A stretch of 64,000 bases of DNA. Origin: Caldicellulosiruptor saccharolyticus DSM 8903. GTDB lineage: Bacteria; Bacillota; Thermoanaerobacteria; Caldicellulosiruptorales; Caldicellulosiruptoraceae. The stretch is taken from the NCBI RefSeq assembly GCF_000016545.1, contig NC_009437.1, positions 1,999,394 through 2,063,393 on the forward strand, given 5' to 3'. Positions 1 through 64,000 of the stretch are shown here, in pieces; positions within the stretch are counted from its first letter, which is position 1; each line of letters starts with the position of its first letter. The position numbers and the translations under genes are program-made. The notes under the pieces are model-generated. The model saw only the letters and a list, made by a program, of their open reading frames with translations. It was not told the DNA's origin and made no database searches.

Positions 1-378
1 ATATTAGTAGAAGGCAGTGATTTGGCTATTTTTACAGTTGGAAGACATGTTTCAATGTTGTATGATATTATTAAAGAAAACAATTTGAATGTAACATTAA
101 TAAATATAAGATTTTTAAAACCTTTAGATGTTGAACTTATAGAAAAAATGACAAAGACTCATAAAAAAATACTGATTGTTGAGGACAATACTGTAATTGG
201 TGGTCTTGGTGAAAAGATAAAAGGTATTATTGCTGAAATCAATAGCCTGAATTTGGTAAAACATATTGGACTCCCAGATAAGTTCATTCAGCACGGATCA
301 ATTAGTGAGCTTTATTCTTTACTTGGTTTGGACAAAGAGAATTTAAAAAATGTCATTATGGAGTTGATAGCAGATTGA
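1..378 (+). CDS. dxs: 1-deoxy-D-xylulose-5-phosphate synthase, C-terminal fragment
   Basis: The reading frame is open from base 1, so the gene begins outside the window; about 125 C-terminal residues are visible. DXS condenses pyruvate and glyceraldehyde 3-phosphate to make 1-deoxyxylulose 5-phosphate, the first step of the MEP isoprenoid pathway, in the cytoplasm. The visible part matches the transketolase C-terminal domain: a V-G-R-H segment, then a strand-helix run ending in I-V-E-D-N and G-G-L-G-E, and a terminal G-L-P-D-K-F-I-Q-H-G motif typical of DXS. The stop overlaps the TTG start of tlyA by 3-4 bases, as in the usual clostridial dxs-tlyA order. The catalytic thiamine-binding domains are not in view. 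Confidence 0.93.
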   Translation: MLVEGSDLAIFTVGRHVSMLYDIIKENNLNVTLINIRFLKPLDVELIEKMTKTHKKILIVEDNTVIGGLGEKIKGIIAEINSLNLVKHIGLPDKFIQHGSISELYSLLGLDKENLKNVIMELIAD

Positions 379-1187
379 AAAAGAGAGCAGATATTTTACT
401 TGTTGAGAAAGGTTTTGCAGAGTCTCGCGAAAAAGCAAGGGCACTTATCTTGAGTGGAAATGTCTATGTGAACAATCAAAAGATTGAAAAGGCTGGGGAG
501 CTAATTGATTGTAATGCTCAGATTGTAGTAAAAGAACAGCTGAAATTTGTGAGCAGAGGCGGACTTAAACTTGAAAAGGCATTGAATTTTTTTAGTATAG
601 ATGTCTCAGGAAAAATTGCCTTAGACATTGGAGCATCTACAGGTGGGTTTACAGACTGCCTTTTGCAGCATGGTGCAAAGAAAGTTTACTGTGTTGATGT
701 TGGCTATGGCCAGCTTGCATGGAAGCTAAGAGAAGATCCAAGAGTTGTCAATTTTGAGAAAACAAATTTTAGGTATTTTGAGAGAGAAAAGATACCTGAT
801 AGAATTGATGTAATTGTATGTGATGTTTCGTTCATCTCATTGACGCTTATTTCACATAAAATAAAAGAGTTTATGGAAGAAGGTACTGTAGGCATTTTGC
901 TAATAAAACCCCAATTTGAAGCTGGAAGAGAGGAGGTTGGGAAGAAAGGGGTCGTAAGGTCAAGTCAAACTCATATTCGTGTGATTAAAAAGGTGATCGA
1001 CTGTTATTTTTCCTTGGGTGTCAGCATAAAAGGCTTAACATACTCTCCTATTAAAGGTCCAGAAGGAAACATTGAATATTTACTTTACCTCAAACAAGAA
1101 GATTTACCGCAAAATGTATTAACGGAATGTAAGGTACAAGAGGTTGTCAGTGAAGCTTTTGAATCTTTGGGAGAAAAAAAAATATAA
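375..1187 (+). CDS. tlyA: TlyA family rRNA 2'-O-methyltransferase
   Basis: The 270-residue protein has an N-terminal S4 RNA-binding domain (about residues 1-60; S-R-E-K-A-R-A-L-I then G-x-V-x-V-N) and a Rossmann methyltransferase domain with the SAM motif D-I-G-A-S-T-G-G-F at about residue 80, followed by D-V-S-F-I-S-L and I-K-P-Q-F-E. TlyA enzymes 2'-O-methylate cytidines in 16S and/or 23S rRNA; older annotations call them hemolysin A. It starts at TTG overlapping the dxs stop, implying translational coupling. Length is normal for the family. Which nucleotide is modified in this organism cannot be read from the sequence. Confidence 0.93.
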   Translation: MKKRADILLVEKGFAESREKARALILSGNVYVNNQKIEKAGELIDCNAQIVVKEQLKFVSRGGLKLEKALNFFSIDVSGKIALDIGASTGGFTDCLLQHGAKKVYCVDVGYGQLAWKLREDPRVVNFEKTNFRYFEREKIPDRIDVIVCDVSFISLTLISHKIKEFMEEGTVGILLIKPQFEAGREEVGKKGVVRSSQTHIRVIKKVIDCYFSLGVSIKGLTYSPIKGPEGNIEYLLYLKQEDLPQNVLTECKVQEVVSEAFESLGEKKI

Positions 1188-1211
1188 AGACAGATGGGGG
1201 TTTTTAAAGTT

Positions 1212-1562
1212 ATGAAATTATCAAAAATAAAAGATCTCTTGAAATGTAAGGTTTTTTTTGAGCCTCAAGAGCTTTCTGAAGAAGAATTTTTGAATGCTTG
1301 TGGTTCTGATTTGATGAGTGATGTTTTAGCTTTTGTAAAGGAAAAGGTAATTCTTCTTACGGGTCTTGTCAATCCTCAGGTTATTCGTACAGCTGAAATG
1401 ATGGATATAAAAGCTGTTATAATTGTTCGTGGAAAACAACCCTCAGAAGAGATGGTAAAGTTGGCAATAGAAAAATGCATAGCTCTTTACTCCACTGACT
1501 TTCCAATGTTTCAGGCATGTGGAATACTCTATGAAAATGGGCTTGGCAAAGAAGGGTGCTAA
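1212..1562 (+). CDS. DRTGG domain protein (first copy)
   Basis: A 116-residue soluble protein. The middle and C-terminal parts (G-L-V-N-P-Q-V-I-R-T-A, V-I-I-V-R-G-K-Q-P-S-E-E, A-L-Y-S-T-D) match the DRTGG domain, a small alpha/beta domain of uncertain role found beside CBS domains and phosphotransacetylases and as stand-alone proteins in clostridial hydrogenase clusters. I chose ATG 1212 because G-G-G-G-G at 1196-1200 makes a Shine-Dalgarno site at good distance; ATG 1194 would overlap that site. A second DRTGG protein lies at 3363. Both flank the sensory-type hydrogenase, so a signalling role is plausible but unproven. Confidence 0.8.
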   Translation: MKLSKIKDLLKCKVFFEPQELSEEEFLNACGSDLMSDVLAFVKEKVILLTGLVNPQVIRTAEMMDIKAVIIVRGKQPSEEMVKLAIEKCIALYSTDFPMFQACGILYENGLGKEGC

Positions 1563-1566
1563 AAAG

Positions 1567-1986
1567 ATGCCGCTTACAATGGAATTTGACATTAAAGCTG
1601 GTGATTTTGTATTAGCAGGTGAAGCTTCAAGTAAGATTAAAGATACATTAAAGAAGTTGGGTGTAAAGCCTGAAGTATTAAAAAAGGTGGCCATTGTGTC
1701 GTATGAAGCAGAAATGAATATTGTGATACATTCTGTTGGTGGGGTGTTAAAAGCAATAATTTCAAAAGACAAGATTGAAATAATTGCTGAAGACAGAGGC
1801 CCTGGAATAGAGAATATTGAACTTGCAATGATGGAAGGGTACTCTACAGCCCCTGAAGAAATTAGAAACTTAGGATTTGGCGCGGGTATGGGTCTTCCTA
1901 ATATGAAGAAATATTCTGATTATTTTGAGATTGAGTCACAAAAAGGCAGTGGAACAAGGGTGTACATGGTTGTGTTCAACAAATAA
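1567..1986 (+). CDS. RsbT/SpoIIAB-like anti-sigma regulatory ATPase
   Basis: A 139-residue single-domain GHKL ATPase. The N-box is V-S-Y-E-A-E-M-N-I-V, followed by E-D-R-G-P-G-I and a lid reading M-M-E-G-Y-S-T-A then G-F-G-A-G-M-G-L-P, very like the switch kinase RsbT. Such proteins phosphorylate Ser/Thr on anti-sigma antagonist (STAS) proteins or bind sigma factors. No STAS partner or sigma factor is in the window. The start is uncertain: ATG 1567 has G-A-A-G-G-G at 1551-1556; GTG 1519 and ATG 1531/1537 upstream overlap the preceding gene. Its place next to the sensory-type hydrogenase suggests it relays a redox or hydrogen signal (inference). Confidence 0.82.
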   Translation: MPLTMEFDIKAGDFVLAGEASSKIKDTLKKLGVKPEVLKKVAIVSYEAEMNIVIHSVGGVLKAIISKDKIEIIAEDRGPGIENIELAMMEGYSTAPEEIRNLGFGAGMGLPNMKKYSDYFEIESQKGSGTRVYMVVFNK

Positions 1987-2027
1987 TTTAAACTATATTA
2001 AATTCCCTTAAGGAAGTGAATTTTAAA

Positions 2028-3362
2028 ATGCCTTTTAATCTGCATTCAATAATGCTTGATAGAGAAAAGTGCAGAGGGTGTACAAATTGTATTAAAAAGT
2101 GTCCAACAGAAGCAATAAGAGTAAGAAGTTCAAAAGCAAGAATTATTGATCAAAGATGTATAGACTGTGGTGAGTGTATACGAACATGCCCGTATCATGC
2201 AAAATATGCCGTAACAAATAGTTTAGATGATATTAAAAAATACGAATATAAAGTTGCTTTACCAGCTCCGTCATTTTATGCTCAATTTGAAACAGATGAT
2301 ATCAATAAACTATTACATGCATTGTTAGAAATAGGATTTGATGACATATTTGAAGTGGCAAAAGCAGCAGAGATTGTAACAGAGTTTACAAAAGAGTTTA
2401 TTTCAAAAAAGAAAGATAAAAGACCCATAATTTCTTCTGCCTGCCCAGCAGTTGTAAGGCTTATCCAGACAAAATTTCCAGATTTGATTGATAATATCCT
2501 GCCACTTGCCTCTCCAATGGAGGTTGCAGCCTACCTTGCAAAAAAAATAATAAACAGGCAAAAAGGTATTGAAACAGACAGAATAGGTGCTTTTTTTATT
2601 TCACCTTGTGCAGCAAAGATGACTTATGTAAACTCGCCTCTTGGGTTTGAAAAGTCATATGTTGATGGAGTAATTGCTATCAAAGATATTTATGGACTTG
2701 TTAGAAGCAAGCTAAAAAGTATAAAAGATGTGAAACCTATTTCTATTGCATCTGGGAAAGGAATTGGATGGGCAGCATCTGGCGGAGAAAGTTTAGCCTT
2801 GGGAATTGATGAGTATGTAAATGTGGATGGAATTCATAATGTTATAAAGGTTTTGGAAGAGATTGAAAATGGAAGGCTGAATAATATTATTTACTTTGAA
2901 GGACTTGCATGTAGTGGAGGTTGTGTGGGTGGGCCGTTGACAGTAGAAAACCCCTATGTTGCTAAAAATAGAATCAAAAAATGGAGTTCTAAACTTGCAG
3001 ACAAAGCCCAAATATTGGAAGGAAATACTCGAAAAATTGTAAATGATCTTGGGATAAGGATGGAGGACCTTTTGTTTAGAAAAGAATTGGAGGCAAACCC
3101 TGTATTAGAGCTTGATTCTGATATAGAAGAGGCTATGAAAAAGTATGAGAGGGTAAATGAAATATTAAAGATTTTGCCTGGATTGGACTGTGGTGCATGT
3201 GGTTCTCCAACGTGCAAAACCCTTGCAGAGGACATAGTCAGAGGTTTGGCAAACGATACAGATTGTATCTTTATCCTTCGTGAAAATATTAAAGAGCTTG
3301 CAAATAAAATGGTTGAGCTTTCGAATAAACTACCACCATCACTTGAAAGGGATGAGGAATAA
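2028..3362 (+). CDS. Putative sensory [FeFe]-hydrogenase (HydS-like, group D type)
   Basis: 444 residues. The N-terminus carries two [4Fe-4S] ferredoxin motifs (C-R-G-C-T-N-C-I-K-K-C-P and C-I-D-C-G-E-C-I-R-T-C-P). The centre is an H-cluster domain whose L1 loop reads S-S-A-C-P-A (Ala138-Cys139), L2 S-P-C-A-A-K, and L3 A-C-S-G-G-C-V-G-G. The C-terminus has a further Fe-S motif C-G-A-C-G-S-P-T-C with a later Cys. The four likely H-cluster cysteines remain, but the first Cys of the usual T-S-C-C-P motif, the proton-relay residue, is Ala and the L2 Met is Ser. That pattern is known from low-activity putative sensory enzymes such as Thermoanaerobacter mathranii HydS. ATG 2028 was chosen because A-A-G-G-A-A-G-T-G-A lies at 2010-2019; GTG 2016 sits inside that site. 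It probably reports hydrogen or redox state (inference). Confidence 0.85.
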   Translation: MPFNLHSIMLDREKCRGCTNCIKKCPTEAIRVRSSKARIIDQRCIDCGECIRTCPYHAKYAVTNSLDDIKKYEYKVALPAPSFYAQFETDDINKLLHALLEIGFDDIFEVAKAAEIVTEFTKEFISKKKDKRPIISSACPAVVRLIQTKFPDLIDNILPLASPMEVAAYLAKKIINRQKGIETDRIGAFFISPCAAKMTYVNSPLGFEKSYVDGVIAIKDIYGLVRSKLKSIKDVKPISIASGKGIGWAASGGESLALGIDEYVNVDGIHNVIKVLEEIENGRLNNIIYFEGLACSGGCVGGPLTVENPYVAKNRIKKWSSKLADKAQILEGNTRKIVNDLGIRMEDLLFRKELEANPVLELDSDIEEAMKKYERVNEILKILPGLDCGACGSPTCKTLAEDIVRGLANDTDCIFILRENIKELANKMVELSNKLPPSLERDEE

Positions 3363-3716
3363 ATGCCAAGAGTTGCGTACCTAAGAAAATATTTTAACCT
3401 TGTGAATGATGTTATTAGAGATAATGATGTGTATGAAAATGTGTATATTGGAGATGTTTTGAGCTTTGCAATTTCACATATCAAAGACAATAGCATTTGG
3501 ATAACAATTCAGAACAACATAAATGTCATTGCAGTGGCAACTTTGAGAGATGTGAAGGCTATCATATTAACAGAAGGAGTAAAGCCAGATGCCAATATGC
3601 TTCAAAAATCTAAACAGGAAAATATTCCTATTTTCACAACCGAGCTTTCTCATTTTGAGACCGCAAAATTACTAATTCTTCAAGAGAAGGAAGGTCAAAA
3701 TGAAACTTTATTATGA
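3363..3716 (+). CDS. DRTGG domain protein (second copy)
   Basis: A 117-residue protein related to the 1212-1562 product: N-V-I-A-V-A-T-L-R-D-V-K-A-I-I-L-T-E-G corresponds to the second half of the DRTGG fold, and I-P-I-F-T-T-E-L matches the terminal strand. The ATG follows the stop of the HydS-like gene directly, and the 3' end overlaps the PHP gene by 17 bases, so the three are very probably co-transcribed and coupled. No catalytic motif is visible. Its function is unknown; ligand-binding or protein-docking roles are guesses based on the family. Confidence 0.78.
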   Translation: MPRVAYLRKYFNLVNDVIRDNDVYENVYIGDVLSFAISHIKDNSIWITIQNNINVIAVATLRDVKAIILTEGVKPDANMLQKSKQENIPIFTTELSHFETAKLLILQEKEGQNETLL

Positions 3717-4395
3717 CCTGCATATTCACTCTGCGCTCTCACCTTGTGCTGACAATGACATGACCCCAAACAATATAATAAACATGGCAAAGATAAAGGG
3801 ACTAAATGTAATTTCTATAACAGACCATAATTCTACATTAAATTTAAAAGAGTTCTCGGAGGTTGCAAAACATCTTGGGATTTTATTTATCCCTGGTGTT
3901 GAGATAGAAACTTGTGAAGAAGTCCATGTTCTTTTATATTTCAAAGATTTCTCTGTAGTGGAAGAGTTTCAAGAGATTATTGAAGAAAACCTTCCAAACG
4001 TAGTCTTGAGAGAGGATATATATGGAAATCAGTTCTTAGTGGACAAGGAAGACAATATTGTCGGAAGCTATAAAAAACTTCTGCTCCAACCACTGAATTT
4101 AAGTATATCTCAAGTTTATGAAATTTCAAAGTTTTACAATATGATTTTTGTTCCAGCCCATATCAATAGACAATCCTATGGAATAATTGGAAGGCTGGGG
4201 ACATTACCAGATGAACTAAAAGATGTTTCAATTCTTGAAGTCTCAAAAGTCAACGAATTTGAATTTTCGAAGTTTTTGCCGAAAGATAGCAGGTACATTT
4301 TTTTACACTCTTCTGATGCACATCATCTATGGGATATTAACGAAAAGGAGTTTTTTATTGAAAGTGATATACTGTATACAATATTTTTCAAGTAA
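3700..4395 (+). CDS. PHP domain metal-dependent phosphoesterase
   Basis: 231 residues with the PHP signature: D-L-H-I-H-S-A-L-S-P near the N-terminus, T-D-H-N about residue 45, a Glu in G-V-E-I, H-V-L, P-A-H-I-N, and S-S-D-A-H at the C-terminal end. These His/Asp residues normally bind two or three metal ions, and PHP proteins hydrolyse phosphoesters. The substrate cannot be predicted. The gene overlaps the DRTGG gene and ends the regulatory group; a gap of about 110 bases with a promoter and Rex-like site follows. PHP proteins recur beside clostridial [FeFe]-hydrogenase genes, and the reason is not established. Confidence 0.85.
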   Translation: MKLYYDLHIHSALSPCADNDMTPNNIINMAKIKGLNVISITDHNSTLNLKEFSEVAKHLGILFIPGVEIETCEEVHVLLYFKDFSVVEEFQEIIEENLPNVVLREDIYGNQFLVDKEDNIVGSYKKLLLQPLNLSISQVYEISKFYNMIFVPAHINRQSYGIIGRLGTLPDELKDVSILEVSKVNEFEFSKFLPKDSRYIFLHSSDAHHLWDINEKEFFIESDILYTIFFK

Positions 4396-4413
4396 ATTCT
4401 CCAAAATTTATAC

Positions 4414-4442
4414 TTCATTTATACCCTATTATATGTTACAAT
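4414..4442 (+). promoter_or_regulatory. Possible promoter of the hyd operon
   Basis: T-A-C-A-A-T at 4437-4442 is a fair -10 box. A weak T-T-C-A-T-T lies 17 bases upstream. It is the best candidate between the PHP gene and hydC, and places a start site just ahead of the Rex-like repeat. The -35 match is poor, so this is tentative. Confidence 0.3.
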
Positions 4443-4465
4443 AGTGAAAGTAGGTGTAATTGAAT

Positions 4466-4483
4466 ATGTTAAATTTCTAACAA
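4466..4483 (+). promoter_or_regulatory. Candidate Rex operator
   Basis: The 18-base ATGTTAAATTTCTAACAA matches 12 of the 14 defined positions of the Rex consensus TTGTTAA-N4-TTAACAA. Rex is the NADH/NAD+-responsive repressor of fermentative and hydrogenase genes in Firmicutes. The site lies between the likely promoter and the hydC Shine-Dalgarno, where a bound repressor would block transcription of the operon. Regulation is inferred; the rex gene is not in the window. Confidence 0.6.
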
Positions 4484-4503
4484 TAGAAGGGGGATGCGAT
4501 TTA

Positions 4504-4986
4504 ATGTCTTGTTGCCAAGGCAAAAATCTGACCGAGGAAAACTTCAAAAAACTTGATGAGATTATTGAAAAAAACAAATCAAGAAGAGGTGCTCTAATTC
4601 CTGTTTTGCATGAGGCACAAGAGCTATTTGGATACTTGCCATACGAGGTACAAAAGAGAATTGCAGAGGGTCTGAACATTCCAATGGCAGAGGTTTATGG
4701 GGTAGCAACATTTTATACAAGGTTTACATTAAAACCAACAGGGGATCACAAGATTAGTGTATGCATGGGAACTGCTTGCTATGTAAAAGGTGCAGATAAA
4801 ATTTTGGATAAATTAAAAGAGCTATTAAAGATTGACGTTGGTGGCACAACTGAAGATGGGAAATTCTCTATTGAAGCAACAAGATGCTTAGGAGCTTGTG
4901 GACTTGCACCTGTTGTTGTAATTGATAACACTGTCTATGGGAAATTAGCACCTGAAGATATTGAAAATATCTTGTCAAGATATTAA
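4504..4986 (+). CDS. hydC: NAD-dependent [FeFe]-hydrogenase subunit HydC (NuoE-like)
   Basis: 160 residues, homologous to the 24-kDa NuoE subunit. A helical N-terminal part contains G-A-L-I-P-V-L-H-E-A-Q and V-A-T-F-Y-T-R-F, followed by a thioredoxin-like domain with [2Fe-2S] ligands in C-M-G-T-A-C-Y and C-L-G-A-C-G. In trimeric bifurcating hydrogenases HydC holds one [2Fe-2S] cluster next to HydB. ATG 4504 is preceded by G-A-A-G-G-G-G-G at 4486-4493; an in-frame GTG at 4444 lies upstream of the Rex-like site and is less likely. First gene of the hydrogenase operon. Confidence 0.92.
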   Translation: MSCCQGKNLTEENFKKLDEIIEKNKSRRGALIPVLHEAQELFGYLPYEVQKRIAEGLNIPMAEVYGVATFYTRFTLKPTGDHKISVCMGTACYVKGADKILDKLKELLKIDVGGTTEDGKFSIEATRCLGACGLAPVVVIDNTVYGKLAPEDIENILSRY

Positions 4987-5031
4987 CTTAACAAAATGTC
5001 TGTGTGATAAGAATAAAATAGGGTGATTTGG

Positions 5032-5592
5032 TTGAACGAACTTTCACTTTATATCCTTGACCTTGTGCAAAATTCAATTGAAGCTGGGGCAACGTTTGTT
5101 AAGATTGAGGTTGTTGAAGATTTAGAAAATGACTTATTTTTAATCTCAATTGAGGACAATGGGAGAGGTATACCAAAAGAGTTAATAAATGAAGTGACAA
5201 ATCCTTTTTATACTACAAGGAAAACAAGAAAAATAGGGCTTGGTTTGGCACTTGCTTCACAGCTTGCAAAAGACTGTAATGGAAAGCTTTTTATTGAGTC
5301 ATCTGAAAATGGCACAAAAGTAAAAATTAAGCTTCAGCATTCGCATATTGACAGGCCACCACTTGGAAATATTGTTGATACTCTCCTACTTTTGATATGT
5401 GGTGCGCCAGATGTGGATTTTGTTTATGTGCACAGAGCTGACAAAAAAGAGTTTGTTTTTGATACAAATAAGCTAAAAAGTGTTCTTGGAGATGATGTAC
5501 CTCTCAATTTGCCAAGTGTACAAGAGTTTATTAAGGAAGAGCTCTCAAGAGGGTTATCAAATTTATTTGGAGGTGCGAATTTCAATGATTAA
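5032..5592 (+). CDS. GHKL ATPase (histidine-kinase-like) of the hydrogenase operon
   Basis: 186 residues. An N-box L-D-L-V-Q-N-S-I-E-A-G-A sits at the very N-terminus, then D-N-G-R-G-I-P and a G2 box G-L-G-L-A-L-A. There is no dimerisation/phospho-acceptor domain, no sensor and no transmembrane segment, so it is an isolated HATPase_c domain. A C-terminal stretch of about 70 residues (from H-I-D-R-P-P-L-G-N) is extra to the fold. TTG 5032 is favoured by A-G-G-G-T-G-A-T just upstream. A similar ATPase gene sits between hydC and hydB in other thermophilic clostridia. Its role is unknown; assembly or regulation of the hydrogenase is possible. Confidence 0.8.
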   Translation: MNELSLYILDLVQNSIEAGATFVKIEVVEDLENDLFLISIEDNGRGIPKELINEVTNPFYTTRKTRKIGLGLALASQLAKDCNGKLFIESSENGTKVKIKLQHSHIDRPPLGNIVDTLLLLICGAPDVDFVYVHRADKKEFVFDTNKLKSVLGDDVPLNLPSVQEFIKEELSRGLSNLFGGANFND

Positions 5593-5974
5593 GTCTATTC
5601 AGGAACTTGAAGAGATAAGAAAAAAGGCATTGGAAGAGCTTGAATTTAGAAAACAACAAGGAGAGGGAATCAGAATAGTTGTTGGTATGGCAACATGTGG
5701 AATAGCAGCAGGTGCAAGACCTGTTATGCTAAAGTTTGTGGAGGAGATTCAAAAAAGAAGTCTTAAGAATGTAACAGTTGTTCAAACAGGTTGTATAGGT
5801 CTTTGCAAATATGAGCCAATTGTAGAAGTATATGAGCCAAACAAAGAGAAGGTAACATATGTAAAAATGACACCTGAAAAAGTTTCAAGAGTGGTTGCTG
5901 AGCATATTGTGAATGGAAAGCCAGTTTATGAATACACAATTGGCTATGAAGAAAATAAAGAAGCAAACAAATAA
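5585..5974 (+). CDS. Thioredoxin-like [2Fe-2S] ferredoxin (HydD-like)
   Basis: 129 residues; an N-terminal helix is followed by a thioredoxin-like [2Fe-2S] domain with ligands in M-A-T-C-G-I-A-A-G-A and T-G-C-I-G-L-C. It resembles the C-terminal half of NuoE/HydC without the helical extension. ATG 5585 has G-G-A-G-G-T-G at 5569-5575 and overlaps the ATPase stop by 8 bases; longer in-frame starts run deep into that gene. Small [2Fe-2S] proteins of this type accompany hydABC in several clostridia and may be an extra electron carrier (inference). Confidence 0.85.
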   Translation: MIKSIQELEEIRKKALEELEFRKQQGEGIRIVVGMATCGIAAGARPVMLKFVEEIQKRSLKNVTVVQTGCIGLCKYEPIVEVYEPNKEKVTYVKMTPEKVSRVVAEHIVNGKPVYEYTIGYEENKEANK

Positions 5975-5991
5975 AAGGGAGGTAAGCAATA

Positions 5992-7788
5992 ATGCCATTA
6001 TATAGAGCACATGTTCTTGTATGTGGTGGGACAGGTTGTACATCAGGTGGGTCAGACAAGATATATGATGCATTTTTGAAAGAGATAGAAAATTTCAACT
6101 TAAAAGATGAGGTTCAAGTAATTCGTACGGGATGTTTTGGACTTTGTGCAGAAGGTCCGATTGTCATTGTCTATCCCGAAGGTGCATTCTATAGTAAGGT
6201 TGCAGACTCTGATGTAAAAGAGATTGTGGAAGAACATCTTTTAAAAGGAAGAATAGTAAAAAGGCTTTTGTATAAAGAGTCACTTGAAGAAGGCCAGATA
6301 AGGTCCTTAAATGAAGTCAAGTTCTACAAAAAGCAGATGCGAATTGCTCTTAGAAACTGCGGTGTTATAAATCCAGAAAACATTGAAGAGTATATAGCAT
6401 ACGACGGATACAAAGCTTTAGCAAAGGTCTTGACAGAGATGACTCCAGAGCAGGTAATTGACTGGGTAAAAAGGTCGGGCTTAAGAGGAAGAGGTGGCGG
6501 TGGATTCCCAACAGGTTTGAAATGGGAATTTGCAGCAAAAGCACCAGGTGATGTTAAGTATGTTGTCTGCAATGCTGACGAAGGTGACCCTGGTGCGTAC
6601 ATGGATAGGAGCATCTTAGAGGGTGACCCACATTCTGTTATTGAGGCTATGGCAATTGCTGGTTATGCAATTGGCTCAAAACAAGGCTATGTTTACGTCA
6701 GGGCTGAATATCCGCTGGCTGTCAAGAGACTTGAGATTGCGATAAACCAGGCAAGAGAGTATGGGCTTCTGGGCAAGAATATTTTGGGAACAGACTTTGA
6801 ATTTGATATAGAGATAAGACTTGGTGCTGGTGCATTTGTTTGCGGTGAGGAGACAGCTTTAATGACATCAATTGAAGGTCATCGTGGAGAGCCAAGACCA
6901 AGACCACCATTCCCAGCTGTAAAGGGACTTTGGAGCAAACCAACACTTTTGAACAATGTTGAGACGTATGCAAATATTCCTGTGATAATCCTCAAAGGAC
7001 CAGAGTGGTTTGCATCAATCGGAACAGAAAAGAGCAAGGGTACAAAGGTATTTGCACTTGTTGGAAAGGTCAACAACACAGGACTTATTGAAGTTCCAAT
7101 GGGGACAACTGTAAGAGAAATAGTCGAAGACATTGGCGGTGGAATACCAGGTGGTAAGAAATTCAAAGCTGTTCAGACAGGTGGACCATCTGGTGGATGC
7201 ATTCCTGCATCACTTATGGATACACCAATTGACTTTGACTCACTCACAGCTCTTGGTACAATGATGGGTTCTGGTGGCATGATTGTAATGGATGAAGATA
7301 CCTGTATGGTTGATATAGCAAAGTTCTTCTTAGAGTTCACAGTTGATGAGTCATGTGGAAAGTGTCCACCATGTAGAATAGGAACAAGAAGAATGCTTGA
7401 GATTTTGCAAAAGATTACAAGTGGAAACGGGACAGAAGAGGATTTAGAGAAGTTAGAAGAGCTTGCATATTCAATTAAGGACAGCGCTCTTTGTGGACTT
7501 GGTCAGACAGCACCAAATCCAGTTTTGAGTACACTCAGATACTTTAGAGATGAATATGAAGCACATGTCAAAGAAAAGAGATGTCCAGCAGGGGCATGTA
7601 AGGCACTTTTAAGAATTGTAATTGACAAAGATCTTTGCAAAGGCTGTGGTATCTGTGCTAAGAACTGTCCTGCAAATGCTATAACTGGGCAGATTAAAAA
7701 GCCGTTTGAGATTGATCAAGAAAAGTGTATTAAGTGTGGAGTATGTATAGAAAAATGTCCATTCAAAGCAATCTCTAAGAAGGCTTAA
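5992..7788 (+). CDS. hydB: NAD-dependent [FeFe]-hydrogenase flavoprotein subunit HydB (NuoF-like)
   Basis: 598 residues in three parts: an N-terminal thioredoxin-like [2Fe-2S] domain (C-G-G-T-G-C-T, then G-C-F-G-L-C), a NuoF core with the FMN/NAD(H)-binding G-R-G-G-G-G-F-P-T-G and the [4Fe-4S] motif E-S-C-G-K-C-P-P-C-R-I-G-T, and a C-terminal two-[4Fe-4S] ferredoxin domain (C-K-G-C-G-I-C-A-K-N-C-P and C-I-K-C-G-V-C-I-E-K-C-P). This architecture is that of HydB in the Thermotoga/Acetobacterium-type HydABC complex, which couples NADH and reduced ferredoxin to H2 (electron bifurcation/confurcation). Strong Shine-Dalgarno G-G-G-A-G-G precedes the ATG. Confidence 0.95.
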   Translation: MPLYRAHVLVCGGTGCTSGGSDKIYDAFLKEIENFNLKDEVQVIRTGCFGLCAEGPIVIVYPEGAFYSKVADSDVKEIVEEHLLKGRIVKRLLYKESLEEGQIRSLNEVKFYKKQMRIALRNCGVINPENIEEYIAYDGYKALAKVLTEMTPEQVIDWVKRSGLRGRGGGGFPTGLKWEFAAKAPGDVKYVVCNADEGDPGAYMDRSILEGDPHSVIEAMAIAGYAIGSKQGYVYVRAEYPLAVKRLEIAINQAREYGLLGKNILGTDFEFDIEIRLGAGAFVCGEETALMTSIEGHRGEPRPRPPFPAVKGLWSKPTLLNNVETYANIPVIILKGPEWFASIGTEKSKGTKVFALVGKVNNTGLIEVPMGTTVREIVEDIGGGIPGGKKFKAVQTGGPSGGCIPASLMDTPIDFDSLTALGTMMGSGGMIVMDEDTCMVDIAKFFLEFTVDESCGKCPPCRIGTRRMLEILQKITSGNGTEEDLEKLEELAYSIKDSALCGLGQTAPNPVLSTLRYFRDEYEAHVKEKRCPAGACKALLRIVIDKDLCKGCGICAKNCPANAITGQIKKPFEIDQEKCIKCGVCIEKCPFKAISKKA

Positions 7789-7805
7789 GAAGGAGGGTAC
7801 AACAA

Positions 7806-9545
7806 ATGGAGATGGTGAATATAACAATAGATGGCAAGAAACTTCAGGTACCAAAGGACTACACTGTTTTGCAAGCAGCACGTGAGGCAGGAGTTGAAAT
7901 TCCAACCCTTTGTTACTTAAAAGGTATAAATGAGATTGGCGCTTGTAGGATGTGTGTTGTTGAAATAAAAGGTGCAAGGAGCTTGCAAGCAGCTTGTGTT
8001 TATCCTGTGTCAGAAGGTATGGAGGTTATCACAAACAGTGAAAGAGTAAGAAGAGCAAGAAAGGTTAATCTTGAGCTGATTTTGTCCAACCATGACAGAA
8101 ACTGCTTAACATGTATAAGGAGTGGCAATTGTGAACTTCAAAGACTGGCTGAGGATTTAAACGTAAAGCAGATAAGATATGAAGGTGAAAATATAAGACG
8201 GCCACTTGACGACTTTTCACCTTCAATTGTTAGAGACCCGAACAAATGTGTACTTTGCAAAAGATGTATTAATGTATGTAGAAATGTCCAAGAAGTTGGT
8301 GTTATAAATGCAAACTATAGAGGTTTTAGAACGGTTGTCTCAACAGCGTTTGACAGAAGTTTGAATGATGTTGCATGTACAATGTGTGGTCAGTGTATCC
8401 AAGCATGCCCTGTCGGGGCACTTCGTGAAAAGGATTCTACTGATATTGTATGGAAGGCTTTGGCTGATAAGAACAAATATGTTGTTGTTCAAACAGCACC
8501 AGCTGTAAGAGTTGCGCTTGGTGAGGAATTTGGTCTTCCGATTGGGACCCGTGTGACAGGTAAGATGGTAACAGCTCTTAAGATGCTTGGATTTGACAAG
8601 GTATTTGACACAGACACAGGTGCAGACCTTACAATCATGGAAGAAGGCACAGAGCTTATAAATAGAATCAAAAATGGTGGGAAGCTTCCGCTTATTACTT
8701 CATGCTCACCCGGATGGATAAAATTCTGTGAACACTACTTCCCAGAATTCTTAGACAATTTATCAACTTGCAAATCTCCACATGAGATGTTTGGAGCAAT
8801 TTTGAAAACATACTATGCGCAGAAGATGGGAATTGATCCTGCTAACATGTTTGTAGTCTCCATAATGCCATGCACAGCCAAAAAGTTTGAAGCGCAAAGA
8901 GAAGAGCTTGCAGCAAGTGGATATCCTGATGTAGATGCTGTGCTGACAACAAGAGAACTTGCCCGGATGATAAAGGAAGCAGGAATAGATTTTGTTAACC
9001 TGCCAGACAATCATTTTGACGACCCAATGGGTGATGCAACAGGCGCAGGTGTCATTTTTGGCACAACAGGTGGTGTAATGGAAGCAGCACTTAGGACAGT
9101 ATACGAGATTTTGACAGGGAAGCCACTTGAAAATGTAGAAATTACACAGGTTCGTGGTTTGGAAGGAATAAGAGAAGCAGAAATTGATGTTGGTACAATG
9201 AAGATAAAGGCTGCAGTTGCACACGGGCTTGCTAATGCAAAGAAACTGCTTGAGATGGTTAAAAACGGTGAAAAGGAATATCACTTTATAGAAATCATGG
9301 CATGTCCTGGTGGTTGTATAATGGGCGGTGGCCAGCCAATTGTCCCAGCAAAGGTAAGAGAAAAAATAGATGTTGCAAAGCTAAGAGCAAGTGCTATATA
9401 TGACGAGGATAGATCACTGCCAATAAGAAAGTCTCATGAAAATCCGACAATCAAAAAGCTATATGAAGAGTTCTTAGGACATCCAAATAGTGAAAAAGCG
9501 CATCATATACTTCATACACATTATAAGAGAAGACCGTTGTATTAA
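7806..9545 (+). CDS. hydA: NAD-dependent [FeFe]-hydrogenase catalytic subunit HydA
   Basis: 579 residues. N-terminal [2Fe-2S] domain (G-A-C-R-M-C-V-V-E), a His-ligated [4Fe-4S] site (H-D-R-N-C-L-T-C), two [4Fe-4S] motifs (C-V-L-C-K-R-C and C-T-M-C-G-Q-C), then the H-cluster domain with L1 T-S-C-S-P-G-W (Cys300), L2 M-P-C-T-A-K-K-F-E and L3 M-A-C-P-G-G-C-I-M-G-G-G. The last 45 residues (L-Y-E-E-F-L-G and H-T-H-Y) match the small-subunit segment fused to the large subunit. It reduces protons to H2 as part of HydABC. L1 has Ser where many monomeric enzymes have a second Cys. The operon ends at the terminator 57 bases downstream. Confidence 0.95.
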   Translation: MEMVNITIDGKKLQVPKDYTVLQAAREAGVEIPTLCYLKGINEIGACRMCVVEIKGARSLQAACVYPVSEGMEVITNSERVRRARKVNLELILSNHDRNCLTCIRSGNCELQRLAEDLNVKQIRYEGENIRRPLDDFSPSIVRDPNKCVLCKRCINVCRNVQEVGVINANYRGFRTVVSTAFDRSLNDVACTMCGQCIQACPVGALREKDSTDIVWKALADKNKYVVVQTAPAVRVALGEEFGLPIGTRVTGKMVTALKMLGFDKVFDTDTGADLTIMEEGTELINRIKNGGKLPLITSCSPGWIKFCEHYFPEFLDNLSTCKSPHEMFGAILKTYYAQKMGIDPANMFVVSIMPCTAKKFEAQREELAASGYPDVDAVLTTRELARMIKEAGIDFVNLPDNHFDDPMGDATGAGVIFGTTGGVMEAALRTVYEILTGKPLENVEITQVRGLEGIREAEIDVGTMKIKAAVAHGLANAKKLLEMVKNGEKEYHFIEIMACPGGCIMGGGQPIVPAKVREKIDVAKLRASAIYDEDRSLPIRKSHENPTIKKLYEEFLGHPNSEKAHHILHTHYKRRPLY

Positions 9546-9601
9546 TTAAAGGAGTCGTAAAGATATTTTACCGAATCTTTTATCTTACTGAATCTTTTTA
9601 G

Positions 9602-9636
9602 AAAAGCTGGTTTTGTTGTCGACCAGCTTTTTTTTT
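9602..9636 (+). terminator. Rho-independent terminator of the hyd operon
   Basis: A perfect 9-base stem, AAAGCTGGT at 9603-9611 with ACCAGCTTT at 9622-9630, encloses a 10-base loop and runs into T9. It lies 57 bases after hydA. Confidence 0.9.
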
Positions 9637-9647
9637 ATCAAAAGTTA

Positions 9648-9676
9648 TTTTTTTTGCAACATTTAAATGATATAAT
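9648..9676 (+). promoter_or_regulatory. Possible promoter of the maf-mre operon
   Basis: A perfect T-A-T-A-A-T -10 box stands at 9671-9676, with only a T-tract at the -35 distance (9648-9653). It is the only good candidate between the hyd terminator and maf. The -35 element is weak. Confidence 0.4.
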
Positions 9677-9758
9677 AGAATATCAGAGGTCTCAATTTTG
9701 CTACAGATTAAAAGTGAGGCTATAATTTTAAAAAAGCGAAAGGGGTTATATTTCAAAA

Positions 9759-10358
9759 TTGAAAAAAGTGGTACTTGCATCTTCTTCCCCACGGCGAATA
9801 GAACTTTTAAAACAATTTGGAATAAAGTTTGATATAGTTCCTTCAAATGTAGATGAAATTATTGACCCTGACTTACCACCAGAGAAAAATGCGATGAATT
9901 TAGCTAAGAAAAAAGCTGAAGAGGTTTTCAGGAGGCTTGGTGAGAGTGCAAAAGATTCTTTAATAATCTCAGCCGATACAATTGTTTTCATAGAAGGCAC
10001 TATTCTTGGCAAACCATCAAATGAAGAGGAAGCTTTTTACATGTTAAAAAAGATAAGCGCCAAACGCCATACAGTTTTTACAGGTGTCTGCATAATTGAT
10101 GATAGTTGTCGCCAAATTTTAGTTGACTTTGAAAAAAGTTATGTTTATATAAAACAGATGAGTGACGAAGAGATATTAAGATATATAAAGACAGGTGAAC
10201 CTTTTGACAAGGCAGGAGCATACGCGATTCAAGGTTTTGGAAGTTTGATAGTTGAAAAGGTAGAGGGTTGTTTTTACAATGTTGTTGGTCTTCCCCTGTA
10301 CAAGCTAAACACCATGCTACAAAAATTAGGATATGACTTGATGAAAGGAGAGTTATAA
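9759..10358 (+). CDS. maf: Maf family nucleoside triphosphate pyrophosphatase
   Basis: 199 residues starting at [16 protein letters not shown] is the Maf N-terminal signature, followed by V-D-E, S-A-D-T-I-V and K-P. Maf proteins hydrolyse non-canonical or canonical NTPs to NMP and pyrophosphate; the name comes from septum-formation effects in Bacillus. The Shine-Dalgarno A-A-A-G-G-G-G is 13 bases upstream, slightly far. It heads the mre-min cell-shape operon, as is common in clostridia, and its stop overlaps the mreB start by one base. Confidence 0.92.
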
Positions 10359-11389
10359 TGGGATTATTAAAGTCGCTTTATAGAGATTTAGGAATTGACT
10401 TGGGCACAGCAAATACATTGGTTCATTTACGTGGCAAGGGCATTGTTGTAAACGAGCCTTCTGTTGTTGCTGTTCAAAAGGATACAGGAAAAATTTTAGC
10501 GGTTGGCAATGAAGCAAAAGAAATGATTGGAAGAACACCTGGAAATATTGTAGCTATCAGACCGCTAAAAGATGGAGTTATTGCGGATTTTTATACAACT
10601 CAGGTTATGCTAAAATACTTTATAGAAAAAGCATACAAAAAATCTTTGTTGGGTCTTAAGCCACGAGTGGTTATTTGTGTCCCATCAGGAGTGACTGAGG
10701 TTGAAAGAAGAGCAGTAGAGGAATCAGCATATAAAGCAGGTGCAAAAGAGGTTTATATAATGGAAGAGCCAATGGCAGCAGCAATTGGTGCTGGTCTTCC
10801 GATTGACGAGCCAGCAGGGAGTATGGTGGTTGATATTGGCGGTGGGACTTCTGAGGTTGCAGTAATCTCGCTTGGTGGTATTGTGACCAGCAAATCTTTG
10901 AGAATTGCTGGTGATGAGTTTGATGAAGCTATTTCAAATTATATAAAGAAAGAATACAATCTTATGATTGGTGATAGAACAGCAGAAGAAATAAAAATAA
11001 AAATTGGCTCAGCATATCCATTGGAAAAAGAAGAATGGTATGAAATTAAAGGGAGAGACTTAATAACTGGCCTTCCAAAAACAATAAAGGTTTCTTCATC
11101 TGAGATACGGGATGCCTTAAGAGAACCTGTTATGGCAATAGTTGATGCAATTAAACAGACCCTTGAGAAGACTCCTCCTGAGCTTGCAGCAGACATTATG
11201 GAAAGGGGGATAATGTTAACAGGTGGAGGAGCACTTTTAAAAGGGCTTGATAAGCTAATTAAGCAAGAGACAGGTTTGCCTGTTCACATAGCAGAAAGAC
11301 CACTTGACTGTGTTGCGCTTGGAGCAGGAAAGGCGTTAGAAGAGCTTGAAACATTGCAGAAGGTTATGATTAATAGGAGCTCAAGATAG
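10358..11389 (+). CDS. mreB: Rod-shape-determining protein MreB
   Basis: 343 residues, the standard length. Actin-fold phosphate loops are visible: [11 protein letters not shown] near the N-terminus, and D-I-G-G-G-T-S-E-V about residue 160, plus L-T-G-G-G-A-L-L near 290. MreB polymerises under the membrane on ATP and guides lateral wall synthesis. It is translationally coupled to maf (A-T-A-A-T-G) and followed by mreC, mreD and a class B PBP, the typical elongasome order. Confidence 0.97.
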
Positions 11390-11405
11390 TGGAGGATGAA
11401 ATGTT

Positions 11406-12257
11406 TTGAAAAAGAATGTTTTCATTGCAATAATTATTATAGTGTCTTTTTTGTTTAGCATTATTGCAACTATAATTTCTATCCAAAACTATGGCTCAAA
11501 TATAATTTCGAAAAAGATGAAAGATGGCTATGTTCCTGTCAATTCTAAGGTTGTTAAAGTAATTAGAAGTATAAAGGAATATATAAATGGTATTACACAT
11601 TTGAATCAGATTATTGCCGAAAATAAACATTTAAAAGAACAGCTTGACAAACTAAGCACTGATAGAGTAACAATTGAAGAAATAAAAAGTGAAAACAAAA
11701 AGTTAAAAGAACTTCTTGGGCTTAAAAATCAAATTGAGACAGCTGCTGATTATGAAGTGGCACGGGTCACACTCAGGTCGTCTGAGGGGTGGTTAAGTTA
11801 TTTTATTATAGACAAAGGTTTGAAAGATGGAATTAGAAAGAATATGGTGGTTGTGAACAACCGAGGCTTAGTTGGTAGTATTGTTGACTGTGGCCTTAAT
11901 TGGGCAAAGGTTGAGACTTTATTAGATGCAGATTTCTCGGCATCTGCCATGGTTGTAAGAACAAGGGATATTGGAGTTGTAAGGGGAAATCTTAACCTTA
12001 TGGGAAAAGGGCTTTGTGAACTGAAATATGTTTCAAAAGATTCGAAGGTCAAAGTAAATGATGTTGTCATTACATCTGGAATGGGTGAGATATTTCCAAA
12101 AGGCATTGTAATAGGAAAGATTGTCCAAATAAAAAATGACAAGTTTGAACTTACGAAGAACATACTGATAAAGCCTGCGGTAGATATCGAAAATATAGAG
12201 TATGTCATGGTACTAAAAAAAGTAAAAGCTATCAATTTTTCGGTAGGTGTTAGGTGA
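11406..12257 (+). CDS. mreC: Rod-shape-determining protein MreC
   Basis: 283 residues. One N-terminal membrane segment (about residues 5-25), a coiled coil rich in Glu/Lys (about 55-100), and the beta-barrel MreC core (V-A-R-V-x-L-R, N-M-V-V-V-N-x-x-G-L-V-G, G-D/A-x-x, S-G-M-G-E-I-F-P-K-G). MreC is the extracytoplasmic scaffold linking MreB with PBP2 and RodA. TTG start with G-G-A-G-G at 11392-11396. Confidence 0.95.
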   Translation: MKKNVFIAIIIIVSFLFSIIATIISIQNYGSNIISKKMKDGYVPVNSKVVKVIRSIKEYINGITHLNQIIAENKHLKEQLDKLSTDRVTIEEIKSENKKLKELLGLKNQIETAADYEVARVTLRSSEGWLSYFIIDKGLKDGIRKNMVVVNNRGLVGSIVDCGLNWAKVETLLDADFSASAMVVRTRDIGVVRGNLNLMGKGLCELKYVSKDSKVKVNDVVITSGMGEIFPKGIVIGKIVQIKNDKFELTKNILIKPAVDIENIEYVMVLKKVKAINFSVGVR

Positions 12258-12783
12258 ATTGTTTAAAAATAAGGTAATGTTATACGGTGCAAATATAATT
12301 GGAGCGACTGTGCTGCAGACGGTTTTACAAGAAATTGTGTATATAAAGGGAAATTCCATATTATTGTACATTCCACTTCTTGTGTGTAATGTAATTTTTT
12401 TTGAGTTTACTGATGCTCTAATTGCAAATGTGATTTTAATTTTTATATTTTATTCCATATTTACCAACAGCTTTTTTATAGATGTCTTCCTGATGGTTGC
12501 GCTCCTATTTGTAAACAAACGATTAAAAGAGAGGATCTATTTGGAGAGAATAGAAATCTTTTTAATCTATCTTTTCAGCTTTTTGCTGTCTAAAAATCTT
12601 TTACAGTATTTAATAGAGAGCTATGTAAACAAAACCATACCTAATGTGTCTTTGATGTTAAGTACCTCAGTGATTCAGTTCATTTTAGACTCAATATCTG
12701 GAATATTTATTTACCTTGTTATATCAAAAGAGAGTAAATATCTTCTCAGACTTAAAAAGGGGAGAAATTTAAAAGAAGAATGA
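12247..12783 (+). CDS. mreD: MreD-like rod-shape membrane protein
   Basis: 178 residues, almost entirely hydrophobic, with about five predicted membrane segments. MreD proteins diverge fast and are recognised here mainly by size, topology and position between mreC and pbp2. GTG 12247 overlaps mreC by 11 bases; TTG 12259 is an alternative with G-T-A-G-G-T-G just upstream. Confidence 0.85.
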   Translation: MLGELFKNKVMLYGANIIGATVLQTVLQEIVYIKGNSILLYIPLLVCNVIFFEFTDALIANVILIFIFYSIFTNSFFIDVFLMVALLFVNKRLKERIYLERIEIFLIYLFSFLLSKNLLQYLIESYVNKTIPNVSLMLSTSVIQFILDSISGIFIYLVISKESKYLLRLKKGRNLKEE

Positions 12784-14885
12784 AGATATTATTCATTGAA
12801 AAATTAAGAGAAAAGAAAGTTTTCAATAGGTGGACATTTTTATACATACTTTTTATATGCATGACAACTATCTTAATTATTCGGTTAGGTTATCTTCAGA
12901 TAATCAAGGGCAACTATTATTATGAGGTTTCAGAGAGAAGAATTATGCAAAAAGCAAATTTAGAGGCGCCAAGGGGAATCATCTTTGATAGAAACGGAAG
13001 GCCTCTTGCTGACAACAGACCAGCATATGTCCTGCAGATTTTAAAAACTCAGCAGCTTAGAACAGAAGAGGAGAAGAAGGAGTTTACAAGAAAGATCATT
13101 GAAATTGTTAAGATTTTAAATAAAAATAACGACAAGATATTAAATCAGTTCAAGATTGCTATAAATCCTATAAGATTTGACTTTGGTATAAATGACAAAA
13201 AACTTGCCAAAAAGGTTGAATACCAATGGAAAAAGGACAGGAATATACCTTTAAATTATACCGCTGAACAAGCATTTAATCTTCTTAGAAAAAGGTTTTA
13301 CATCCCAGACAATCTTGATTTGAACCTGACCCTTCAGGTTATGGCAATTGAGGATATGTTATTTTACAATTATTATCAGATGTACCAACCTGTTACAATA
13401 GCAATAGATATTTCAATGAAAACTATTGCACAAATAGAGGAAAGACGAAAAGAATTTTCTTTTGTCAACATAGATGTGAAGGCAGTAAGAGTGTATAAAG
13501 ATGCAGTTTATAATGCTTTTGTAGTAGGAAGAGTAGGGAAAATTACACAAGAGCAATATGAAAAGTTAAGAGACAAAGGATATTCAGCAGACAGTCTCAT
13601 TGGCGTTGAGGGAATAGAAAAGAAATATGAAGATTATTTGCGTGGCAAAGATGGAATACAGCTTATTGAAGTTGACAAGTTTGGGAGAATAAATAATGTC
13701 AAGGTTGAAAAAGAGCCAATAAAAGGAGCAAATATTTACCTCACAATTGATGACAAATTGCAGCAGGTTACTTATAACTCGCTCAAAAATGTGTTAGAAA
13801 AAATAAGAAACGGAGAGTTTGGAGAAAGATTCCCAAAGGCAACAGCAGGAGCAGCTGTTGTGATTGATGTAAAAACAGGAAATGTCCTTGCACTCACAAG
13901 CTATCCTTCTTATGACCCAAACATATTTATAAAAGGAATTACAATAAATGAGTGGAATAAACTAATAAATGACCCTAACAGGCCAATGTTTAATAGGGCT
14001 ATTGCAGGTGTTTATCCACCTGGTTCAACTTTTAAGATTTTGACGGCAATAGCAGGCTTGCAAGAAGGTGTGATAAAACCCAACGAGAAAATATTAGATA
14101 CGGGCCGATACATGTACTATGCAAAATCTGGTTTTATGCCAGCTTGTTGGCTGTGGAATAGGTACCGCAGAACACACGGATGGGTAGATGTTGTCAATGC
14201 ATTGAAAGTTTCGTGCAACGTGTTTTTTTATGAAACTGGTAGAAGGCTTGGAATTGACAGGATTGACAAGTATGCCAATTTGTTTGGACTGGGCGGAAAA
14301 ACAAATATCCAACTTGATGGAGAGTCCAATGGTATTCTTGCAAATGAGGAAAACAAGAAGAATATATTCAACCAGCCATGGTATCCTGGTGACACAGTTT
14401 TAGCAGCAATTGGTCAGTCTATAAATGCATTTACTCCCGTTCAGATGGCTAGCTTTATTGCAACTGTTGCAAATGGCGGAACAAGGTATCAGATAAATCT
14501 AATAGATAAAATTGTTGATGCAAATGGAAAGGTTATTTACAATTCAAAACCAAAGGTTTTGAGTAGGGTCAATATGTCGCTTGCTACAAAACAAGCAGTT
14601 TTTGAAGGGATGAAGAGTGTCACAAGTGAAGAAGGAGGTACGGCAAGACAAGCTTTTAAAGATTTGCCTTTTACTGTTGCAGGAAAGACAGGTACTTCAC
14701 AGTATTCTACCTCTTCGGATGCACATGGTTGGTTTGTCGGTTTTGCTCCCTACGATGATCCACAAATTGCCTTTGCTGTTGTGTTAGAAAATGGTGGACA
14801 TGGTTCTTATGCTGCATATGTTGCAAGGGATATAATTGATAGCTATTTTGAGTTGCAAAATGGGCAAGGCGCTACATCGCATTAA
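12780..14885 (+). CDS. mrdA: Penicillin-binding protein 2 (elongation transpeptidase)
   Basis: 701 residues. N-terminal membrane anchor (about residues 20-40), PBP dimerisation domain (R-G-I-I-F-D-R-N-G-R-P-L-A then a long insert), and a transpeptidase domain with the three active-site motifs S-T-F-K (nucleophile Ser), S-C-N and K-T-G-T. It cross-links peptidoglycan outside the membrane with RodA as the partner glycosyltransferase. It overlaps mreD by 4 bases and has an expected SEDS partner at 16702. Confidence 0.95.
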   Translation: MKILFIEKLREKKVFNRWTFLYILFICMTTILIIRLGYLQIIKGNYYYEVSERRIMQKANLEAPRGIIFDRNGRPLADNRPAYVLQILKTQQLRTEEEKKEFTRKIIEIVKILNKNNDKILNQFKIAINPIRFDFGINDKKLAKKVEYQWKKDRNIPLNYTAEQAFNLLRKRFYIPDNLDLNLTLQVMAIEDMLFYNYYQMYQPVTIAIDISMKTIAQIEERRKEFSFVNIDVKAVRVYKDAVYNAFVVGRVGKITQEQYEKLRDKGYSADSLIGVEGIEKKYEDYLRGKDGIQLIEVDKFGRINNVKVEKEPIKGANIYLTIDDKLQQVTYNSLKNVLEKIRNGEFGERFPKATAGAAVVIDVKTGNVLALTSYPSYDPNIFIKGITINEWNKLINDPNRPMFNRAIAGVYPPGSTFKILTAIAGLQEGVIKPNEKILDTGRYMYYAKSGFMPACWLWNRYRRTHGWVDVVNALKVSCNVFFYETGRRLGIDRIDKYANLFGLGGKTNIQLDGESNGILANEENKKNIFNQPWYPGDTVLAAIGQSINAFTPVQMASFIATVANGGTRYQINLIDKIVDANGKVIYNSKPKVLSRVNMSLATKQAVFEGMKSVTSEEGGTARQAFKDLPFTVAGKTGTSQYSTSSDAHGWFVGFAPYDDPQIAFAVVLENGGHGSYAAYVARDIIDSYFELQNGQGATSH

Positions 14886-14900
14886 AAGGGGGAAACAGGT

Positions 14901-15557
14901 TTGAGTGAACCAGTTGTATTGAAAGGTTTTGGGAAAGGAATAGCTGTTATTTTGGACAATAGCTGTGATTTTGATACCATTTGTGATTACTTTAAGCAGA
15001 AGATTGTTAATGGTAAAAACTTCTTTTCAGGCTATGAAATTCCAATTCAATTTATAGGAAGAAGACTAAATAGTTATGAATTGCAAAAATTGATAGATAT
15101 CATGAAGACATTTGGAGGAGTACATGATATAATATTCCCGTGGGACGAAATTAACTTTCATCACCTTGTGCCAATGTCAAATGAGTCAGATGAGAAGAAG
15201 ATGTTATTTTCAACCAGCTCTAAAGATGCAAAAATATACAAAGGTACGTTACGGTCAGGGCAGGTCGTAAAATCAGATACGGATATAATAATAATTGGGG
15301 ATGTAAACCCAGGGGCTGAAGTCATATCAGCAAATAACATTATTATATTAGGAGCTTTAAGAGGTGTGGCGCATGCAGGAGCATCAGGCAACAAAGATGC
15401 AGTTGTGTTCGCCATTGAAATGAATCCCGTTCAAATTAGAATTGCAAATATAATTGCCAGAGCACCTGACGAACAGAATCAAGAGCAAGAAAGAGTTCCA
15501 GAAGTTGCATACGTTGAAGATGATACAATTGTAATAAAGCCTGTAAGTCAATTTTAA
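14901..15557 (+). CDS. minC: Septum site-determining protein MinC
   Basis: 218 residues: an N-terminal domain of about 100 residues, a linker, and the C-terminal beta-helix with repeated Gly motifs (L-R-S-G-Q, G-D-V-N-P-G-A-E-V, G-A-L-R-G-V-A-H-A-G). MinC blocks FtsZ assembly away from midcell when activated by MinD. It starts at TTG after G-G-G-G-G-A-A-A. Confidence 0.95.
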   Translation: MSEPVVLKGFGKGIAVILDNSCDFDTICDYFKQKIVNGKNFFSGYEIPIQFIGRRLNSYELQKLIDIMKTFGGVHDIIFPWDEINFHHLVPMSNESDEKKMLFSTSSKDAKIYKGTLRSGQVVKSDTDIIIIGDVNPGAEVISANNIIILGALRGVAHAGASGNKDAVVFAIEMNPVQIRIANIIARAPDEQNQEQERVPEVAYVEDDTIVIKPVSQF

Positions 15558-15586
15558 AAACTTAATAAAAAGGAGAGTTTTAAAGA

Positions 15587-16387
15587 ATGGGAGAGGTATA
15601 TGTAATTACATCTGGTAAAGGTGGTGTTGGTAAAACAACAACCACTGCCAATGTGGGAACTTACTTGAGTATACTTGGTAAAAAGGTTCTTTTAATTGAT
15701 GCAGACATTGGTCTTAGAAACTTAGATGTTGTGATGGGTTTAGAGAATCGAATAGTCTTTGACATAGTTGATGTTGTGGAAGGACGATGCAAGCCAAAAC
15801 AAGCTTTGGTCAAAGACAAAAGGTTTGAAGGACTTTATCTTCTGCCAGCTGCTCAGTCAAAGGATAAGACTGCTGTTTCACCTGAACAGATGAAAACTCT
15901 GTGTAATGAACTTAGAAAAGATTTTGATTTTATTTTAATTGACTGTCCAGCTGGGATTGAACAAGGTTTCAAAAATGCAATTGCTGGTGCAGATAAGGCA
16001 ATTGTTGTAACAACTCCTGAGGTTTCAGCTGTTAGAGATGCTGATAGAATAATTGGTCTTTTAGAGGCTTATGAATTACATAACCCAAAGCTTATCATTA
16101 ATAGGATTAGATTTGACATGGTAAAACGCGGGGATATGATGGACATTGATGACATTTTAGAGATATTGTCAATTAGCCTTTTAGGGATTATCCCAGATGA
16201 TGAGAAGATCATTATCTCTACAAACAAAGGAGAACCAATTGTCACAGACGAAAAATCAAAAGCCGGCCAGGAGTATAGAAATATAGCCCGAAGAATATTA
16301 GGTGAGGATATTCCCATTGTGAGCAATGAAGAAAACTTAGGTTTTTTTGGCAGAATAAAGAAGTTATTTGGTTTAAATAATTCTTAG
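15587..16387 (+). CDS. minD: Septum site-determining protein MinD
   Basis: 266 residues with the deviant Walker A G-K-G-G-V-G-K-T-T, switch I/II residues in D-A-D-I-G-L-R-N and D-C-P-A-G-I, and a C-terminal amphipathic helix (F-F-G-R-I-K-K-L-F-G) that binds membrane. MinD-ATP recruits MinC and is released by MinE. Strong Shine-Dalgarno. Confidence 0.97.
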   Translation: MGEVYVITSGKGGVGKTTTTANVGTYLSILGKKVLLIDADIGLRNLDVVMGLENRIVFDIVDVVEGRCKPKQALVKDKRFEGLYLLPAAQSKDKTAVSPEQMKTLCNELRKDFDFILIDCPAGIEQGFKNAIAGADKAIVVTTPEVSAVRDADRIIGLLEAYELHNPKLIINRIRFDMVKRGDMMDIDDILEILSISLLGIIPDDEKIIISTNKGEPIVTDEKSKAGQEYRNIARRILGEDIPIVSNEENLGFFGRIKKLFGLNNS

Positions 16388-16399
16388 GAGGAATTGTTA

Positions 16400-16702
16400 A
16401 TGTTTGAATTTTTCAATAAGTTTTTTAACAAACAATCTTCAAAAGATATTGCAAAGGAAAGGTTAAAACTTGTTTTAATTCATGACAGAGCAAATGTCTC
16501 ACCTGAGCTATTAGAGCTTATTAAAAATGAAATACTAAATGCGATACAAAAATATATAGTAATTGATGATAAGCTGTTGGAAATTCAAATAACAAGGACA
16601 CCATCTGAACAAAAAGGTGAGTTTGTACCTGCTTTAGTTGCAAATATACCGATTAAGTCTGTTAAAAAATCAGAAATTATTAATGATGAGGCTGAAAATT
16701 GA
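16400..16702 (+). CDS. minE: Cell division topological specificity factor MinE
   Basis: 100 residues. The N-terminal F-F-N-K-F-F, then A-K-E-R-L-K-L-V-L-I-H-D-R is the classic anti-MinCD region, followed by a topological-specificity domain. MinE stimulates MinD ATPase and drives pole-to-pole oscillation. ATG 16400 follows A-G-G-A-G-G at 16386-16391; TTG 16394 is too close. Its presence with divIVA (51308) means both kinds of Min-positioning protein are encoded. Confidence 0.93.
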   Translation: MFEFFNKFFNKQSSKDIAKERLKLVLIHDRANVSPELLELIKNEILNAIQKYIVIDDKLLEIQITRTPSEQKGEFVPALVANIPIKSVKKSEIINDEAEN

Positions 16703-17811
16703 TGATTGTGCAGAATGAAGAAATGATAAGAAAGAGATATAATGTTTTTTTGATAGTACTGATGATTTTGTTGTGTATCATTGGCTTTGGATTGATTGCA
16801 AGTGCAAGCAATATACTTGACACAGGTAAGTATAAGCTGGTAGTATCCCAAGTTATTTGGTTTTGTTTAGGTTTTGTTCTATTTTTTGTATTTTCAATAA
16901 TTGACTATAGAATTCTGACCAACTTTTATGTTATTATTTATTTGATAATGATAGGACTACTTCTTTATGTTGATATCAACGGAATAAATGTGTTGGGCGG
17001 CCAAAGGTGGATTAAAATTGGACCTTTATCGTTCCAACCATCTGAGATTTCTAAGCTTTTAATGGTAATATTTTTTGCAAAGGTTGTTTCAATGCAGGAG
17101 AACATAAATGCTTTCGAAAATCTTGCAAAAGTTTTATTTTTTGCTATTATACCTATAATATTTGTTCTCAAGCAACCTGACTTAGGAACAGCTTCGGTCT
17201 TTGTTGCAATAATTGTGACAATTCTGTTTGTGGCAGGTTTAAGCCTTCGGTACTTTTATATAGCAATGGGGGCACTTGCTGTGTTCATACCCATTGCGTG
17301 GGAGTTTATACTTCTTGATTATCAAAAGGATAGAGTGAGAATTTTGTTTAATCCAGAGCTTGATCCATTAGGTAAAGGTTGGCAAGTTATGTATTCAAAA
17401 ATTGCAATAGGTTCTGGCAGGTTATTTGGAAAAGGACTTTTTATGGGTACTATCAATAGATTGAATTATCTACCTGTCAAAGAATCAGACTTTATATTTG
17501 GAGTTGCAGGTGAGGAAATAGGATTTATTGGATGTATAATAATAATAGTACTTTACTCGTTGTTGATTATAAATCTAATCAAAATAGCATCTGACTGTAA
17601 AGATAAGATTGGTTCATATATTGTAGCAGGAATTGCTGGAATGTTCGGTTTCCAAATGTTTGTAAATATCGCTATGACACTTGGTATTATGCCTGTAACA
17701 GGAATTCCGCTACCTTTTATAAGCTATGGAGGAAGTTCTATGCTTACCTCCATGGCATCGCTTGGGATAGTTCAGAATATCTACAGAGAAAATATAAAAA
17801 CTATGTTTTGA
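16702..17811 (+). CDS. rodA: RodA/FtsW family SEDS peptidoglycan polymerase
   Basis: 369 residues with about ten membrane segments. SEDS motifs are visible: [30 protein letters not shown], and P-F-I-S-Y-G-G-S-S near the C-terminus. It polymerises lipid II into glycan strands, probably with the PBP2 at 12780. The ATG overlaps the minE stop. Position in the mre-min operon favours RodA over FtsW. Confidence 0.92.
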
Positions 17812-17821
17812 GGTGAAGAAG

Positions 17822-18247
17822 ATGAATATAGCACTTATTGCGCATGACAAAAAGAAAGAACTCATGGTTCAGTTTGCTATAGCGTATAAATTCATACTTT
17901 CGAAACACACTTTATACGCAACAGGTACAACTGGAAGGCTAATTCAAGAAGCAACTGGACTTGAGGTCCATAGATTTTTACCAGGGCCGCTTGGAGGTGA
18001 CCAGCAAATAGGCTCTTTGATTGCGTACAACCAGATAGACATGGTGATATTTTTAAGAGATCCTCTGACAGCACAGCCTCATGAGCCAGATGTGAATGCT
18101 CTTTTGAGACTTTGCGACGTTCACAACATTCCACTTGCAACAAATATAGCAACAGCAGAACTTTTGATAAAAGCACTTGACAGGGGAGACTTGTCATGGC
18201 GTGAGATTGTTAATCCCAAACTTCAAAAAAATAAGAGTGATAAATAA
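17822..18247 (+). CDS. mgsA: Methylglyoxal synthase
   Basis: 141 residues. N-terminal [15 protein letters not shown] phosphate site, and [10 protein letters not shown] with the catalytic Asp. MgsA converts dihydroxyacetone phosphate to methylglyoxal and phosphate, a glycolytic bypass under phosphate limitation. ATG 17822 is preceded by A-G-G-T-G at 17811-17815; the in-frame GTG 17813 lies within that site. The mgsA-rodA linkage is common in clostridia. Confidence 0.94.
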
Positions 18248-19362
18248 TGGTAAAAGGAAAGGTTAAGATTGACAGAAAGACAAAAAATTTAGTTAAGCGT
18301 CTCAAACCAGATGATATACCAGTAATATTACATGAAGACATTGATGAGGTTGCTGCTTATTCGCTTTTAGAAAAGAAAGTAAAGATTATAGTAAACTGTG
18401 CCAAATCCTTCACAGGAAGATTTCCTGCCCTTGGAGCAAGGATTCTTCTTTCTAATGGTGTGACAATTATAGACGATTTAGGTGAAGATATATTTAACCA
18501 AATTAAGGAAGGCGATCTTTTGGAAATTAAAGAAGATAAGATATATCTAAATGGTAAGTATTTATGTGTGGCAAAATACTTGAAAAAAGATGAATTTGAA
18601 TATTTTTACCAAAAGAGTTTCAAAGAAATGGAAAATCTATTAGAAGATTTTATAGAAAATACTTTTGAATATGCAAAAAGGGAAAAAGGATTCATATTAG
18701 GACAGTTTGAAATGCCTGAGCTCAAGACCAAGATTGCTGGAAGACATGTTCTCGTTGTTACGCGGGGTAGTAGCTTTAAAAAAGATATAAAAGCCATAAA
18801 AAACTATATTGTAGAGGTAAAACCTGTAATAATAGCAGTGGATGGTGCTGCAGATGCGTTGCTGCAAGAGAAAATTAAACCTCATATAATAATTGGAGAT
18901 ATGGATAGCGTTTCAGAAGAGAGTCTATTTATGTGCGATGAGATTGTTGTTCACTCATATCCAAACGGATACGCACCTGGATTAAAGCGCATTGAGTCCT
19001 TAGGGCTTCAAGCAAAGGTTGTTGCATGTCCTGGAACAAGTGAAGATGTAGCTTTACTTTTGGCGTATGAAAAAGGTGCTGAGCTGATAGTCTCAGTTGG
19101 TTCACATAGCAGCATGCTTGACTTTTTAGAAAAGGGAAGGAAAGGTATGTCCAGTACCTTTTTGGTTAGGCTCAAAATTGGTTCAAAGCTTGTCGATGCA
19201 CGAGGTGTGTCGAAACTCTACACGGAAAAAGTGAGTTTAAAGTATATAGGAGTTTTGATACTTTCTGCTTTAATTCCAATATTGGCAATTTTAATGGTAA
19301 CTCCTCCTTTTCAGTATTTCTTTTATTTGATTCAGTTAAAACTAAGAGTAATCTTGAGGTAA
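18247..19362 (+). CDS. SteA-like protein (thiamin pyrophosphokinase-fold, C-terminal membrane segment)
   Basis: 371 residues. The central part resembles a thiamin-pyrophosphokinase catalytic fold (V-D-G-A-A-D, I-I-G-D-M-D-S-V-S), and a single C-terminal membrane segment spans about residues 335-357. This matches the SteA family, named from a cytokinetic-ring protein of Corynebacterium that pairs with SteB. The next gene fits SteB, which supports the call. It overlaps mgsA by one base. Whether it binds a nucleotide or acts in division here is unknown. Confidence 0.78.
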   Translation: MVKGKVKIDRKTKNLVKRLKPDDIPVILHEDIDEVAAYSLLEKKVKIIVNCAKSFTGRFPALGARILLSNGVTIIDDLGEDIFNQIKEGDLLEIKEDKIYLNGKYLCVAKYLKKDEFEYFYQKSFKEMENLLEDFIENTFEYAKREKGFILGQFEMPELKTKIAGRHVLVVTRGSSFKKDIKAIKNYIVEVKPVIIAVDGAADALLQEKIKPHIIIGDMDSVSEESLFMCDEIVVHSYPNGYAPGLKRIESLGLQAKVVACPGTSEDVALLLAYEKGAELIVSVGSHSSMLDFLEKGRKGMSSTFLVRLKIGSKLVDARGVSKLYTEKVSLKYIGVLILSALIPILAILMVTPPFQYFFYLIQLKLRVILR

Positions 19363-19367
19363 GACCA

Positions 19368-20324
19368 ATGAATGGAATAGGAGTAAAATACTTTATAATA
19401 ACTATTGCTTCTATCTTTCTTGCCTTGGGTATTGGGATTGTAATTGGTTTTTCCTTGAACAGTGAAAAATTTGTTCAAAAACAGTTTCAGCAGCAGCTGA
19501 ATATAATAGATAAAAATCTTGTGGCTTTAAAAAAAGAAAATGACAGACTTAGCAAAGAGATTGATGAATACAAAAACCAAATTGTACAGAAGGATAAGAT
19601 AAATAACGCACTTGTGAGTGCTTATCTTAAAATAGGAAAGACTGAGTCAGCTGTGAGCTTGATAATCACATCTACAGATTATTCTTATAATGATTTGATA
19701 GATTTTTTGAGAAAAAATGGAATTAAAATAAACAAGGTCATAAAAATCAAAAGTTCATTTTTAAATATTGAAAAGACCGAGAAGGAATTGTCAGTCGATT
19801 TCAGCGATTATAAATTTCCTGATGATGCCATAAAAGATATTGCTATATATTCTGTCTTTGATATAAGGAGTGATTTGGTAAAAAAACTTGTTGAAAAGAG
19901 ATATATAGAAGAGAACAGGCTTTTGTCAGGAATATCAGATACCATCATTTTAGCTGGGGGCAATACAGCTCAAAACAATAATTTTAATAAACTTGATAGA
20001 AAGATAGTCGAATTTTTAAATGATATAGACAGTTTAAATGTAATAGGACTTCAGCAGTCATACAGCGAGATAAATTATTGTGAATACTATAAAAGTATGG
20101 GGCTTAGCACGGTTGACAACGTGGATGAGGTAAGTGGCAGGGTTTCTTTAATTGAGCTAATCAGAGGGAATAGTGGTAATTATGGTACAAAAAAGGAGGC
20201 AACTTCTATATTACCTACCAATTTTATAAATGTTGAAGATGCAAAGAAGGCTTTAGAAAAACGAAGGGCAAGTTTGCTTGTTGAGCTTGAGAAATATCAA
20301 AATGCTACATTGCCAACTCAATAG
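19368..20324 (+). CDS. SteB/MctB-like membrane-anchored coiled-coil protein
   Basis: 318 residues. The start V-K-Y-F-I-I-T-I-A-S-I-F-L-A-L-G-I-G-I-V is the signature of the family annotated as copper transporter MctB; it is one N-terminal membrane helix followed by a coiled coil (about residues 35-75) and a soluble domain. A single span is not a transporter, so that annotation is probably wrong here; pairing with a SteA-like protein favours a division-related role (inference). Confidence 0.78.
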   Translation: MNGIGVKYFIITIASIFLALGIGIVIGFSLNSEKFVQKQFQQQLNIIDKNLVALKKENDRLSKEIDEYKNQIVQKDKINNALVSAYLKIGKTESAVSLIITSTDYSYNDLIDFLRKNGIKINKVIKIKSSFLNIEKTEKELSVDFSDYKFPDDAIKDIAIYSVFDIRSDLVKKLVEKRYIEENRLLSGISDTIILAGGNTAQNNNFNKLDRKIVEFLNDIDSLNVIGLQQSYSEINYCEYYKSMGLSTVDNVDEVSGRVSLIELIRGNSGNYGTKKEATSILPTNFINVEDAKKALEKRRASLLVELEKYQNATLPTQ

Positions 20325-20363
20325 AGATTTTTACTTAAAATCTAAGAGAGGAAGAAAAAAGTC

Positions 20364-21032
20364 TTGAAAGTGGCTGTTGTAATACCAACCTACAATCCGC
20401 CTAGATCTTTTTATGAATTAATTGAAATGGTAGGTAGTTTTTCTTTTGTAGATAGGGTAATTGTAATTGATGATGGTTCAAAAGAAAAGATAAACGTTTC
20501 AAATGAGAAGTGTATTTTATTAAGGCATGGGGAAAACAAGGGGAAAGGTGCAGCTTTGAAGACAGCTTTTGACTATCTCAAAAATGAAAAATGTGACAAG
20601 GTAGTTCTTTTGGATAGTGATTTGAAGGTTGATAAAAAGAGTATGGAGAAGTTTTTAAAAAATGTATTTCTCAATGGAAATAAGGTTGTTATTGGTTATC
20701 CTATAAATGTAAAAAAGAGAGGTTTTGGAGTTGTTAAGGCATTCGCAAAGTTTGTTGTCAAGTTTTATACTGGCAGAACTGTTGAATATTCTTTGAGTGG
20801 TCAGAGGATAATTCCTTTTTCTGCAATTGATGAAATAAAGTATATTCCTAAAAGATATGGTATAGAAGTTTCAACTTTGATAGATTTTCTGAAAAAAGGT
20901 TATGAGATAGTAGAAATTCCGTTTAACTTTACTCATGATGAAAAAGGGAAAAGTGTACGAGATCTTTTACATAAATTGCATCAGCTAAAAGATATATTTA
21001 TAGTTTTTATTACTAAATGGTGGAGGTTGTAA
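20364..21032 (+). CDS. Family 2 glycosyltransferase
   Basis: 222 residues, GT-A fold: V-A-V-V-I-P-T-Y-N-P-P at the N-terminus, V-I-D-D-G-S, G-K-G-A-A-L-K-T-A-F, and the metal-binding L-D-S-D (DxD type). No membrane helix is evident apart from the hydrophobic tail. It resembles polyprenol-phosphate sugar transferases. Start is TTG with A-G-A-G-G-A-A-G upstream. The sugar and acceptor are unknown; neighbours suggest envelope glycan synthesis. Confidence 0.82.
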   Translation: MKVAVVIPTYNPPRSFYELIEMVGSFSFVDRVIVIDDGSKEKINVSNEKCILLRHGENKGKGAALKTAFDYLKNEKCDKVVLLDSDLKVDKKSMEKFLKNVFLNGNKVVIGYPINVKKRGFGVVKAFAKFVVKFYTGRTVEYSLSGQRIIPFSAIDEIKYIPKRYGIEVSTLIDFLKKGYEIVEIPFNFTHDEKGKSVRDLLHKLHQLKDIFIVFITKWWRL

Positions 21033-21057
21033 AAAAATTTATACATATATACTTACA

Positions 21058-21852
21058 TTGTCAATTCTGACTGAGATCTTGTTTCTGCATGTTTCTGTGA
21101 TGTATTTTAAGAAAAAAGAGAGGTTACTCAAACAAAATTATAAAGGTAAAAAAATTCCATGCGGTATTGGTATTGTTTTAGGATTTGTATCGGCTTTTTA
21201 TACCTTTTTCATATACTATTATGTCTCCAAAATAAATTTTTTAGTTATTGGGTTGAGCTTTTTGGCTATCTCAGCAGTAGGTTTTATTGACGACATATTT
21301 GGTGATAATAGAAGCAAAGGATTTAAAGGACATATCAAAAGGCTTTTTAACGAGCATGAGCTTTCAACAGGACTTTTAAAGATGATAGTGATTCCTTTTG
21401 TGCTTTTTACAGGGATCTTATATCTTACAGAGGATATGTTTAAAGCAGTTTTGTACACAATCTTTGGATCGCTTTCTGTGAACCTGTTTAATCTATTTGA
21501 TTTGCGACCTGGCAGGTGTATAAAGGCACTGTTTGTTTTCTTAGTACTCTTTGGATTTTTTATTAATTGGAGTCCTTTTTGCATTTCACTTTTGATTTTA
21601 TTGGTGCCTATTTTTATTGGTGATATAAAAGAAGTGTTTATGTTGGGTGATGCAGGTTCAAATTTGATAGGATATATATTTTTTATAATTACAAGTGAAC
21701 TTTATAGCAGAAGCTTGAACAGTATTGTGGTGTGGATAGCATTACTTATTGTAGCGGCTTTGAATTTGGCCTCTGAATATATTTCATTTTCAGAGGTTAT
21801 CGAAAAAAATAAGATATTAAAGTATATTGATGACCTTGGAAGAAAAAATTAA
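21058..21852 (+). CDS. MraY/WecA-like glycosyl-1-phosphate transferase (PNPT superfamily)
   Basis: About 264 residues, polytopic. Family motifs are visible: F-I-D-D-I-F-G-D, N-L-F-N-L-F-D-L-R-P-G-R and M-L-G-D-A-G-S-N. These enzymes transfer a sugar 1-phosphate from a UDP-sugar to undecaprenyl phosphate. The listed TTG start has no Shine-Dalgarno. A strong G-G-A-G-G (21022-21026) lies 10 bases before an in-frame ATT at 21037, and there is no in-frame ATG/GTG/TTG further up, so translation may begin at ATT. Substrate is unknown. Confidence 0.8.
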   Translation: MSILTEILFLHVSVMYFKKKERLLKQNYKGKKIPCGIGIVLGFVSAFYTFFIYYYVSKINFLVIGLSFLAISAVGFIDDIFGDNRSKGFKGHIKRLFNEHELSTGLLKMIVIPFVLFTGILYLTEDMFKAVLYTIFGSLSVNLFNLFDLRPGRCIKALFVFLVLFGFFINWSPFCISLLILLVPIFIGDIKEVFMLGDAGSNLIGYIFFIITSELYSRSLNSIVVWIALLIVAALNLASEYISFSEVIEKNKILKYIDDLGRKN

Positions 21853-21856
21853 TAAC

Positions 21857-21885
21857 TTGAATTCTTAAAAATGATATTGTAATAT
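21857..21885 (+). promoter_or_regulatory. Probable promoter of speE-speB
   Basis: T-T-G-A-A-T at 21857-21862, a 17-base spacer, and T-A-A-T-A-T at 21880-21885 fit a sigma-A promoter 40 bases ahead of speE. Confidence 0.5.
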
Positions 21886-21927
21886 ATTCACTGTTGTTTA
21901 AAGTTTAAGGTGAGGAGGTTATAAAAA

Positions 21928-22764
21928 TTGGCTGAGATGGAATTGTGGTTTACCGAGCAACAAACACCAGATTTAGGGTTTACATGTAAGATAACTAAGA
22001 CCATATACACAGCAAAGACAAAGTATCAAGATTTAGCAATACTTGAGACAAAACAATTTGGCAAAATGCTTGTTTTGGACGGGGCTGTGCAGACAACAAT
22101 TGTTGATGAGTTTTGTTATCATGAGTTGATTGCACATGTTCCATTGTTTACTCATCCTAATCCCAAAAAGGTTGCAGTTATTGGTGGAGGGGATGGTGGA
22201 GTTATAAGAGAGATATTAAAACATGAAGAGGTTGAAAAAGCATATTTGATAGAGATTGACCAAGAGGTGATTGAAGCGAGCAAGAAATATCTTCCTGAGA
22301 TAAGCTGTGCACTTGATGACAAGAGGGCAGAGGTTATAATCACAGATGGAATAAAGTTTGTTTCTGAAAACAAAAATATGTTCGATGTCATAATAGTAGA
22401 TTCAACTGATCCTGTTGGACCGGCAGTGGGATTATTTGAAAGCAACTTTTACCAAGCAGTATATGAGTGTCTAAAAGAAGATGGACTTTTTGTTGCACAA
22501 ACAGAGTCTCCATTTTATGACCAAGATTTAATTAGAAATGTATTTCATTCAATAAAATCTATTTTTCCAATAACAAGACTGTATCTTGGTTTTATTCCAA
22601 CATATCCAAGTGGACTTTGGAGCTTTACAATGGGTTCTAAAAAATATGATCCGCTTGAGATTGACACCTCAAAGATAAAGAGAATTGATACGAGATATTA
22701 CAACCCTGAACTTCACAAGGCACTTTTTGCATTGCCTACATTTGTTCAGAAAATCATTGAGTAG
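21928..22764 (+). CDS. speE: Spermidine synthase (polyamine aminopropyltransferase)
   Basis: 278 residues. N-terminal beta domain with [13 protein letters not shown]-type motif [12 protein letters not shown], acidic E-I-D-Q-E, and the polyamine-site D-S-T-D-P-V-G-P. It transfers an aminopropyl group from decarboxylated S-adenosylmethionine to putrescine. TTG start with A-G-G-T-G-A-G-G-A-G-G nine bases upstream. Co-transcribed with speB, which supplies putrescine. Confidence 0.95.
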
Positions 22765-22775
22765 AGGGGAAATGA

Positions 22776-23630
22776 ATGAGTTTTAATCTTTATAAGAACT
22801 CTTTTCTGTGCTCATCGAATGATTATGAAAACAGTAAGGTTGTACTTGCTGGAATACCCATGGATTTTACTGTGAGTTTTAAGCCTGGTTCGCGTTTTGG
22901 ACCAAGCAAAATAAGAGAAGTTTCAGTTGGGCTTGAGGAGTATTCAGTATACCAAGATAAGAATTTGTTTAATAAAGCTTTTTGTGATATGGGAGATTTA
23001 GAGCTTCCATTTGGAAATGTGGGCAAATCCATTGACATAATATATGAGTTTGCAAGGAAAATATTTGGTGATGACAAAACTCCTATTTTTTTGGGTGGAG
23101 AGCATCTTATCAGTTTTCCACTAATAAAGGCAGCAAAAGAAATATATGGTGACCTTGTTGTTTTACACTTTGATGCTCACGCTGATATGAGAGATGACTA
23201 CCTGGGTGAAAAGTTTTCTCATGCGACAGTAATGAGAAGGGCAGGAGAGGTTATTGGGTTTAATAATCTATACCAATTTGGCATAAGGTCTGGCTCTGAG
23301 GAAGAGATATTATTTGCAAGAAAAAACAGTAATATATTTTTTGTTTACGAAACAGAAAAACTTTTTGAGATAATTAAAAAATTAAGAAACAAAAAGGTCT
23401 ATTTGTCAATTGATATAGATGTTGTTGATCCGGCATTTGCACCTGGTACTGGAACACCTGAGCCAGGGGGGTTGACCTCATCGCAGTTTTTGGAAATAAT
23501 CTTGAAGATGAAAGAGCTCGACATTGTGGGTGCTGACGTTGTAGAAGTTTCTCCTTACTATGATATATCAGACAGGACATCTCTTCTTGCCGCAAAGATT
23601 GTGAGAGAACTTATCCTTTTAATCGAGTGA
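22776..23630 (+). CDS. speB: Agmatinase
   Basis: 284 residues of the ureohydrolase fold. Metal ligands appear in G-G-E-H-L-I, H-F-D-A-H-A-D and S-I-D-I-D-V-V-D-P. Agmatinase hydrolyses agmatine to putrescine and urea, feeding SpeE directly upstream. Arginase is the main alternative, but linkage to speE favours agmatinase. A strong terminator follows 27 bases after the stop. Confidence 0.93.
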   Translation: MSFNLYKNSFLCSSNDYENSKVVLAGIPMDFTVSFKPGSRFGPSKIREVSVGLEEYSVYQDKNLFNKAFCDMGDLELPFGNVGKSIDIIYEFARKIFGDDKTPIFLGGEHLISFPLIKAAKEIYGDLVVLHFDAHADMRDDYLGEKFSHATVMRRAGEVIGFNNLYQFGIRSGSEEEILFARKNSNIFFVYETEKLFEIIKKLRNKKVYLSIDIDVVDPAFAPGTGTPEPGGLTSSQFLEIILKMKELDIVGADVVEVSPYYDISDRTSLLAAKIVRELILLIE

Positions 23631-23657
23631 GAAAATAAAAAAATGTGAACAGAACAC

Positions 23658-23710
23658 GGGTGTGACTAAATTTGCTCACCTTAAATGAGAAATTTAGTCA
23701 CGCCCTTTTT
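23658..23710 (+). terminator. Rho-independent terminator of speE-speB
   Basis: A 16-base stem (23658-23673 with 23690-23705, one G-U pair) reading GGGTGTGACTAAATTT on the left arm encloses a 16-base loop whose CTCA/TGAG ends can also pair. T5 follows at 23706-23710. Confidence 0.92.
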
Positions 23711-23746
23711 GCGTTTTTATACAAAAATTTCTTGCTAAAAGTTTCT

Positions 23747-23775
23747 TTGTGTTATAAAATAGAAATTAGTATAAT
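23747..23775 (+). promoter_or_regulatory. Promoter of the carboxyltransferase operon
   Basis: T-T-G-T-G-T at 23747-23752, a 17-base spacer, and a perfect T-A-T-A-A-T at 23770-23775. A second overlapping candidate is T-T-G-C-T-A at 23732 with T-A-A-A-A-T at 23755. The FapR-like repeat begins 3 bases past the -10 box. Confidence 0.6.
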
Positions 23776-23777
23776 AT

Positions 23778-23796
23778 ATTAATACCAGATATTAAT
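23778..23796 (+). promoter_or_regulatory. FapR-like operator (inverted repeat at the transcription start)
   Basis: ATTAATA-CCAGA-TATTAAT is a perfect 7-base inverted repeat. Its core TTAATACCAGATATTAA agrees at 14 of 17 positions with the FapR consensus as I remember it (TTAGTACCTRNTACTAA). FapR is the malonyl-CoA-responsive repressor of lipid synthesis in many Firmicutes. It sits over the expected start site, the usual repressor position. The match is from memory and no fapR gene is in the window. Confidence 0.5.
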
Positions 23797-23837
23797 ACTA
23801 CATAATAAAATAGATTATCTTCAGGGAGGATTTTTAA

Positions 23838-25382
23838 ATGACAGACAAGCTAAAAGAGCTCAGACAAAGACGCGAGAGAATATTAAAGCTTGGTGGAGAA
23901 GATAAAATAAAAAAACAACACGAAAACAAAAAACTCACCTGCAGAGAAAGGATTGAGTATCTGCTTGACGAAGGAAGTTTCAGCGAAATTGACATGTTTG
24001 TTGAACATAGATGCCAGGAGTTTGATATGAAAGAAACATATGTACCATCAGATGGAGTTGTTACAGGGTATGGAACCATAAACGGCAGAAAGGTATTTGT
24101 ATATGCACAAGATTTTACATCTATAGGCGGTTCACTTGGCGAGATGCACGCAAAGAAAATATGTAAGGTTTTAGATTTGGCTATGAAGTATGGATGTCCT
24201 GTAATTGGCATTAACGACTCTGGCGGTGCAAGAATTCAAGAAGGGGTAGATGCACTGGCCGGCTATGGCGAGATATTTTTCAGAAATACTATGGCTTCTG
24301 GTGTAATTCCCCAAATTGCTGCTATAATGGGCCCTTGTGCAGGTGGGGCTGTATACTCCCCTGCGATTATGGACTTTATTTTTATGGTAGACAAGACAAG
24401 CCAGATGTTTGTTACAGGACCTCAAGTAATAAAAGCAGTGACAGGTGAAGAGATATCTTTTGAAGAGCTTGGAGGCGCTTTTACTCACAATTCAAAAAGT
24501 GGTGTTGCTCATTTTATAGCAGAAGATGAGTACACATTACTTGATATGATTAAATATCTTTTATCATTCTTACCCTCAAATAACATGGATGACCCGCCAT
24601 ATGTCATGTCTTCGGATTCAGAAAAAAGAGTGATACCAGAGCTTGAAAATCTCATTCCTAATGAACCAAACAAGGCATATGACGTGAAAGACATTATATA
24701 CAAAGTTGTTGACAATGAAGAGTTTTTAGAGGTACAACCATACTTTGCTCAAAATGCAGTTGTGGGTTTTGGTAGGATAGGTGGTTTTAGTGTTGGAATT
24801 GTTGCAAACCAGCCAAAAGTAAATGCAGGTGTTTTAGATTATGACTCATCAGACAAGATAGCAAGGTTTGTGAGATTTTGTGATGCTTTTAACATTCCAA
24901 TTGTGACATTTACAGATGTTCCAGGTTTTTTGCCAGGTGTTAACCAAGAACATAATGGAATAATTCGTCATGGTGCAAAGGTTTTGTATGCCTACTCAGA
25001 AGCAACAGTTCCAAAAATTAATATTATCTTACGAAAGGCATATGGTGGGGCTTATATAGCTATGAGCAGCAAACATATCGGAGCAGATTTTGTTTTTGCT
25101 TGGCCAACGGCAGAAATAGCTGTTATGGGTCCAGATGGTGCTGCCAATATAATCTTCAGAAAAGAGATCCAAGCGGCTTCAAATCCTGAAGAGGAAAGAC
25201 GAAAACGAATTTTAGAGTACACACAGAAATTTGCAAACCCTTACATTGCTGCTGCAAGGGGATATGTTGACGATGTTATTGAACCTAAGTATACTCGAAA
25301 CAAGATAATTGAAGCTTTAAGTATATCAGTAACAAAAAGAGAATCAAGACCACCTAAAAAACATGGCAATATTCCACTTTAA
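23838..25382 (+). CDS. Acyl-CoA carboxyltransferase subunit (MmdA/PccB, 12S type)
   Basis: 514 residues of the biotin-dependent carboxyltransferase fold, with both crotonase-like halves: G-G-S-L-G-E-M-H-A-K and N-D-S-G-G-A-R-I-Q-E-G in the first, G-F-L-P-G, R-K-A-Y-G-G-A-Y and M-G-P-D-G-A in the second. Such subunits carboxylate or decarboxylate propionyl/methylmalonyl-CoA or acetyl-CoA with carboxybiotin. The genes after it encode a small subunit, a biotin carrier and an oxaloacetate/pyruvate carboxyltransferase, but no biotin carboxylase and no membrane sodium-pump beta subunit. The set therefore resembles the soluble transcarboxylase (12S, 1.3S, 5S). Confidence 0.9.
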   Translation: MTDKLKELRQRRERILKLGGEDKIKKQHENKKLTCRERIEYLLDEGSFSEIDMFVEHRCQEFDMKETYVPSDGVVTGYGTINGRKVFVYAQDFTSIGGSLGEMHAKKICKVLDLAMKYGCPVIGINDSGGARIQEGVDALAGYGEIFFRNTMASGVIPQIAAIMGPCAGGAVYSPAIMDFIFMVDKTSQMFVTGPQVIKAVTGEEISFEELGGAFTHNSKSGVAHFIAEDEYTLLDMIKYLLSFLPSNNMDDPPYVMSSDSEKRVIPELENLIPNEPNKAYDVKDIIYKVVDNEEFLEVQPYFAQNAVVGFGRIGGFSVGIVANQPKVNAGVLDYDSSDKIARFVRFCDAFNIPIVTFTDVPGFLPGVNQEHNGIIRHGAKVLYAYSEATVPKINIILRKAYGGAYIAMSSKHIGADFVFAWPTAEIAVMGPDGAANIIFRKEIQAASNPEEERRKRILEYTQKFANPYIAAARGYVDDVIEPKYTRNKIIEALSISVTKRESRPPKKHGNIPL

Positions 25383-25420
25383 AACAGCTTTGTAGAATAA
25401 CAAAAAAGGAGTGTTTGTAT

Positions 25421-25612
25421 ATGTCTATTTCTCAAAGTGGCACAGCTACTGTTACAAGAGAAGAGCTTGCATGCATCTGTGCATGCCTTGCTATGATTTT
25501 AGAGGACGGCAACTTTAGAATTACTAATGTAACAAAGAAGGAGAGTAAATGGAAAAAGATCTCAAGACAGATGATGCTCGAACAAAGTAAAATGTTGTCT
25601 AAATGGAGGTAA
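25421..25612 (+). CDS. Small carboxyltransferase-associated protein (OadG/MmdD-tail-like)
   Basis: 63 residues. The E-E-L-A-C-I-C-A-C-L-A-M-I-L pattern, then F-R-I-T-N-V and a basic W-K-K tail, resembles the soluble C-terminal tail of OadG/MmdD-type delta subunits (E-E-x-x-A-x-I-A-A-A-L followed by a beta strand and a basic Trp segment), but the membrane helix is absent. Start ATG 25421 has A-A-A-G-G-A-G at 25405-25411. Position between the 12S-type and biotin-carrier genes supports an assembly role. The family assignment is tentative. Confidence 0.6.
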   Translation: MSISQSGTATVTREELACICACLAMILEDGNFRITNVTKKESKWKKISRQMMLEQSKMLSKWR

Positions 25613-25620
25613 AAGGACAT

Positions 25621-26010
25621 ATGAGAAAATTTAAAGTCAGGATAAATGACCAAGAGTTTTTAGTTGAAGTAGAGGAAATTACACATTCTCAAAAAGATAG
25701 CTTAAGCTTTTCAAGACCCAAGTTTCAGATGGAAAAACCAGCTGAGGTACCAAAAAAAGAGCATAGTCAAGAAAATACCCATAATTTGTCTTCAAACAAA
25801 AATGCTGTGCATGCCCAGCTCCCTGGTACAATTGTAAAAATTCTTAAAAATGAAGGTGAAGTGGTTTCTCTCAAAGACCCCGTTTTGGTCCTTGAAGCTA
25901 TGAAGATGGAAAACGAAATATTGCCAACTACAGAAGGTAGGATAAAAAAGATATATGTCAAAGAAGGGCAAAAAGTTTCAAAAGGTGATTTGTTATTTGA
26001 AATTGATTAA
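25621..26010 (+). CDS. Biotin carboxyl carrier protein (1.3S/gamma type)
   Basis: 129 residues: an N-terminal strand region, a Lys/Glu/Ser-rich linker (about 25-60) and a biotinyl domain ending with V-L-E-A-M-K-M-E-N, where the second Lys is the biotinylation site, then I-Y-V-K-E-G-Q-x-V. ATG 25621 is chosen because G-G-A-G-G-T at 25605-25610 precedes it; the in-frame ATG 25603 overlaps that site. It shuttles carboxybiotin between the 5S- and 12S-type enzymes on either side. Confidence 0.93.
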   Translation: MRKFKVRINDQEFLVEVEEITHSQKDSLSFSRPKFQMEKPAEVPKKEHSQENTHNLSSNKNAVHAQLPGTIVKILKNEGEVVSLKDPVLVLEAMKMENEILPTTEGRIKKIYVKEGQKVSKGDLLFEID

Positions 26011-26030
26011 CTTTGCGGAGGTTTATTGTT

Positions 26031-27422
26031 ATGGGAATTAAAATAACAGAGACAATTTTGAGAGATGCCCACCAGTCACTTATTGCAACCAGGATGACAA
26101 CAGACCAGATGTTAGAGATTGCCCCTGTACTTGATGAGATTGGATATTACTCAATTGAGTGCTGGGGCGGTGCTACCTTTGATGCGTGTTTGAGATTTTT
26201 CAATGAAGACCCTTGGGAAAGGCTAAAAAGATTAAAACTTTCATTTAAAAAGACAAAGCTGCAGATGCTTCTGAGAGGCCAGAACCTTGTAGGATATAGG
26301 CATTATCCTGATGATGTTGTAGTTGAGTTTGTAAAAAAGGCTATATTCTATGGGATTGACATTATAAGAATATTTGATGCCCTTAACGACCTTAGGAATA
26401 TTGAAGTAGCTTTGAAAACAGCAAAAAATGAAGGTGCCCATGCTCAGGTTGCAATTTCTTACACAATATCTCCCTATCATACAATCGAAAATTATGTAAG
26501 GCTTGCGAAAGACATAGAAAATTTAGGTGCAGACTCGCTTTGTATTAAGGATATGGCAGGACTACTTTCGCCGTTTGAAGCGTATAATCTTGTGAAAGCT
26601 TTAAAAGAGGAGATTGATATCCCTGTACACATTCATACACATTACACAACAGGTTTTGGTTCAATGACATATTTTAAAGCAATAGAAGCAGGAGTGGATG
26701 GTATAGACACAGCACTTTCTCCACTTGCCTTAGGTACGTCTCAGCCACCCACTGAGACAATTGTATATGCTCTCAAAGGCACAAAGTTTGACCCTGAACT
26801 TAACTTTGATAGAATTAATCAGGCAAGTGAATATTTTAAAACTCTCAGAGAAGAGTATTTGAAAAAAGGACTTCTTGATCCAAAAGTATTGAGTGTTGAC
26901 ATAAATGCTTTGCATTATCAAATTCCTGGTGGAATGCTTTCTAACCTTATATCTCAGCTAAAAGAACAAGGCCATGAAGACAAACTTGATGAGGTTTTAA
27001 AAGAGGTGCCACGGGTCAGGGAAGACTTTGGGTTCCCTCCTCTTGTTACACCAACAAGCCAGATTGTTGGAACTCAAGCTGTTTTAAATGTCATAGCTGG
27101 TGAGAGATATAAACTTGTTACAAAGGAGACAAAAGCGTATTTCAAAGGTGAATATGGCCGACCGCCTGCTAAGGTTAACGAAGAGGTTAAGAAAAAGATT
27201 TTGGGGAACGAGAAAGAAATTGAAGTAAGGCCAGCAGATTTGCTATCGCCTGAACTTGAAAATGCCAGAGAGAGAATAAAAGAGTATATTGAAAATGACA
27301 CAGATGTTGTCACATATTGTTTATTTCCACAGCTTGCTGAAAACTATTTTAAATTAAGAGCTGCAAAAAAGTACAAAATTGACTTTGGGCTTGTACAAGA
27401 AAACAAGGTCTATCCGATATAG
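26031..27422 (+). CDS. Oxaloacetate/pyruvate carboxyltransferase (5S/PycB/OadA type)
   Basis: 463 residues of the DRE-TIM carboxyltransferase fold: R-D-A-H-Q-S at the N-terminus, R-I-F-D-A-L-N-D, the carbamylated-Lys region C-I-K-D-M-A-G, metal ligands H-I-H-T-H, and the conserved P-G-G-M at about residue 305. The enzyme moves CO2 between oxaloacetate/pyruvate and biotin. There is no fused biotinyl domain; the carrier is the separate upstream protein. ATG 26031 has G-C-G-G-A-G-G ten bases upstream. Last gene of the operon. Confidence 0.93.
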   Translation: MGIKITETILRDAHQSLIATRMTTDQMLEIAPVLDEIGYYSIECWGGATFDACLRFFNEDPWERLKRLKLSFKKTKLQMLLRGQNLVGYRHYPDDVVVEFVKKAIFYGIDIIRIFDALNDLRNIEVALKTAKNEGAHAQVAISYTISPYHTIENYVRLAKDIENLGADSLCIKDMAGLLSPFEAYNLVKALKEEIDIPVHIHTHYTTGFGSMTYFKAIEAGVDGIDTALSPLALGTSQPPTETIVYALKGTKFDPELNFDRINQASEYFKTLREEYLKKGLLDPKVLSVDINALHYQIPGGMLSNLISQLKEQGHEDKLDEVLKEVPRVREDFGFPPLVTPTSQIVGTQAVLNVIAGERYKLVTKETKAYFKGEYGRPPAKVNEEVKKKILGNEKEIEVRPADLLSPELENARERIKEYIENDTDVVTYCLFPQLAENYFKLRAAKKYKIDFGLVQENKVYPI

Positions 27423-27464
27423 AGGAAAGCGTAAACTTTTTAAGTGCTTTCCTCTTCTTTTTTA
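27422..27464 (+). terminator. Rho-independent terminator of the carboxyltransferase operon
   Basis: GAGGAAAGC at 27422-27430 pairs with GCTTTCCTC at 27446-27454; inner ACTT/AAGT extends it. T-T-C-T6 follows. The stem begins within the stop codon. Confidence 0.9.
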
Positions 27465-27472
27465 AAATTCTC

Positions 27473-27501
27473 TTATAACAAAAGTGGCATTATGATATAA
27501 T
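27473..27501 (+). promoter_or_regulatory. Possible promoter of the ypmA-rpiR-cmk group
   Basis: A perfect T-A-T-A-A-T at 27496-27501 lies directly after the terminator and 47 bases before the first gene; the -35 element (T-T-A-T-A-A at 27473) is poor. Confidence 0.4.
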
Positions 27502-27548
27502 TATTAACAAAGACAAAAACAAAATAAGAAGGAAGGGCTAAAATAACC

Positions 27549-27713
27549 ATGGAAAATGAAAAACTTGAACTAATATCATCAATGGAGTTTGAAGAAGATG
27601 CACCACTTTATAAGATAATAGATTTCGTGAACAAAAGTCTCAAAGACAAGAATATCATTGTGGGACTTTCAAAAAACCACAATAAGATTGTCATCAGTAT
27701 TTACCAAACGTAA
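27549..27713 (+). CDS. YpmA-like small protein (DUF4264)
   Basis: 54 residues, too short for many gene finders. The pattern Y-K-I-I-D-F-V-N-K-S-L-K-D-K-N-I-I-V-G-L, ending in I-S-I-Y-Q-T, matches the B. subtilis YpmA/DUF4264 family (Y-K-I-V-D-x-L-N-x-x-L, ending I-Y-R-T). The function is unknown. A-G-G-A-A-G-G-G lies upstream of the ATG, and the next gene begins 14 bases after the stop. Confidence 0.7.
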   Translation: MENEKLELISSMEFEEDAPLYKIIDFVNKSLKDKNIIVGLSKNHNKIVISIYQT

Positions 27714-27727
27714 GGAGAAATGCAGAG

Positions 27728-28588
27728 ATGAGTCAAGATTTAGAATCAAGGATTATTGAACTTATGCCAGAATTTAGCAAAGGGCAGAAAAAGATTGCCC
27801 AGTTTATTTTAGAGCATGGAGAAAAAGCTGCTTATATGACAGCGCTTGCCCTTGGCAACTGTGTAGGTGTGAGTGAGTCAACTGTTGTCAGATTTGCTGA
27901 GAGATTGGGGTTTGATGGCTATCCAGAGTTTCAACGTGCATTGCAAGAACTTATGAAAAGCAAACTGACATCAGTGCAAAGGATAGAGCTTTCTGCAAGC
28001 AGGATAAACGAGAACGAGGTTTTAAAAAGTGTCCTTCTTTCGGACATGGACAAGATTAAACAAACATTAGAGCAGATTGATGAGCAGACATTTAACAGGG
28101 TTGTTGATGAGATTGTGGGTGCGAAAAGAATATACATCATTGGAATTCGAAGTTCAGCTGCGCTTGCTGATTTTTTAGGATTTTATTTAAACATGATTTT
28201 AGATAATGTAAAGGTAATAACAACAAGTGGTATAAGCGACATATTTGAACAGGTTTTCAGAATTACAAGTGATGACCTCATTATAGGTATTAGTTTTCCA
28301 AGGTATTCTAAACGCACACTGAAGGTTTTACAGTATGCAAAAAAGCAAGGTGCAAGAATTGTATCACTTACAGACAGTAAAATTTCACCACTTTGCAAGT
28401 ATAGCGATTACGTTCTAATATGCAGAAGTGACATGGTTTCATTTGCTGATTCACTGGTTGCACCTTTGAGTGTAATCAATGCACTGATTGTTGCAACAGG
28501 ACTTAGGAAAAAGGATGAGGTTGCAAAGACACTTGAAAAATTAGAAGAGATTTGGGATGAATTTCAGGTATATGAAAAGGAAAAATAG
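27728..28588 (+). CDS. MurR/RpiR family transcriptional regulator
   Basis: 286 residues: an N-terminal HTH_6 domain (about 1-75; G-V-S-E-S-T-V-V-R-F-A-E-R-L-G-F is the recognition helix) and a SIS phosphosugar-binding domain (about 120-260; I-I-G-I-R-S-S-A-A-L-A and G-I-S-F-P-R-Y-S). RpiR regulators respond to phosphosugars. No sugar-metabolism gene is adjacent, so the target is unknown. Confidence 0.9.
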   Translation: MSQDLESRIIELMPEFSKGQKKIAQFILEHGEKAAYMTALALGNCVGVSESTVVRFAERLGFDGYPEFQRALQELMKSKLTSVQRIELSASRINENEVLKSVLLSDMDKIKQTLEQIDEQTFNRVVDEIVGAKRIYIIGIRSSAALADFLGFYLNMILDNVKVITTSGISDIFEQVFRITSDDLIIGISFPRYSKRTLKVLQYAKKQGARIVSLTDSKISPLCKYSDYVLICRSDMVSFADSLVAPLSVINALIVATGLRKKDEVAKTLEKLEEIWDEFQVYEKEK

Positions 28589-28598
28589 GTGATGAAAC

Positions 28599-29228
28599 TT
28601 GAAAAGGTTTTATCTTGTTAGACATGGTGAAACAGATTGGAATAAGTATAATATGGTCCAGGGTTGTATTGATACAGATTTAAATCAAACAGGGATTGAG
28701 CAGGCAAAAAAGGTTGCTGAACGCCTAAGGAGTGAAAAGATTGACATTATTTTCTCAAGCACATTAAAAAGAGCGTATATGACAGCAAACCAAATTAAAA
28801 GTTTTCACCCGAATATACCATTAAAACTTACAGACAAACTGAACGAAATAAACTTTGGTGAGTGGGAAGGTTTGAATTTTGAAGAACTTGAAGAAAGGTA
28901 TTCTGAACAATACAAATTATGGAAAGATGCCCCTGAAAAAGCTACTTTTCCTGGCGAAGGTAGCTTATATAACGTTATGGAAAGAGTAAAGAGCTTTTTT
29001 GAAGGTATTTTGAATAAACCCTATAAAAACGTTGTCATAGTTACACATGGAGGAATAATAAAACTTTCTATTATCTACCTTTTAGAGTTACCATTGGATT
29101 TTTATAAAAAATGTTGGTTTGGCAATGCCAGCCTGAGCATTGTAGATATAAAGGAGAATAGAAGAATGCTTAGTCTTTTAAATGATATGTCTCATTTGCA
29201 AACTATTCAAAGATATCCAATGATATAA
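28599..29228 (+). CDS. Histidine phosphatase family protein
   Basis: 209 residues starting at TTG. The phosphohistidine motif is L-V-R-H-G-E-T-D-W-N at the N-terminus; G-E-W-E-G-L-N and V-T-H-G-G-I carry the other catalytic residues. Family members include phosphoglycerate mutase, cobalamin alpha-ribazole phosphatase and broad phosphatases. Sequence alone does not decide; the length and E-W-E-G motif fit a phosphatase better than a mutase. Confidence 0.88.
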   Translation: MKRFYLVRHGETDWNKYNMVQGCIDTDLNQTGIEQAKKVAERLRSEKIDIIFSSTLKRAYMTANQIKSFHPNIPLKLTDKLNEINFGEWEGLNFEELEERYSEQYKLWKDAPEKATFPGEGSLYNVMERVKSFFEGILNKPYKNVVIVTHGGIIKLSIIYLLELPLDFYKKCWFGNASLSIVDIKENRRMLSLLNDMSHLQTIQRYPMI

Positions 29229-29254
29229 TTTTTAAAAAGTGGGGTACAGAGTGT

Positions 29255-29674
29255 ATGGACAAAAAGGAGTTTGGTAGCAGGGAGGTTTCAAGAGCAGCTA
29301 TTTTGATAGCCTTGAGCCAAAGCAGACAAGAAGAAAAAAAGATTCAAGATGATTTTGGAAAAATTGGAATTAGATGTGCGGCAGTTGACTTCGGTGGAGA
29401 ATTTATCACATCGGTGATGAAAATAATAGAAAGGGCGGTTGTTGCAGCTAAAAGAGAAGGGGTAATAGCGGAGGTGCACCAGGAAGAGGGGGCAGTAGCT
29501 GGAGCAACAAGGGAAGCAATATCTCAGATTATGCAAAAGGCAGTAGGACTTAATGTAGGAGGGAAAATTGGCATTGCAAGGTATAATGAGCATGTTGCAG
29601 TTGCAATTTTTTTTGGAATAGGGCTTTTACATCTCAATGAAGTTGCTATTGGGCTTGGTCACAGGGTTATATAA
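29255..29674 (+). CDS. HutP family protein lacking the usual metal-binding histidines
   Basis: 139 residues matching HutP along its length (G-S-R-E-V-S-R-A-A-I-L at the N-terminus, G-A-T-R-E-A-I in the middle, G-L-G-H-R-V-I at the end). B. subtilis HutP is an antiterminator that needs L-histidine and Mg2+; its H-A-L-Y-H metal motif aligns by eye to G-A-V-A-G here, so both His are Gly. No histidine-utilisation gene is nearby; instead aroH and cmk follow. It may bind RNA with a different ligand (inference). Confidence 0.82.
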   Translation: MDKKEFGSREVSRAAILIALSQSRQEEKKIQDDFGKIGIRCAAVDFGGEFITSVMKIIERAVVAAKREGVIAEVHQEEGAVAGATREAISQIMQKAVGLNVGGKIGIARYNEHVAVAIFFGIGLLHLNEVAIGLGHRVI

Positions 29675-29700
29675 AAAAGCTTTTGTAGGGGGAAAGAAAA

Positions 29701-30054
29701 TTGGTTTTTGCAATCAGAGGAGCAACTACAGTTGATACAGATTCGAAAGAGGATATAATTCAATCAACACAAGAGCTTTTAAATGAGATTATTGAAAAAA
29801 ATCAGATCAAAAAAGATGATATTGTTTTTATTTTATTTACAATGACAAAGGATTTAAAATCAACATTTCCTGCATATGCAGCAAGACTAATGGGTTTTAC
29901 AGATGTGCCATTGATATGCGCTCAAGAACTTGACATTGAAGGTGCGCTTGAAAAGTGTATAAGAGTCCTTGTACTTATCCAGAAAGATTCAGTTATCAAA
30001 CCCAAACATGTTTATTTGAAAAGAGCAAGGTCTTTGAGAGAAGATTTGAATTGA
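29701..30054 (+). CDS. aroH: Chorismate mutase, AroH type
   Basis: 117 residues starting at TTG. The AroH fold is shown by I-R-G-A-T-T-V-D at the N-terminus, F-T-M-T-K-D, F-P-A-Y-A-A-R, V-P-L-I-C-A-Q-E-L-D and the C-terminal R-A-R-S-L-R. It converts chorismate to prephenate for Phe/Tyr synthesis. It is monofunctional and in the usual clostridial neighbourhood with cmk. Confidence 0.95.
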   Translation: MVFAIRGATTVDTDSKEDIIQSTQELLNEIIEKNQIKKDDIVFILFTMTKDLKSTFPAYAARLMGFTDVPLICAQELDIEGALEKCIRVLVLIQKDSVIKPKHVYLKRARSLREDLN

Positions 30055-30069
30055 CAGAGGGGGAAGTAG

Positions 30070-30750
30070 ATGAAAAAAATCAACATAGCCATTGATGGTC
30101 CTGCTGGGGCTGGAAAGAGTACCATTTCAAAACTTTTAGCTAAAAAACTTGGATACATTCACATCGACACTGGTGCAATGTACAGAGCAATAGGATTGAA
30201 GGTTCTAAATAGTAATATAAAATCTAATGAAGTAGAGAAAATACTTGAAGTTTTGGACAACACAGATATCCAAATTAAGATTGTTGCTGGAAGTCAGCTT
30301 GTGCTTTTAGATGGAGAAGATGTTACAGAAAAAATAAGACAGCCAAGTGTTTCGATGTATGCATCTGATGTATCCAAAATAAAAGAGGTAAGAGAGAAGC
30401 TTGTCAAAATTCAACAGGATTTAGCAAAACAAAAAGGCGTAATAATGGACGGGAGAGACATTGGCACATATGTTTTGCCTGATGCTGAACTAAAGATATT
30501 CTTGACAGCAACGGCAGAGGAAAGAGCAAAGAGAAGATTTTTAGAATTAAAGGAAAAAGGCTATGAAGTTGATTATTATCAACTTCTTGATGAGATAAAG
30601 CAAAGAGACCTTAATGACATGACACGAGAGCTTGCACCACTTAGGGTTGCAGAAGATGCTATTGTAATTGACTCTACTAACCTGACAATTGAAGAAGTTT
30701 TACAAAAGGTTTTAGAGCTATTTTATAAGGTGATAGGAAATGAAGTATAA
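30070..30750 (+). CDS. cmk: Cytidylate kinase
   Basis: 226 residues. P-loop G-P-A-G-A-G-K-S-T, I-D-T-G-A-M-Y-R-A, D-G-R-D-I-G-T-Y and the lid arginines in R-R-F-L-E-L and R-D-L-N-D. It phosphorylates CMP and dCMP with ATP. The 3' end overlaps plsC by 11 bases. Confidence 0.96.
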   Translation: MKKINIAIDGPAGAGKSTISKLLAKKLGYIHIDTGAMYRAIGLKVLNSNIKSNEVEKILEVLDNTDIQIKIVAGSQLVLLDGEDVTEKIRQPSVSMYASDVSKIKEVREKLVKIQQDLAKQKGVIMDGRDIGTYVLPDAELKIFLTATAEERAKRRFLELKEKGYEVDYYQLLDEIKQRDLNDMTRELAPLRVAEDAIVIDSTNLTIEEVLQKVLELFYKVIGNEV

Positions 30751-31339
30751 TTTCCTTGTCAATATTATTCGAAAGGTGGCATATGGTATTTTAAAATGTA
30801 TTTTCTTGATAAGGGTTGAAGGCAGAGAAAATATTCCAAATGCTCCATATATTATTTGTGCAAATCATAGAAGTTACCTTGATCCTGTGTTAATCATTCT
30901 GATATTTGATGAGCGGGTTTATTTTATGGCAAAAAGTGAACTTTTTAAAATATGGTGGCTTTCACCCATTATAAGAGCTTTTGGTGCTTTTCCTGTCAAA
31001 AGAGGAAAGAGTGATATTGGTGCAATTAGAAAAGCAATAGAAGTTGTAAGGAGCAATAACATCTTGGGAATATTCCCCGAAGGTAAAAGAAATAGAACAA
31101 ATGAGATAGTTTTAAGAGGAGAAAAAGGAGTTGCCACAGTCATAAAAGCAACTGGAGCAAAAGTGTTACCAGTTGCAATTTGTGGCAAGGTAAGACTGTT
31201 CGGCAAGATAACGGTTAGAATTGGCAAACCTCTTGAGTTTACAAATACAGATGAAGACAATCAGAAAATAGTTGATACGATTATGCAAAATATTAAAGAG
31301 CTCATTTTAAAAACAAACAACAAGAAAAAGGAGAAGTAG
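30740..31339 (+). CDS. plsC: 1-acyl-sn-glycerol-3-phosphate acyltransferase
   Basis: 199 residues with the acyltransferase motifs N-H-R-S-Y-L-D-P (catalytic His/Asp), F-P-V-K-R-G, F-P-E-G-K-R and V-L-P-V-A-I. It adds the second acyl chain to make phosphatidic acid at the membrane. One N-terminal hydrophobic segment is present. The cmk-plsC-ispH order is common in clostridia. Confidence 0.93.
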   Translation: MKYNFLVNIIRKVAYGILKCIFLIRVEGRENIPNAPYIICANHRSYLDPVLIILIFDERVYFMAKSELFKIWWLSPIIRAFGAFPVKRGKSDIGAIRKAIEVVRSNNILGIFPEGKRNRTNEIVLRGEKGVATVIKATGAKVLPVAICGKVRLFGKITVRIGKPLEFTNTDEDNQKIVDTIMQNIKELILKTNNKKKEK

Positions 31340-31345
31340 GTCAAG

Positions 31346-33334
31346 ATGATTATTAAAGTGGCAAAAAATGCAGGGTTTTGTTTTGGAGTTGAAAGAGCAG
31401 TAAATGGGGTTATTGCTTGGGCTAAAGCAAACAAGGACAAAAGCGTGAAGGTCTATGGTATGCTTATACATAATAGTTATGTTATTGAAAAACTTAAAGA
31501 ATTGAATGTAAAGGTGATTGAAAATATAAATGAAATTGAAAAAGATGACATTGTATTTATTCGTTCACATGGTGTTTCAATGGAAGAGTTTTCTGAGATT
31601 GAAAAGAGAGCCTCTAAGGTCTATGATTTTACATGCCCATATGTCAAGAAAATTCATGAGATTGTAAGAGAAAACTCTGAAAATGGCTTGGATGTGATAG
31701 TTGTTGGCGATATAAATCATCCAGAAGTCAAGGGCATAATAGGTCATGTTGAAAAAGACAGAAAGTGCATAGTTATAGATAGTTTAGAAAAAGCCAAGGA
31801 CGCCATAAGCCAATTAGGTAGAAATGCTGTTGTTGTATGCCAGACCACCTTTGACAATGCAAAGTGGTGTGAGATAAAAGAGTATATTGAAAACAATACA
31901 GAGTACAAGGTATTTGACACAGTTTGCAAAGCTACTATAACCCGACAAGAAGAGGCAAAAGTTCTTGCACTCGACGTTGACGTGATGCTTGTTATAGGAG
32001 ATAAAAAGAGCTCTAATACTAACAAATTGTATCAGGCAGTTAAAGACATTAAGCCAACATTTTTTATAGAGAGACCCCAGGATTTAGAGGGTATTGATTT
32101 TACTAAGGTAAAAAAGATTGGGATAACAGCTGGTGCTTCTACTTCACAAGAGCAGATAAGTGAAATAGTAGAAATACTTGAAAAGAGATTTAATCAGATA
32201 GATAACCAAGACTTTGCGAAGCTTCTTGACAAAAGTTTTGCAGAAATAAAAAGAGGTGAGATAGTAAAAGGAAAAATAATAAAAGTTGAACAAGACTATC
32301 TGCTTGTTGACATTGGATACAAGGCAGAAGGAATAATTTACAAAAATGAAATTTTCAAAAATGCCAATGTAAACTTGAAAAATATATTTAATGAAAATGA
32401 AATAATAGAAGCTGTGGTCATTAAAGAGTCTGATGAAGAAGGAAATGTTGTATTGTCAAAACTGAAAGCTGACAGTATTTACGGATTTAATGAACTTATG
32501 GCAAAGTTTGAGAGCAAAACGCCGATTAAGATTGTTGTAAAACAGATTAGAGAAAGGAGTATTGTAGGTGAGTTCAGAGGAATTAATGTGTTTGTTCCCA
32601 TTTCCCAATGGGCAGAAGAGGTGTCATCTTCTATCATAGGAAAAGTTTTTGAAGTTGAAATTGTTGATATTGATACCGATAAAAAGATAGCTTTTGGGAG
32701 TAGAAAATTTCTGTTGCGACAAGCTCAAGAGAAAAAAATACAGCAGGCTATAGAAAGTCTTGATTTTAATAAAGACTATGATGGAGTAATAGCCGAGATA
32801 AGACAAAAAGGAATTGTAGTTAATTTTGAAGGTTTACGTGGTTTTGTGCCAGCAAGTGAGATTAGTTATTCTAAAAGAATTGAGGATGTAAAAAAATTGT
32901 TTAAGGTAGGAGAACAGGTTAAGGTAAGGGTAATTGATATAGACAAACAAAAAAAGCAGATTTACTTAAGTATAAAAAAGACCCAAGAAGATGAATGGAT
33001 AAAAAAGGTAAAAAACTTGTATTTAGGCATGCTTGTAGATGTAGAGGTAACAAAGGTACTTTCATTTGGACTTGTTGTTTGGATTTTAGACTGTGAACTG
33101 GATGGGTTTGTGCATGTGTCTAATATTCCACTTGGTTATAACCAAAGACTGCACAGTTTATACAAAGTTGGAGATAAAATAAAAGCAAAGATAATTGAAA
33201 TTGATGAGCAAAGGCGAAGAATAGGTCTTTCTCTCAAGGATTTATATGAAGAGGAGGAAAAAATTGCTGAGCACAAAGAAGATTTTGTTATAACTATCGC
33301 TGATATTGTGAATAATATAAAGTTAGACAGCTAA
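31346..33334 (+). CDS. ispH: IspH (HMBPP reductase) fused to ribosomal protein S1 domains
   Basis: 662 residues. The first about 280 are IspH, which reduces HMBPP to IPP/DMAPP: N-A-G-F-C-F-G-V, R-S-H-G-V, T-C-P-Y-V and T-V-C-K-A-T give the Fe-S cysteines and conserved His. From about 300 to 640 there are four S1 RNA-binding repeats, each with the pattern G-x-V-x-x-V and a terminal L-S-x-K; the first two are divergent. The fusion is well known in Clostridia and replaces a free-standing S1-like protein. Whether the S1 half binds ribosomes is not settled. No frameshift is seen at the junction. Confidence 0.95.
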   Translation: MIIKVAKNAGFCFGVERAVNGVIAWAKANKDKSVKVYGMLIHNSYVIEKLKELNVKVIENINEIEKDDIVFIRSHGVSMEEFSEIEKRASKVYDFTCPYVKKIHEIVRENSENGLDVIVVGDINHPEVKGIIGHVEKDRKCIVIDSLEKAKDAISQLGRNAVVVCQTTFDNAKWCEIKEYIENNTEYKVFDTVCKATITRQEEAKVLALDVDVMLVIGDKKSSNTNKLYQAVKDIKPTFFIERPQDLEGIDFTKVKKIGITAGASTSQEQISEIVEILEKRFNQIDNQDFAKLLDKSFAEIKRGEIVKGKIIKVEQDYLLVDIGYKAEGIIYKNEIFKNANVNLKNIFNENEIIEAVVIKESDEEGNVVLSKLKADSIYGFNELMAKFESKTPIKIVVKQIRERSIVGEFRGINVFVPISQWAEEVSSSIIGKVFEVEIVDIDTDKKIAFGSRKFLLRQAQEKKIQQAIESLDFNKDYDGVIAEIRQKGIVVNFEGLRGFVPASEISYSKRIEDVKKLFKVGEQVKVRVIDIDKQKKQIYLSIKKTQEDEWIKKVKNLYLGMLVDVEVTKVLSFGLVVWILDCELDGFVHVSNIPLGYNQRLHSLYKVGDKIKAKIIEIDEQRRRIGLSLKDLYEEEEKIAEHKEDFVITIADIVNNIKLDS

Positions 33335-33357
33335 ATAAGGATAGATTTAAAAATAAA

Positions 33358-33804
33358 ATGCAAGTTTCTTTCAAGAGATTAAAGGGCAGAACAGCAGTTT
33401 TAGTAGATGGGAGATTTTTGGGAAATATTTGTAATATGTTTTTTTTAGATAGCAATATTCATGGTTTTCAAATACAGAAAAATGCAATATTTAGAGTACC
33501 ATCTAATATTTACATTCTGGCAAATGATGTTGAATCAGTAAATAATGAACTTTTAATTGTTTCAAGGTCTGTTTTATATATAGAGCAATCTTATCTAGTC
33601 AAAGCAGATGAGATACTTTCAAAAGAGGTTATTGGTGAGGGGGGTAATTTAATTGGAATAGTAGATGACATATTGTTTGACTCTGAAAGTCTTAAAATAA
33701 CTGGTTATGAGGTTGTGGAAAGTATTTGGAGCTATATCAAAAATAAAAAAATAATATTGAGTCCTGAGGAAATAATATTAAAAGAGAACAAAATATTAAG
33801 CTGA
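33358..33804 (+). CDS. PRC-barrel domain protein
   Basis: 148 residues. The segment from V-I-G-E-G-G-N-L-I-G-I-V-D-D-I-L-F-D to I-T-G-Y-E-V-V matches a PRC-barrel (the fold shared by photosynthetic reaction-centre H subunit and RimM). The first 75 residues look like a second, degenerate barrel. No membrane segment. The function is unknown. Confidence 0.75.
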   Translation: MQVSFKRLKGRTAVLVDGRFLGNICNMFFLDSNIHGFQIQKNAIFRVPSNIYILANDVESVNNELLIVSRSVLYIEQSYLVKADEILSKEVIGEGGNLIGIVDDILFDSESLKITGYEVVESIWSYIKNKKIILSPEEIILKENKILS

Positions 33805-33815
33805 GGTGTTAATAT

Positions 33816-33977
33816 TTGAAATTAATTTCTGCAAAGCATGTTATTACAGGTAGTATCATCGGTGCTCTGATTGGAATGGCTCTGAGTAAGTCTTCTTCAA
33901 AGAACATGAAAAATATACTTGTCAAGAAAATGGTTGCAAAAAAATTGACTTCACTGATTAGTAAGCTTTTGGGATAG
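33816..33977 (+). CDS. Small basic protein with one hydrophobic segment
   Basis: 53 residues from TTG, with G-A-G-G-T-G at 33803-33808 upstream. A hydrophobic Gly-rich run (residues about 9-23: V-I-T-G-S-I-I-G-A-L-I-G-M-A-L) precedes a Lys-rich tail. It resembles short YtxH-type membrane proteins, but I do not recognise it. It is probably co-transcribed with the PRC-barrel gene; a terminator overlaps its stop. Confidence 0.6.
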   Translation: MKLISAKHVITGSIIGALIGMALSKSSSKNMKNILVKKMVAKKLTSLISKLLG

Positions 33978-33999
33978 GGAAGGGCTCTTCCCTCCTTTT
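33976..33999 (+). terminator. Rho-independent terminator
   Basis: AGGGAAG (33976-33982), a 4-base GGCT loop, CTTCCCT (33987-33993), then C-C-T6. It begins within the stop codon of the small gene. Confidence 0.85.
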
Positions 34000-34020
34000 T
34001 TATATACCTTGTTTATAAAA

Positions 34021-34043
34021 CAAAACAAAAATATTTTGTTTTG
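34021..34043. repeat. Inverted repeat upstream of the permease gene
   Basis: CAAAACAAAA (34021-34030) and TTTTGTTTTG (34034-34043) are perfect 10-base arms around ATA. It ends against the Shine-Dalgarno of the next gene. It could be an operator or simply an AT-rich hairpin. Confidence 0.45.
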
Positions 34044-34054
34044 AGGTGTTGTAA

Positions 34055-35110
34055 TTGATAATAAGCAAGTTTTTAAAAAAGTATTTTTGTGACTTTATAC
34101 TTTTGATTTTTATCGCATTTGTCATATACTTCTTTATTAATATCAAAACTTTTTGGCCTATTTTGCTTCCATTTATAATTGCTCTTTTTTTGTCGTATTT
34201 ACTTAAACCGGTTGTTGACTTTTTAGAGGTCAAAATAAAATCACGTGATATTTCAATATTGCTTTCATTTATTTTCACCTTTAGCATAGCGATTTTGATA
34301 TTTGTCTATTTTATTCCGCTATTTATCACAGAGATGAAACAGCTCACACAGAACATCCCTGAGTATATAAGTGTATTTAACAAGTGGTTCAAAGATGTAG
34401 ATTCAAAACTTTCTAATAAACTAAATATTGACTTGGAGGAAATTCTAAGATCAAATTCAATAAACTTTGAAGCCATCTCAAAACAGGTACTAACTACTCT
34501 TTTAAATATTCTCAAAAATCTTTATTCAAATATTCTGTACTATCTTTTAATACCAATTATTTCATTTTATATCTTGAAAGACTGGTCAAAGATTGTAAAA
34601 TGGATTAAGTGGATATTGCCTGAGAAATACAGAAAAGAAGGCATTTCTATTTTCAACGATATCAATAAAGTGCTGCACCAGTATATAAGAGCCCAGCTTT
34701 TGGATGCCATAATAATCGGAATTTTAAGCTTTTTAGGATTTTCTATTTTGTCTGTCAGATATGCAGCTCTGCTGGGTATAATTACTGGTATTGGCAATCT
34801 AATACCTTATTTTGGACCGATATTTAGCAGTATACCTGCAGTGGTAATTGCACTTTCTGACTCTTACATAAAGGCCATAGTTGTAGTTGTATTCTTGATA
34901 GTACTTCAGCAGATAGACAGTTTTTTGATTTCGCCAAGAATAATTGGTTCAAGATTAGGTCTGCATCCTTTAACTATTATAATTGTGCTAATAATATCGA
35001 ATAAACTATTTGGCTTTATTTCTATGTTCTTTGCTATACCCTTAGCTGCAGTGATAAAGATAATCTTTATAAATATACTCAGAAGAGTAAATCTGGGGGA
35101 TAAGAAATAA
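34055..35110 (+). CDS. AI-2E/PerM family transporter
   Basis: 351 residues with about eight membrane segments and the family pattern P-F-I-I-A-L-F-L-S-Y-L-L-K-P, P-Y-F-G-P-I and D-S-F-L-I-S-P-R-I-I-G. Proteins of this UPF0118 family export autoinducer-2 or act as sodium/proton antiporters in different species; the substrate here is unknown. TTG start after G-A-G-G-T-G. Confidence 0.88.
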   Translation: MIISKFLKKYFCDFILLIFIAFVIYFFINIKTFWPILLPFIIALFLSYLLKPVVDFLEVKIKSRDISILLSFIFTFSIAILIFVYFIPLFITEMKQLTQNIPEYISVFNKWFKDVDSKLSNKLNIDLEEILRSNSINFEAISKQVLTTLLNILKNLYSNILYYLLIPIISFYILKDWSKIVKWIKWILPEKYRKEGISIFNDINKVLHQYIRAQLLDAIIIGILSFLGFSILSVRYAALLGIITGIGNLIPYFGPIFSSIPAVVIALSDSYIKAIVVVVFLIVLQQIDSFLISPRIIGSRLGLHPLTIIIVLIISNKLFGFISMFFAIPLAAVIKIIFINILRRVNLGDKK

Positions 35111-35116
35111 ATTTTG

Positions 35117-35145
35117 TTGACTTTGCTTTTTAGCTTTAATAAAAT
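35117..35145 (+). promoter_or_regulatory. Promoter of alaS
   Basis: T-T-G-A-C-T at 35117-35122, an exact 17-base spacer and T-A-A-A-A-T at 35140-35145. It is one of the best sigma-A matches in the window. The leader of about 65 bases is too short for a T-box. Confidence 0.65.
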
Positions 35146-35215
35146 TTTGATTGTATTGAAAAAATATAAAATTCAAAACAACTTTCAAAATTTTAAATAG
35201 AAGGGCTGATTGAAC

Positions 35216-37861
35216 ATGTACATGAGCACCGATGAGATAAGAGAAAAATTTCTGCAATTTTTCGAGTCAAAAGGACATTTGAGACTGCCGAGCTTTTCAT
35301 TAATTCCAAAAAACGACAAGAGCCTTCTTTTAATAAATGCCGGGATGGCACCACTCAAACCTTATTTTTTAGGTATTGAAGAACCACCAAGAAGAAGGAT
35401 AACTACATGTCAGAAATGCATAAGAACACCTGATATTGACAAAGTCGGTAAAACTGCGAGACATGCTACATTCTTCGAGATGCTTGGAAACTTTTCCTTT
35501 GGAGATTATTTCAAGAAAGAAGCAATTACCTGGGCTTGGGAGTTTGTAACAGAGATTTTAAAGCTCCCAAAAGAGAGGCTTTGGGTGACAATATACGAAG
35601 AGGACGATGAAGCATTTGAGATTTGGCACAAAGAGGTTGGACTTGAAGAGGGCAGAATTAAAAGAATGGGCAAGGAAGACAATTTTTGGGAGATAGGAAC
35701 AGGTCCGTGTGGTCCCTGTTCAGAGATATATTTTGACAGGGGCGTGGACAAGGGCTGTGGCAAGGAGACATGTGGAATTGGTTGTGATTGTGATAGGTAT
35801 GTTGAGTTTTGGAATCTTGTATTTACACAGTTTGACAAAGATGAAAATGGTGTCTATCACAGGCTCAAGAATCCTAACATAGATACTGGAATGGGCCTTG
35901 AGAGAATTGCTGCAATTATGCAAGGTGTAGATTCATTGTTTGACATTGATATAGTAAAGGCTATTCGTGACAAGATATGTGAAATCACTGGTTGTGAATA
36001 TGGCAAAGATAGTGAAAAAGATGTATCAATCAGAGTCATTACAGATCACATCAGAGGTACCGTTTTCATGATTGGTGATGGTATTTTACCTTCTAATGAA
36101 GGTAGAGGCTATGTCTTGAGAAGACTTATCAGAAGGGCGGCGCGACATGGAAGAATGCTGGGCAAGAGAGAGACATTTTTGCATTTAATTGTTGATACTG
36201 TGATAGAGGCCTATAAAAGTCCGTATCCTGAACTGATCCAAAAAGGTGAGTACATCAAAAAGGTACTCTATAATGAAGAAAGTAGGTTCAACCAGACAAT
36301 TGATATTGGACTTGAGCTTCTCGAAAACGAGATTGACAGGTTAAAAAAGAACAAAGAAAATGTATTAAAGGGCGAAATTGCTTTTAAATTATACGACACA
36401 TACGGCTTTCCACTTGACCTAACAAGAGAGATAGCTGCAGAGAAAGGAATAATTGTTGACCAAGCGGGCTTTGACAGGCTCATGCAAGAGCAAAAAGAAA
36501 GAGCACGCATGGCTCAGAAAGAACTTGAAAATATTGGTTGGAAGGATATCAATATAACTATCGAAGATGAAGTTGAAACGGTCTTTGTTGGATATGACAC
36601 CTTAGAAACACAGAGCAGGGTATTAAAGATTTTCTCAAATGATGATGAAGTTTCATATGCAAAAGAAGGAGACATTTGTTACATTATTTTGGATAAAACT
36701 CCATTTTATGCAGAAAGTGGTGGACAGGTAGCAGACAAAGGCGTGTTAGAGACCGAAGGTGGAGTGGCAGAGGTTTTAGATGTCAAAAAGGGACCAAAAG
36801 GGACAATTCTTCATAAAGCGAAGGTAATAAAAGGCGAGATTGCAGTTGACAACAATATATTTGCGAAGGTCAATAAGAATTTGAGGCTTGCTACAATGAA
36901 GAATCACACTGCAACCCACCTTTTACACAGCAGCTTAAGAAGAATACTTGGCGAGCATGCAACGCAAAGCGGCTCACTTGTTGAACCAGAAAGACTCAGG
37001 TTTGACTTTGCTCACTTTGAACCATTGAGTGAGGAGCAGATAGTTGAGATTGAAAAGATGGTAAATGACATCATTCAACAAGCCATTCCTGTTGAAAAGA
37101 TTCAGACTGACTTAGATTCAGCAATAAAGATGGGGGCAACTGCACTATTTGATGAGAAGTATTCTAATATAGTCAGGGTTATAAAAATAGGCGATTTCAG
37201 TATGGAACTGTGTGGAGGCACTCACGTTGACAACACAGGACAAATAGGAATGTTTAAGATAATTTCAGAGTCAAGCGTTGCTGCAGGTGTTAGAAGAATT
37301 GAGGCTATAACAGGCAATAAAGTGTATGAGTTCATGCTAAATAATCAAAAAGTGCTAAAAGATATAAGAAACAAACTCAAAGCAAACAGCGACAGTGAAA
37401 TTGTTGCAAAAATCAACCAGCTTGAGGAAAGGATAACTGCTCTTGAAAAAGAGTTAGAAAAGCACAAACTTTTGCTTGTAGATAATGAGCTATCATTACT
37501 CTACAATGAAGGTTTGCAAATTGGCGAGTTTAGACTGATTATAAACAAGAAGGAGACACATGATACAGATTATATAAGGCTTTTGACCGACCGAGTTCGA
37601 GAAAAGGATTCAAAGGCAATAGTTTTGAACTTGATAAAACAAGATAAAAAGGCTATTGTGCTGATGGCATGTTCAAAAGAGGCAGTGAAAAAGGGTATAG
37701 ACTGCGGCAAAACAGTAAAAGATGTTTGTGAGGTGCTTGGTGGCAAAGGTGGAGGAAGACCTGATTTTGCTCAGGGCGGAGGCAACAAAATTGAGAATTT
37801 AGATTTAGCAGCTCAAAGAGCAATTGAGCTAATCAAAAGCTCTATTGAGGGAGGAAGTTAA
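35216..37861 (+). CDS. alaS: Alanyl-tRNA synthetase
   Basis: 881 residues, full length. Class II core (F-F-E-S-K-G-H, T-F-F-E-M-L-G-N-F-S-F-G-D-Y-F), editing domain with H-x-A-T-H-L-L-H zinc motif and C-G-G-T-H, and the C-terminal oligomerisation/C-Ala domain ending in G-G-G-R-P-D-F-A-Q-G-G. ATG 35216 is favoured over TTG 35210 by the spacing from A-G-A-A-G-G-G (35199-35205); ATG 35222 is also possible. Confidence 0.97.
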   Translation: MYMSTDEIREKFLQFFESKGHLRLPSFSLIPKNDKSLLLINAGMAPLKPYFLGIEEPPRRRITTCQKCIRTPDIDKVGKTARHATFFEMLGNFSFGDYFKKEAITWAWEFVTEILKLPKERLWVTIYEEDDEAFEIWHKEVGLEEGRIKRMGKEDNFWEIGTGPCGPCSEIYFDRGVDKGCGKETCGIGCDCDRYVEFWNLVFTQFDKDENGVYHRLKNPNIDTGMGLERIAAIMQGVDSLFDIDIVKAIRDKICEITGCEYGKDSEKDVSIRVITDHIRGTVFMIGDGILPSNEGRGYVLRRLIRRAARHGRMLGKRETFLHLIVDTVIEAYKSPYPELIQKGEYIKKVLYNEESRFNQTIDIGLELLENEIDRLKKNKENVLKGEIAFKLYDTYGFPLDLTREIAAEKGIIVDQAGFDRLMQEQKERARMAQKELENIGWKDINITIEDEVETVFVGYDTLETQSRVLKIFSNDDEVSYAKEGDICYIILDKTPFYAESGGQVADKGVLETEGGVAEVLDVKKGPKGTILHKAKVIKGEIAVDNNIFAKVNKNLRLATMKNHTATHLLHSSLRRILGEHATQSGSLVEPERLRFDFAHFEPLSEEQIVEIEKMVNDIIQQAIPVEKIQTDLDSAIKMGATALFDEKYSNIVRVIKIGDFSMELCGGTHVDNTGQIGMFKIISESSVAAGVRRIEAITGNKVYEFMLNNQKVLKDIRNKLKANSDSEIVAKINQLEERITALEKELEKHKLLLVDNELSLLYNEGLQIGEFRLIINKKETHDTDYIRLLTDRVREKDSKAIVLNLIKQDKKAIVLMACSKEAVKKGIDCGKTVKDVCEVLGGKGGGRPDFAQGGGNKIENLDLAAQRAIELIKSSIEGGS

Positions 37862-37862
37862 G

Positions 37863-38207
37863 ATGGGTGAGTGTATCTTTTGTAAGATTGTGAACAAACA
37901 AATACCCTCTGAGATAGTTTATGAAGATGAACATGTTTGTGCTTTCAAAGACATAAACCCCACAGCTCCTGTTCATATTCTGGTTGTACCGAAACAGCAC
38001 ATAGAAAGTTTAAATCACCTTGACAATAGCCACAAAGAGCTTATAGGTCATATATTTGTTGTTGCAAAAGAACTATCTGACAGATTTGGGGTAAAAGAAA
38101 AAGGCTTTAGAATTGTTGTCAATTGTGGTGAAGATGGCGGTCAGACGGTTAATCATCTGCACTTTCACCTACTTGGTGGGCGAAAATTCTCATGGCCAGC
38201 AGGTTAA
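37863..38207 (+). CDS. HIT family nucleotide hydrolase (HinT-like)
   Basis: 114 residues. C-I-F-C-K-I at the N-terminus and the histidine triad motif H-L-H-F-H-L-L near the C-terminus. HinT-like proteins hydrolyse nucleoside phosphoramidates. The zinc cysteines C-x-x-C are partly present. ATG 37863 follows G-G-A-G-G-A-A-G; it starts 1 base after alaS. Confidence 0.92.
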   Translation: MGECIFCKIVNKQIPSEIVYEDEHVCAFKDINPTAPVHILVVPKQHIESLNHLDNSHKELIGHIFVVAKELSDRFGVKEKGFRIVVNCGEDGGQTVNHLHFHLLGGRKFSWPAG

Positions 38208-38246
38208 TTCACAAACTTTTTAATTTTAAGGAGTTAAATTACACAA

Positions 38247-39029
38247 ATGATTGTAGGAGTATTTGCCAATTTCCAAAAAGAACTCAGCAAGGAGATTTTG
38301 GATAAGATTGTAAGTGTTCTTAAAAATGAGAAAATTGACTGGGTACTTATGAATGAGAAAAACAAAGATAGTGTAAAAGTTAATTTTTTGATAACAATTG
38401 GCGGTGACGGAACTCTACTTAATGTTGTTGAAAAGGTTGCAAAAGAGAATCTTCCTGTGCTTGGAATCAACTGTGGACGTGTTGGGTATCTGACAGAAGA
38501 GGTGGCCGACAATATTCATTTTGCCATTAAAAAGATAATTGACAATGATTACTTTATTGAAGAGAGACACCTTGTTGAAGCCCATTTTAAAGACAAAATA
38601 TTCTATGCACTAAATGATATTTGCTTAGCCAGGAGTACATTCAATATTATAGATTTGAGTCTTTATATAGATGAAGTATTCGCACAGGAGTACAGAAGCG
38701 ATGGGATCATTATCGCAACTGCAACAGGTTCTACTGCATACTCTCTTTCAGCAGGAGGTCCAATAGTTGAGCCACAATTAGGGGTGATGGTTGTCACCCC
38801 TATTTGCCCCCATTCTTTGAGCTCAAGAAGTTTAGTTTTAGGTGATGACCGGGTTGTAAAGATAAAAAGCGAGTCTGATGAGGTTTTGGTTGTAAGCGAT
38901 GGAAGAGTTGCAGATACGCTTAAAAAAGGTGAGTATCTTGAATGCAAGATTTCATCAAAAAAGCTAAAACTTGTGAGACTTAAAAAGAAAAACTTTTATG
39001 AGGTGTTAAGGGAAAAGATTAAAGAGTAA
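38247..39029 (+). CDS. nadK: NAD kinase
   Basis: 260 residues. The G-G-D-G-T-L-L motif for ATP/NAD binding, G-I-N-C-G-R-V-G-Y-L-T-E, and T-G-S-T-A-Y-S-L-S-A-G-G-P are conserved NadK motifs. It makes NADP from NAD and ATP or polyphosphate. It is first in the nadK-argR-recN-spoIVB-spo0A order conserved in Firmicutes. Confidence 0.95.
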   Translation: MIVGVFANFQKELSKEILDKIVSVLKNEKIDWVLMNEKNKDSVKVNFLITIGGDGTLLNVVEKVAKENLPVLGINCGRVGYLTEEVADNIHFAIKKIIDNDYFIEERHLVEAHFKDKIFYALNDICLARSTFNIIDLSLYIDEVFAQEYRSDGIIIATATGSTAYSLSAGGPIVEPQLGVMVVTPICPHSLSSRSLVLGDDRVVKIKSESDEVLVVSDGRVADTLKKGEYLECKISSKKLKLVRLKKKNFYEVLREKIKE

Positions 39030-39052
39030 AAAGAGAGGTGTAGGTTTGTAAA

Positions 39053-39511
39053 ATGAAATCTGAAAGACAACAAAAGATTTTAGAGATAATTCAAAGTGAG
39101 GACATAGAAACTCAAGAAGAGCTTGTTGAAAAACTAAGAGAGTTAGGGTACGATGTCACTCAAGCGACAGTTTCAAGAGATATAAAGGAGCTCAGACTTA
39201 CAAAGGTCTTAACAGAAACAGGAAAATACAAATATGCAGTATTATCTGGACCTGAGGCAAACATTACTGAAAAGTTAATAAAGGTGTTTTCCGAGTCGAT
39301 TATAAAATATGACACAGCTGACAACCTTGTTATAATAAAGACAATAACAGGGGCTGCTCAGGGCGCTGCCGCTGCAATCGATTCACTGAACTGGCCAGAG
39401 GTCATAGGAACAATAGCAGGCGATGATACAATCTTTATTGCAACAAAGGGAAATGCAGCGGCTGAAAAGATTGTTGAGAGAATTAAAGCTATTTTGAGTC
39501 AAGGTGATTGA
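39053..39511 (+). CDS. argR: Arginine repressor ArgR
   Basis: 152 residues: N-terminal winged helix (T-Q-A-T-V-S-R-D-I-K-E-L) and C-terminal hexamerisation/arginine-binding domain (G-A-A-Q-G-A-A-A-A-I-D, T-I-A-G-D-D-T-I-F). It represses arginine synthesis and may activate catabolism. As elsewhere in Firmicutes it sits next to recN, not next to arg genes. Confidence 0.96.
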   Translation: MKSERQQKILEIIQSEDIETQEELVEKLRELGYDVTQATVSRDIKELRLTKVLTETGKYKYAVLSGPEANITEKLIKVFSESIIKYDTADNLVIIKTITGAAQGAAAAIDSLNWPEVIGTIAGDDTIFIATKGNAAAEKIVERIKAILSQGD

Positions 39512-39516
39512 TTATC

Positions 39517-41172
39517 ATGTTAAAAAGATTACTTATCGAAAACATTGCTATAATTGAAAAGCTTGAGATAGAGTTTGATAAAGGCTTGAGCATACTGACA
39601 GGTGAAACAGGAGCTGGTAAATCGATAATAATTGACTCTCTTTCCTTGCTTTTAGGGACAAAGGCAAGAAAGGAGATTATTCGTACAAATTGTACAAAGG
39701 CTTTAGTCTCGGCAGTTTTTGATATAGAGAAAGAAAGCACTCTTGAGCTTTTAAACTCAATGGGCGTTGTACCTGAAGACGGTCAGCTTATTGTTTCTCG
39801 TGAAATATATTCAAATGGCAAGAGTATATGCAAGGTCAATAACCAATTTGTTACATTGTCAAATTTGAGAGAAATAACAAAGCATATTTTCGAGATTCAT
39901 GGGCAAAATGAAACTCATCTTTTAAACGACAAGAAAATTCAGCTTATGTACTTAGACAGGTTTTGTGGAAAGAATGTGGAAGAGCTCAAAAATCAATATA
40001 GACAGCTTTTTTATGAGTACCAAGAAAAAAGTAAGGTACTGAAAGAGCTGATCGACCAAGAGAAGGAGAAGGATAGAAACTTAGACATTCTCAATTATCA
40101 AATTAATGAGATCGAGAGCGTCTCTCCGCGTCTTGGAGAGGATATTGAACTTGAAAGAAGGAAGGATATTGTACAGAATATTTCAAAACTAAAGTATAAT
40201 ACAGAAAGGATGTTACATATCTTTAACAAAAACCTCATAGAGTCAATAGAAGTTTGTATCAAACTTGCAAGTGAGAACTCAAAGTTTGATGACAGTTTTA
40301 AAGATATCATAGAAAGATTAAACAACATCTATTATGAAGTTGAGGATATGTCATTTGCTATCTCAAAGAAATCTGACTCTTACATAATAGATGAACATGA
40401 GTTAGAGGCAATAGTTGATAGACTTGACAAGATAAATAGGTTAAAGAAAAAGTATGGCGGAAGCCTTGAACAAGTTTTGAACTTCAAGCAAGAGCTTATA
40501 AAACAAAAAATGGCAATCGAAAAGAACAGTGAAATGATAGAAGAGTTAAAAAGCGAGATTTCAAAGATAGAAGAAAGGCTTTATTTGCTTGCAAATGATA
40601 TTTCAAAGTTTAGAAAAGAAGCCGCAAAAGAGTTTGAACAAAGGGTTTTAGAGCTATTAGATCAATTAGAGATGAAAAATGTGGAATTCAAAGTTGCATT
40701 TTCACAGAGGGATTTGTACGAAGAAGGGATAGATGAGATAGAGTTTTTAATTTCAACAAATCTTGGACAAGAACTAAAAAGCCTAAGCAATATTGCTTCT
40801 GGTGGTGAGCTTTCCAGAATAATGCTTGCCGTCAAATCCATTATGGCTGAAAAAGATGATGTTTTGCTTATAATATTTGATGAGATAGACAGTGGCCTAA
40901 GCGGCATTGCAGCAAGCAAGCTTGCAAGGCTTTTAAAAGACCTTTCTAAAAAGCATCAAGTTATTTGTATTACTCATTTACCTCAGGTTGCAGCAGCTGC
41001 TGACACTCATTTTTATGTATACAAAGAGATTAAAAACCAGTCAACAGTTTCGAGTGTAAAAAGGTTAGAAGAAAATGAATCACTGAAAGAGATTGCGCGT
41101 ATGTTTTCGGGGGAGGACATTACTGACAGTTCAATTCTTCATGCAAAACAATTAAAAGCTCAGTTTGTCTAA
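39517..41172 (+). CDS. recN: DNA repair protein RecN
   Basis: 551 residues, SMC-like: Walker A G-E-T-G-A-G-K-S near the N-terminus, long coiled-coil arms (about 150-350), A-S-G-G-E-L-S-R signature and Walker B I-F-D-E-I-D-S-G. It acts in double-strand break repair. ATG 39517 has A-A-G-G-T-G-A-T at 39501-39508; TTG 39508 is too close. Its ORF abuts argR. Confidence 0.95.
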   Translation: MLKRLLIENIAIIEKLEIEFDKGLSILTGETGAGKSIIIDSLSLLLGTKARKEIIRTNCTKALVSAVFDIEKESTLELLNSMGVVPEDGQLIVSREIYSNGKSICKVNNQFVTLSNLREITKHIFEIHGQNETHLLNDKKIQLMYLDRFCGKNVEELKNQYRQLFYEYQEKSKVLKELIDQEKEKDRNLDILNYQINEIESVSPRLGEDIELERRKDIVQNISKLKYNTERMLHIFNKNLIESIEVCIKLASENSKFDDSFKDIIERLNNIYYEVEDMSFAISKKSDSYIIDEHELEAIVDRLDKINRLKKKYGGSLEQVLNFKQELIKQKMAIEKNSEMIEELKSEISKIEERLYLLANDISKFRKEAAKEFEQRVLELLDQLEMKNVEFKVAFSQRDLYEEGIDEIEFLISTNLGQELKSLSNIASGGELSRIMLAVKSIMAEKDDVLLIIFDEIDSGLSGIAASKLARLLKDLSKKHQVICITHLPQVAAAADTHFYVYKEIKNQSTVSSVKRLEENESLKEIARMFSGEDITDSSILHAKQLKAQFV

Positions 41173-41252
41173 AAAAGAATTATTCAGAATATATTCGAAA
41201 AAGAGTGGGGAGGATATTTTAATAGAATTTTGATTTTAGACGGTGTTACAAA

Positions 41253-42491
41253 TTGAAAAAAGTAGTATTTTCAATTTTTCTTTTTTATCTAATTGCAACT
41301 ACTTTATTTTTTATATACTTAAATATTACCCCCGATTATCTAACATGTTACAAGTCAGATAAATGTGTATCTATAAAAACTCCTGTCTTTGTAGATGTAA
41401 ATTCGGTGAATAATAATGTTTTAAAAACAATTAAGAACAATTTGCTATTTAAAACAAGCACCTTTTATCTTAATAACAAATCAAACTCTCTTATCTGTGA
41501 GTTGAGAATAGGTACTATTCCTTTAAAAGTACTAAAGATATCCATAATTGAACAAAAAGATTTGATTGTAATGGGGAGATTTGTTGGTATTAAGCTAATG
41601 ACAAATGGAATTTTAGTGATAGGATATTCTTATGTATATTCAGAAAATTCAAAGCCCAAAATTCCAGCAAGGGAAGCAGGAGTTCAGATTGGTGACCAGA
41701 TAATAAGTGCAAATGGCCAAAAACTAATAGATTGTGACCAGCTGTTCAAAATAATAAATTCATCACAGGGAAAAACAGTAACACTTTTAGTTAAAAGAGG
41801 TGAGTACTATAAGGAGGTTAAAATCAAACCTATACTCAGCAGTGAGGGAGTCTATAAAATAGGCCTTTGGGTTAGAGACGGCACAAGCGGTATAGGAACA
41901 CTTACATTTGTGGACAAGAAAAGAGGTACGTTTGGTGCGCTTGGACATGGAATTTCAGACATCGACACAAACATACTACTTGATTTGAAAGAAGGTCAAG
42001 TTTATAAAGCAGAGGTAATCGACATAAAAAAGAATGAATACCAGGGAATTGGTGAAGTCATAGGAAATATTGATGAAAGTGCAGTTGTTGGAAATATTCT
42101 GATTAACAGTCAGTTTGGGGTATATGGAAAATTAATAGATAAAGATTTTTTAAGATATGGGGTTAACTATGAGGTTGCAAGAGCGCAAGATGTTCGTGTT
42201 GGTGATGGGTATATTATAACAGATGTTTCAAATAGTATACAAAAGTTCAAGGTAAAAATAGAGAAAATTTTGCCACTTTACAGAAATTCGACAAAAGCCA
42301 TGGTAGTTAAAGTTACTGACAAAAGACTCATGAAGATTACAGGTGGAATTGTTCAGGGTATGAGCGGTTCTCCGATTATCCAAGATAACAAGCTGGTAGG
42401 GGCTGTTACACATGTATTTATGAAAGAACCAGATAAAGGTTATGCTGTTTTTATTGAAAATATGATAAATATGACAAATAGAATAAGATAA
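41253..42491 (+). CDS. spoIVB: SpoIVB-type peptidase (S55)
   Basis: 412 residues. One N-terminal membrane segment (about 5-25), a PDZ domain (about 130-200; A-G-V-Q-I-G-D-Q-I) and the S55 serine-peptidase domain: G-A-L-G-H-G-I-S-D has the catalytic His and M-S-G-S-P-I the Ser. In B. subtilis SpoIVB signals from the forespore to activate pro-sigma-K processing. TTG start with only a weak Shine-Dalgarno. Always adjacent to spo0A in the family. Confidence 0.93.
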   Translation: MKKVVFSIFLFYLIATTLFFIYLNITPDYLTCYKSDKCVSIKTPVFVDVNSVNNNVLKTIKNNLLFKTSTFYLNNKSNSLICELRIGTIPLKVLKISIIEQKDLIVMGRFVGIKLMTNGILVIGYSYVYSENSKPKIPAREAGVQIGDQIISANGQKLIDCDQLFKIINSSQGKTVTLLVKRGEYYKEVKIKPILSSEGVYKIGLWVRDGTSGIGTLTFVDKKRGTFGALGHGISDIDTNILLDLKEGQVYKAEVIDIKKNEYQGIGEVIGNIDESAVVGNILINSQFGVYGKLIDKDFLRYGVNYEVARAQDVRVGDGYIITDVSNSIQKFKVKIEKILPLYRNSTKAMVVKVTDKRLMKITGGIVQGMSGSPIIQDNKLVGAVTHVFMKEPDKGYAVFIENMINMTNRIR

Positions 42492-42509
42492 ATTTGTCGG
42501 TTATTGCTA

Positions 42510-42536
42510 AAAGGATGTTTCCATCAATTGTTGAAT
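42510..42536 (+). promoter_or_regulatory. Candidate sigma-H promoter of spo0A
   Basis: AAAGGATGT at 42510-42518 fits the sigma-H -35 pattern (RWAGGAxxT), and TGAAT at 42532-42536 fits the -10 (HGAAT); the spacer is 13 bases, one short of the B. subtilis optimum. In B. subtilis spo0A has a sigma-H promoter. A TGTCGG sequence at 42495 is a poor partial 0A box. Confidence 0.5.
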
Positions 42537-42572
42537 TTTTATGTATATAACACAATAAAATGAGGGAGATAT

Positions 42573-43376
42573 ATGGAAAAACTGAGAGTTGTCATTGCTG
42601 ATGACAACAGACAATTCAATATGCTTCTTACTGAGGTCTTCAATTCACAGCCAGACTTTATGGTTGTAGGAAACTCTTATGATGGAGTTGAAACATTAAA
42701 GGTTGTAGAGGAGCAAAAACCTGACCTTTTAATGCTTGACATTATAATGCCCTATTTAGACGGAATTGGCGTGATTGAGAATTTATCTACCATGAAAACC
42801 AAACCAAACATAATTGTAATCTCTGCAGTTGGACAAGAGAACATTTCTCAAAAGGCTGTTAACATGGGTGCTCTGTACTATTTTGTAAAGCCTTTTGACT
42901 TGAATGTCATGATAGAAAGAGTCAGGCAGCTTGTTTTTAACCTTCCCGTTAAAAAAGAGTTACCAGAAGTAATAATCAATCAGTCATCAACAAAGAATAG
43001 TATAAGCCAGGTTGACTTAGAGAGTGAAGTATCAGAGATTTTAAAAGAGCTTGGTATTCCTGCACATGTAAGAGGTTACCAGTTTTTAAGAGATGCTATA
43101 ATTGAGGCAACGTTAGATGCTGATTTGATAAACGGTATCACAAAGGCGTTATACCCTTTGATTGCCGAAAAGTACAATACAACTCCAACAAGAGTTGAAA
43201 GAGCTATTCGACATGCCATTGAAATTTCATCAACAAGGGGCAGAGTAGATGCTCTTTACAAGTACTTTGGATATTCAACATCCCAAGAAAGGGGAAAACC
43301 CACAAATGCCGAATTTATTGCACTGATAAGCGATAAATTGAGATTAAAGCTCAAAAAATCCTCCAAGGCAAAGTAA
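42573..43376 (+). CDS. spo0A: Sporulation response regulator Spo0A
   Basis: 267 residues. Receiver domain with acidic D-D-N and phospho-acceptor Asp in M-L-D-I-I-M-P, conserved Lys in V-K-P-F-D; the C-terminal DNA-binding domain contains the diagnostic G-I-P-A-H-V-R-G-Y and R-V-E-R-A-I-R-H-A-I helix. It is the master sporulation regulator; full conservation suggests it works even if the organism has not been seen to sporulate. Confidence 0.97.
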   Translation: MEKLRVVIADDNRQFNMLLTEVFNSQPDFMVVGNSYDGVETLKVVEEQKPDLLMLDIIMPYLDGIGVIENLSTMKTKPNIIVISAVGQENISQKAVNMGALYYFVKPFDLNVMIERVRQLVFNLPVKKELPEVIINQSSTKNSISQVDLESEVSEILKELGIPAHVRGYQFLRDAIIEATLDADLINGITKALYPLIAEKYNTTPTRVERAIRHAIEISSTRGRVDALYKYFGYSTSQERGKPTNAEFIALISDKLRLKLKKSSKAK

Positions 43377-43444
43377 AAGAAGTTTTTAAAAAAGAAGTTT
43401 ATACATACACTTATTAATAAGACTAAAAATTTTTTAAAAAACTC

Positions 43445-44968
43445 ATGAAAAAAGGATTAATATATTCCGCCCTTGTGCTATCAATAGGTTCAATTTTTGC
43501 AAAGTTTGTAGGGATTTTTTTGAAGGTACCGCTTATAAATATAGTTGGAGACTATGGGATAGGGTTGTATCAACTACCTTATCCCATTTATACTACTATC
43601 TTGACATTTAGCATGACAGGTTTTTCGTTAGCAGTTGCAAAGCTTATTTCAACCTACAATCCCGAAAAAGATTATGAGTCTGTTAGCGTTGTATTTTATA
43701 TGAGTCTGGTTACAATTACAATCTTTTCGTTCTTATTCTCTCTTTTGTATGTAATTGCTGCAAAGAGAATAATAGCAATTTTTAAATGGCCCTCTGATGT
43801 GCTCTTTCCATATTTAGCTTTAGCACCTGCGCTTTTTGTTGTTTCTGTGCAGTCGGCTTACCGAGGGTATTTTAATGGAATAAAAAAGATGTATATAACT
43901 TCAATATCCCAGATATTAGAATCAATAGGCCGTGTTGGTTTTGGTCTTGTGCTGTGTATTATTTTACTTGCAAGAGGCGTTTCACTTTCGGTTGCAGGCG
44001 CACTTTTGGGTGCAAGCTTAGGAGCTTTGGTTTCATTAGCTTTTCTTTATGCAGCTTTTAAAAAGCAGCAGATACATCTTAATAAAAATTTACAACCACT
44101 TTTTAGAGAAAGTCTACCAATAGCAAGAAGGATTATTATCCTTACGTTTTATTTTTCTCTTTCTTCATTTTTGATGTCTGCTATTTCAATAACTGATTCA
44201 CTCTTTTTTCCCTATTTTATGAACATGAGACATTATCCAAATAGATTTACATCTGAGCTTTTTGGTATTTTCTCAGGAAAGGCAATGACATTAATTCATG
44301 TTCCCCTTACATTTAGTATTTCAATGGCAATCAGTATTATTTCATATATGTCATCAGCCAAAACCTTGTCCGAAAAAAGAAAGCTTATAGCTCAAGGTTT
44401 GGAATATGTACTTTTAATAAATATACCTTGTATTGCAGCCTTTTTCTTTTTTCCAGATACTATCATTAATCTTGTATTTTTTAATAGTCCAACAGGCGGC
44501 AAGGTATTGAGGTTTTCGTCTTTGCTTACATTAGTAATATCACTGGTTCAATTTTCAACTTCTGTTCTTCAGGGTTTAGGTAGGTTTTTAGTGCCGGTCA
44601 AAAGTATATTAATTGCTATTGTGATAAAAATTGCGTGTATGTTTGTCTTTATTGTAATATACAACTTAAACATTGTAGGCTGTATCTTAGCTAATCTAAT
44701 GTGCTATACAGTAATCTTCTTAGTGAATTTTTTAGAGCTGAAAAACCAAAACATAGATGCTTTTAGTGTGAACAAATTGCTTTACATTGTAATTTCAAGT
44801 GCTATAATGGTTATTACAGGCAGTTTAATAATTAGGATACTTACCGAAAGTTCTAACATTGTGCAAGGAAGTGTGTTGGTAATTGGCTGTATAGCAGCTT
44901 ACACAATCTTTCTTTTTATTTTCAGAGTGCTTAAATTTTCAAATCTCAAGCAACTTATTACGAGGTGA
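43445..44968 (+). CDS. SpoVB/MurJ-like polysaccharide flippase (MOP superfamily)
   Basis: 507 residues with about 14 membrane segments. The N-terminus G-S-I-F-A-K-F-V-G-I-F-L-K-V-P and later Y-R-G-Y-F-N-G fit the Wzx/SpoVB branch of the MOP exporters. SpoVB is thought to flip lipid-linked precursors for the spore cortex; the nearest vegetative paralogue is YtgP/MurJ. Position after spo0A does not decide which. Confidence 0.87.
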   Translation: MKKGLIYSALVLSIGSIFAKFVGIFLKVPLINIVGDYGIGLYQLPYPIYTTILTFSMTGFSLAVAKLISTYNPEKDYESVSVVFYMSLVTITIFSFLFSLLYVIAAKRIIAIFKWPSDVLFPYLALAPALFVVSVQSAYRGYFNGIKKMYITSISQILESIGRVGFGLVLCIILLARGVSLSVAGALLGASLGALVSLAFLYAAFKKQQIHLNKNLQPLFRESLPIARRIIILTFYFSLSSFLMSAISITDSLFFPYFMNMRHYPNRFTSELFGIFSGKAMTLIHVPLTFSISMAISIISYMSSAKTLSEKRKLIAQGLEYVLLINIPCIAAFFFFPDTIINLVFFNSPTGGKVLRFSSLLTLVISLVQFSTSVLQGLGRFLVPVKSILIAIVIKIACMFVFIVIYNLNIVGCILANLMCYTVIFLVNFLELKNQNIDAFSVNKLLYIVISSAIMVITGSLIIRILTESSNIVQGSVLVIGCIAAYTIFLFIFRVLKFSNLKQLITR

Positions 44969-44974
44969 GGTAAA

Positions 44975-45757
44975 TTGAAGATAGGAATTATCGGCTGTGG
45001 CAATATGGCAAACTCAATTGCATATTCAATAACCAAAACACAAAAACATCAGTTGTTCTGCTATGATGTTGATGAGACAAAGGCAGACAAGTTTAGTGAG
45101 CTCTATGGTGCAACGAAACTGATGAGTGAAAATGAAGTTGTTTTAAACTGTGATATAATAATAATTGCAGTAAAGCCAAAAGACATATTCAATGTCTTAA
45201 GAAAAATAAAAGATGTGGTAGGGGATAAGATTATTGTATCCATTGCAGCAGGAATTTCGGTTGAAAGAATAAAAGATGTAGTTGGTAATAAGAAGATTGT
45301 CAGAGTTATGCCAAATATAAATATAAATGTTGAAGAGGGCATTTTGGGAGTTTGCTTTTCAGAAAGTGTTTTGCAGGAGGAAAAAGATAAAGTTACAGAG
45401 CTTTTTAAGAGTATGGGAGCAGTGATAGTTGTTGATGAAAAATTTATGGATGCTATCACAGCACTCTTTGGAAGTGGTCCTGCATTTGTCGCACACTTTG
45501 TTGAAAGCTATATAGACGCAACAGTAAAACTCGGGTTTTCTAAACAAGAAAGCTATGACCTTGTTTTAAAACTTTTTTATGGTACAATAGTTAACATGAA
45601 AAATAATATGTTAACTACTCACCAAATAAAGGATATGGTTACATCTCCAGGTGGTACTACTATTGAAGGGCTTATTGAATTTGAAAGAAAAGCATTAAAG
45701 GGTGCCATTATTGATGGTATCATTAAAGCTTATGAGAGGTCTAAAAGTATTTTATAG
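44975..45757 (+). CDS. proC: Pyrroline-5-carboxylate reductase
   Basis: 260 residues starting at TTG. Rossmann motif I-G-I-I-G-C-G-N-M-A, V-M-P-N, and the C-terminal T-S-P-G-G-T-T with proC-type G-S-G-P-A-F. It reduces pyrroline-5-carboxylate to proline. No other proline gene is beside it. Confidence 0.95.
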   Translation: MKIGIIGCGNMANSIAYSITKTQKHQLFCYDVDETKADKFSELYGATKLMSENEVVLNCDIIIIAVKPKDIFNVLRKIKDVVGDKIIVSIAAGISVERIKDVVGNKKIVRVMPNININVEEGILGVCFSESVLQEEKDKVTELFKSMGAVIVVDEKFMDAITALFGSGPAFVAHFVESYIDATVKLGFSKQESYDLVLKLFYGTIVNMKNNMLTTHQIKDMVTSPGGTTIEGLIEFERKALKGAIIDGIIKAYERSKSIL

Positions 45758-45771
45758 GTGTGAGAAAAGAG

Positions 45772-46209
45772 ATGAAAGAAGTTGTAATATACACAGACGG
45801 AGCATGCAGCAAAAATCCCGGACCTGGTGGATGGTGTGCTATACTAATTTACAAAGGTATTAAAAAGGTATTAAAAGGTTTTGAAGAAAACACTACCAAC
45901 AACAGGATGGAGCTAAAAGCCATAATTGAAGGATTGAAGGCTCTCAAAGAGCCTTGCAAAGTTACAGTTTATACTGACTCTGCATATATTGTAAATGCTA
46001 TCAATCAAAACTGGATAGGAAAATGGCAGAAGAACAATTGGAAAACCTCCGAAAAGGAAGAGGTAAAAAACATTGATTTGTGGCAAGAGCTGCTTGAGTT
46101 TCTTAAAGTACACAATGTAAAGTTCGAAAAAGTAAAAGGTCACAGCACAGATACACTAAATAACATGTGTGATGAGATTGCAAGAAGTATGATTAAAGAG
46201 ATGAGATGA
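45772..46209 (+). CDS. rnhA: Ribonuclease HI
   Basis: 145 residues. The catalytic D-E-D-D set is present: Y-T-D-G-A, M-E-L-K-A, Y-T-D-S-A and the Asp in D-E-I-A-R-S. It degrades RNA in RNA-DNA hybrids. ATG 45772 preferred over GTG 45760 by the A-G-G-T-G-T-G-A-G site. Confidence 0.95.
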   Translation: MKEVVIYTDGACSKNPGPGGWCAILIYKGIKKVLKGFEENTTNNRMELKAIIEGLKALKEPCKVTVYTDSAYIVNAINQNWIGKWQKNNWKTSEKEEVKNIDLWQELLEFLKVHNVKFEKVKGHSTDTLNNMCDEIARSMIKEMR

Positions 46210-46237
46210 TTTCTACAAAAAGGGGAAGACGAAAAAG

Positions 46238-47290
46238 GTGTTTGAAATAAAAAAAGGGATTGTGAAAAGAGAATGTGAGCTTGCAAATGGTTACCAGGTG
46301 GTTGAGGTTGAATATGAAGACAAAGATGTCTTTCTTGCAATAAATTTCTTGGATATAAATAAAAAAGTTGTTATAGGGCAAGAGGTTTTAGTAAACATCA
46401 CAGCAAGAAAGTTAAAACTTGGAACTGGCGGGTATGATTATATCTTGCCTACTGATTCATTTTGTAATCTTTCAAAAGGGCACATTATGAAACTTCGGTA
46501 CACGCCATTGCAGTTTTCAGTACTGACGGAAGAAGAAAAAAATCCCGAACTTTTCAATAGAGTACCAAGTTTTGATGATTTAATTATTGTAGTATGTGAG
46601 CTTCACAGTATGCTTTTACCAATTTGTCTTTATCTTAAAGAGTTTTACAGAAATATGAAAATTACAGCGATAATAAATGACTGGGGAATGCTAAATGCGA
46701 AGCTTTCTAATAATTTGAGATTCCTAAAAGAAAACCACTTTGTTGATTATATAATAACATGTCAAGAGGCGTTCAATGGAGATTTTGAGTGTATAAATGA
46801 GATAAATTCCCTTATATTTTCCCAAAGTTTAGATACCCAAGTTGCGATTATATCACCACTTCCTGGGATTGTAGGTACAGGGACAAAATTTGGGTTCAGT
46901 GCTTACAAGGCTGTAAATGTGATTGAGGATATATCAAGGTTTGGTGGAAAAGTTGTTTTTCCTGTAAGAGTTTCTAAAAGTGAGAATAGAGAAAGACATA
47001 AATTCATAAGCCATCATTCACTTACAATACTAAGTTATGTAAATTCCTCTGTAGAGATTCCTATTTTCGAATTTGAAGACAAGCTCTTCTTTACCAGGGT
47101 TTTTAGGGTTTTGAACAATTACAGAGCAAAACATAACTTAATACATATTGATGAGATTGACGATAATATAATTGTAAAATACAAACCTTTGCTAAAAACA
47201 ATGGGAAGAGGTTTTGAAGAGGATAAGGAGTATTTTCTACAGCTTTTTGCCACCGCAGAATATATCTTGAGAAAATTACAAAGGAGATGA
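46238..47290 (+). CDS. DUF3866 family protein
   Basis: 350 residues starting at GTG. Its shape fits the DUF3866 family: an N-terminal beta-barrel-like region (V-K-R-E-C-E-L-A-N-G, V-N-I-T-A-R-K-L-K-L-G-T-G-G-Y-D-Y-I), then I-V-V-C-E-L-H-S-M-L and G-T-G-T-K-F-G-F-S. No catalytic motif or membrane segment. The function is unknown; linkage to a NUDIX gene is common in clostridia. Confidence 0.8.
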   Translation: MFEIKKGIVKRECELANGYQVVEVEYEDKDVFLAINFLDINKKVVIGQEVLVNITARKLKLGTGGYDYILPTDSFCNLSKGHIMKLRYTPLQFSVLTEEEKNPELFNRVPSFDDLIIVVCELHSMLLPICLYLKEFYRNMKITAIINDWGMLNAKLSNNLRFLKENHFVDYIITCQEAFNGDFECINEINSLIFSQSLDTQVAIISPLPGIVGTGTKFGFSAYKAVNVIEDISRFGGKVVFPVRVSKSENRERHKFISHHSLTILSYVNSSVEIPIFEFEDKLFFTRVFRVLNNYRAKHNLIHIDEIDDNIIVKYKPLLKTMGRGFEEDKEYFLQLFATAEYILRKLQRR

Positions 47291-47298
47291 AGTAGAAA

Positions 47299-47850
47299 AT
47301 GGACCTTTACGAAAAGACAATAGAATCTAAACTCATCTATGATGGGTCATTCATTAGCTTAAAGGTAGACAAGGTTTTGCTTCCGGATGGGAAAACTTCT
47401 CAGAGGGCAATTGTCTTACATTCAGGTGCAGCAGTTATTGTACCAGTAGACCAGGAAAATAATGTTGTGCTAATCAAACAGTTCAGAAAACCAATTGAAA
47501 AGGTTATTATAGAACTTCCTGCCGGAAAGCTTGACAAAAATGAAGACCCGCTTGAATGTGCAAAAAGAGAGCTTGAGGAAGAGACAGGCCTCAGAGCACA
47601 AGAGTTTATAAAACTCACAGAAATCTATACAACTCCTGGATTTTCAAATGAGGTTATACATGTGTACTTGGCAAGAGGACTCTCTCAAGGCAGTTCGCAC
47701 ACAGACTCTGATGAGTTTGTTGAGGTTTTTAAAGTTAGCTTAGATGAAGCTATTTTGATGGTTAAAAATGGTGAAGTTAAAGATGCAAAGACAATAATAG
47801 GTCTTCTTCTTGCAAAGATGTATTTAGAGGAGCAAGGGTATAAAGGATGA
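47299..47850 (+). CDS. NUDIX hydrolase, ADP-ribose pyrophosphatase type
   Basis: 183 residues with a complete Nudix box (G-K-L-D-K-N-E-D-P ... R-E-L-E-E-E-T-G). The upstream Q-F-R-K-P and downstream Y-T-T-P-G-F-S-N-E fit the ADPRase subgroup. It overlaps the next gene by 4 bases. Confidence 0.92.
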   Translation: MDLYEKTIESKLIYDGSFISLKVDKVLLPDGKTSQRAIVLHSGAAVIVPVDQENNVVLIKQFRKPIEKVIIELPAGKLDKNEDPLECAKRELEEETGLRAQEFIKLTEIYTTPGFSNEVIHVYLARGLSQGSSHTDSDEFVEVFKVSLDEAILMVKNGEVKDAKTIIGLLLAKMYLEEQGYKG

Positions 47851-48998
47851 GAGTATATGCTGACCTTCACGTGCATATTGGTTTTTCAAATGGAAGATAC
47901 ATAAAAATACCATCTTCAAAGGAGCTCACAATTGAAAATATTTTAAAGGTGTCAAGAGAGGAAAAGGGGTTAGACGTAATTGGAATTGTTGATTTGTTGT
48001 GTGATGATGTAATTTCTGAAGTACAAAGTCTAATAGATTGTGGAAGAATACTCCTCAAAGATAATAATTTGTACTATGAGAATATTTTGATTATTCCTGC
48101 TGCAGAGATTGAACTGAGATATAACTCAAATGATTTTCATTGCCTCATTTTTTTTGAAAGTATTGATAAGCTAATCAATTTCAAAAAACAAAGTAAAAGG
48201 TATTTTAATCAGCTTAAGTTTAGCTGTCCTGTTTTCAAAGGAAATATTGAAGATTTTGAAAAGATTGCAAAGGATTTTGAACTTTTTGTTGTGCCAGCAC
48301 ATGCATTTACACCTTATAAAGGTTTTTATTCAGCAGCCTTTGCAATTGAAGAGGTATTCAGAATACTTGAAATTCATACAATTGAGCTTGGACTTTCGGC
48401 TGATTCATACCTGGTAAAAGACCTTTTTGATACACAAAGTAGAACTCTTTTGTCAAACTCTGATGCACACTCTTTAAAGAACATAGCAAGAGAGTTTAAT
48501 GAAATTGAAATTCCAAATTTTTCTGCAGAAGGGTTGCTAAAGAGTTTAAAAGAAAACAGGGTTGTTGCAAACTATGGTATAAATCCGCGACTTGGTAAAT
48601 ACCACAAATCATATTGTAAAAACTGCAATTTTTCATTCAACATAAAAGAAAATCAGCCTACCTGTCCATTTTGTGGGAAAGATAATATAGTATTAGGTGT
48701 TGAAGACAGAATTTCCATGCTCAAAAAAAGTGAAATGGATAGCCAAAAACCACCGTACTTTTATACATTTCCGTTCGAATTGGTTGAGGGATTTGGAGAT
48801 AAAACAAGGAAGAAGATAATTGAGATATTCAAAACAGAAGTAAACTTTGTAAAGGCTTTATATGATGATCAAAGCTATGAAAAGCTAAAATATTTTGTTG
48901 GTGATAGTATTTTTGAAAAGTTAAAGCGTTACATTAAAGGACATTATAGCATAAAATTTGGTGCAGGTGGTTATTTTGGGAAGATTAGATTTAAATGA
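47847..48998 (+). CDS. EndoQ-like PHP domain protein
   Basis: 383 residues. An N-terminal PHP domain (D-L-H-V-H-I-G-F-S, V-P-A-H-A-F-T-P, N-S-D-A-H-S) is followed by a Cys4 zinc motif (C-K-N-C then C-P-F-C at about 255-275) and a helix-hairpin-helix-like tail (G-F-G-D-K-T-R-K-K-I). This order matches endonuclease Q, which nicks DNA 5' of deaminated bases in Thermococcales and some Bacillus, and the related TIGR00375 family. Activity here is inferred. Confidence 0.75.
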   Translation: MRVYADLHVHIGFSNGRYIKIPSSKELTIENILKVSREEKGLDVIGIVDLLCDDVISEVQSLIDCGRILLKDNNLYYENILIIPAAEIELRYNSNDFHCLIFFESIDKLINFKKQSKRYFNQLKFSCPVFKGNIEDFEKIAKDFELFVVPAHAFTPYKGFYSAAFAIEEVFRILEIHTIELGLSADSYLVKDLFDTQSRTLLSNSDAHSLKNIAREFNEIEIPNFSAEGLLKSLKENRVVANYGINPRLGKYHKSYCKNCNFSFNIKENQPTCPFCGKDNIVLGVEDRISMLKKSEMDSQKPPYFYTFPFELVEGFGDKTRKKIIEIFKTEVNFVKALYDDQSYEKLKYFVGDSIFEKLKRYIKGHYSIKFGAGGYFGKIRFK

Positions 48999-49014
48999 AA
49001 ATGGGTGAGAACTC

Positions 49015-49716
49015 ATGATAGACGCTGAAAAATTAAAGAAAAACATTGAAGAGATTCAAGAAAGGATTGAAAAGGCTTGTTTGCGAAGTGGAAGAAAATC
49101 AAGTGAAGTAAAACTACTTGGTGCAACAAAAGGTGTTGATATTAATACTATTAGACTTGCAAACGAGTTAGGCATAAAGATTTTTGGTGAAAATCGTGTT
49201 CAGGAATTTTTGCCAAAGTACAATGAACTTCCTCAATTGGAATGGCATTTTATTGGAAGACTTCAGACAAACAAGATTAAGTATATTTATGATAAAGTCT
49301 TATTAATTCATTCTATAGAAAAAGTAGAACAGATTCAGGAGTTAGAAAAGAGATGTTCAAAAGCAGCTAAGAAAATAGATGTTTTGATAGAGGTAAATGT
49401 GGGTGGTGAGGAATCAAAAGGTGGAGTTTTACCAGATAATGTTGAGGAGTTAATTGAGAATATTTGCGAATGCAAGCATGTTAATTTAAAAGGTTTTATG
49501 ACAATTCCTCCAATTGAAGACGATGAGAAAAAGTTGAGACAGTATTTTAGAAAGATGAAAGAAATCTTTGAAAATTATAAAAAATTAAATTATAATAATG
49601 TTAAAATTGAAGTGTTGTCAATGGGCATGAGCAATGACTTTGAAGTGGCAATTGAAGAAGGTGCCACTTTGGTTAGAATAGGAACAAAACTATTTGGTGA
49701 AAGACCAAAAACTTAA
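49015..49716 (+). CDS. YggS/PLPBP family PLP-homeostasis protein
   Basis: 233 residues. Single TIM-barrel domain with the PLP Lys in L-L-G-A-T-K-G, G-E-N-R-V-Q-E, W-H-F-I-G-R-L-Q-T-N-K and S-M-G-M-S-N-D-F. It binds PLP but has no known catalytic activity. It heads the yggS-sepF-yggT-ylmH-divIVA cluster found in most Firmicutes. Confidence 0.95.
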   Translation: MIDAEKLKKNIEEIQERIEKACLRSGRKSSEVKLLGATKGVDINTIRLANELGIKIFGENRVQEFLPKYNELPQLEWHFIGRLQTNKIKYIYDKVLLIHSIEKVEQIQELEKRCSKAAKKIDVLIEVNVGGEESKGGVLPDNVEELIENICECKHVNLKGFMTIPPIEDDEKKLRQYFRKMKEIFENYKKLNYNNVKIEVLSMGMSNDFEVAIEEGATLVRIGTKLFGERPKT

Positions 49717-49729
49717 GGAGGTTTTGGTT

Positions 49730-50167
49730 ATGTTTGATAATCTTCAGAGAAAGTTTTTAAATCTAATTGGTATTGAGATTGAAGAGGAGGACAAGCCACA
49801 AGAGAGTACAAAAGCAAAAGAAGAAAACGTAAAGCCAAAGCATGAAACACCGAAGGTTGTAACAATAGGAAAAGCAAATCAGACAGAAGTTACAGTTTAT
49901 AATCTTAAGCTTTTTGATGAGGTTGTAAAGGTATGTGATGCGCTGAGAGAGAACAAGATAGTGGTATTCAATTTGGAGCAGGTTGCAGAGGACCATATAC
50001 AAAGAATAATAGACTTTGTAAGCGGGGCTGTTTATGTTCTTGACGCAAAGATTCACAAGGTCAGCAAAAAGATATTTGTTGTTGTTCCAAGAAGCATTGA
50101 TTTAGAGGTAGACGAGCAATTAAAAGAGGAGTTTAGAACAAAAGGAGTATTTGCTTGGCTAAAATAG
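49730..50167 (+). CDS. sepF: Cell division protein SepF
   Basis: 145 residues. N-terminal amphipathic membrane-binding helix (M-F-D-N-L-Q-R-K-F-L-N-L-I-G), charged linker, and the SepF core (F-N-L-E-Q, R-I-I-D-F-V-S-G-A, V-P-R). It tethers FtsZ to the membrane. ATG 49730 has A-A-G-G-A-G-G at 49715-49721; longer starts run into yggS. Confidence 0.93.
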   Translation: MFDNLQRKFLNLIGIEIEEEDKPQESTKAKEENVKPKHETPKVVTIGKANQTEVTVYNLKLFDEVVKVCDALRENKIVVFNLEQVAEDHIQRIIDFVSGAVYVLDAKIHKVSKKIFVVVPRSIDLEVDEQLKEEFRTKGVFAWLK

Positions 50168-50199
50168 GAATATATTACCTGATGGCTTGGAGGATGTAG

Positions 50200-50475
50200 A
50201 TGATAAGATTTATATTTGGACTTGCTGACAAGGCAATTGCTTTTGTGGAGTTTTGTATTGTTGTAGATGCACTTTTGTCGTGGGTTATCGTTGACCCATA
50301 CAACAAATACAGAAGAGTACTTGGCATGATTGTAAATCCTATACTTGACCCCATAAGATCAATATCTCAAAAGTACATCAGAATAGGGTTTATTGACTTT
50401 TCGCCCTTGATTGCAATTATTTTATTGGAGATTGTAAGAAGACTTTTGTGGTTATTTTATGCAATATTGATTTAG
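50200..50475 (+). CDS. YggT family membrane protein
   Basis: 91 residues with two membrane segments and the family P-I-L-D-P-I-R motif between them. YggT proteins sit in the dcw-linked division cluster; their role is unclear (osmotic or division-related). Confidence 0.9.
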   Translation: MIRFIFGLADKAIAFVEFCIVVDALLSWVIVDPYNKYRRVLGMIVNPILDPIRSISQKYIRIGFIDFSPLIAIILLEIVRRLLWLFYAILI

Positions 50476-50510
50476 AATTTAACTTCTTGAAGTGGAGCGA
50501 CAAAAGGAGA

Positions 50511-51281
50511 ATGTATTACATTCCTGAGGAAAACAAATATGAAATCTTAAAAGTCAAAAATTTGATAGAAAGAAGTTACGGTGGTATTGAATATTCGGAT
50601 TTTCTATCTCCATATGCACAAAAGTATGCTATTGATATAATTTTAAAAGGTGAAAATCCGTATCTTTTTTATCAAATATGGGGAGGATACGAAGATAGTG
50701 AAAGAAAAGTGTTAGCACTTTCTTTTGACAGTAGGTTAGAAGAGACGGACTTTTCTCATTTTCCAATTGATATAATCTTGATTAAATCAGATACAATACT
50801 TTCTCACAGACAGATTTTGGGAACGTTTATAGGTCAAGGACTCAAGCGTGACAAGATTGGAGACATATTGGTAAAAGAAAATAAAGCTTTAGTATTTGTA
50901 AAAGAAGAAGTGAGCCTTTTTATAACAACACATATAGACAGAATAGGAAGAGATAGAATAAAAACAGAGGTTGTCAACAAAGATGATATAGATATCTCAC
51001 AATTTATACAAAATAGTGGCAAAAGAATTGTATGCAGTGTCCCTTCCATGAGAGTAGATGCCATTGTAAGCCACGGTTTTGGGATTTCAAGGGAAGATGC
51101 AAGTGATCTTGTGAGGCAGTTTAAAGTTGCTGTGAACTGGGTGTATATTGATAAGCCTTCGTATGAGGTCAAAGAAGGCGATTTGATTTCTGTCAGGCAT
51201 CATGGCAGATTAAAAGTAGAGAAGGTATTGACAACCACCAAAAAGGGAAGAATTAGTATTGAGCTTTTGAGGTTTTCATAA
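50511..51281 (+). CDS. ylmH: YlmH family S4 RNA-binding protein
   Basis: About 256 residues. The N-terminal and middle parts match YlmH (F-L-S-P-Y-A-Q-K-Y and G-T-F-I-G-Q-G-L-K-R-D-K-I-G-D-I), and an S4 domain lies at the C-terminus (R-V-D-A-I-V-S-H-G-F-G-I-S-R-E-D-A). Recent work links YlmH to rescue of stalled 50S-peptidyl-tRNA. The start is unclear: A-A-G-G-A-G at 50504-50509 abuts ATG 50511 and would suit an in-frame ATT at 50520; GTG 50448 and TTG 50487 lack a site and overlap yggT. Confidence 0.85.
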   Translation: MYYIPEENKYEILKVKNLIERSYGGIEYSDFLSPYAQKYAIDIILKGENPYLFYQIWGGYEDSERKVLALSFDSRLEETDFSHFPIDIILIKSDTILSHRQILGTFIGQGLKRDKIGDILVKENKALVFVKEEVSLFITTHIDRIGRDRIKTEVVNKDDIDISQFIQNSGKRIVCSVPSMRVDAIVSHGFGISREDASDLVRQFKVAVNWVYIDKPSYEVKEGDLISVRHHGRLKVEKVLTTTKKGRISIELLRFS

Positions 51282-51307
51282 TTCTGCATTGTGGAGGTAA
51301 AACTTTT

Positions 51308-51769
51308 ATGTTAACTCCTCAAGACATTGAATCTAAGACCTTTAAAAGGGTGTATATAGGTGGTTATAGTGTTGAAGAGGTGGAAGAATTTTTAGAACAG
51401 GTATTAAAAGATTATGAAGCTCTGTACAAAGAAAATCTTGAGCTGAAAGACAAGATTGCGCTACTGAACGAAAATATCCAAAACTACAAGACAATCGAAG
51501 AAACTTTGCAAAATACCTTAATTGTTGCCCAGTCAACTGCAGAGGAGATAAAGAAAGTTGCCTATCAGAAGGCAGAAAGCATAATAAAAGAAGCTGAAAT
51601 GAAAGCGTCGAAGATTATTGAAGAGGCAAACAGCAAGGTTTTGCAAATCACATATGAATATGGCGAACTTAAAAAAAGATATCAGCTTTTTTTGAATAAG
51701 TTTAGGAATTTACTTCAAACAGAGCTCAGTGCACTTGAAATGGTAGACAAAGAACTACAGAACGACTAA
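51308..51769 (+). CDS. divIVA: DivIVA domain protein
   Basis: 153 residues. N-terminal lipid-binding domain (T-P-Q-D-I-E-S-K-T-F and G-G-Y-S-V-E-E-V-E-E-F-L) and long coiled coil. It marks curved membranes at poles and septa. MinCDE is also encoded, so it is not simply a substitute for MinE. Confidence 0.92.
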   Translation: MLTPQDIESKTFKRVYIGGYSVEEVEEFLEQVLKDYEALYKENLELKDKIALLNENIQNYKTIEETLQNTLIVAQSTAEEIKKVAYQKAESIIKEAEMKASKIIEEANSKVLQITYEYGELKKRYQLFLNKFRNLLQTELSALEMVDKELQND

Positions 51770-51796
51770 TATTTTGGCAGGGGGATGAAACACAAG

Positions 51797-54559
51797 ATGG
51801 ACTGGAGTCAAACTTTGAACTTACCAAAGACCGATTTCCCGATGAGAGCAAACTTGGCACAAAGAGAACCTCAATTCCTAAGGTTCTGGGAAGAAAATGA
51901 CATTTTCAAAAAGATGCTCAAAAAAAATAGAAATAATAAGAAGTTTATTCTTCATGATGGACCACCTTATGCAAATGGCGATATTCATTTAGGACATGCT
52001 TTGAACAAAGTTTTAAAAGACATAGTAAACAAATACAAATCATTGCAAGGCTATTATACACCTTATATTCCTGGCTGGGACACCCATGGTCTTCCAATTG
52101 AGCAACAGGTTATCAAAAAGCTTGGAGTAAACAGGCATGAAGTTGACCCGGTAGAGTTTAGGAAAAAATGTAAAGAGTTTGCCCTCAGCTATATTGACAT
52201 CCAAAGACAGCAGTTCAAAAGACTTGGCGTGTTTGGCGAGTGGGAAGATCCATATATGACTTTAGACCCAAAATTTGAGGCAAGACAGATTCGTGTATTT
52301 GGAGAAATGGCTAAAAAAGGGTATATCTACAAAGGCCTAAAACCTGTTTACTGGTGCCCATCTTGCGAAACTGCATTGGCAGAAGCAGAGATTGAGTATC
52401 AGGAAGACAAGACATATTCAATCTATGTAAAATTTGAGGTAATAGATGATAAGGGATTGTTTGCTAACTTGAATTTATCTGGCAAAAAGGTTTACATTGT
52501 AATTTGGACAACCACAACATGGACCCTTCCAGGCAATTTAGCAATTGCACTAAACACCGATTTTGATTACAGCTTGGTTGACGTGGGGAATGAAATCTTA
52601 ATTGTGGCATCTGAGCTTGTAGAAAGAGTAATGAAGACAAATAAAATTGACCAATATCATGAGATCGCAAGGTTTAAAGGCAAGGATTTAGAATACGTAA
52701 AATGCAAACATCCATTTTTGGATAGAACTTCTTTAGTAATTTTGGGTGAACATGTAACTTTGGAAGCAGGAACTGGCTGTGTTCACACAGCACCTGGTCA
52801 TGGTGAAGAGGACTTTGAGGTGTGTGAAAGATATAATATTCCTGTAATTGTTCCAGTTGACAATAAAGGATATCTAACCCAAGAAGCTGGTAAGTTTGCA
52901 GGGCTTTTTTATGAAGACTCAAACAAAGAAATTGCAAAGGAGTTAGAAGCTTCAGATCATCTTTTAGGTGTTGAAAAGATAACTCACCAGTATCCTCACT
53001 GCTGGAGATGTAAAAATCCTGTTATATTCAGAGCAACCGAGCAGTGGTTTGCATCTGTTAAAGGGTTTAGAGAAGAGGCACTGAAAGCGGTTGATGATGT
53101 CAAATGGGTGCCAGAGTGGGGAAGAGATAGAATTTACAATATGATTGCAGACAGGCAAGACTGGTGTATCTCAAGACAGAGAATCTGGGGTGTGCCAATT
53201 CCAATCTTCTATTGCAAAAATTGCAGGAAAGAGTTAATAACTGATGAGACAATTGACCATATAGCAAAGATATTTGAGAAAGAAGGCTCTGATGCATGGT
53301 TTTCTAAGGATGTAAAAGAGCTTTTGCCAGAAGGTACAAAGTGCCCTGTTTGTGGATGCATGGAGTTTGAAAAAGAGACTGACATTATGGATGTGTGGTT
53401 TGACTCAGGATCTTCTCATGCTTATGTTTTAGAGAGCAGAGAAGATTTAGAGTGGCCATGTGATATGTATTTGGAAGGAAACGACCAGTACAGAGGATGG
53501 TTCCAATCATCGCTTTTGACAGCTGTGGCAACAAAGGGAAGAGCTCCATATAGAATTGTTTTGACACATGGGTTTGTTGTTGACGGCGAAGGGAAGAAAA
53601 TGTCAAAGTCAGAAGGTAATGTAATATCGCCGTTTGATATTATCAATGAGTTTGGTGCAGATATCTTAAGGCTTTGGTGCGTGTCGGCTGACTACACAAC
53701 AGATATGAGAATTTCAAAGGATATTATAAAACAGCTAACAGAAATTTATCGAAAAATAAGAAACACAGCAAGATTCTTGCTTGGCAATCTTTATGACTTT
53801 AATCCAAAGACAGATAAGGTAGGATGTGAAAACCTGAAAGAAATTGACAAGTGGGCATTACAAAGGCTATATAAGTTGATTGAAAAGGTGACAAAAGCTT
53901 ACGAAGAATATGATTATAATCAGGTATATCATCTTGTTCATAACTTCTGTGTAATTGACATGAGTAATTTGTATCTTGACATAAACAAAGATAGACTTTA
54001 TGCATCAAAAAGTGAAAGCCTTGACAGAAGATCTGCACAGACAGTCATGTACGAAATATTAGTTGCACTCACAAAACTTATTGCACCAATTTTGTCTTTC
54101 ACAGCAGAGGAGATTTGGCAAAATATTATTTTTAAAGAAGAAGACGCTGAATCAGTATTTTTGACAAGCTGGCCAAAGGTTAACGAAAACATATTAAAAG
54201 ATGAAACCTTGGAAGAAAAGTGGAACAAAATAATTGAAATAAAGGACATTGTTGCAAAACAGCTTGAGATTGCAAGAAATGAAAAGCTTATTGGAAGTTC
54301 CTTAGACAGCAAAGTAAAGATTTTTGCAAAAGGTAATATAAAAAGGTTTATAGAAGAAAACAAAGACATTATTCAGGAAGTGCTGATTGTTTCTCAGCTT
54401 GAGGTTGAAGAAGGCGATAGCGACCAGATTAAAGTAGAAGTTTACAAGGCTGATGGCTTAAAGTGTGAACGATGTTGGAAATTCGATACAATGGTTGGGA
54501 AGAACGAAGAAAATTTAAATGTATGTCCGAGATGCTATGAGGTTGTAAAAGTTAAATAA
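51797..54559 (+). CDS. ileS: Isoleucyl-tRNA synthetase
   Basis: 920 residues. Class I core with the G-H-A-L-N form of HIGH and K-M-S-K-S-E-G-N; editing domain in the middle; C-terminal zinc site (C-E-R-C-W and C-P-R-C-Y). The N-terminal L-N-L-P-K-T-D-F-P-M is typical of the bacterial type. ATG 51797 gives the usual start; ATG 51785 abuts the G-run that serves as Shine-Dalgarno. The 27-base gap to divIVA leaves no room for a T-box. Confidence 0.97.
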   Translation: MDWSQTLNLPKTDFPMRANLAQREPQFLRFWEENDIFKKMLKKNRNNKKFILHDGPPYANGDIHLGHALNKVLKDIVNKYKSLQGYYTPYIPGWDTHGLPIEQQVIKKLGVNRHEVDPVEFRKKCKEFALSYIDIQRQQFKRLGVFGEWEDPYMTLDPKFEARQIRVFGEMAKKGYIYKGLKPVYWCPSCETALAEAEIEYQEDKTYSIYVKFEVIDDKGLFANLNLSGKKVYIVIWTTTTWTLPGNLAIALNTDFDYSLVDVGNEILIVASELVERVMKTNKIDQYHEIARFKGKDLEYVKCKHPFLDRTSLVILGEHVTLEAGTGCVHTAPGHGEEDFEVCERYNIPVIVPVDNKGYLTQEAGKFAGLFYEDSNKEIAKELEASDHLLGVEKITHQYPHCWRCKNPVIFRATEQWFASVKGFREEALKAVDDVKWVPEWGRDRIYNMIADRQDWCISRQRIWGVPIPIFYCKNCRKELITDETIDHIAKIFEKEGSDAWFSKDVKELLPEGTKCPVCGCMEFEKETDIMDVWFDSGSSHAYVLESREDLEWPCDMYLEGNDQYRGWFQSSLLTAVATKGRAPYRIVLTHGFVVDGEGKKMSKSEGNVISPFDIINEFGADILRLWCVSADYTTDMRISKDIIKQLTEIYRKIRNTARFLLGNLYDFNPKTDKVGCENLKEIDKWALQRLYKLIEKVTKAYEEYDYNQVYHLVHNFCVIDMSNLYLDINKDRLYASKSESLDRRSAQTVMYEILVALTKLIAPILSFTAEEIWQNIIFKEEDAESVFLTSWPKVNENILKDETLEEKWNKIIEIKDIVAKQLEIARNEKLIGSSLDSKVKIFAKGNIKRFIEENKDIIQEVLIVSQLEVEEGDSDQIKVEVYKADGLKCERCWKFDTMVGKNEENLNVCPRCYEVVKVK

Positions 54560-54612
54560 CATAAAAGAGATAAAGCCGGTAATATAAGAAGTGCCGGCTT
54601 GTCTTTTATTTT
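54560..54612 (+). terminator. Probable terminator after ileS
   Basis: AAGCCGG (54573-54579) pairs with CCGGCTT (54594-54600), with outer AAAAGA/TCTTTT extension. The T-tract is interrupted (G-T-C-T4-A-T4). Confidence 0.65.
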
Positions 54613-54639
54613 ATAAAATTTACAAAAAGGATGGGTAGG

Positions 54640-55725
54640 ATGGAAGATAGGATTTACTTAAATTTGAAAAGGGAAGAAAAGAACATTCCTATTGTTTTTG
54701 TTGAGGAAATTGAAAAAATTGGAGAACATATTGCATATTTTAACTACTCAAATCTTGTAATATTTACTGACAAGATGGTCTACAGACTCTACAAAGGTTT
54801 TATTGATAGCCTTAAGCCTACTTACCTTTACCTTTTTGATGAAGGTGAGGAGTCAAAGTCAATAGAGTCTTACCTGAAAGCCATTGATTATCTTTTGGAT
54901 AGCAATGTAGACAGAAGAGCATTATTTGTTGCAATTGGTGGCGGGGTTGTTGGTGATGTAGTAGGGTTTATAGCATCTACATATAAACGTGGTGTGAGGC
55001 TTATTCACATTCCAACAACTCTTCTTTCAATGGTTGATAGTAGTATTGGTGGTAAAACTGGAATTAATTATAAATCATATAAAAACCAGATTGGAACATT
55101 TTATCAACCTGAGATAATAATAATTTGCCCTCAGTTTTTAGAAACACTTTCAAAAAGTGAAGTTTTATCTGGAATTGGTGAAATAATGAAATATGGTTTT
55201 ACCTTAGATAAAAGTATTTTGGATATGAAAGGTAGATTTGAAAAAGATGTTTTTGAGATTTTTCAAGATAAAATACTTGCTATGCAGTTGATAAAGAAAT
55301 CTATTAACTGTAAAGTTAAAGTTGTTGAAAAGGATGAAAAGGAATCACTTTTGAGAGAAGTTCTGAATTTTGGCCATACTGTAGGCCATGCATTAGAGAC
55401 GTATTACAATTACTATTTTTCTCATGGGATATTTGTTATTTTGGGAATGATTGCTGAGATGATACTTTCGAATATGATATTTAATTTTGATTTGTCAAAC
55501 GTAGATCTTTTAATAAGAATTTTGGAGAAGAATAGTATAAAACTTTCTCAAAGATTTGAGAAGAGCCAAATTATCTCAATTATGAAATATGACAAGAAGA
55601 ATATAAATGCTTCTATAAGAATGGTTTTATTAAAAGATGTATGTGATTATGTTTTAGGTTACGAAGTTAATGAAGATTTTTTATATGAGGCACTTGATAG
55701 GTTCGAAAAAATTGTTTTATCTTAA
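54640..55725 (+). CDS. aroB: 3-dehydroquinate synthase
   Basis: 361 residues. NAD-binding G-G-G-V-V-G-D-V-V-G-F, P-T-T-L-L-S-M-V-D-S-S-I-G-G-K-T-G, E-I-M-K-Y-G and metal ligands in N-F-G-H-T-V-G-H-A-L-E are complete. It makes 3-dehydroquinate from DAHP in the shikimate pathway. It stands alone between two hairpins. ATG 54640 has A-A-A-A-A-G-G at 54624-54630; ATG 54631 is too close. Confidence 0.94.
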   Translation: MEDRIYLNLKREEKNIPIVFVEEIEKIGEHIAYFNYSNLVIFTDKMVYRLYKGFIDSLKPTYLYLFDEGEESKSIESYLKAIDYLLDSNVDRRALFVAIGGGVVGDVVGFIASTYKRGVRLIHIPTTLLSMVDSSIGGKTGINYKSYKNQIGTFYQPEIIIICPQFLETLSKSEVLSGIGEIMKYGFTLDKSILDMKGRFEKDVFEIFQDKILAMQLIKKSINCKVKVVEKDEKESLLREVLNFGHTVGHALETYYNYYFSHGIFVILGMIAEMILSNMIFNFDLSNVDLLIRILEKNSIKLSQRFEKSQIISIMKYDKKNINASIRMVLLKDVCDYVLGYEVNEDFLYEALDRFEKIVLS

Positions 55726-55756
55726 AATGCCTCAGTCTGACATAGTCAAGAAGAAG

Positions 55757-55823
55757 TTCCCTTGTCTTGGCTATATATCTTACAAATTATAAAAAACAAA
55801 TGCCAAGAAAAGGGAGCTTTTTA
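55757..55823 (+). terminator. Hairpin after aroB, likely terminator
   Basis: TTCCCTTGTCTTGGC (55757-55771) pairs with GCCAAGAAAAGGGAG (55802-55816) with a couple of mismatches; the loop is 30 bases. C-T6 follows. It marks the border between the core genes and the AT-rich accessory region. Confidence 0.6.
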
Positions 55824-55941
55824 TGTTTAATTCTAACATATTAAGTATTCACTTTTCTGTATCGTCGTAGATTGCCAAATAAAAATCATACTTCTCTTAT
55901 GAACCTGCATCAAAAATTTCAAAAAACTTTTCAAAAACCTC

Positions 55942-55997
55942 TTTACAAACTGCTTTTTACTATTGTAAAATATAAATATAACTACAATTGTAAAATG
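55942..55997 (+). promoter_or_regulatory. BlaI-type promoter/operator, copy A
   Basis: Contains TTTACAA (55942), the inverted repeat TTTACTATTGTAAA (55956-55969), a T-A-T-A-A-C -10-like box (55977) and ACAATTGT (55984-55991), in the same order and spacing as upstream of the intact blaI (copy B, 57609-57663). TTTAC/GTAAA arms are the sort of TAC-GTA dyad bound by BlaI/MecI/CopY repressors. It lies about 280 bases ahead of the 56281 gene. Confidence 0.6.
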
Positions 55998-56011
55998 ATA
56001 ATAATGTAAAA

Positions 56012-56059
56012 ATGAAAAAGGATTTATTAAAGCCATCAAAAGCAGAGTTAGAGGGGTGA
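56012..56059 (+). pseudogene. Truncated blaI 5' end (stub A)
   Basis: Fifteen codons from ATG 56012, M-K-K-D-L-L-K-P-S-K-A-E-L-E-G then stop, nearly match the first residues of the intact BlaI (M-N-K-D-L-L-K-P-S-E-A-E-L-E). The match at DNA level continues upstream through the promoter and stops at about 56054. The rest of the gene is missing. Confidence 0.7.
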
Positions 56060-56280
56060 TAGTTATGTTTTGTTGTAGTTTTGATACTTCTTGAACATCC
56101 TAAAAACACTGAAATATTCTATTTTGAGCTCAAAAATTTGATTCAGATTCATCTAAATACAATAAAGGATGTAAATTGACTGATAATTATAGTGAATTCG
56201 TCAAATTATGCAAAGACAGAGGTATCGTTTGGTAATTTAAAATTAGATCATACGAATCACAGAAACGAGGAGAAGCAAAA
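56060..56280 (+). other. Leader region of the 56281 gene, with short ORF
   Basis: About 220 bases without a gene. ATG 56065 opens a 9-codon ORF ending at 56094. The stretch 56061-56112 resembles the leader of the amidase gene (59651-59725): both have GTTATG, then a similar T-rich run ending in T-T-C-(T/C)-T-G-A, then GAACA(T/C)C and TAAAAAC. The remainder holds nothing recognisable except G-A-G-G-A-G before the gene. Confidence 0.4.
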
Positions 56281-57513
56281 ATGTGTAATATATCAAAAAC
56301 AACAAAAAAAATATTTATTTTAATAGCTGTTTTTATTTTACTTTCTTTTCTTAGATTCATTGGTAGTCAACCATTGTTGCAAATAGCATATAGTAAAGAT
56401 CTTTTTGAATATCTGCCTAAAAAAGAAGGAAATTTTAATAGTATTCTTTTAAAAACATTTAAAAAGAATAAAGATGAAAATTTGATTATTGCTATTGACT
56501 CAAACAGATTTATTGGACTTTCTAACAATGAAGATGCATATTTTATTAAAGACTTGAAGAAAAACCATACAAAGTTAATACACAAAATTACTGAAAAAAA
56601 CTTTCTGAGCATTGCTGAAAACTTTGATGGAAGATACTTTTATTGGATAGAAGGAGAAAGAAGTAAGGGATATTTATATCAAAGTTGTAATTGGAAGTTT
56701 TATGCATATGATATTAATGCCAATACTATCTGCTTGATTGATAAATGTAATGAAACAAGTATTTCAGCTAATGATGATATGAAAGCCAAAGCAAGTGTTA
56801 TGTGGAGAGATATATTTGCTCACAATGGCAAAGTTGTTTATTTAAACTACGAAAAGGATAAGAAAGGAATTATCTATTTAGTTGTAAAGTTATATGATCT
56901 AAAAACAAAAAAATACTCCATAATTGAAAAAATACCTGAAAAAGAAAATAGATTAATATATCCTCCATCTATTTATGGTGATAATATAGTTTGGTGTATA
57001 TCAAATATTATAGAAACACATACAATGAGGATAGAAAGTGGAGAAATATACTTATATAATATCGAAAAAAAGAAAAAAACGAAAATCTCTCCAAATAACG
57101 AACTTGTAATGCCAAGGATTTATAAAAATTATGTTATTGCTCTTCGCCATATAAATGGTATAAGTTCACAAGATCAAATAGTTTTATGTGATATATCAAA
57201 AGCACCAATTAGATGGAAAATAATAGTATACCCTGAATTGTATTCGATGAAAAATTCAAATATGATTACATTTGCAGATCCATATGTTTCAGGAGGATAT
57301 TTGTCTTGGTACGGCAATTACTTAAAAGACGGTATCTATATATTTTCATTAAAAGATTTAAAATATTACAAGATTCCATATTTAAAACTGCAGAAGGGAT
57401 ATTCCAATTATATCATGCTTTATTCTGAAACTCCTTCTACTAATTTATTTATAAGAAATTATTTTAAAGAAAATACTAACAAAAAATATAGTGAGTATTT
57501 AATTTTAAAATGA
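56281..57513 (+). CDS. Membrane-anchored beta-propeller-like protein
   Basis: 410 residues. An N-terminal hydrophobic segment (about 11-29) acts as signal or anchor. The rest is a series of short beta units with aromatic pairs (R-Y-F-Y-W-I-E-G, G-D-N-I-V-W-C-I, G-G-Y-L-S-W-Y-G-N) interleaved with L-Y-D-L-K-T-K-K-Y and L-Y-N-I-E-K-K-K, as in TolB/WD-like propellers. No enzyme motif is visible and I do not recognise the family. It probably faces the outside. The BlaI-type operator upstream suggests it belongs to the BlaI regulon. Confidence 0.7.
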   Translation: MCNISKTTKKIFILIAVFILLSFLRFIGSQPLLQIAYSKDLFEYLPKKEGNFNSILLKTFKKNKDENLIIAIDSNRFIGLSNNEDAYFIKDLKKNHTKLIHKITEKNFLSIAENFDGRYFYWIEGERSKGYLYQSCNWKFYAYDINANTICLIDKCNETSISANDDMKAKASVMWRDIFAHNGKVVYLNYEKDKKGIIYLVVKLYDLKTKKYSIIEKIPEKENRLIYPPSIYGDNIVWCISNIIETHTMRIESGEIYLYNIEKKKKTKISPNNELVMPRIYKNYVIALRHINGISSQDQIVLCDISKAPIRWKIIVYPELYSMKNSNMITFADPYVSGGYLSWYGNYLKDGIYIFSLKDLKYYKIPYLKLQKGYSNYIMLYSETPSTNLFIRNYFKENTNKKYSEYLILK

Positions 57514-57533
57514 CAATTGATTAAGATAACAGG

Positions 57534-57563
57534 GGCTGTCCAAAAGGACAGTCTTATTTTTTA
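57534..57563 (+). terminator. Rho-independent terminator
   Basis: GGCTGTCC (57534-57541), A4 loop, GGACAGTC (57546-57553), one G-U pair, then T-T-A-T6. Confidence 0.85.
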
Positions 57564-57608
57564 CTTTTAAGTTATGAAAAGTAAGTAAAAATTATTTCAA
57601 AAATAATC

Positions 57609-57663
57609 TTTACAAAATACTTTTTACTATTGTAAAATATATCATATAATCACAATTGTAAAA
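57609..57663 (+). promoter_or_regulatory. Promoter/operator of blaI-blaR1-like pair, copy B
   Basis: TTTACAA (57609), inverted repeat TTTACTATTGTAAA (57623-57636), T-A-T-A-A-T -10 box (57645-57650; 16 bases from T-T-T-A-C-T) and the palindrome ACAATTGT (57652-57659). A repressor bound to the dyad would cover the -35 region, so autoregulation is expected, as in bla and mec systems. Confidence 0.65.
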
Positions 57664-57677
57664 GGAGAGTGAAACAA

Positions 57678-58058
57678 ATGAACAAGGATTTGTTAAAGCC
57701 ATCAGAGGCTGAGTTAGAGGTTATGAAGGTTTTGTGGGAAGAAGGAAAGGCACTCAGCGCGCCAGAGATAGTGCAAAGATTAAAAGAAAAACACATCAAA
57801 TGGGAAAAATCAACCATATACACCTTGATTGACAGGCTGGCAAAGAAAAAGGCAATAAAGCAAGAGAAAAAGGATAAGCTTTACTATTACAGTCCATCAA
57901 TTAGCAAAGAAGAATACGCAAAGATAGAAACAGCAAGGATATTGAATAAGCTATTTAACGGTTCTGTAAAAGATTTAATAGTAGCTTTAGTTGAAAGTGG
58001 AAACTTAAAAAAAGAAGAGCTTGATGAGATTAAGAAGTTATTAGGAAAAGAGGAGTAG
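57678..58058 (+). CDS. blaI: BlaI/MecI/CopY family repressor
   Basis: 126 residues. Winged-helix domain (E-L-E-V-M-K-V-L-W, K-W-E-K-S-T-I-Y-T-L-I-D-R-L as recognition helix, wing Y-Y-Y-S-P-S-I) and a C-terminal dimerisation helix. In BlaI/MecI the linker is cut by the BlaR1/MecR1 protease on signal. ATG 57678 has A-A-A-G-G-A-G-A-G upstream; GTG 57669 overlaps it. It is followed after 7 bases by its M56 partner. The gene symbol denotes the family only, not beta-lactam resistance. Confidence 0.92.
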   Translation: MNKDLLKPSEAELEVMKVLWEEGKALSAPEIVQRLKEKHIKWEKSTIYTLIDRLAKKKAIKQEKKDKLYYYSPSISKEEYAKIETARILNKLFNGSVKDLIVALVESGNLKKEELDEIKKLLGKEE

Positions 58059-58065
58059 AGACAAG

Positions 58066-59619
58066 ATGAATATAGAAGTTATCTTCAAGTGGGTTTTATC
58101 AATGACATTAGGTGGGAGCGCAGCTATCTTTGTATTTGCTATTTTAGGTAAAATTTTTAAAGAGTATTTGAGTGCAAGAGCAAGGTATTATATTTGGATA
58201 ATAGTGCTCTTTTGTTTTATGGTTCCATGGTATGTATTACTTAGTAAGAAATCAGGCAGAGTGCTAAATCAGAGTGTTACATTAGATAACAATAGTTATA
58301 TAACCTCAAAACTCAGTAACAACAGCGCATTGAACTTACAACTAATAGAAAATACAGCACAAGGTGGGGCTTTAACTGCCCTGCCTTATAAAAATATTAG
58401 TTATTTTAACCCTGAAAAATTTGTAGAATTTATTGGTTATGTCTGGCTTGTAGGTGCTATAGTATTTTTTGCATGGTTTTTGATAAGGTATATTTGGTTT
58501 AAAGTGATAGTTATAAGAAGTTCACGAAAATGTTCAAATGAATATTGCAGGAGAATGATTGAAAGGTATTGCAATCTAAGAAAAATTCCAAAAAAGATAA
58601 AGATATTAGAAAGTGATATTATACAAACACCTATGCTAATCGGAATAATTACTCCGATCCTAGTAATACCTACAAAGGACATAGTAAGAGAAGATTTAAG
58701 ATTAATCATAAGACATGAACTTGTACACTTCAAGAGAAAAGATGTACTTGTTAAATGGCTAAGCAAATTAATAAATGCACTTCATTGGTTTAACCCCTTA
58801 GTATACTTTGCTGTTTTAAAGCTAAATAGAGAATGTGAATATTCATGTGACGAAGAAGTAATAAGAAAGCTTAAGAAGGATGGCAAAAGAAGGTATGCAG
58901 AGGTACTTTATAACACACTTTTGGTGAGTATAGGCAGTGGAGCAGGCGCGGCATTTGGTCTGGTAGGTAGAAAAGAAAGCATTGTTGAGAGATTTAGGTT
59001 TATTATGAGTTTGGAGGCAAGGAAAATGAGCAAAGGTGCAAAGGTGTTTGTTGTAATGTTAGTATTGACAACAATATTTCTCAGTGCATTTGTTCAAATT
59101 TGGGCAAAAGACATTTTGAGTTTTGAAAGCAGTGAAATAGAGGCAATCAAGTCAACCATAGAAGGATTTTATGAAACGCAGTACAAAGCTTATCTTCAAA
59201 TGGAGTATATAGATATAACACCGTACTTGGATATGTCAAAGATACAGAATCAAAATAAGGTAATAGCTCTCAAAAAATTGGTGTTCAGAAGAAAATATAC
59301 AGACGAAAAAAAATACTGTTATGTTGAGAAGAGACATTTTCCATATGAACTTCATTATAAGAACATAGAGCTTGATGGCAACAAAGCCAAAGTAGTTATT
59401 GACTTAGAGATAAAACTAAAAGAAGCATATCCATCATTTATTTCTTATGGAGAAAATATTTTTGAATTAGAAAAGCAGGATGGGACATGGAAAATTACAA
59501 AGCATATCTATGATAAATGGGCCTTAATGTTCTATGAATTCTCTACTGACCAAAAGTTACCAGAACCTGATTACGAGCAGATAAAAAAGCAAATAGATAA
59601 AGATTTTGGAGTTAAGTAA
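58066..59619 (+). CDS. BlaR1/MecR1-like M56 peptidase with a non-penicillin sensor domain
   Basis: 517 residues. Three membrane segments precede a cytoplasmic M56 zinc-protease domain with H-E-L-V-H (His217-His221) and a downstream N-R-E-C-E-Y-S-C-D-E-E motif for the third ligand; a fourth segment is at about 328-348. The external domain (356-517) has no S-x-x-K/S-x-N/K-T-G penicillin-binding motifs. It aligns to residues 24-180 of the secreted amidase encoded next: about 60 of the first 87 positions are identical by hand count. The protease should cleave BlaI when the outer domain senses its ligand. The ligand is unknown. Confidence 0.88.
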   Translation: MNIEVIFKWVLSMTLGGSAAIFVFAILGKIFKEYLSARARYYIWIIVLFCFMVPWYVLLSKKSGRVLNQSVTLDNNSYITSKLSNNSALNLQLIENTAQGGALTALPYKNISYFNPEKFVEFIGYVWLVGAIVFFAWFLIRYIWFKVIVIRSSRKCSNEYCRRMIERYCNLRKIPKKIKILESDIIQTPMLIGIITPILVIPTKDIVREDLRLIIRHELVHFKRKDVLVKWLSKLINALHWFNPLVYFAVLKLNRECEYSCDEEVIRKLKKDGKRRYAEVLYNTLLVSIGSGAGAAFGLVGRKESIVERFRFIMSLEARKMSKGAKVFVVMLVLTTIFLSAFVQIWAKDILSFESSEIEAIKSTIEGFYETQYKAYLQMEYIDITPYLDMSKIQNQNKVIALKKLVFRRKYTDEKKYCYVEKRHFPYELHYKNIELDGNKAKVVIDLEIKLKEAYPSFISYGENIFELEKQDGTWKITKHIYDKWALMFYEFSTDQKLPEPDYEQIKKQIDKDFGVK

Positions 59620-59640
59620 TAATTTGCATGATATTAAAAA

Positions 59641-59739
59641 AATGGAGGCGAAAAGTTATGTCGTACATTCTTATTTTCAATAGTTCCTGATTAAACAATT
59701 GAACACCATGTAAAAACTAAAAGAAAGGGGATATTTCAA
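59641..59739 (+). other. Leader of the amidase gene with a 10-codon ORF
   Basis: G-G-A-G-G at 59644-59648 precedes ATG 59658, which opens M-S-Y-I-L-I-F-N-S-S then stop (59688-59690). A real Shine-Dalgarno suggests it may be translated. It resembles the 56065 short ORF region. Then G-A-A-A-G-G-G-G leads into the amidase. Confidence 0.4.
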
Positions 59740-60897
59740 ATGAGAAAAATTGTACTGTTTTTGTTATGTTTAATTCTAATAATACCAAATTCCATTGCTT
59801 ATGCAAATTCACATAAAAACAATGAAGAAGAAATCATTAAAAACGTTATTGAATCTTTTTACAACACTCAGTACGATGCATATTTACAAATGGAATATAA
59901 AGACATAACACCTTACCTTGACATGACTAAAATACAGAATCAAAACAAAGTAATAGCTCTGAAAAATTTAACAGCAAGAAGAAAGTATATTTATCAAAAA
60001 GGGTATTGTTACATCGAAAAAAGACGATTTCCATTAGAGTTCAATTACAAAGCTATTGATATAAACGGTAATCAAGCAAGTGTTATATTAGAAATAAAAT
60101 TAGATGGACAGAATGCCTATCCACCTTTTATTTGTGGTGGCGAAAATATATTTAAGTTAATAAAGATGGAAGATGGCTGGAAAATTACAGAACATGATTA
60201 TGAAGATCTAAGTTTCTATGAAATTTCAAAAGAAAAATTAATAAGAGAATTTCAACCGAAAGAATTAGCTGAAATGATTGATCAGGAATTTTCTCCAGAT
60301 TCCAAGAAAGTATATAAAAACTTCAATGATGTTGAATTGAAAAGTAATGTTGGTATTCTTAGTTTGCCAGCAGTAAATCATTATTATAGTACATCAAGGG
60401 CTGTTGAATATGCAAACAAATACGTATATAACCGTAATACCAAGTTTTATGATGCAACCGCTGGAGGAGGAGATTGCACAAACTTTGCATCTCAAGTTTT
60501 ATGGTATGGATTTGGAGCAAATGATACTACGAATGATATATTAAATAAGGTGATGATGGTTCCTGGTTCATATGAAGAAGGATGGTATGCAGGTCCTGGT
60601 GGAGGCTCAAAAAATTGGGAGAGTGTTGAAGCTTTCTGGAGTTATATGACAAACTATAAATCTATTGACACACCTGGTCCACGCGTTGTTGTAGTAGACA
60701 GTGTAAATTCATTAGATAATGGAGGAATAATGCAAATTGATTTTTCTAATGACGGAAGATTTGAGCATACTGCAATTCTTGTAGATAAAACTACCTTGAA
60801 ATTTGCTCAGCATACACCAAATACCTATCGTTATTATCAAGAATACACAGGTGCAAAAAGATATTTTAATCCATATTATTTTAGAGAAATAGAATAA
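59740..60897 (+). CDS. Secreted amidase-domain protein (Amidase_6 type)
   Basis: 385 residues. Signal peptide (1-22, ending A-Y-A-N), an NTF2-like helix-plus-beta domain (about 24-180) shared with the BlaR1-like sensor, and an amidase domain (about 210-385) with the putative nucleophile in G-G-D-C-T-N-F-A-S-Q (Cys246) and His343 in F-E-H-T-A-I-L. Amidase_6 proteins are cysteine peptidases/amidases presumed to act on peptidoglycan. It is encoded 120 bases after the M56 gene with no terminator between, so likely the regulated effector. Confidence 0.85.
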   Translation: MRKIVLFLLCLILIIPNSIAYANSHKNNEEEIIKNVIESFYNTQYDAYLQMEYKDITPYLDMTKIQNQNKVIALKNLTARRKYIYQKGYCYIEKRRFPLEFNYKAIDINGNQASVILEIKLDGQNAYPPFICGGENIFKLIKMEDGWKITEHDYEDLSFYEISKEKLIREFQPKELAEMIDQEFSPDSKKVYKNFNDVELKSNVGILSLPAVNHYYSTSRAVEYANKYVYNRNTKFYDATAGGGDCTNFASQVLWYGFGANDTTNDILNKVMMVPGSYEEGWYAGPGGGSKNWESVEAFWSYMTNYKSIDTPGPRVVVVDSVNSLDNGGIMQIDFSNDGRFEHTAILVDKTTLKFAQHTPNTYRYYQEYTGAKRYFNPYYFREIE

Positions 60898-60941
60898 GAA
60901 TACAACAAATACAATATTATTTCCCACTATCTTCATAGATT

Positions 60942-61010
60942 GCACACCTTCAGAAATTGAATTAATATAAATATTTCCTTAATATTCTTAATGTTTTTCT
61001 GAAGGTGTGC
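60942..61010 (+). terminator. Long hairpin after the amidase gene
   Basis: A perfect 15-base stem (60942-60956 and 60996-61010, arm GCACACCTTCAGAAA) around a 39-base AT-rich loop. Only C-C-T-T-A-T-T follows, so termination is likely but not textbook; a small inverted-repeat element is an alternative. Confidence 0.55.
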
Positions 61011-61056
61011 CCTTATTGTTGTTATAAAAAATTATAAAATGGGAGGCGAATACATT

Positions 61057-61689
61057 TTGAAAATAAAAAAAGTTATTCCATATTTTTTATTACTCGTACT
61101 AATTATACTGAATATAACCGGATGTTCAAGAAATAATTTTCCGAAAAAAGAGGACAAATACACTAAAACACAAAAAATAGCTATTTCAGCGTTATCAGAT
61201 ACTTTTTCTATGTGTAAAATAAAAAAATTTGATTTGCTCAAATACAAAAATTATAATAATTGGCATTTATTTTTGTTTTATATGACTACCGATAATTCAC
61301 CACAATATTTGTTATGTATGGTTGAAAACAATAAAGCATTATGGTATACATCTGCTGGTAATCCGGCAATGAGTATGGGATTTGGAGTAAATCGAGTTAA
61401 ATATAAAGGAAAAACCATTTATTTTTGTAACTTAAATACCTCTACATGGATACCATCAACAGGCGCACGAAAGCCTACTAATTACACTAAAATGGTATTT
61501 GAATTTGAAGATGGAAAAAAGTTTATAGAAGATGTAAAAGGCGATAAGGGATACATTGTTATTGTAGATGGATATAAAAAGCTAAAAGACTTAATCTTAT
61601 ATAACGCAAAAGGAGAAATAGTAAATAGATACGAAGATATAGGTTATGACTGTTATGAGTGTAAGGTAGTTGGGTTTAAATCGAAATAA
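61057..61689 (+). CDS. Putative lipoprotein of unknown function
   Basis: 210 residues from TTG, chosen because G-G-G-A-G-G at 61041-61046 precedes it by 10 bases. A basic N-terminus, hydrophobic stretch and lipobox I-T-G-C give a type II signal peptide with Cys at about residue 23. The mature part is Tyr/Phe-rich and beta-type (Y-L-L-C-M-V, I-V-I-V-D-G-Y-K). I do not recognise the family. It lacks the BlaI-type operator directly upstream. Confidence 0.7.
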   Translation: MKIKKVIPYFLLLVLIILNITGCSRNNFPKKEDKYTKTQKIAISALSDTFSMCKIKKFDLLKYKNYNNWHLFLFYMTTDNSPQYLLCMVENNKALWYTSAGNPAMSMGFGVNRVKYKGKTIYFCNLNTSTWIPSTGARKPTNYTKMVFEFEDGKKFIEDVKGDKGYIVIVDGYKKLKDLILYNAKGEIVNRYEDIGYDCYECKVVGFKSK

Positions 61690-61846
61690 CTCTTACTTTT
61701 TGATTAATTACCAAAGTTTAAAGTATATTCAAGGATGCTTTTTAAAGTTTGTTTCATGTTTAAAAAAATCAAACTAAAAGATTATATATGAGGTTTTATA
61801 TATACAGCTTTACAAATTAAATGATCTGAAAAATATTTTAAAACTT
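61690..61846 (+). other. AT-rich intergenic stretch, nothing recognised
   Basis: First part of a 372-base gap. It has short AT-rich repeats (TATATAT/TATATATA near 61785-61802) but no gene, clear promoter or strong hairpin that I can support. Confidence 0.4.
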
Positions 61847-61847
61847 C

Positions 61848-61895
61848 TTTACAAGTCAATTTTACAGATGTATAATATAGGTGTAACTACAAATA
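61848..61895 (+). promoter_or_regulatory. BlaI-type promoter/operator, copy C
   Basis: T-T-T-A-C-A (61848-61853), 17-base spacer, T-A-T-A-A-T (61871-61876). TTTACAGATGTATAA (61861-61875) holds the TACA-N2-TGTA dyad typical of this repressor family. GTAACTACAAATATAAAAT-like sequence follows, aligned with copy A. More diverged than A and B are from each other. Confidence 0.5.
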
Positions 61896-61923
61896 TAAAA
61901 TAATATCGGTTATCTTAATAAAT

Positions 61924-61995
61924 ATGAGTAAAAAAATATTCTTACCATTAGGAATTAAAGTTGAAGGCTTTGAAAATTTTGATTGTTTCAAATAA
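61924..61995 (+). pseudogene. Degenerate blaI-like 5' remnant (stub C)
   Basis: A 23-codon ORF from ATG 61924 (M-S-K-K-I-F-L-P-L-G-I-K-V-E-G ...) with no Shine-Dalgarno. The DNA aligns loosely with the blaI 5' end (ATGA, A-rich run, TTCTTA, CCATTAG, AGTTGA-GG, TTTTG) at the same distance from the promoter. It could instead be a chance ORF or a leader peptide. Confidence 0.35.
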
Positions 61996-62006
61996 CATAG
62001 GCTTTA

Positions 62007-62030
62007 ACCTTCTTGAGCGCTTAAGAGGGT
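62007..62030. repeat. Near-perfect palindrome before the 62062 gene
   Basis: ACCTTCTTGAG and CTTAAGAGGGT pair over 11 bases with two G-U pairs and a CG centre. It lies 31 bases before the gene and could be an operator or attenuating hairpin. No T-tract follows. Confidence 0.4.
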
Positions 62031-62061
62031 GTGCAAATAAAAATAAAGGAGGGCATTTACT

Positions 62062-63753
62062 ATGAAAAATTTCAAAAAAATAATAACTTATTTGACAGTT
62101 TGCAGTCTGGTTCTATTATCGATTTTATCCTTTTCAACTGTCAAAAGCAAAGCACTTGGAAGTGGAGAAGAAAAAGACAAACTATGGTTTTCAAACTTTG
62201 AAAAAGTTGTTAGTATTCCTGTGTCTGAAAAAGGGATTGAATATGTTTCAGATATGACTGGAACAGGGGGACCAGATGCTTTTGATGTCAAAGGTGATAA
62301 AGTATATGTTGTTGATAATGCGCATCACAGACTTTTAATTTACAACAGGATTTCCGGTGAATATATTGAAGAAGTTAAACTTCCTGAAAGTATAATATGG
62401 GTGTCGGATATATCAGTTGATGAAAAAGGAAATTTATATTTATTGGGTGGAAGTTATAATGGAAACTGTCTTGTAACGATAACAAGTGGCAAAATTAGAA
62501 TTAGTAGCTTGCCAGATACTCAGCAAAGAGGTAGTTGTATAACAATTTCAGGTTTTGGTTCTGACGAAAATGGACCATATGTTGTATATGCAGATTTGAA
62601 AGAAACAAGAACATTGAAATTTGGGAATGGAACAGACAAGACAAATAACTTGGATGCAGGTAAACCAAAGAGTGCTACAGTTGTTGAAGAGAAAAAAGGC
62701 TCTTTAGCACGTGATAAAGCTATATGGAAACTCAATATTCAAGGTATGAAACGTTTAGGTGGTCAGGTTATAACACCAGATGGAGAGGTTGTGACTGTTG
62801 CTTTTCCTTCACAGTATCAATTAGGAACAAATGGTTATATGGGAACAATTGGCAACATAGTATATTGGAAATTAGAAGATGGTAAAAGCTATGCGATTGT
62901 AGGTTATGATAAAAAAACTGGAGAGATAGAGAGAGCCATTAAAATACCTTTAGATGTTTACAGTGTTATTCCTGAAAAAGGCTTCCTAATAGAAGGTAAT
63001 GATGTTTATGTTTTGATACCATCTCAAGAAAATGTCTATGTACTTAAAGTAGCTTATTGGCAGTCAGCTGATGAATTCATAAAAGAATTAGAAGGAAATC
63101 ATGATAATTTTAAAAATTCGTCAGGAGGAAATTTAAATGAACATGCGAAAAGCCCAGCTACAATTGATGGAGATATAAAAATTACTTCTTCTGTTGTAAC
63201 AGTACCAAGGTCTCAAATGATTTCAACAGCACAGAGCTATCAATGGCACCAGTGGTACTGCAGCAAAGTAAATTATGATGGTTCTAATTTGAGTGCAAGC
63301 AATCGACAATATTGGCAAAGACCTCGCTTTATAACTAATTATAATACAAATTATTATCAAGTTCCTTATTGCTGGGGTGGTTTTAGTTCATTATCTGGTT
63401 TTGACAATGAAATTCAACAAGGATATGCAGCCGGGAATGTTAATACAAACGTCCCCGGTTATATAGGTGGAACAACAGGTGTTGATTGTTCTGGATTTGT
63501 GAGTAGATGTTGGGGATTATCAAGGCATTATCATACTTCAGAATTCCCCAACATAGCTAGAAAGTTAAATAGTTATTATGAATTACAACTCGTGGTTTAT
63601 GAAAGTACTATATCGATAGTTAATGGCACTTATACTGATAGAGTTATATCTATGGGATATACGTTTAATGAGTTAGTTAGTAATGGTTATCAACCATATT
63701 CACCCTATCAAAATTTAAAATTGATAATAGTATTCTTGGAGGAAAATTCATGA
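62062..63753 (+). CDS. Secreted propeller plus NlpC/P60-like protein, active site incomplete
   Basis: 563 residues. Signal peptide (about 1-32), an NHL/propeller-like region (about 70-340; D-A-F-D-V-K-G-D-K-V-Y-V-V-D-N-A, D-I-S-V-D-E-K-G-N-L-Y), a linker, and an NlpC/P60-like end with Y-C-W-G-G and G-V-D-C-S-G-F-V (Cys476). After R-H-Y-H at about 488 there is no His to the C-terminus, and only about 85 residues follow the Cys. NlpC/P60 enzymes need a His after the Cys, so the catalytic segment seems deleted around residues 508-512. Controlled by operator copy C, if that is real. Confidence 0.8.
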   Translation: MKNFKKIITYLTVCSLVLLSILSFSTVKSKALGSGEEKDKLWFSNFEKVVSIPVSEKGIEYVSDMTGTGGPDAFDVKGDKVYVVDNAHHRLLIYNRISGEYIEEVKLPESIIWVSDISVDEKGNLYLLGGSYNGNCLVTITSGKIRISSLPDTQQRGSCITISGFGSDENGPYVVYADLKETRTLKFGNGTDKTNNLDAGKPKSATVVEEKKGSLARDKAIWKLNIQGMKRLGGQVITPDGEVVTVAFPSQYQLGTNGYMGTIGNIVYWKLEDGKSYAIVGYDKKTGEIERAIKIPLDVYSVIPEKGFLIEGNDVYVLIPSQENVYVLKVAYWQSADEFIKELEGNHDNFKNSSGGNLNEHAKSPATIDGDIKITSSVVTVPRSQMISTAQSYQWHQWYCSKVNYDGSNLSASNRQYWQRPRFITNYNTNYYQVPYCWGGFSSLSGFDNEIQQGYAAGNVNTNVPGYIGGTTGVDCSGFVSRCWGLSRHYHTSEFPNIARKLNSYYELQLVVYESTISIVNGTYTDRVISMGYTFNELVSNGYQPYSPYQNLKLIIVFLEENS

Positions 63754-64000
63754 AAGAAAAATTAAATATGTGTGGTAGTAAAAGCGTAAAGTTTAACATC
63801 TTTGTATATGTTTTTATATGCTTAATAATTATAGGCATGATTTTCTTTGTTATAAATGCTCTATTAAAAAATGCTTCAGAACAAATAGGATATATTGAAA
63901 GGTTTGATAAAACCGAAAATGGAGATTTTTTTGCTTTATTTTACGGCAAAATATGGTATAGTAGTTGTAAAGAGGATTTGATTTTCAAAGTCAAAATGAG
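63750..64000 (+). CDS. Membrane-anchored protein, 5' part
   Basis: ATG 63750 overlaps the stop of the previous gene by 4 bases and has G-G-A-G-G at 63738-63742, so it is coupled. The 83 visible residues include one strong membrane helix (about 16-40; F-V-Y-V-F-I-C-L-I-I-I-G-M-I-F-F) and then a soluble start. The frame is open at the window edge. Function unknown. Confidence 0.75.
   Translation, partial: MKEKLNMCGSKSVKFNIFVYVFICLIIIGMIFFVINALLKNASEQIGYIERFDKTENGDFFALFYGKIWYSSCKEDLIFKVKM

Follow-up and report, generated by a model that had tools for sequence, protein, structure and literature searches.

What signals set the expression of the NADH-linked hydrogenase operon of Caldicellulosiruptor saccharolyticus, and does one regulator suffice to explain its control? 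We addressed this question in a 64,000-nucleotide stretch of the chromosome (hereafter the window) that carries the hyd operon. A preliminary description of the window had read a palindrome in the hydC leader as a Rex-like operator, Rex being a protein that senses the NADH/NAD+ ratio. We compared the promoter region with those of 11 relatives of the same genus and one genome of a sister genus, and with more distant bacteria. Statements on published work below follow the accessible portions of the papers cited.

Layout of the hyd operon and its leader

The features of the locus are collected in Table 1. The score of HydA in the NCBIfam model 'NADH-dependent [FeFe] hydrogenase, group A6' lies above the cut-off. 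An upstream module encoding a HydS-like protein is co-directional with hydC, from which it is separated by a gap of 108 bp between the stop of the PHP gene (4395) and the hydC ATG (4504), and no terminator was called on the + strand within 3700-5100. This arrangement, together with a second conserved element in the last gene of the module (see below), is a reservation on the earlier proposal that Rex would act here separately from the HydS-like module. The profile search gave no PAS domain match in the HydS-like protein. An anti-sigma-like ATPase is also encoded in this module (1567-1986), and the protein at 5032-5592 within the hyd operon has a histidine-kinase-type ATPase domain without the kinase core. 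The hydC promoter was read by eye as TTCATT (4414-4419) and TGT-TACAAT (4434-4442), with a putative transcription start near 4449. A consensus promoter scan, whose rule demands 4/6 in the first hexamer, did not call it; TACAATA (4437-4443) is invariant in all 13 genomes.

Table 1. Features of the hyd locus (positions in the window)
Feature	Position	Strand	Basis or remark
HydS-like [FeFe] hydrogenase-domain protein, upstream module	2028..3362	+	PF02906, PF04060
PHP-domain protein, last gene of upstream module	3700..4395	+	PF02811
Longest run without variation in the ~2.1-kb alignment	4351..4385	+	35 nt, 12 genus genomes; inside PHP gene
Candidate second operator TGATATACTGTATACAA	4365..4381	+	within 3' end of PHP gene; centre about -76 from inferred start
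Inferred hydC promoter, extended -10: TTCATT - 17 bp - TGT-TACAAT	4414..4442	+	read by eye
Decayed second Rex-like site ATGTTACAATAGTGAAAG	4433..4450	+	overlaps -10 of hydC promoter
Probable Rex operator ATGTTAAATTTCTAACAA, hydC leader	4466..4483	+	match, conservation, published Rex control of operon
Ribosome binding site AAGGGGG	4487..4493	+	sequence
hydC, NuoE-like [2Fe-2S] subunit	4504..4986	+	PF01257 183 bits
HATPase domain protein within hyd operon	5032..5592	+	PF02518
Small [2Fe-2S] thioredoxin-like ferredoxin	5588..5974	+	PF01257 23.4 bits, just below cut-off
hydB, NuoF-like NADH/FMN subunit	5992..7788	+	PF01512, PF10589
hydA, [FeFe] hydrogenase group A6	7806..9545	+	NF040763 960 bits, cut-off 765

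A probable Rex site in the hydC leader

The sequence ATGTTAAATTTCTAACAA agrees with 12 of the 14 fixed positions of TTGTTAA-N4-TTAACAA, exactly as the preliminary description had claimed; compared with TTGTTAANNNNTTAACAA, the two mismatches fall at site positions 1 and 12. It has the form of an 18-bp palindrome close to TTGTTAA/TTGTGAA-N4 plus complement and is self-complementary in 6 of 9 possible pairs. The site lies 38 bp 5' of the hydC ATG and, as had been stated, lies between the candidate promoter and the ribosome binding site, about 17 bp 3' of the inferred start, so that it would span about +17 to +34.

Such a match is common by chance. The window holds three matches to the Rex pattern at 12/14 where 2.18 are expected, and the whole genome has 81, as against 83 for the reversed pattern that served as the control. 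Because the genome count equals the control, a 12/14 match count alone proves nothing. The genome-wide scan that had been suggested as a check showed no excess in its raw count. In a first-order simulation of a single 108-nt leader, a match with at most two mismatches arose with P ~0.004, a slightly low value because the simulation skipped a few sequence windows. We regard the match as credible for its place and its conservation rather than for the number of matches.

The 14 fixed positions of the site are unchanged in all 12 genus genomes (our own and the 11 relatives), and the site always lies 38 bp before the ATG, also in the sister genus, which retains it with a C to A change at position 12, already off the consensus. 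Among the 12 genus genomes, one of the 18 columns of the site varies compared with 34 of the 90 other columns of the gap (Fisher p 0.006); when the sister genus is added, the counts are 3/18 and 56/90 (p 0.0005), the p-values being indicative only since the compared genomes are related by descent. The variable columns are the spacer positions 8 and 9 together with the mismatched position 12. Of 17 hydC leaders read outside the family, 4 carry a Rex site with at most two mismatches within 250 bp, though its place varies among them; the other 13 have no match at this threshold.

A second Rex-like site overlies the -10 element (Table 1). It is present as ATGTTACAATATTAACAG, with three mismatches, in 7 of the 12 genus genomes and with four mismatches in two more and in the sister genus; it has been lost in the species of the window and in two others of the genus.

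Rex and its known targets

The lack of a rex gene had been named as a finding that would speak against Rex control. We found a single rex gene in the genome, encoding 219 aa (PF06971, 72.3 bits), and the protein could be aligned to solved Rex proteins over 214 residues, with 3wg9 among its best relatives. Each of the 12 genus genomes has one rex gene, and the other 11 proteins are 88-97% identical to that of the window species; for G011, one of the 11, the match runs into a stop at residue 214 of 219.

In the regions that we read around further matches in this genome, intergenic sites of the same type occur at two adhA copies, at another gene for an iron-containing alcohol dehydrogenase, at the membrane hydrogenase, at a 4Fe-4S protein gene that we take to be GorS, and at a pyruvate-carboxylase-like gene (L064). 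Numerous further matches fall within genes or 5' of unrelated ones, in keeping with the count for the control. The two adhA copies (L017, L050) are nearly identical and share an identical Rex-like site, ATGTTAAAATTATAACAA; the second open reading frame ends early (268 versus 383 aa).

Rex control of the hyd operon is already known, and the site is of a published kind. For C. saccharolyticus it is a published prediction (RegPrecise and Bielen 2013, both cited in PMC6391272), and a model supported by gel shifts exists for the hyd operon of C. bescii (Athe_1295), where NADH disrupted the binding of Rex to its operators (PMC6391272). The C. bescii operator belongs to the same operon type and lies 39 bp from the ATG, compared with 38 bp here; the gel shifts used C. 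bescii protein and probes, whereas our evidence comes from sequence. In a reconstruction covering 14 Caldicellulosiruptor species, hyd is among the Rex targets conserved in all, Hyd, MBH and Pta are all targets, and Rex is read as a repressor of Hyd and an activator of MBH, whose site lies upstream (PMC8579813). The accessible text of that study does not mention a second operator or the Rex-like site over the -10. A Rex DAP-seq peak was also reported on the orthologous operon of C. thermocellum (PMC8457756).

A candidate second operator upstream of the hyd promoter

The longest invariant stretch of the alignment does not contain the Rex site and instead lies within the PHP gene (Table 1). Eleven third codon positions in a row are unchanged in it; in the gene as a whole, 179 of 231 codons vary at this position, and none of 200,000 shuffles matched the run when positions were treated as independent. 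The stretch contains TGATATACTGTATACAA, an instance of the form TTGTATAC-N-GTATACAA, which has two mismatches to TTGTATACNGTATACAA here and one in the sister-genus copy; positions 4368-4385 are invariant in 13/13 genomes. Rex is probably not the only regulator of the hyd operon, as this second conserved element, ~76 bp 5' of the inferred start, points to a further one.

We searched 41 genomes for TTGTATACNGTATACAA with at most two mismatches. Three sites, located before hydC, the MBH operon and pta, are common to all 12 genus genomes, and they are the sole sites in seven of the 12 (gene identities: pta PF01515; MBH PF00361/PF00146). The copy at the MBH promoter, TTGCATACTGTATACAA, overlaps the inferred -35 and in this genome directly adjoins a Rex site, TTGTTAACAAATTAACTT; the copy at the pta promoter, TTGTATACAAGATACAA, is identical in 12/12 and lies 7 nt before TATAAT. 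The core is CTGTATACAA at the hydC element and at mbh, and TTGTATACAA at pta. The Rex site and the second operator of the [NiFe]-hydrogenase promoter stand side by side (L126, 2046-2080; genome C1:1696045-1696079); at the membrane hydrogenase of the sister genus (L128), the second operator is kept and there is no clear Rex site. The window genome has nine sites at this threshold versus four for the reversed pattern, and the seven genomes with only the three common sites have 3 versus 1 to 5. As raw counts there do not rise above the reversed control, the evidence is the shared place and not the number. We regard TTGTATAC-N-GTATACAA as very probably the site of a real regulator.

A stricter scan of the class, allowing at most one mismatch, found sites in 25 of 37 genomes, 32 in all, as against two for the reversed control. 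Of these, 15 belong to mbh, 10 to DUF1847, three to secondary alcohol dehydrogenase genes (sADH) and one to hydC, the site preceding the gene or lying at its start in all 29 cases; the remaining three are elsewhere (L108, L095, L241). Nfn-like genes follow the alcohol dehydrogenase in L082 and L084. A looser copy lies 5' of a 2Fe-2S / FeFe-hydrogenase / SpoIIE cluster in four g4 loci (L088, L090, L093, L094); we take this cluster, in which the PAS match remains below its cut-off, to be the known hfsABC(D) (PMC5707799, PMC11837493). A Rex site has also been predicted at the hfs cluster (PMC5886521). Just upstream of the hfs-like cluster, the same four loci encode a CsoR-like regulator and a DUF3006 protein (PF11213 in L088).

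Across the phylum, 43 of 398 genomes have a match. Outside the class there were 32 among 383 genomes, compared with eight genomes matching the reversed pattern, and the 24 loci that we read there have contexts mostly unrelated to hydrogenases; in two of the phylum loci (L168, L172) a GntR-like gene, judged by eye, adjoins the site. The unrelated contexts indicate that such palindromes are not confined to a hydrogenase-linked system.

Which protein might bind the second operator

We know of no regulator that has been reported to bind TTGTATAC-N-GTATACAA. Fur (PF01475) and CsoR (PF02583) were set aside, as both occur in 37/37 class genomes and give no discrimination. The Fur gene found near DUF1847 is also unlikely: one genome (G025) has an exact operator without such a Fur, and in another (G023) the Fur gene is split.

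Our lead candidate, as yet weakly supported, is a GntR/FCD protein whose gene stands between IspE-like and MobA-like genes in this genome, in the sister genus and in the relatives read. Operators of FadR-subfamily GntR proteins consist of TKGT/ACMA boxes with a spacing that is usually 3 nt, or 2 nt in certain groups (PMC4494728). The second-operator core YTGTATACAA resembles TKGT-N2-ACMA, with C instead of T in the first position at some sites, but the long form differs in having two overlapping cores.

The distribution of sites fits the candidate weakly. At the one-mismatch threshold, sites occur in one of the four class genomes without an intact GntR/FCD gene versus 24 of the other 33, in part of which the ispE linkage was read. 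The four comprise G022, which has none by PF07729, and G030, G036 and G029, in which the gene is frame-broken; G022, G030 and G036 have no second-operator site at this threshold, and G029 has one (L122). The break of the ispE-linked gene falls at residues 174-180 in all three (L221, L222 and L242 for G030, G036 and G029), and this shared break could reflect wear, a slippery tract or a sequencing error. A GntR/FCD gene without any site at the one-mismatch threshold is seen in nine other genomes (G013, G014, G018, G019, G020, G024, G027, G034 and G035, the last 89% complete); in G014 and G020 a looser copy lies 5' of the hfs-like cluster, and by coordinates G018 probably has one as well. As to a copy that might serve autoregulation, TTGTATAATATATACAA precedes ispE in the two f4 genomes, but it contains a -10-like TATAAT, and the ispE-GntR operon of the window genome carries no copy at two or fewer mismatches.

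The same protein appears to have emerged from genetics in Thermoanaerobacterium. The GntR regulator Tsac_0749 was repeatedly mutated in evolved strains with hydrogenase/Nfn deletions, and the accessible part of this 2026 study of T. saccharolyticum (PMC13277313) left its targets open. The GntR copy of G015 (g4) has N23, A24, L36, R53, L110 and K151, i.e. the six residues mutated in Tsac_0749. These six matching residues indicate that the two are very likely the same gene, judged from sequence, and the ispE-linked GntR genes are likely orthologues of Tsac_0749. We tentatively propose a link between the ispE-linked GntR protein and the second operator.

Discussion

We consider the palindrome at 4466-4483 to be the operator of Rex at the hyd operon with a probability of about 0.9. 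Genus-wide conservation, the rex orthologues, the sibling sites elsewhere in the genome, the sites in a minority of the leaders outside the family and the published work count in favour of this reading; the larger number of unmatched outside leaders, the genome count and the rex-deletion data from C. bescii count against it. The earlier proposal that Rex ties this hydrogenase to the NADH/NAD+ ratio gains support from the rex gene, the published Rex control and the group A6 assignment of HydA. When the NADH/NAD+ ratio is low, the Rex dimer would bind about 17-34 nt 3' of the transcription start and stand in the way of RNA polymerase; when the ratio is high, NADH would free Rex and the NADH-linked [FeFe] hydrogenase would be made. 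In this scheme, the precise promoter and the action of Rex as a roadblock at hydC are inferred.

Two simpler explanations of the palindrome fare poorly. It might be a functionless chance match in AT-rich DNA, as the genome count near its control and the slight excess in the window would allow, but the column conservation, the fixed place in 12/12 genomes, the low probability of a match in the leader and the published Rex control make this very improbable. Still less probable is an RNA hairpin that controls translation. The palindrome does lie in the untranslated leader just 5' of the ribosome site, but the leader folds no better than shuffled sequences (z 0.48) and the half-sites are not paired with each other in the predicted fold, so we rejected this reading.

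The more serious alternative concerns the weight of Rex rather than its binding. Rex may bind, yet the putative other regulator at 4365-4381 may mainly set the expression of the operon, Rex mattering for instance at high H2 pressure. In the rex deletion of C. bescii, the hyd operon showed log2 changes of -0.13, -0.35 and -0.38 (PMC6391272), a slight lowering that is a misfit with simple repression and amounts to no derepression. The invariant run of the upstream element is also longer than that of the Rex site, and sites resembling this element are found again at the promoters of the [NiFe] hydrogenase and of pta. On the other side, PMC8579813 concludes that Rex represses the hyd operon. The C. 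saccharolyticus hydrogenase is up-regulated at high H2 pressure (PMC4187192), and bifurcation by Hyd is disputed between PMC4187192 and PMC8579813. We regard a dominant second regulator as a real prospect that falls somewhat short of even odds. The fuller scheme, in which Hyd, Mbh and pta are jointly under Rex and a second regulator at TTGTATAC-N-GTATACAA that is the ispE-linked GntR/FCD protein (the Tsac_0749 orthologue), with related organisms using the same operator at hfs, sADH/Nfn-like and DUF1847 genes, is unlikely to hold in every part; we lowered our estimate slightly because G029 has a site and a frame-broken GntR gene.

With the Rex site, a redox circuit that is already in the literature is borne out for a model hydrogen producer. 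What was unexpected and, to our knowledge, is undescribed is the candidate second operator at hyd, mbh and pta. GTATACTGTATAC and TTGTATACTGTATACAA were not found in published main texts, motif logos in figures lying outside such a letter search, and CTGTATACAA together with 'operator' retrieved from main texts only a paper on the K-state of B. subtilis. The motif of C. thermocellum GntR_1482 was described as 'two nearly palindromic repeats', and the targets named in the accessible part of that paper are not hydrogenases (PMC8457756); if that motif equals the second operator, the latter is already in print. For the control of hydrogen formation, the second operator matters more than the Rex site, given a rex deletion without derepression of the hyd operon. 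The accessible Thermoanaerobacterium literature did not report how HfsB (HydS-like) is linked to gene expression, nor did it name the targets of the repeatedly mutated GntR. One operator type at the hyd, mbh, pta, hfs and sADH/Nfn promoters would offer a direct and cheap test of how hydrogen and alcohol formation are co-ordinated.
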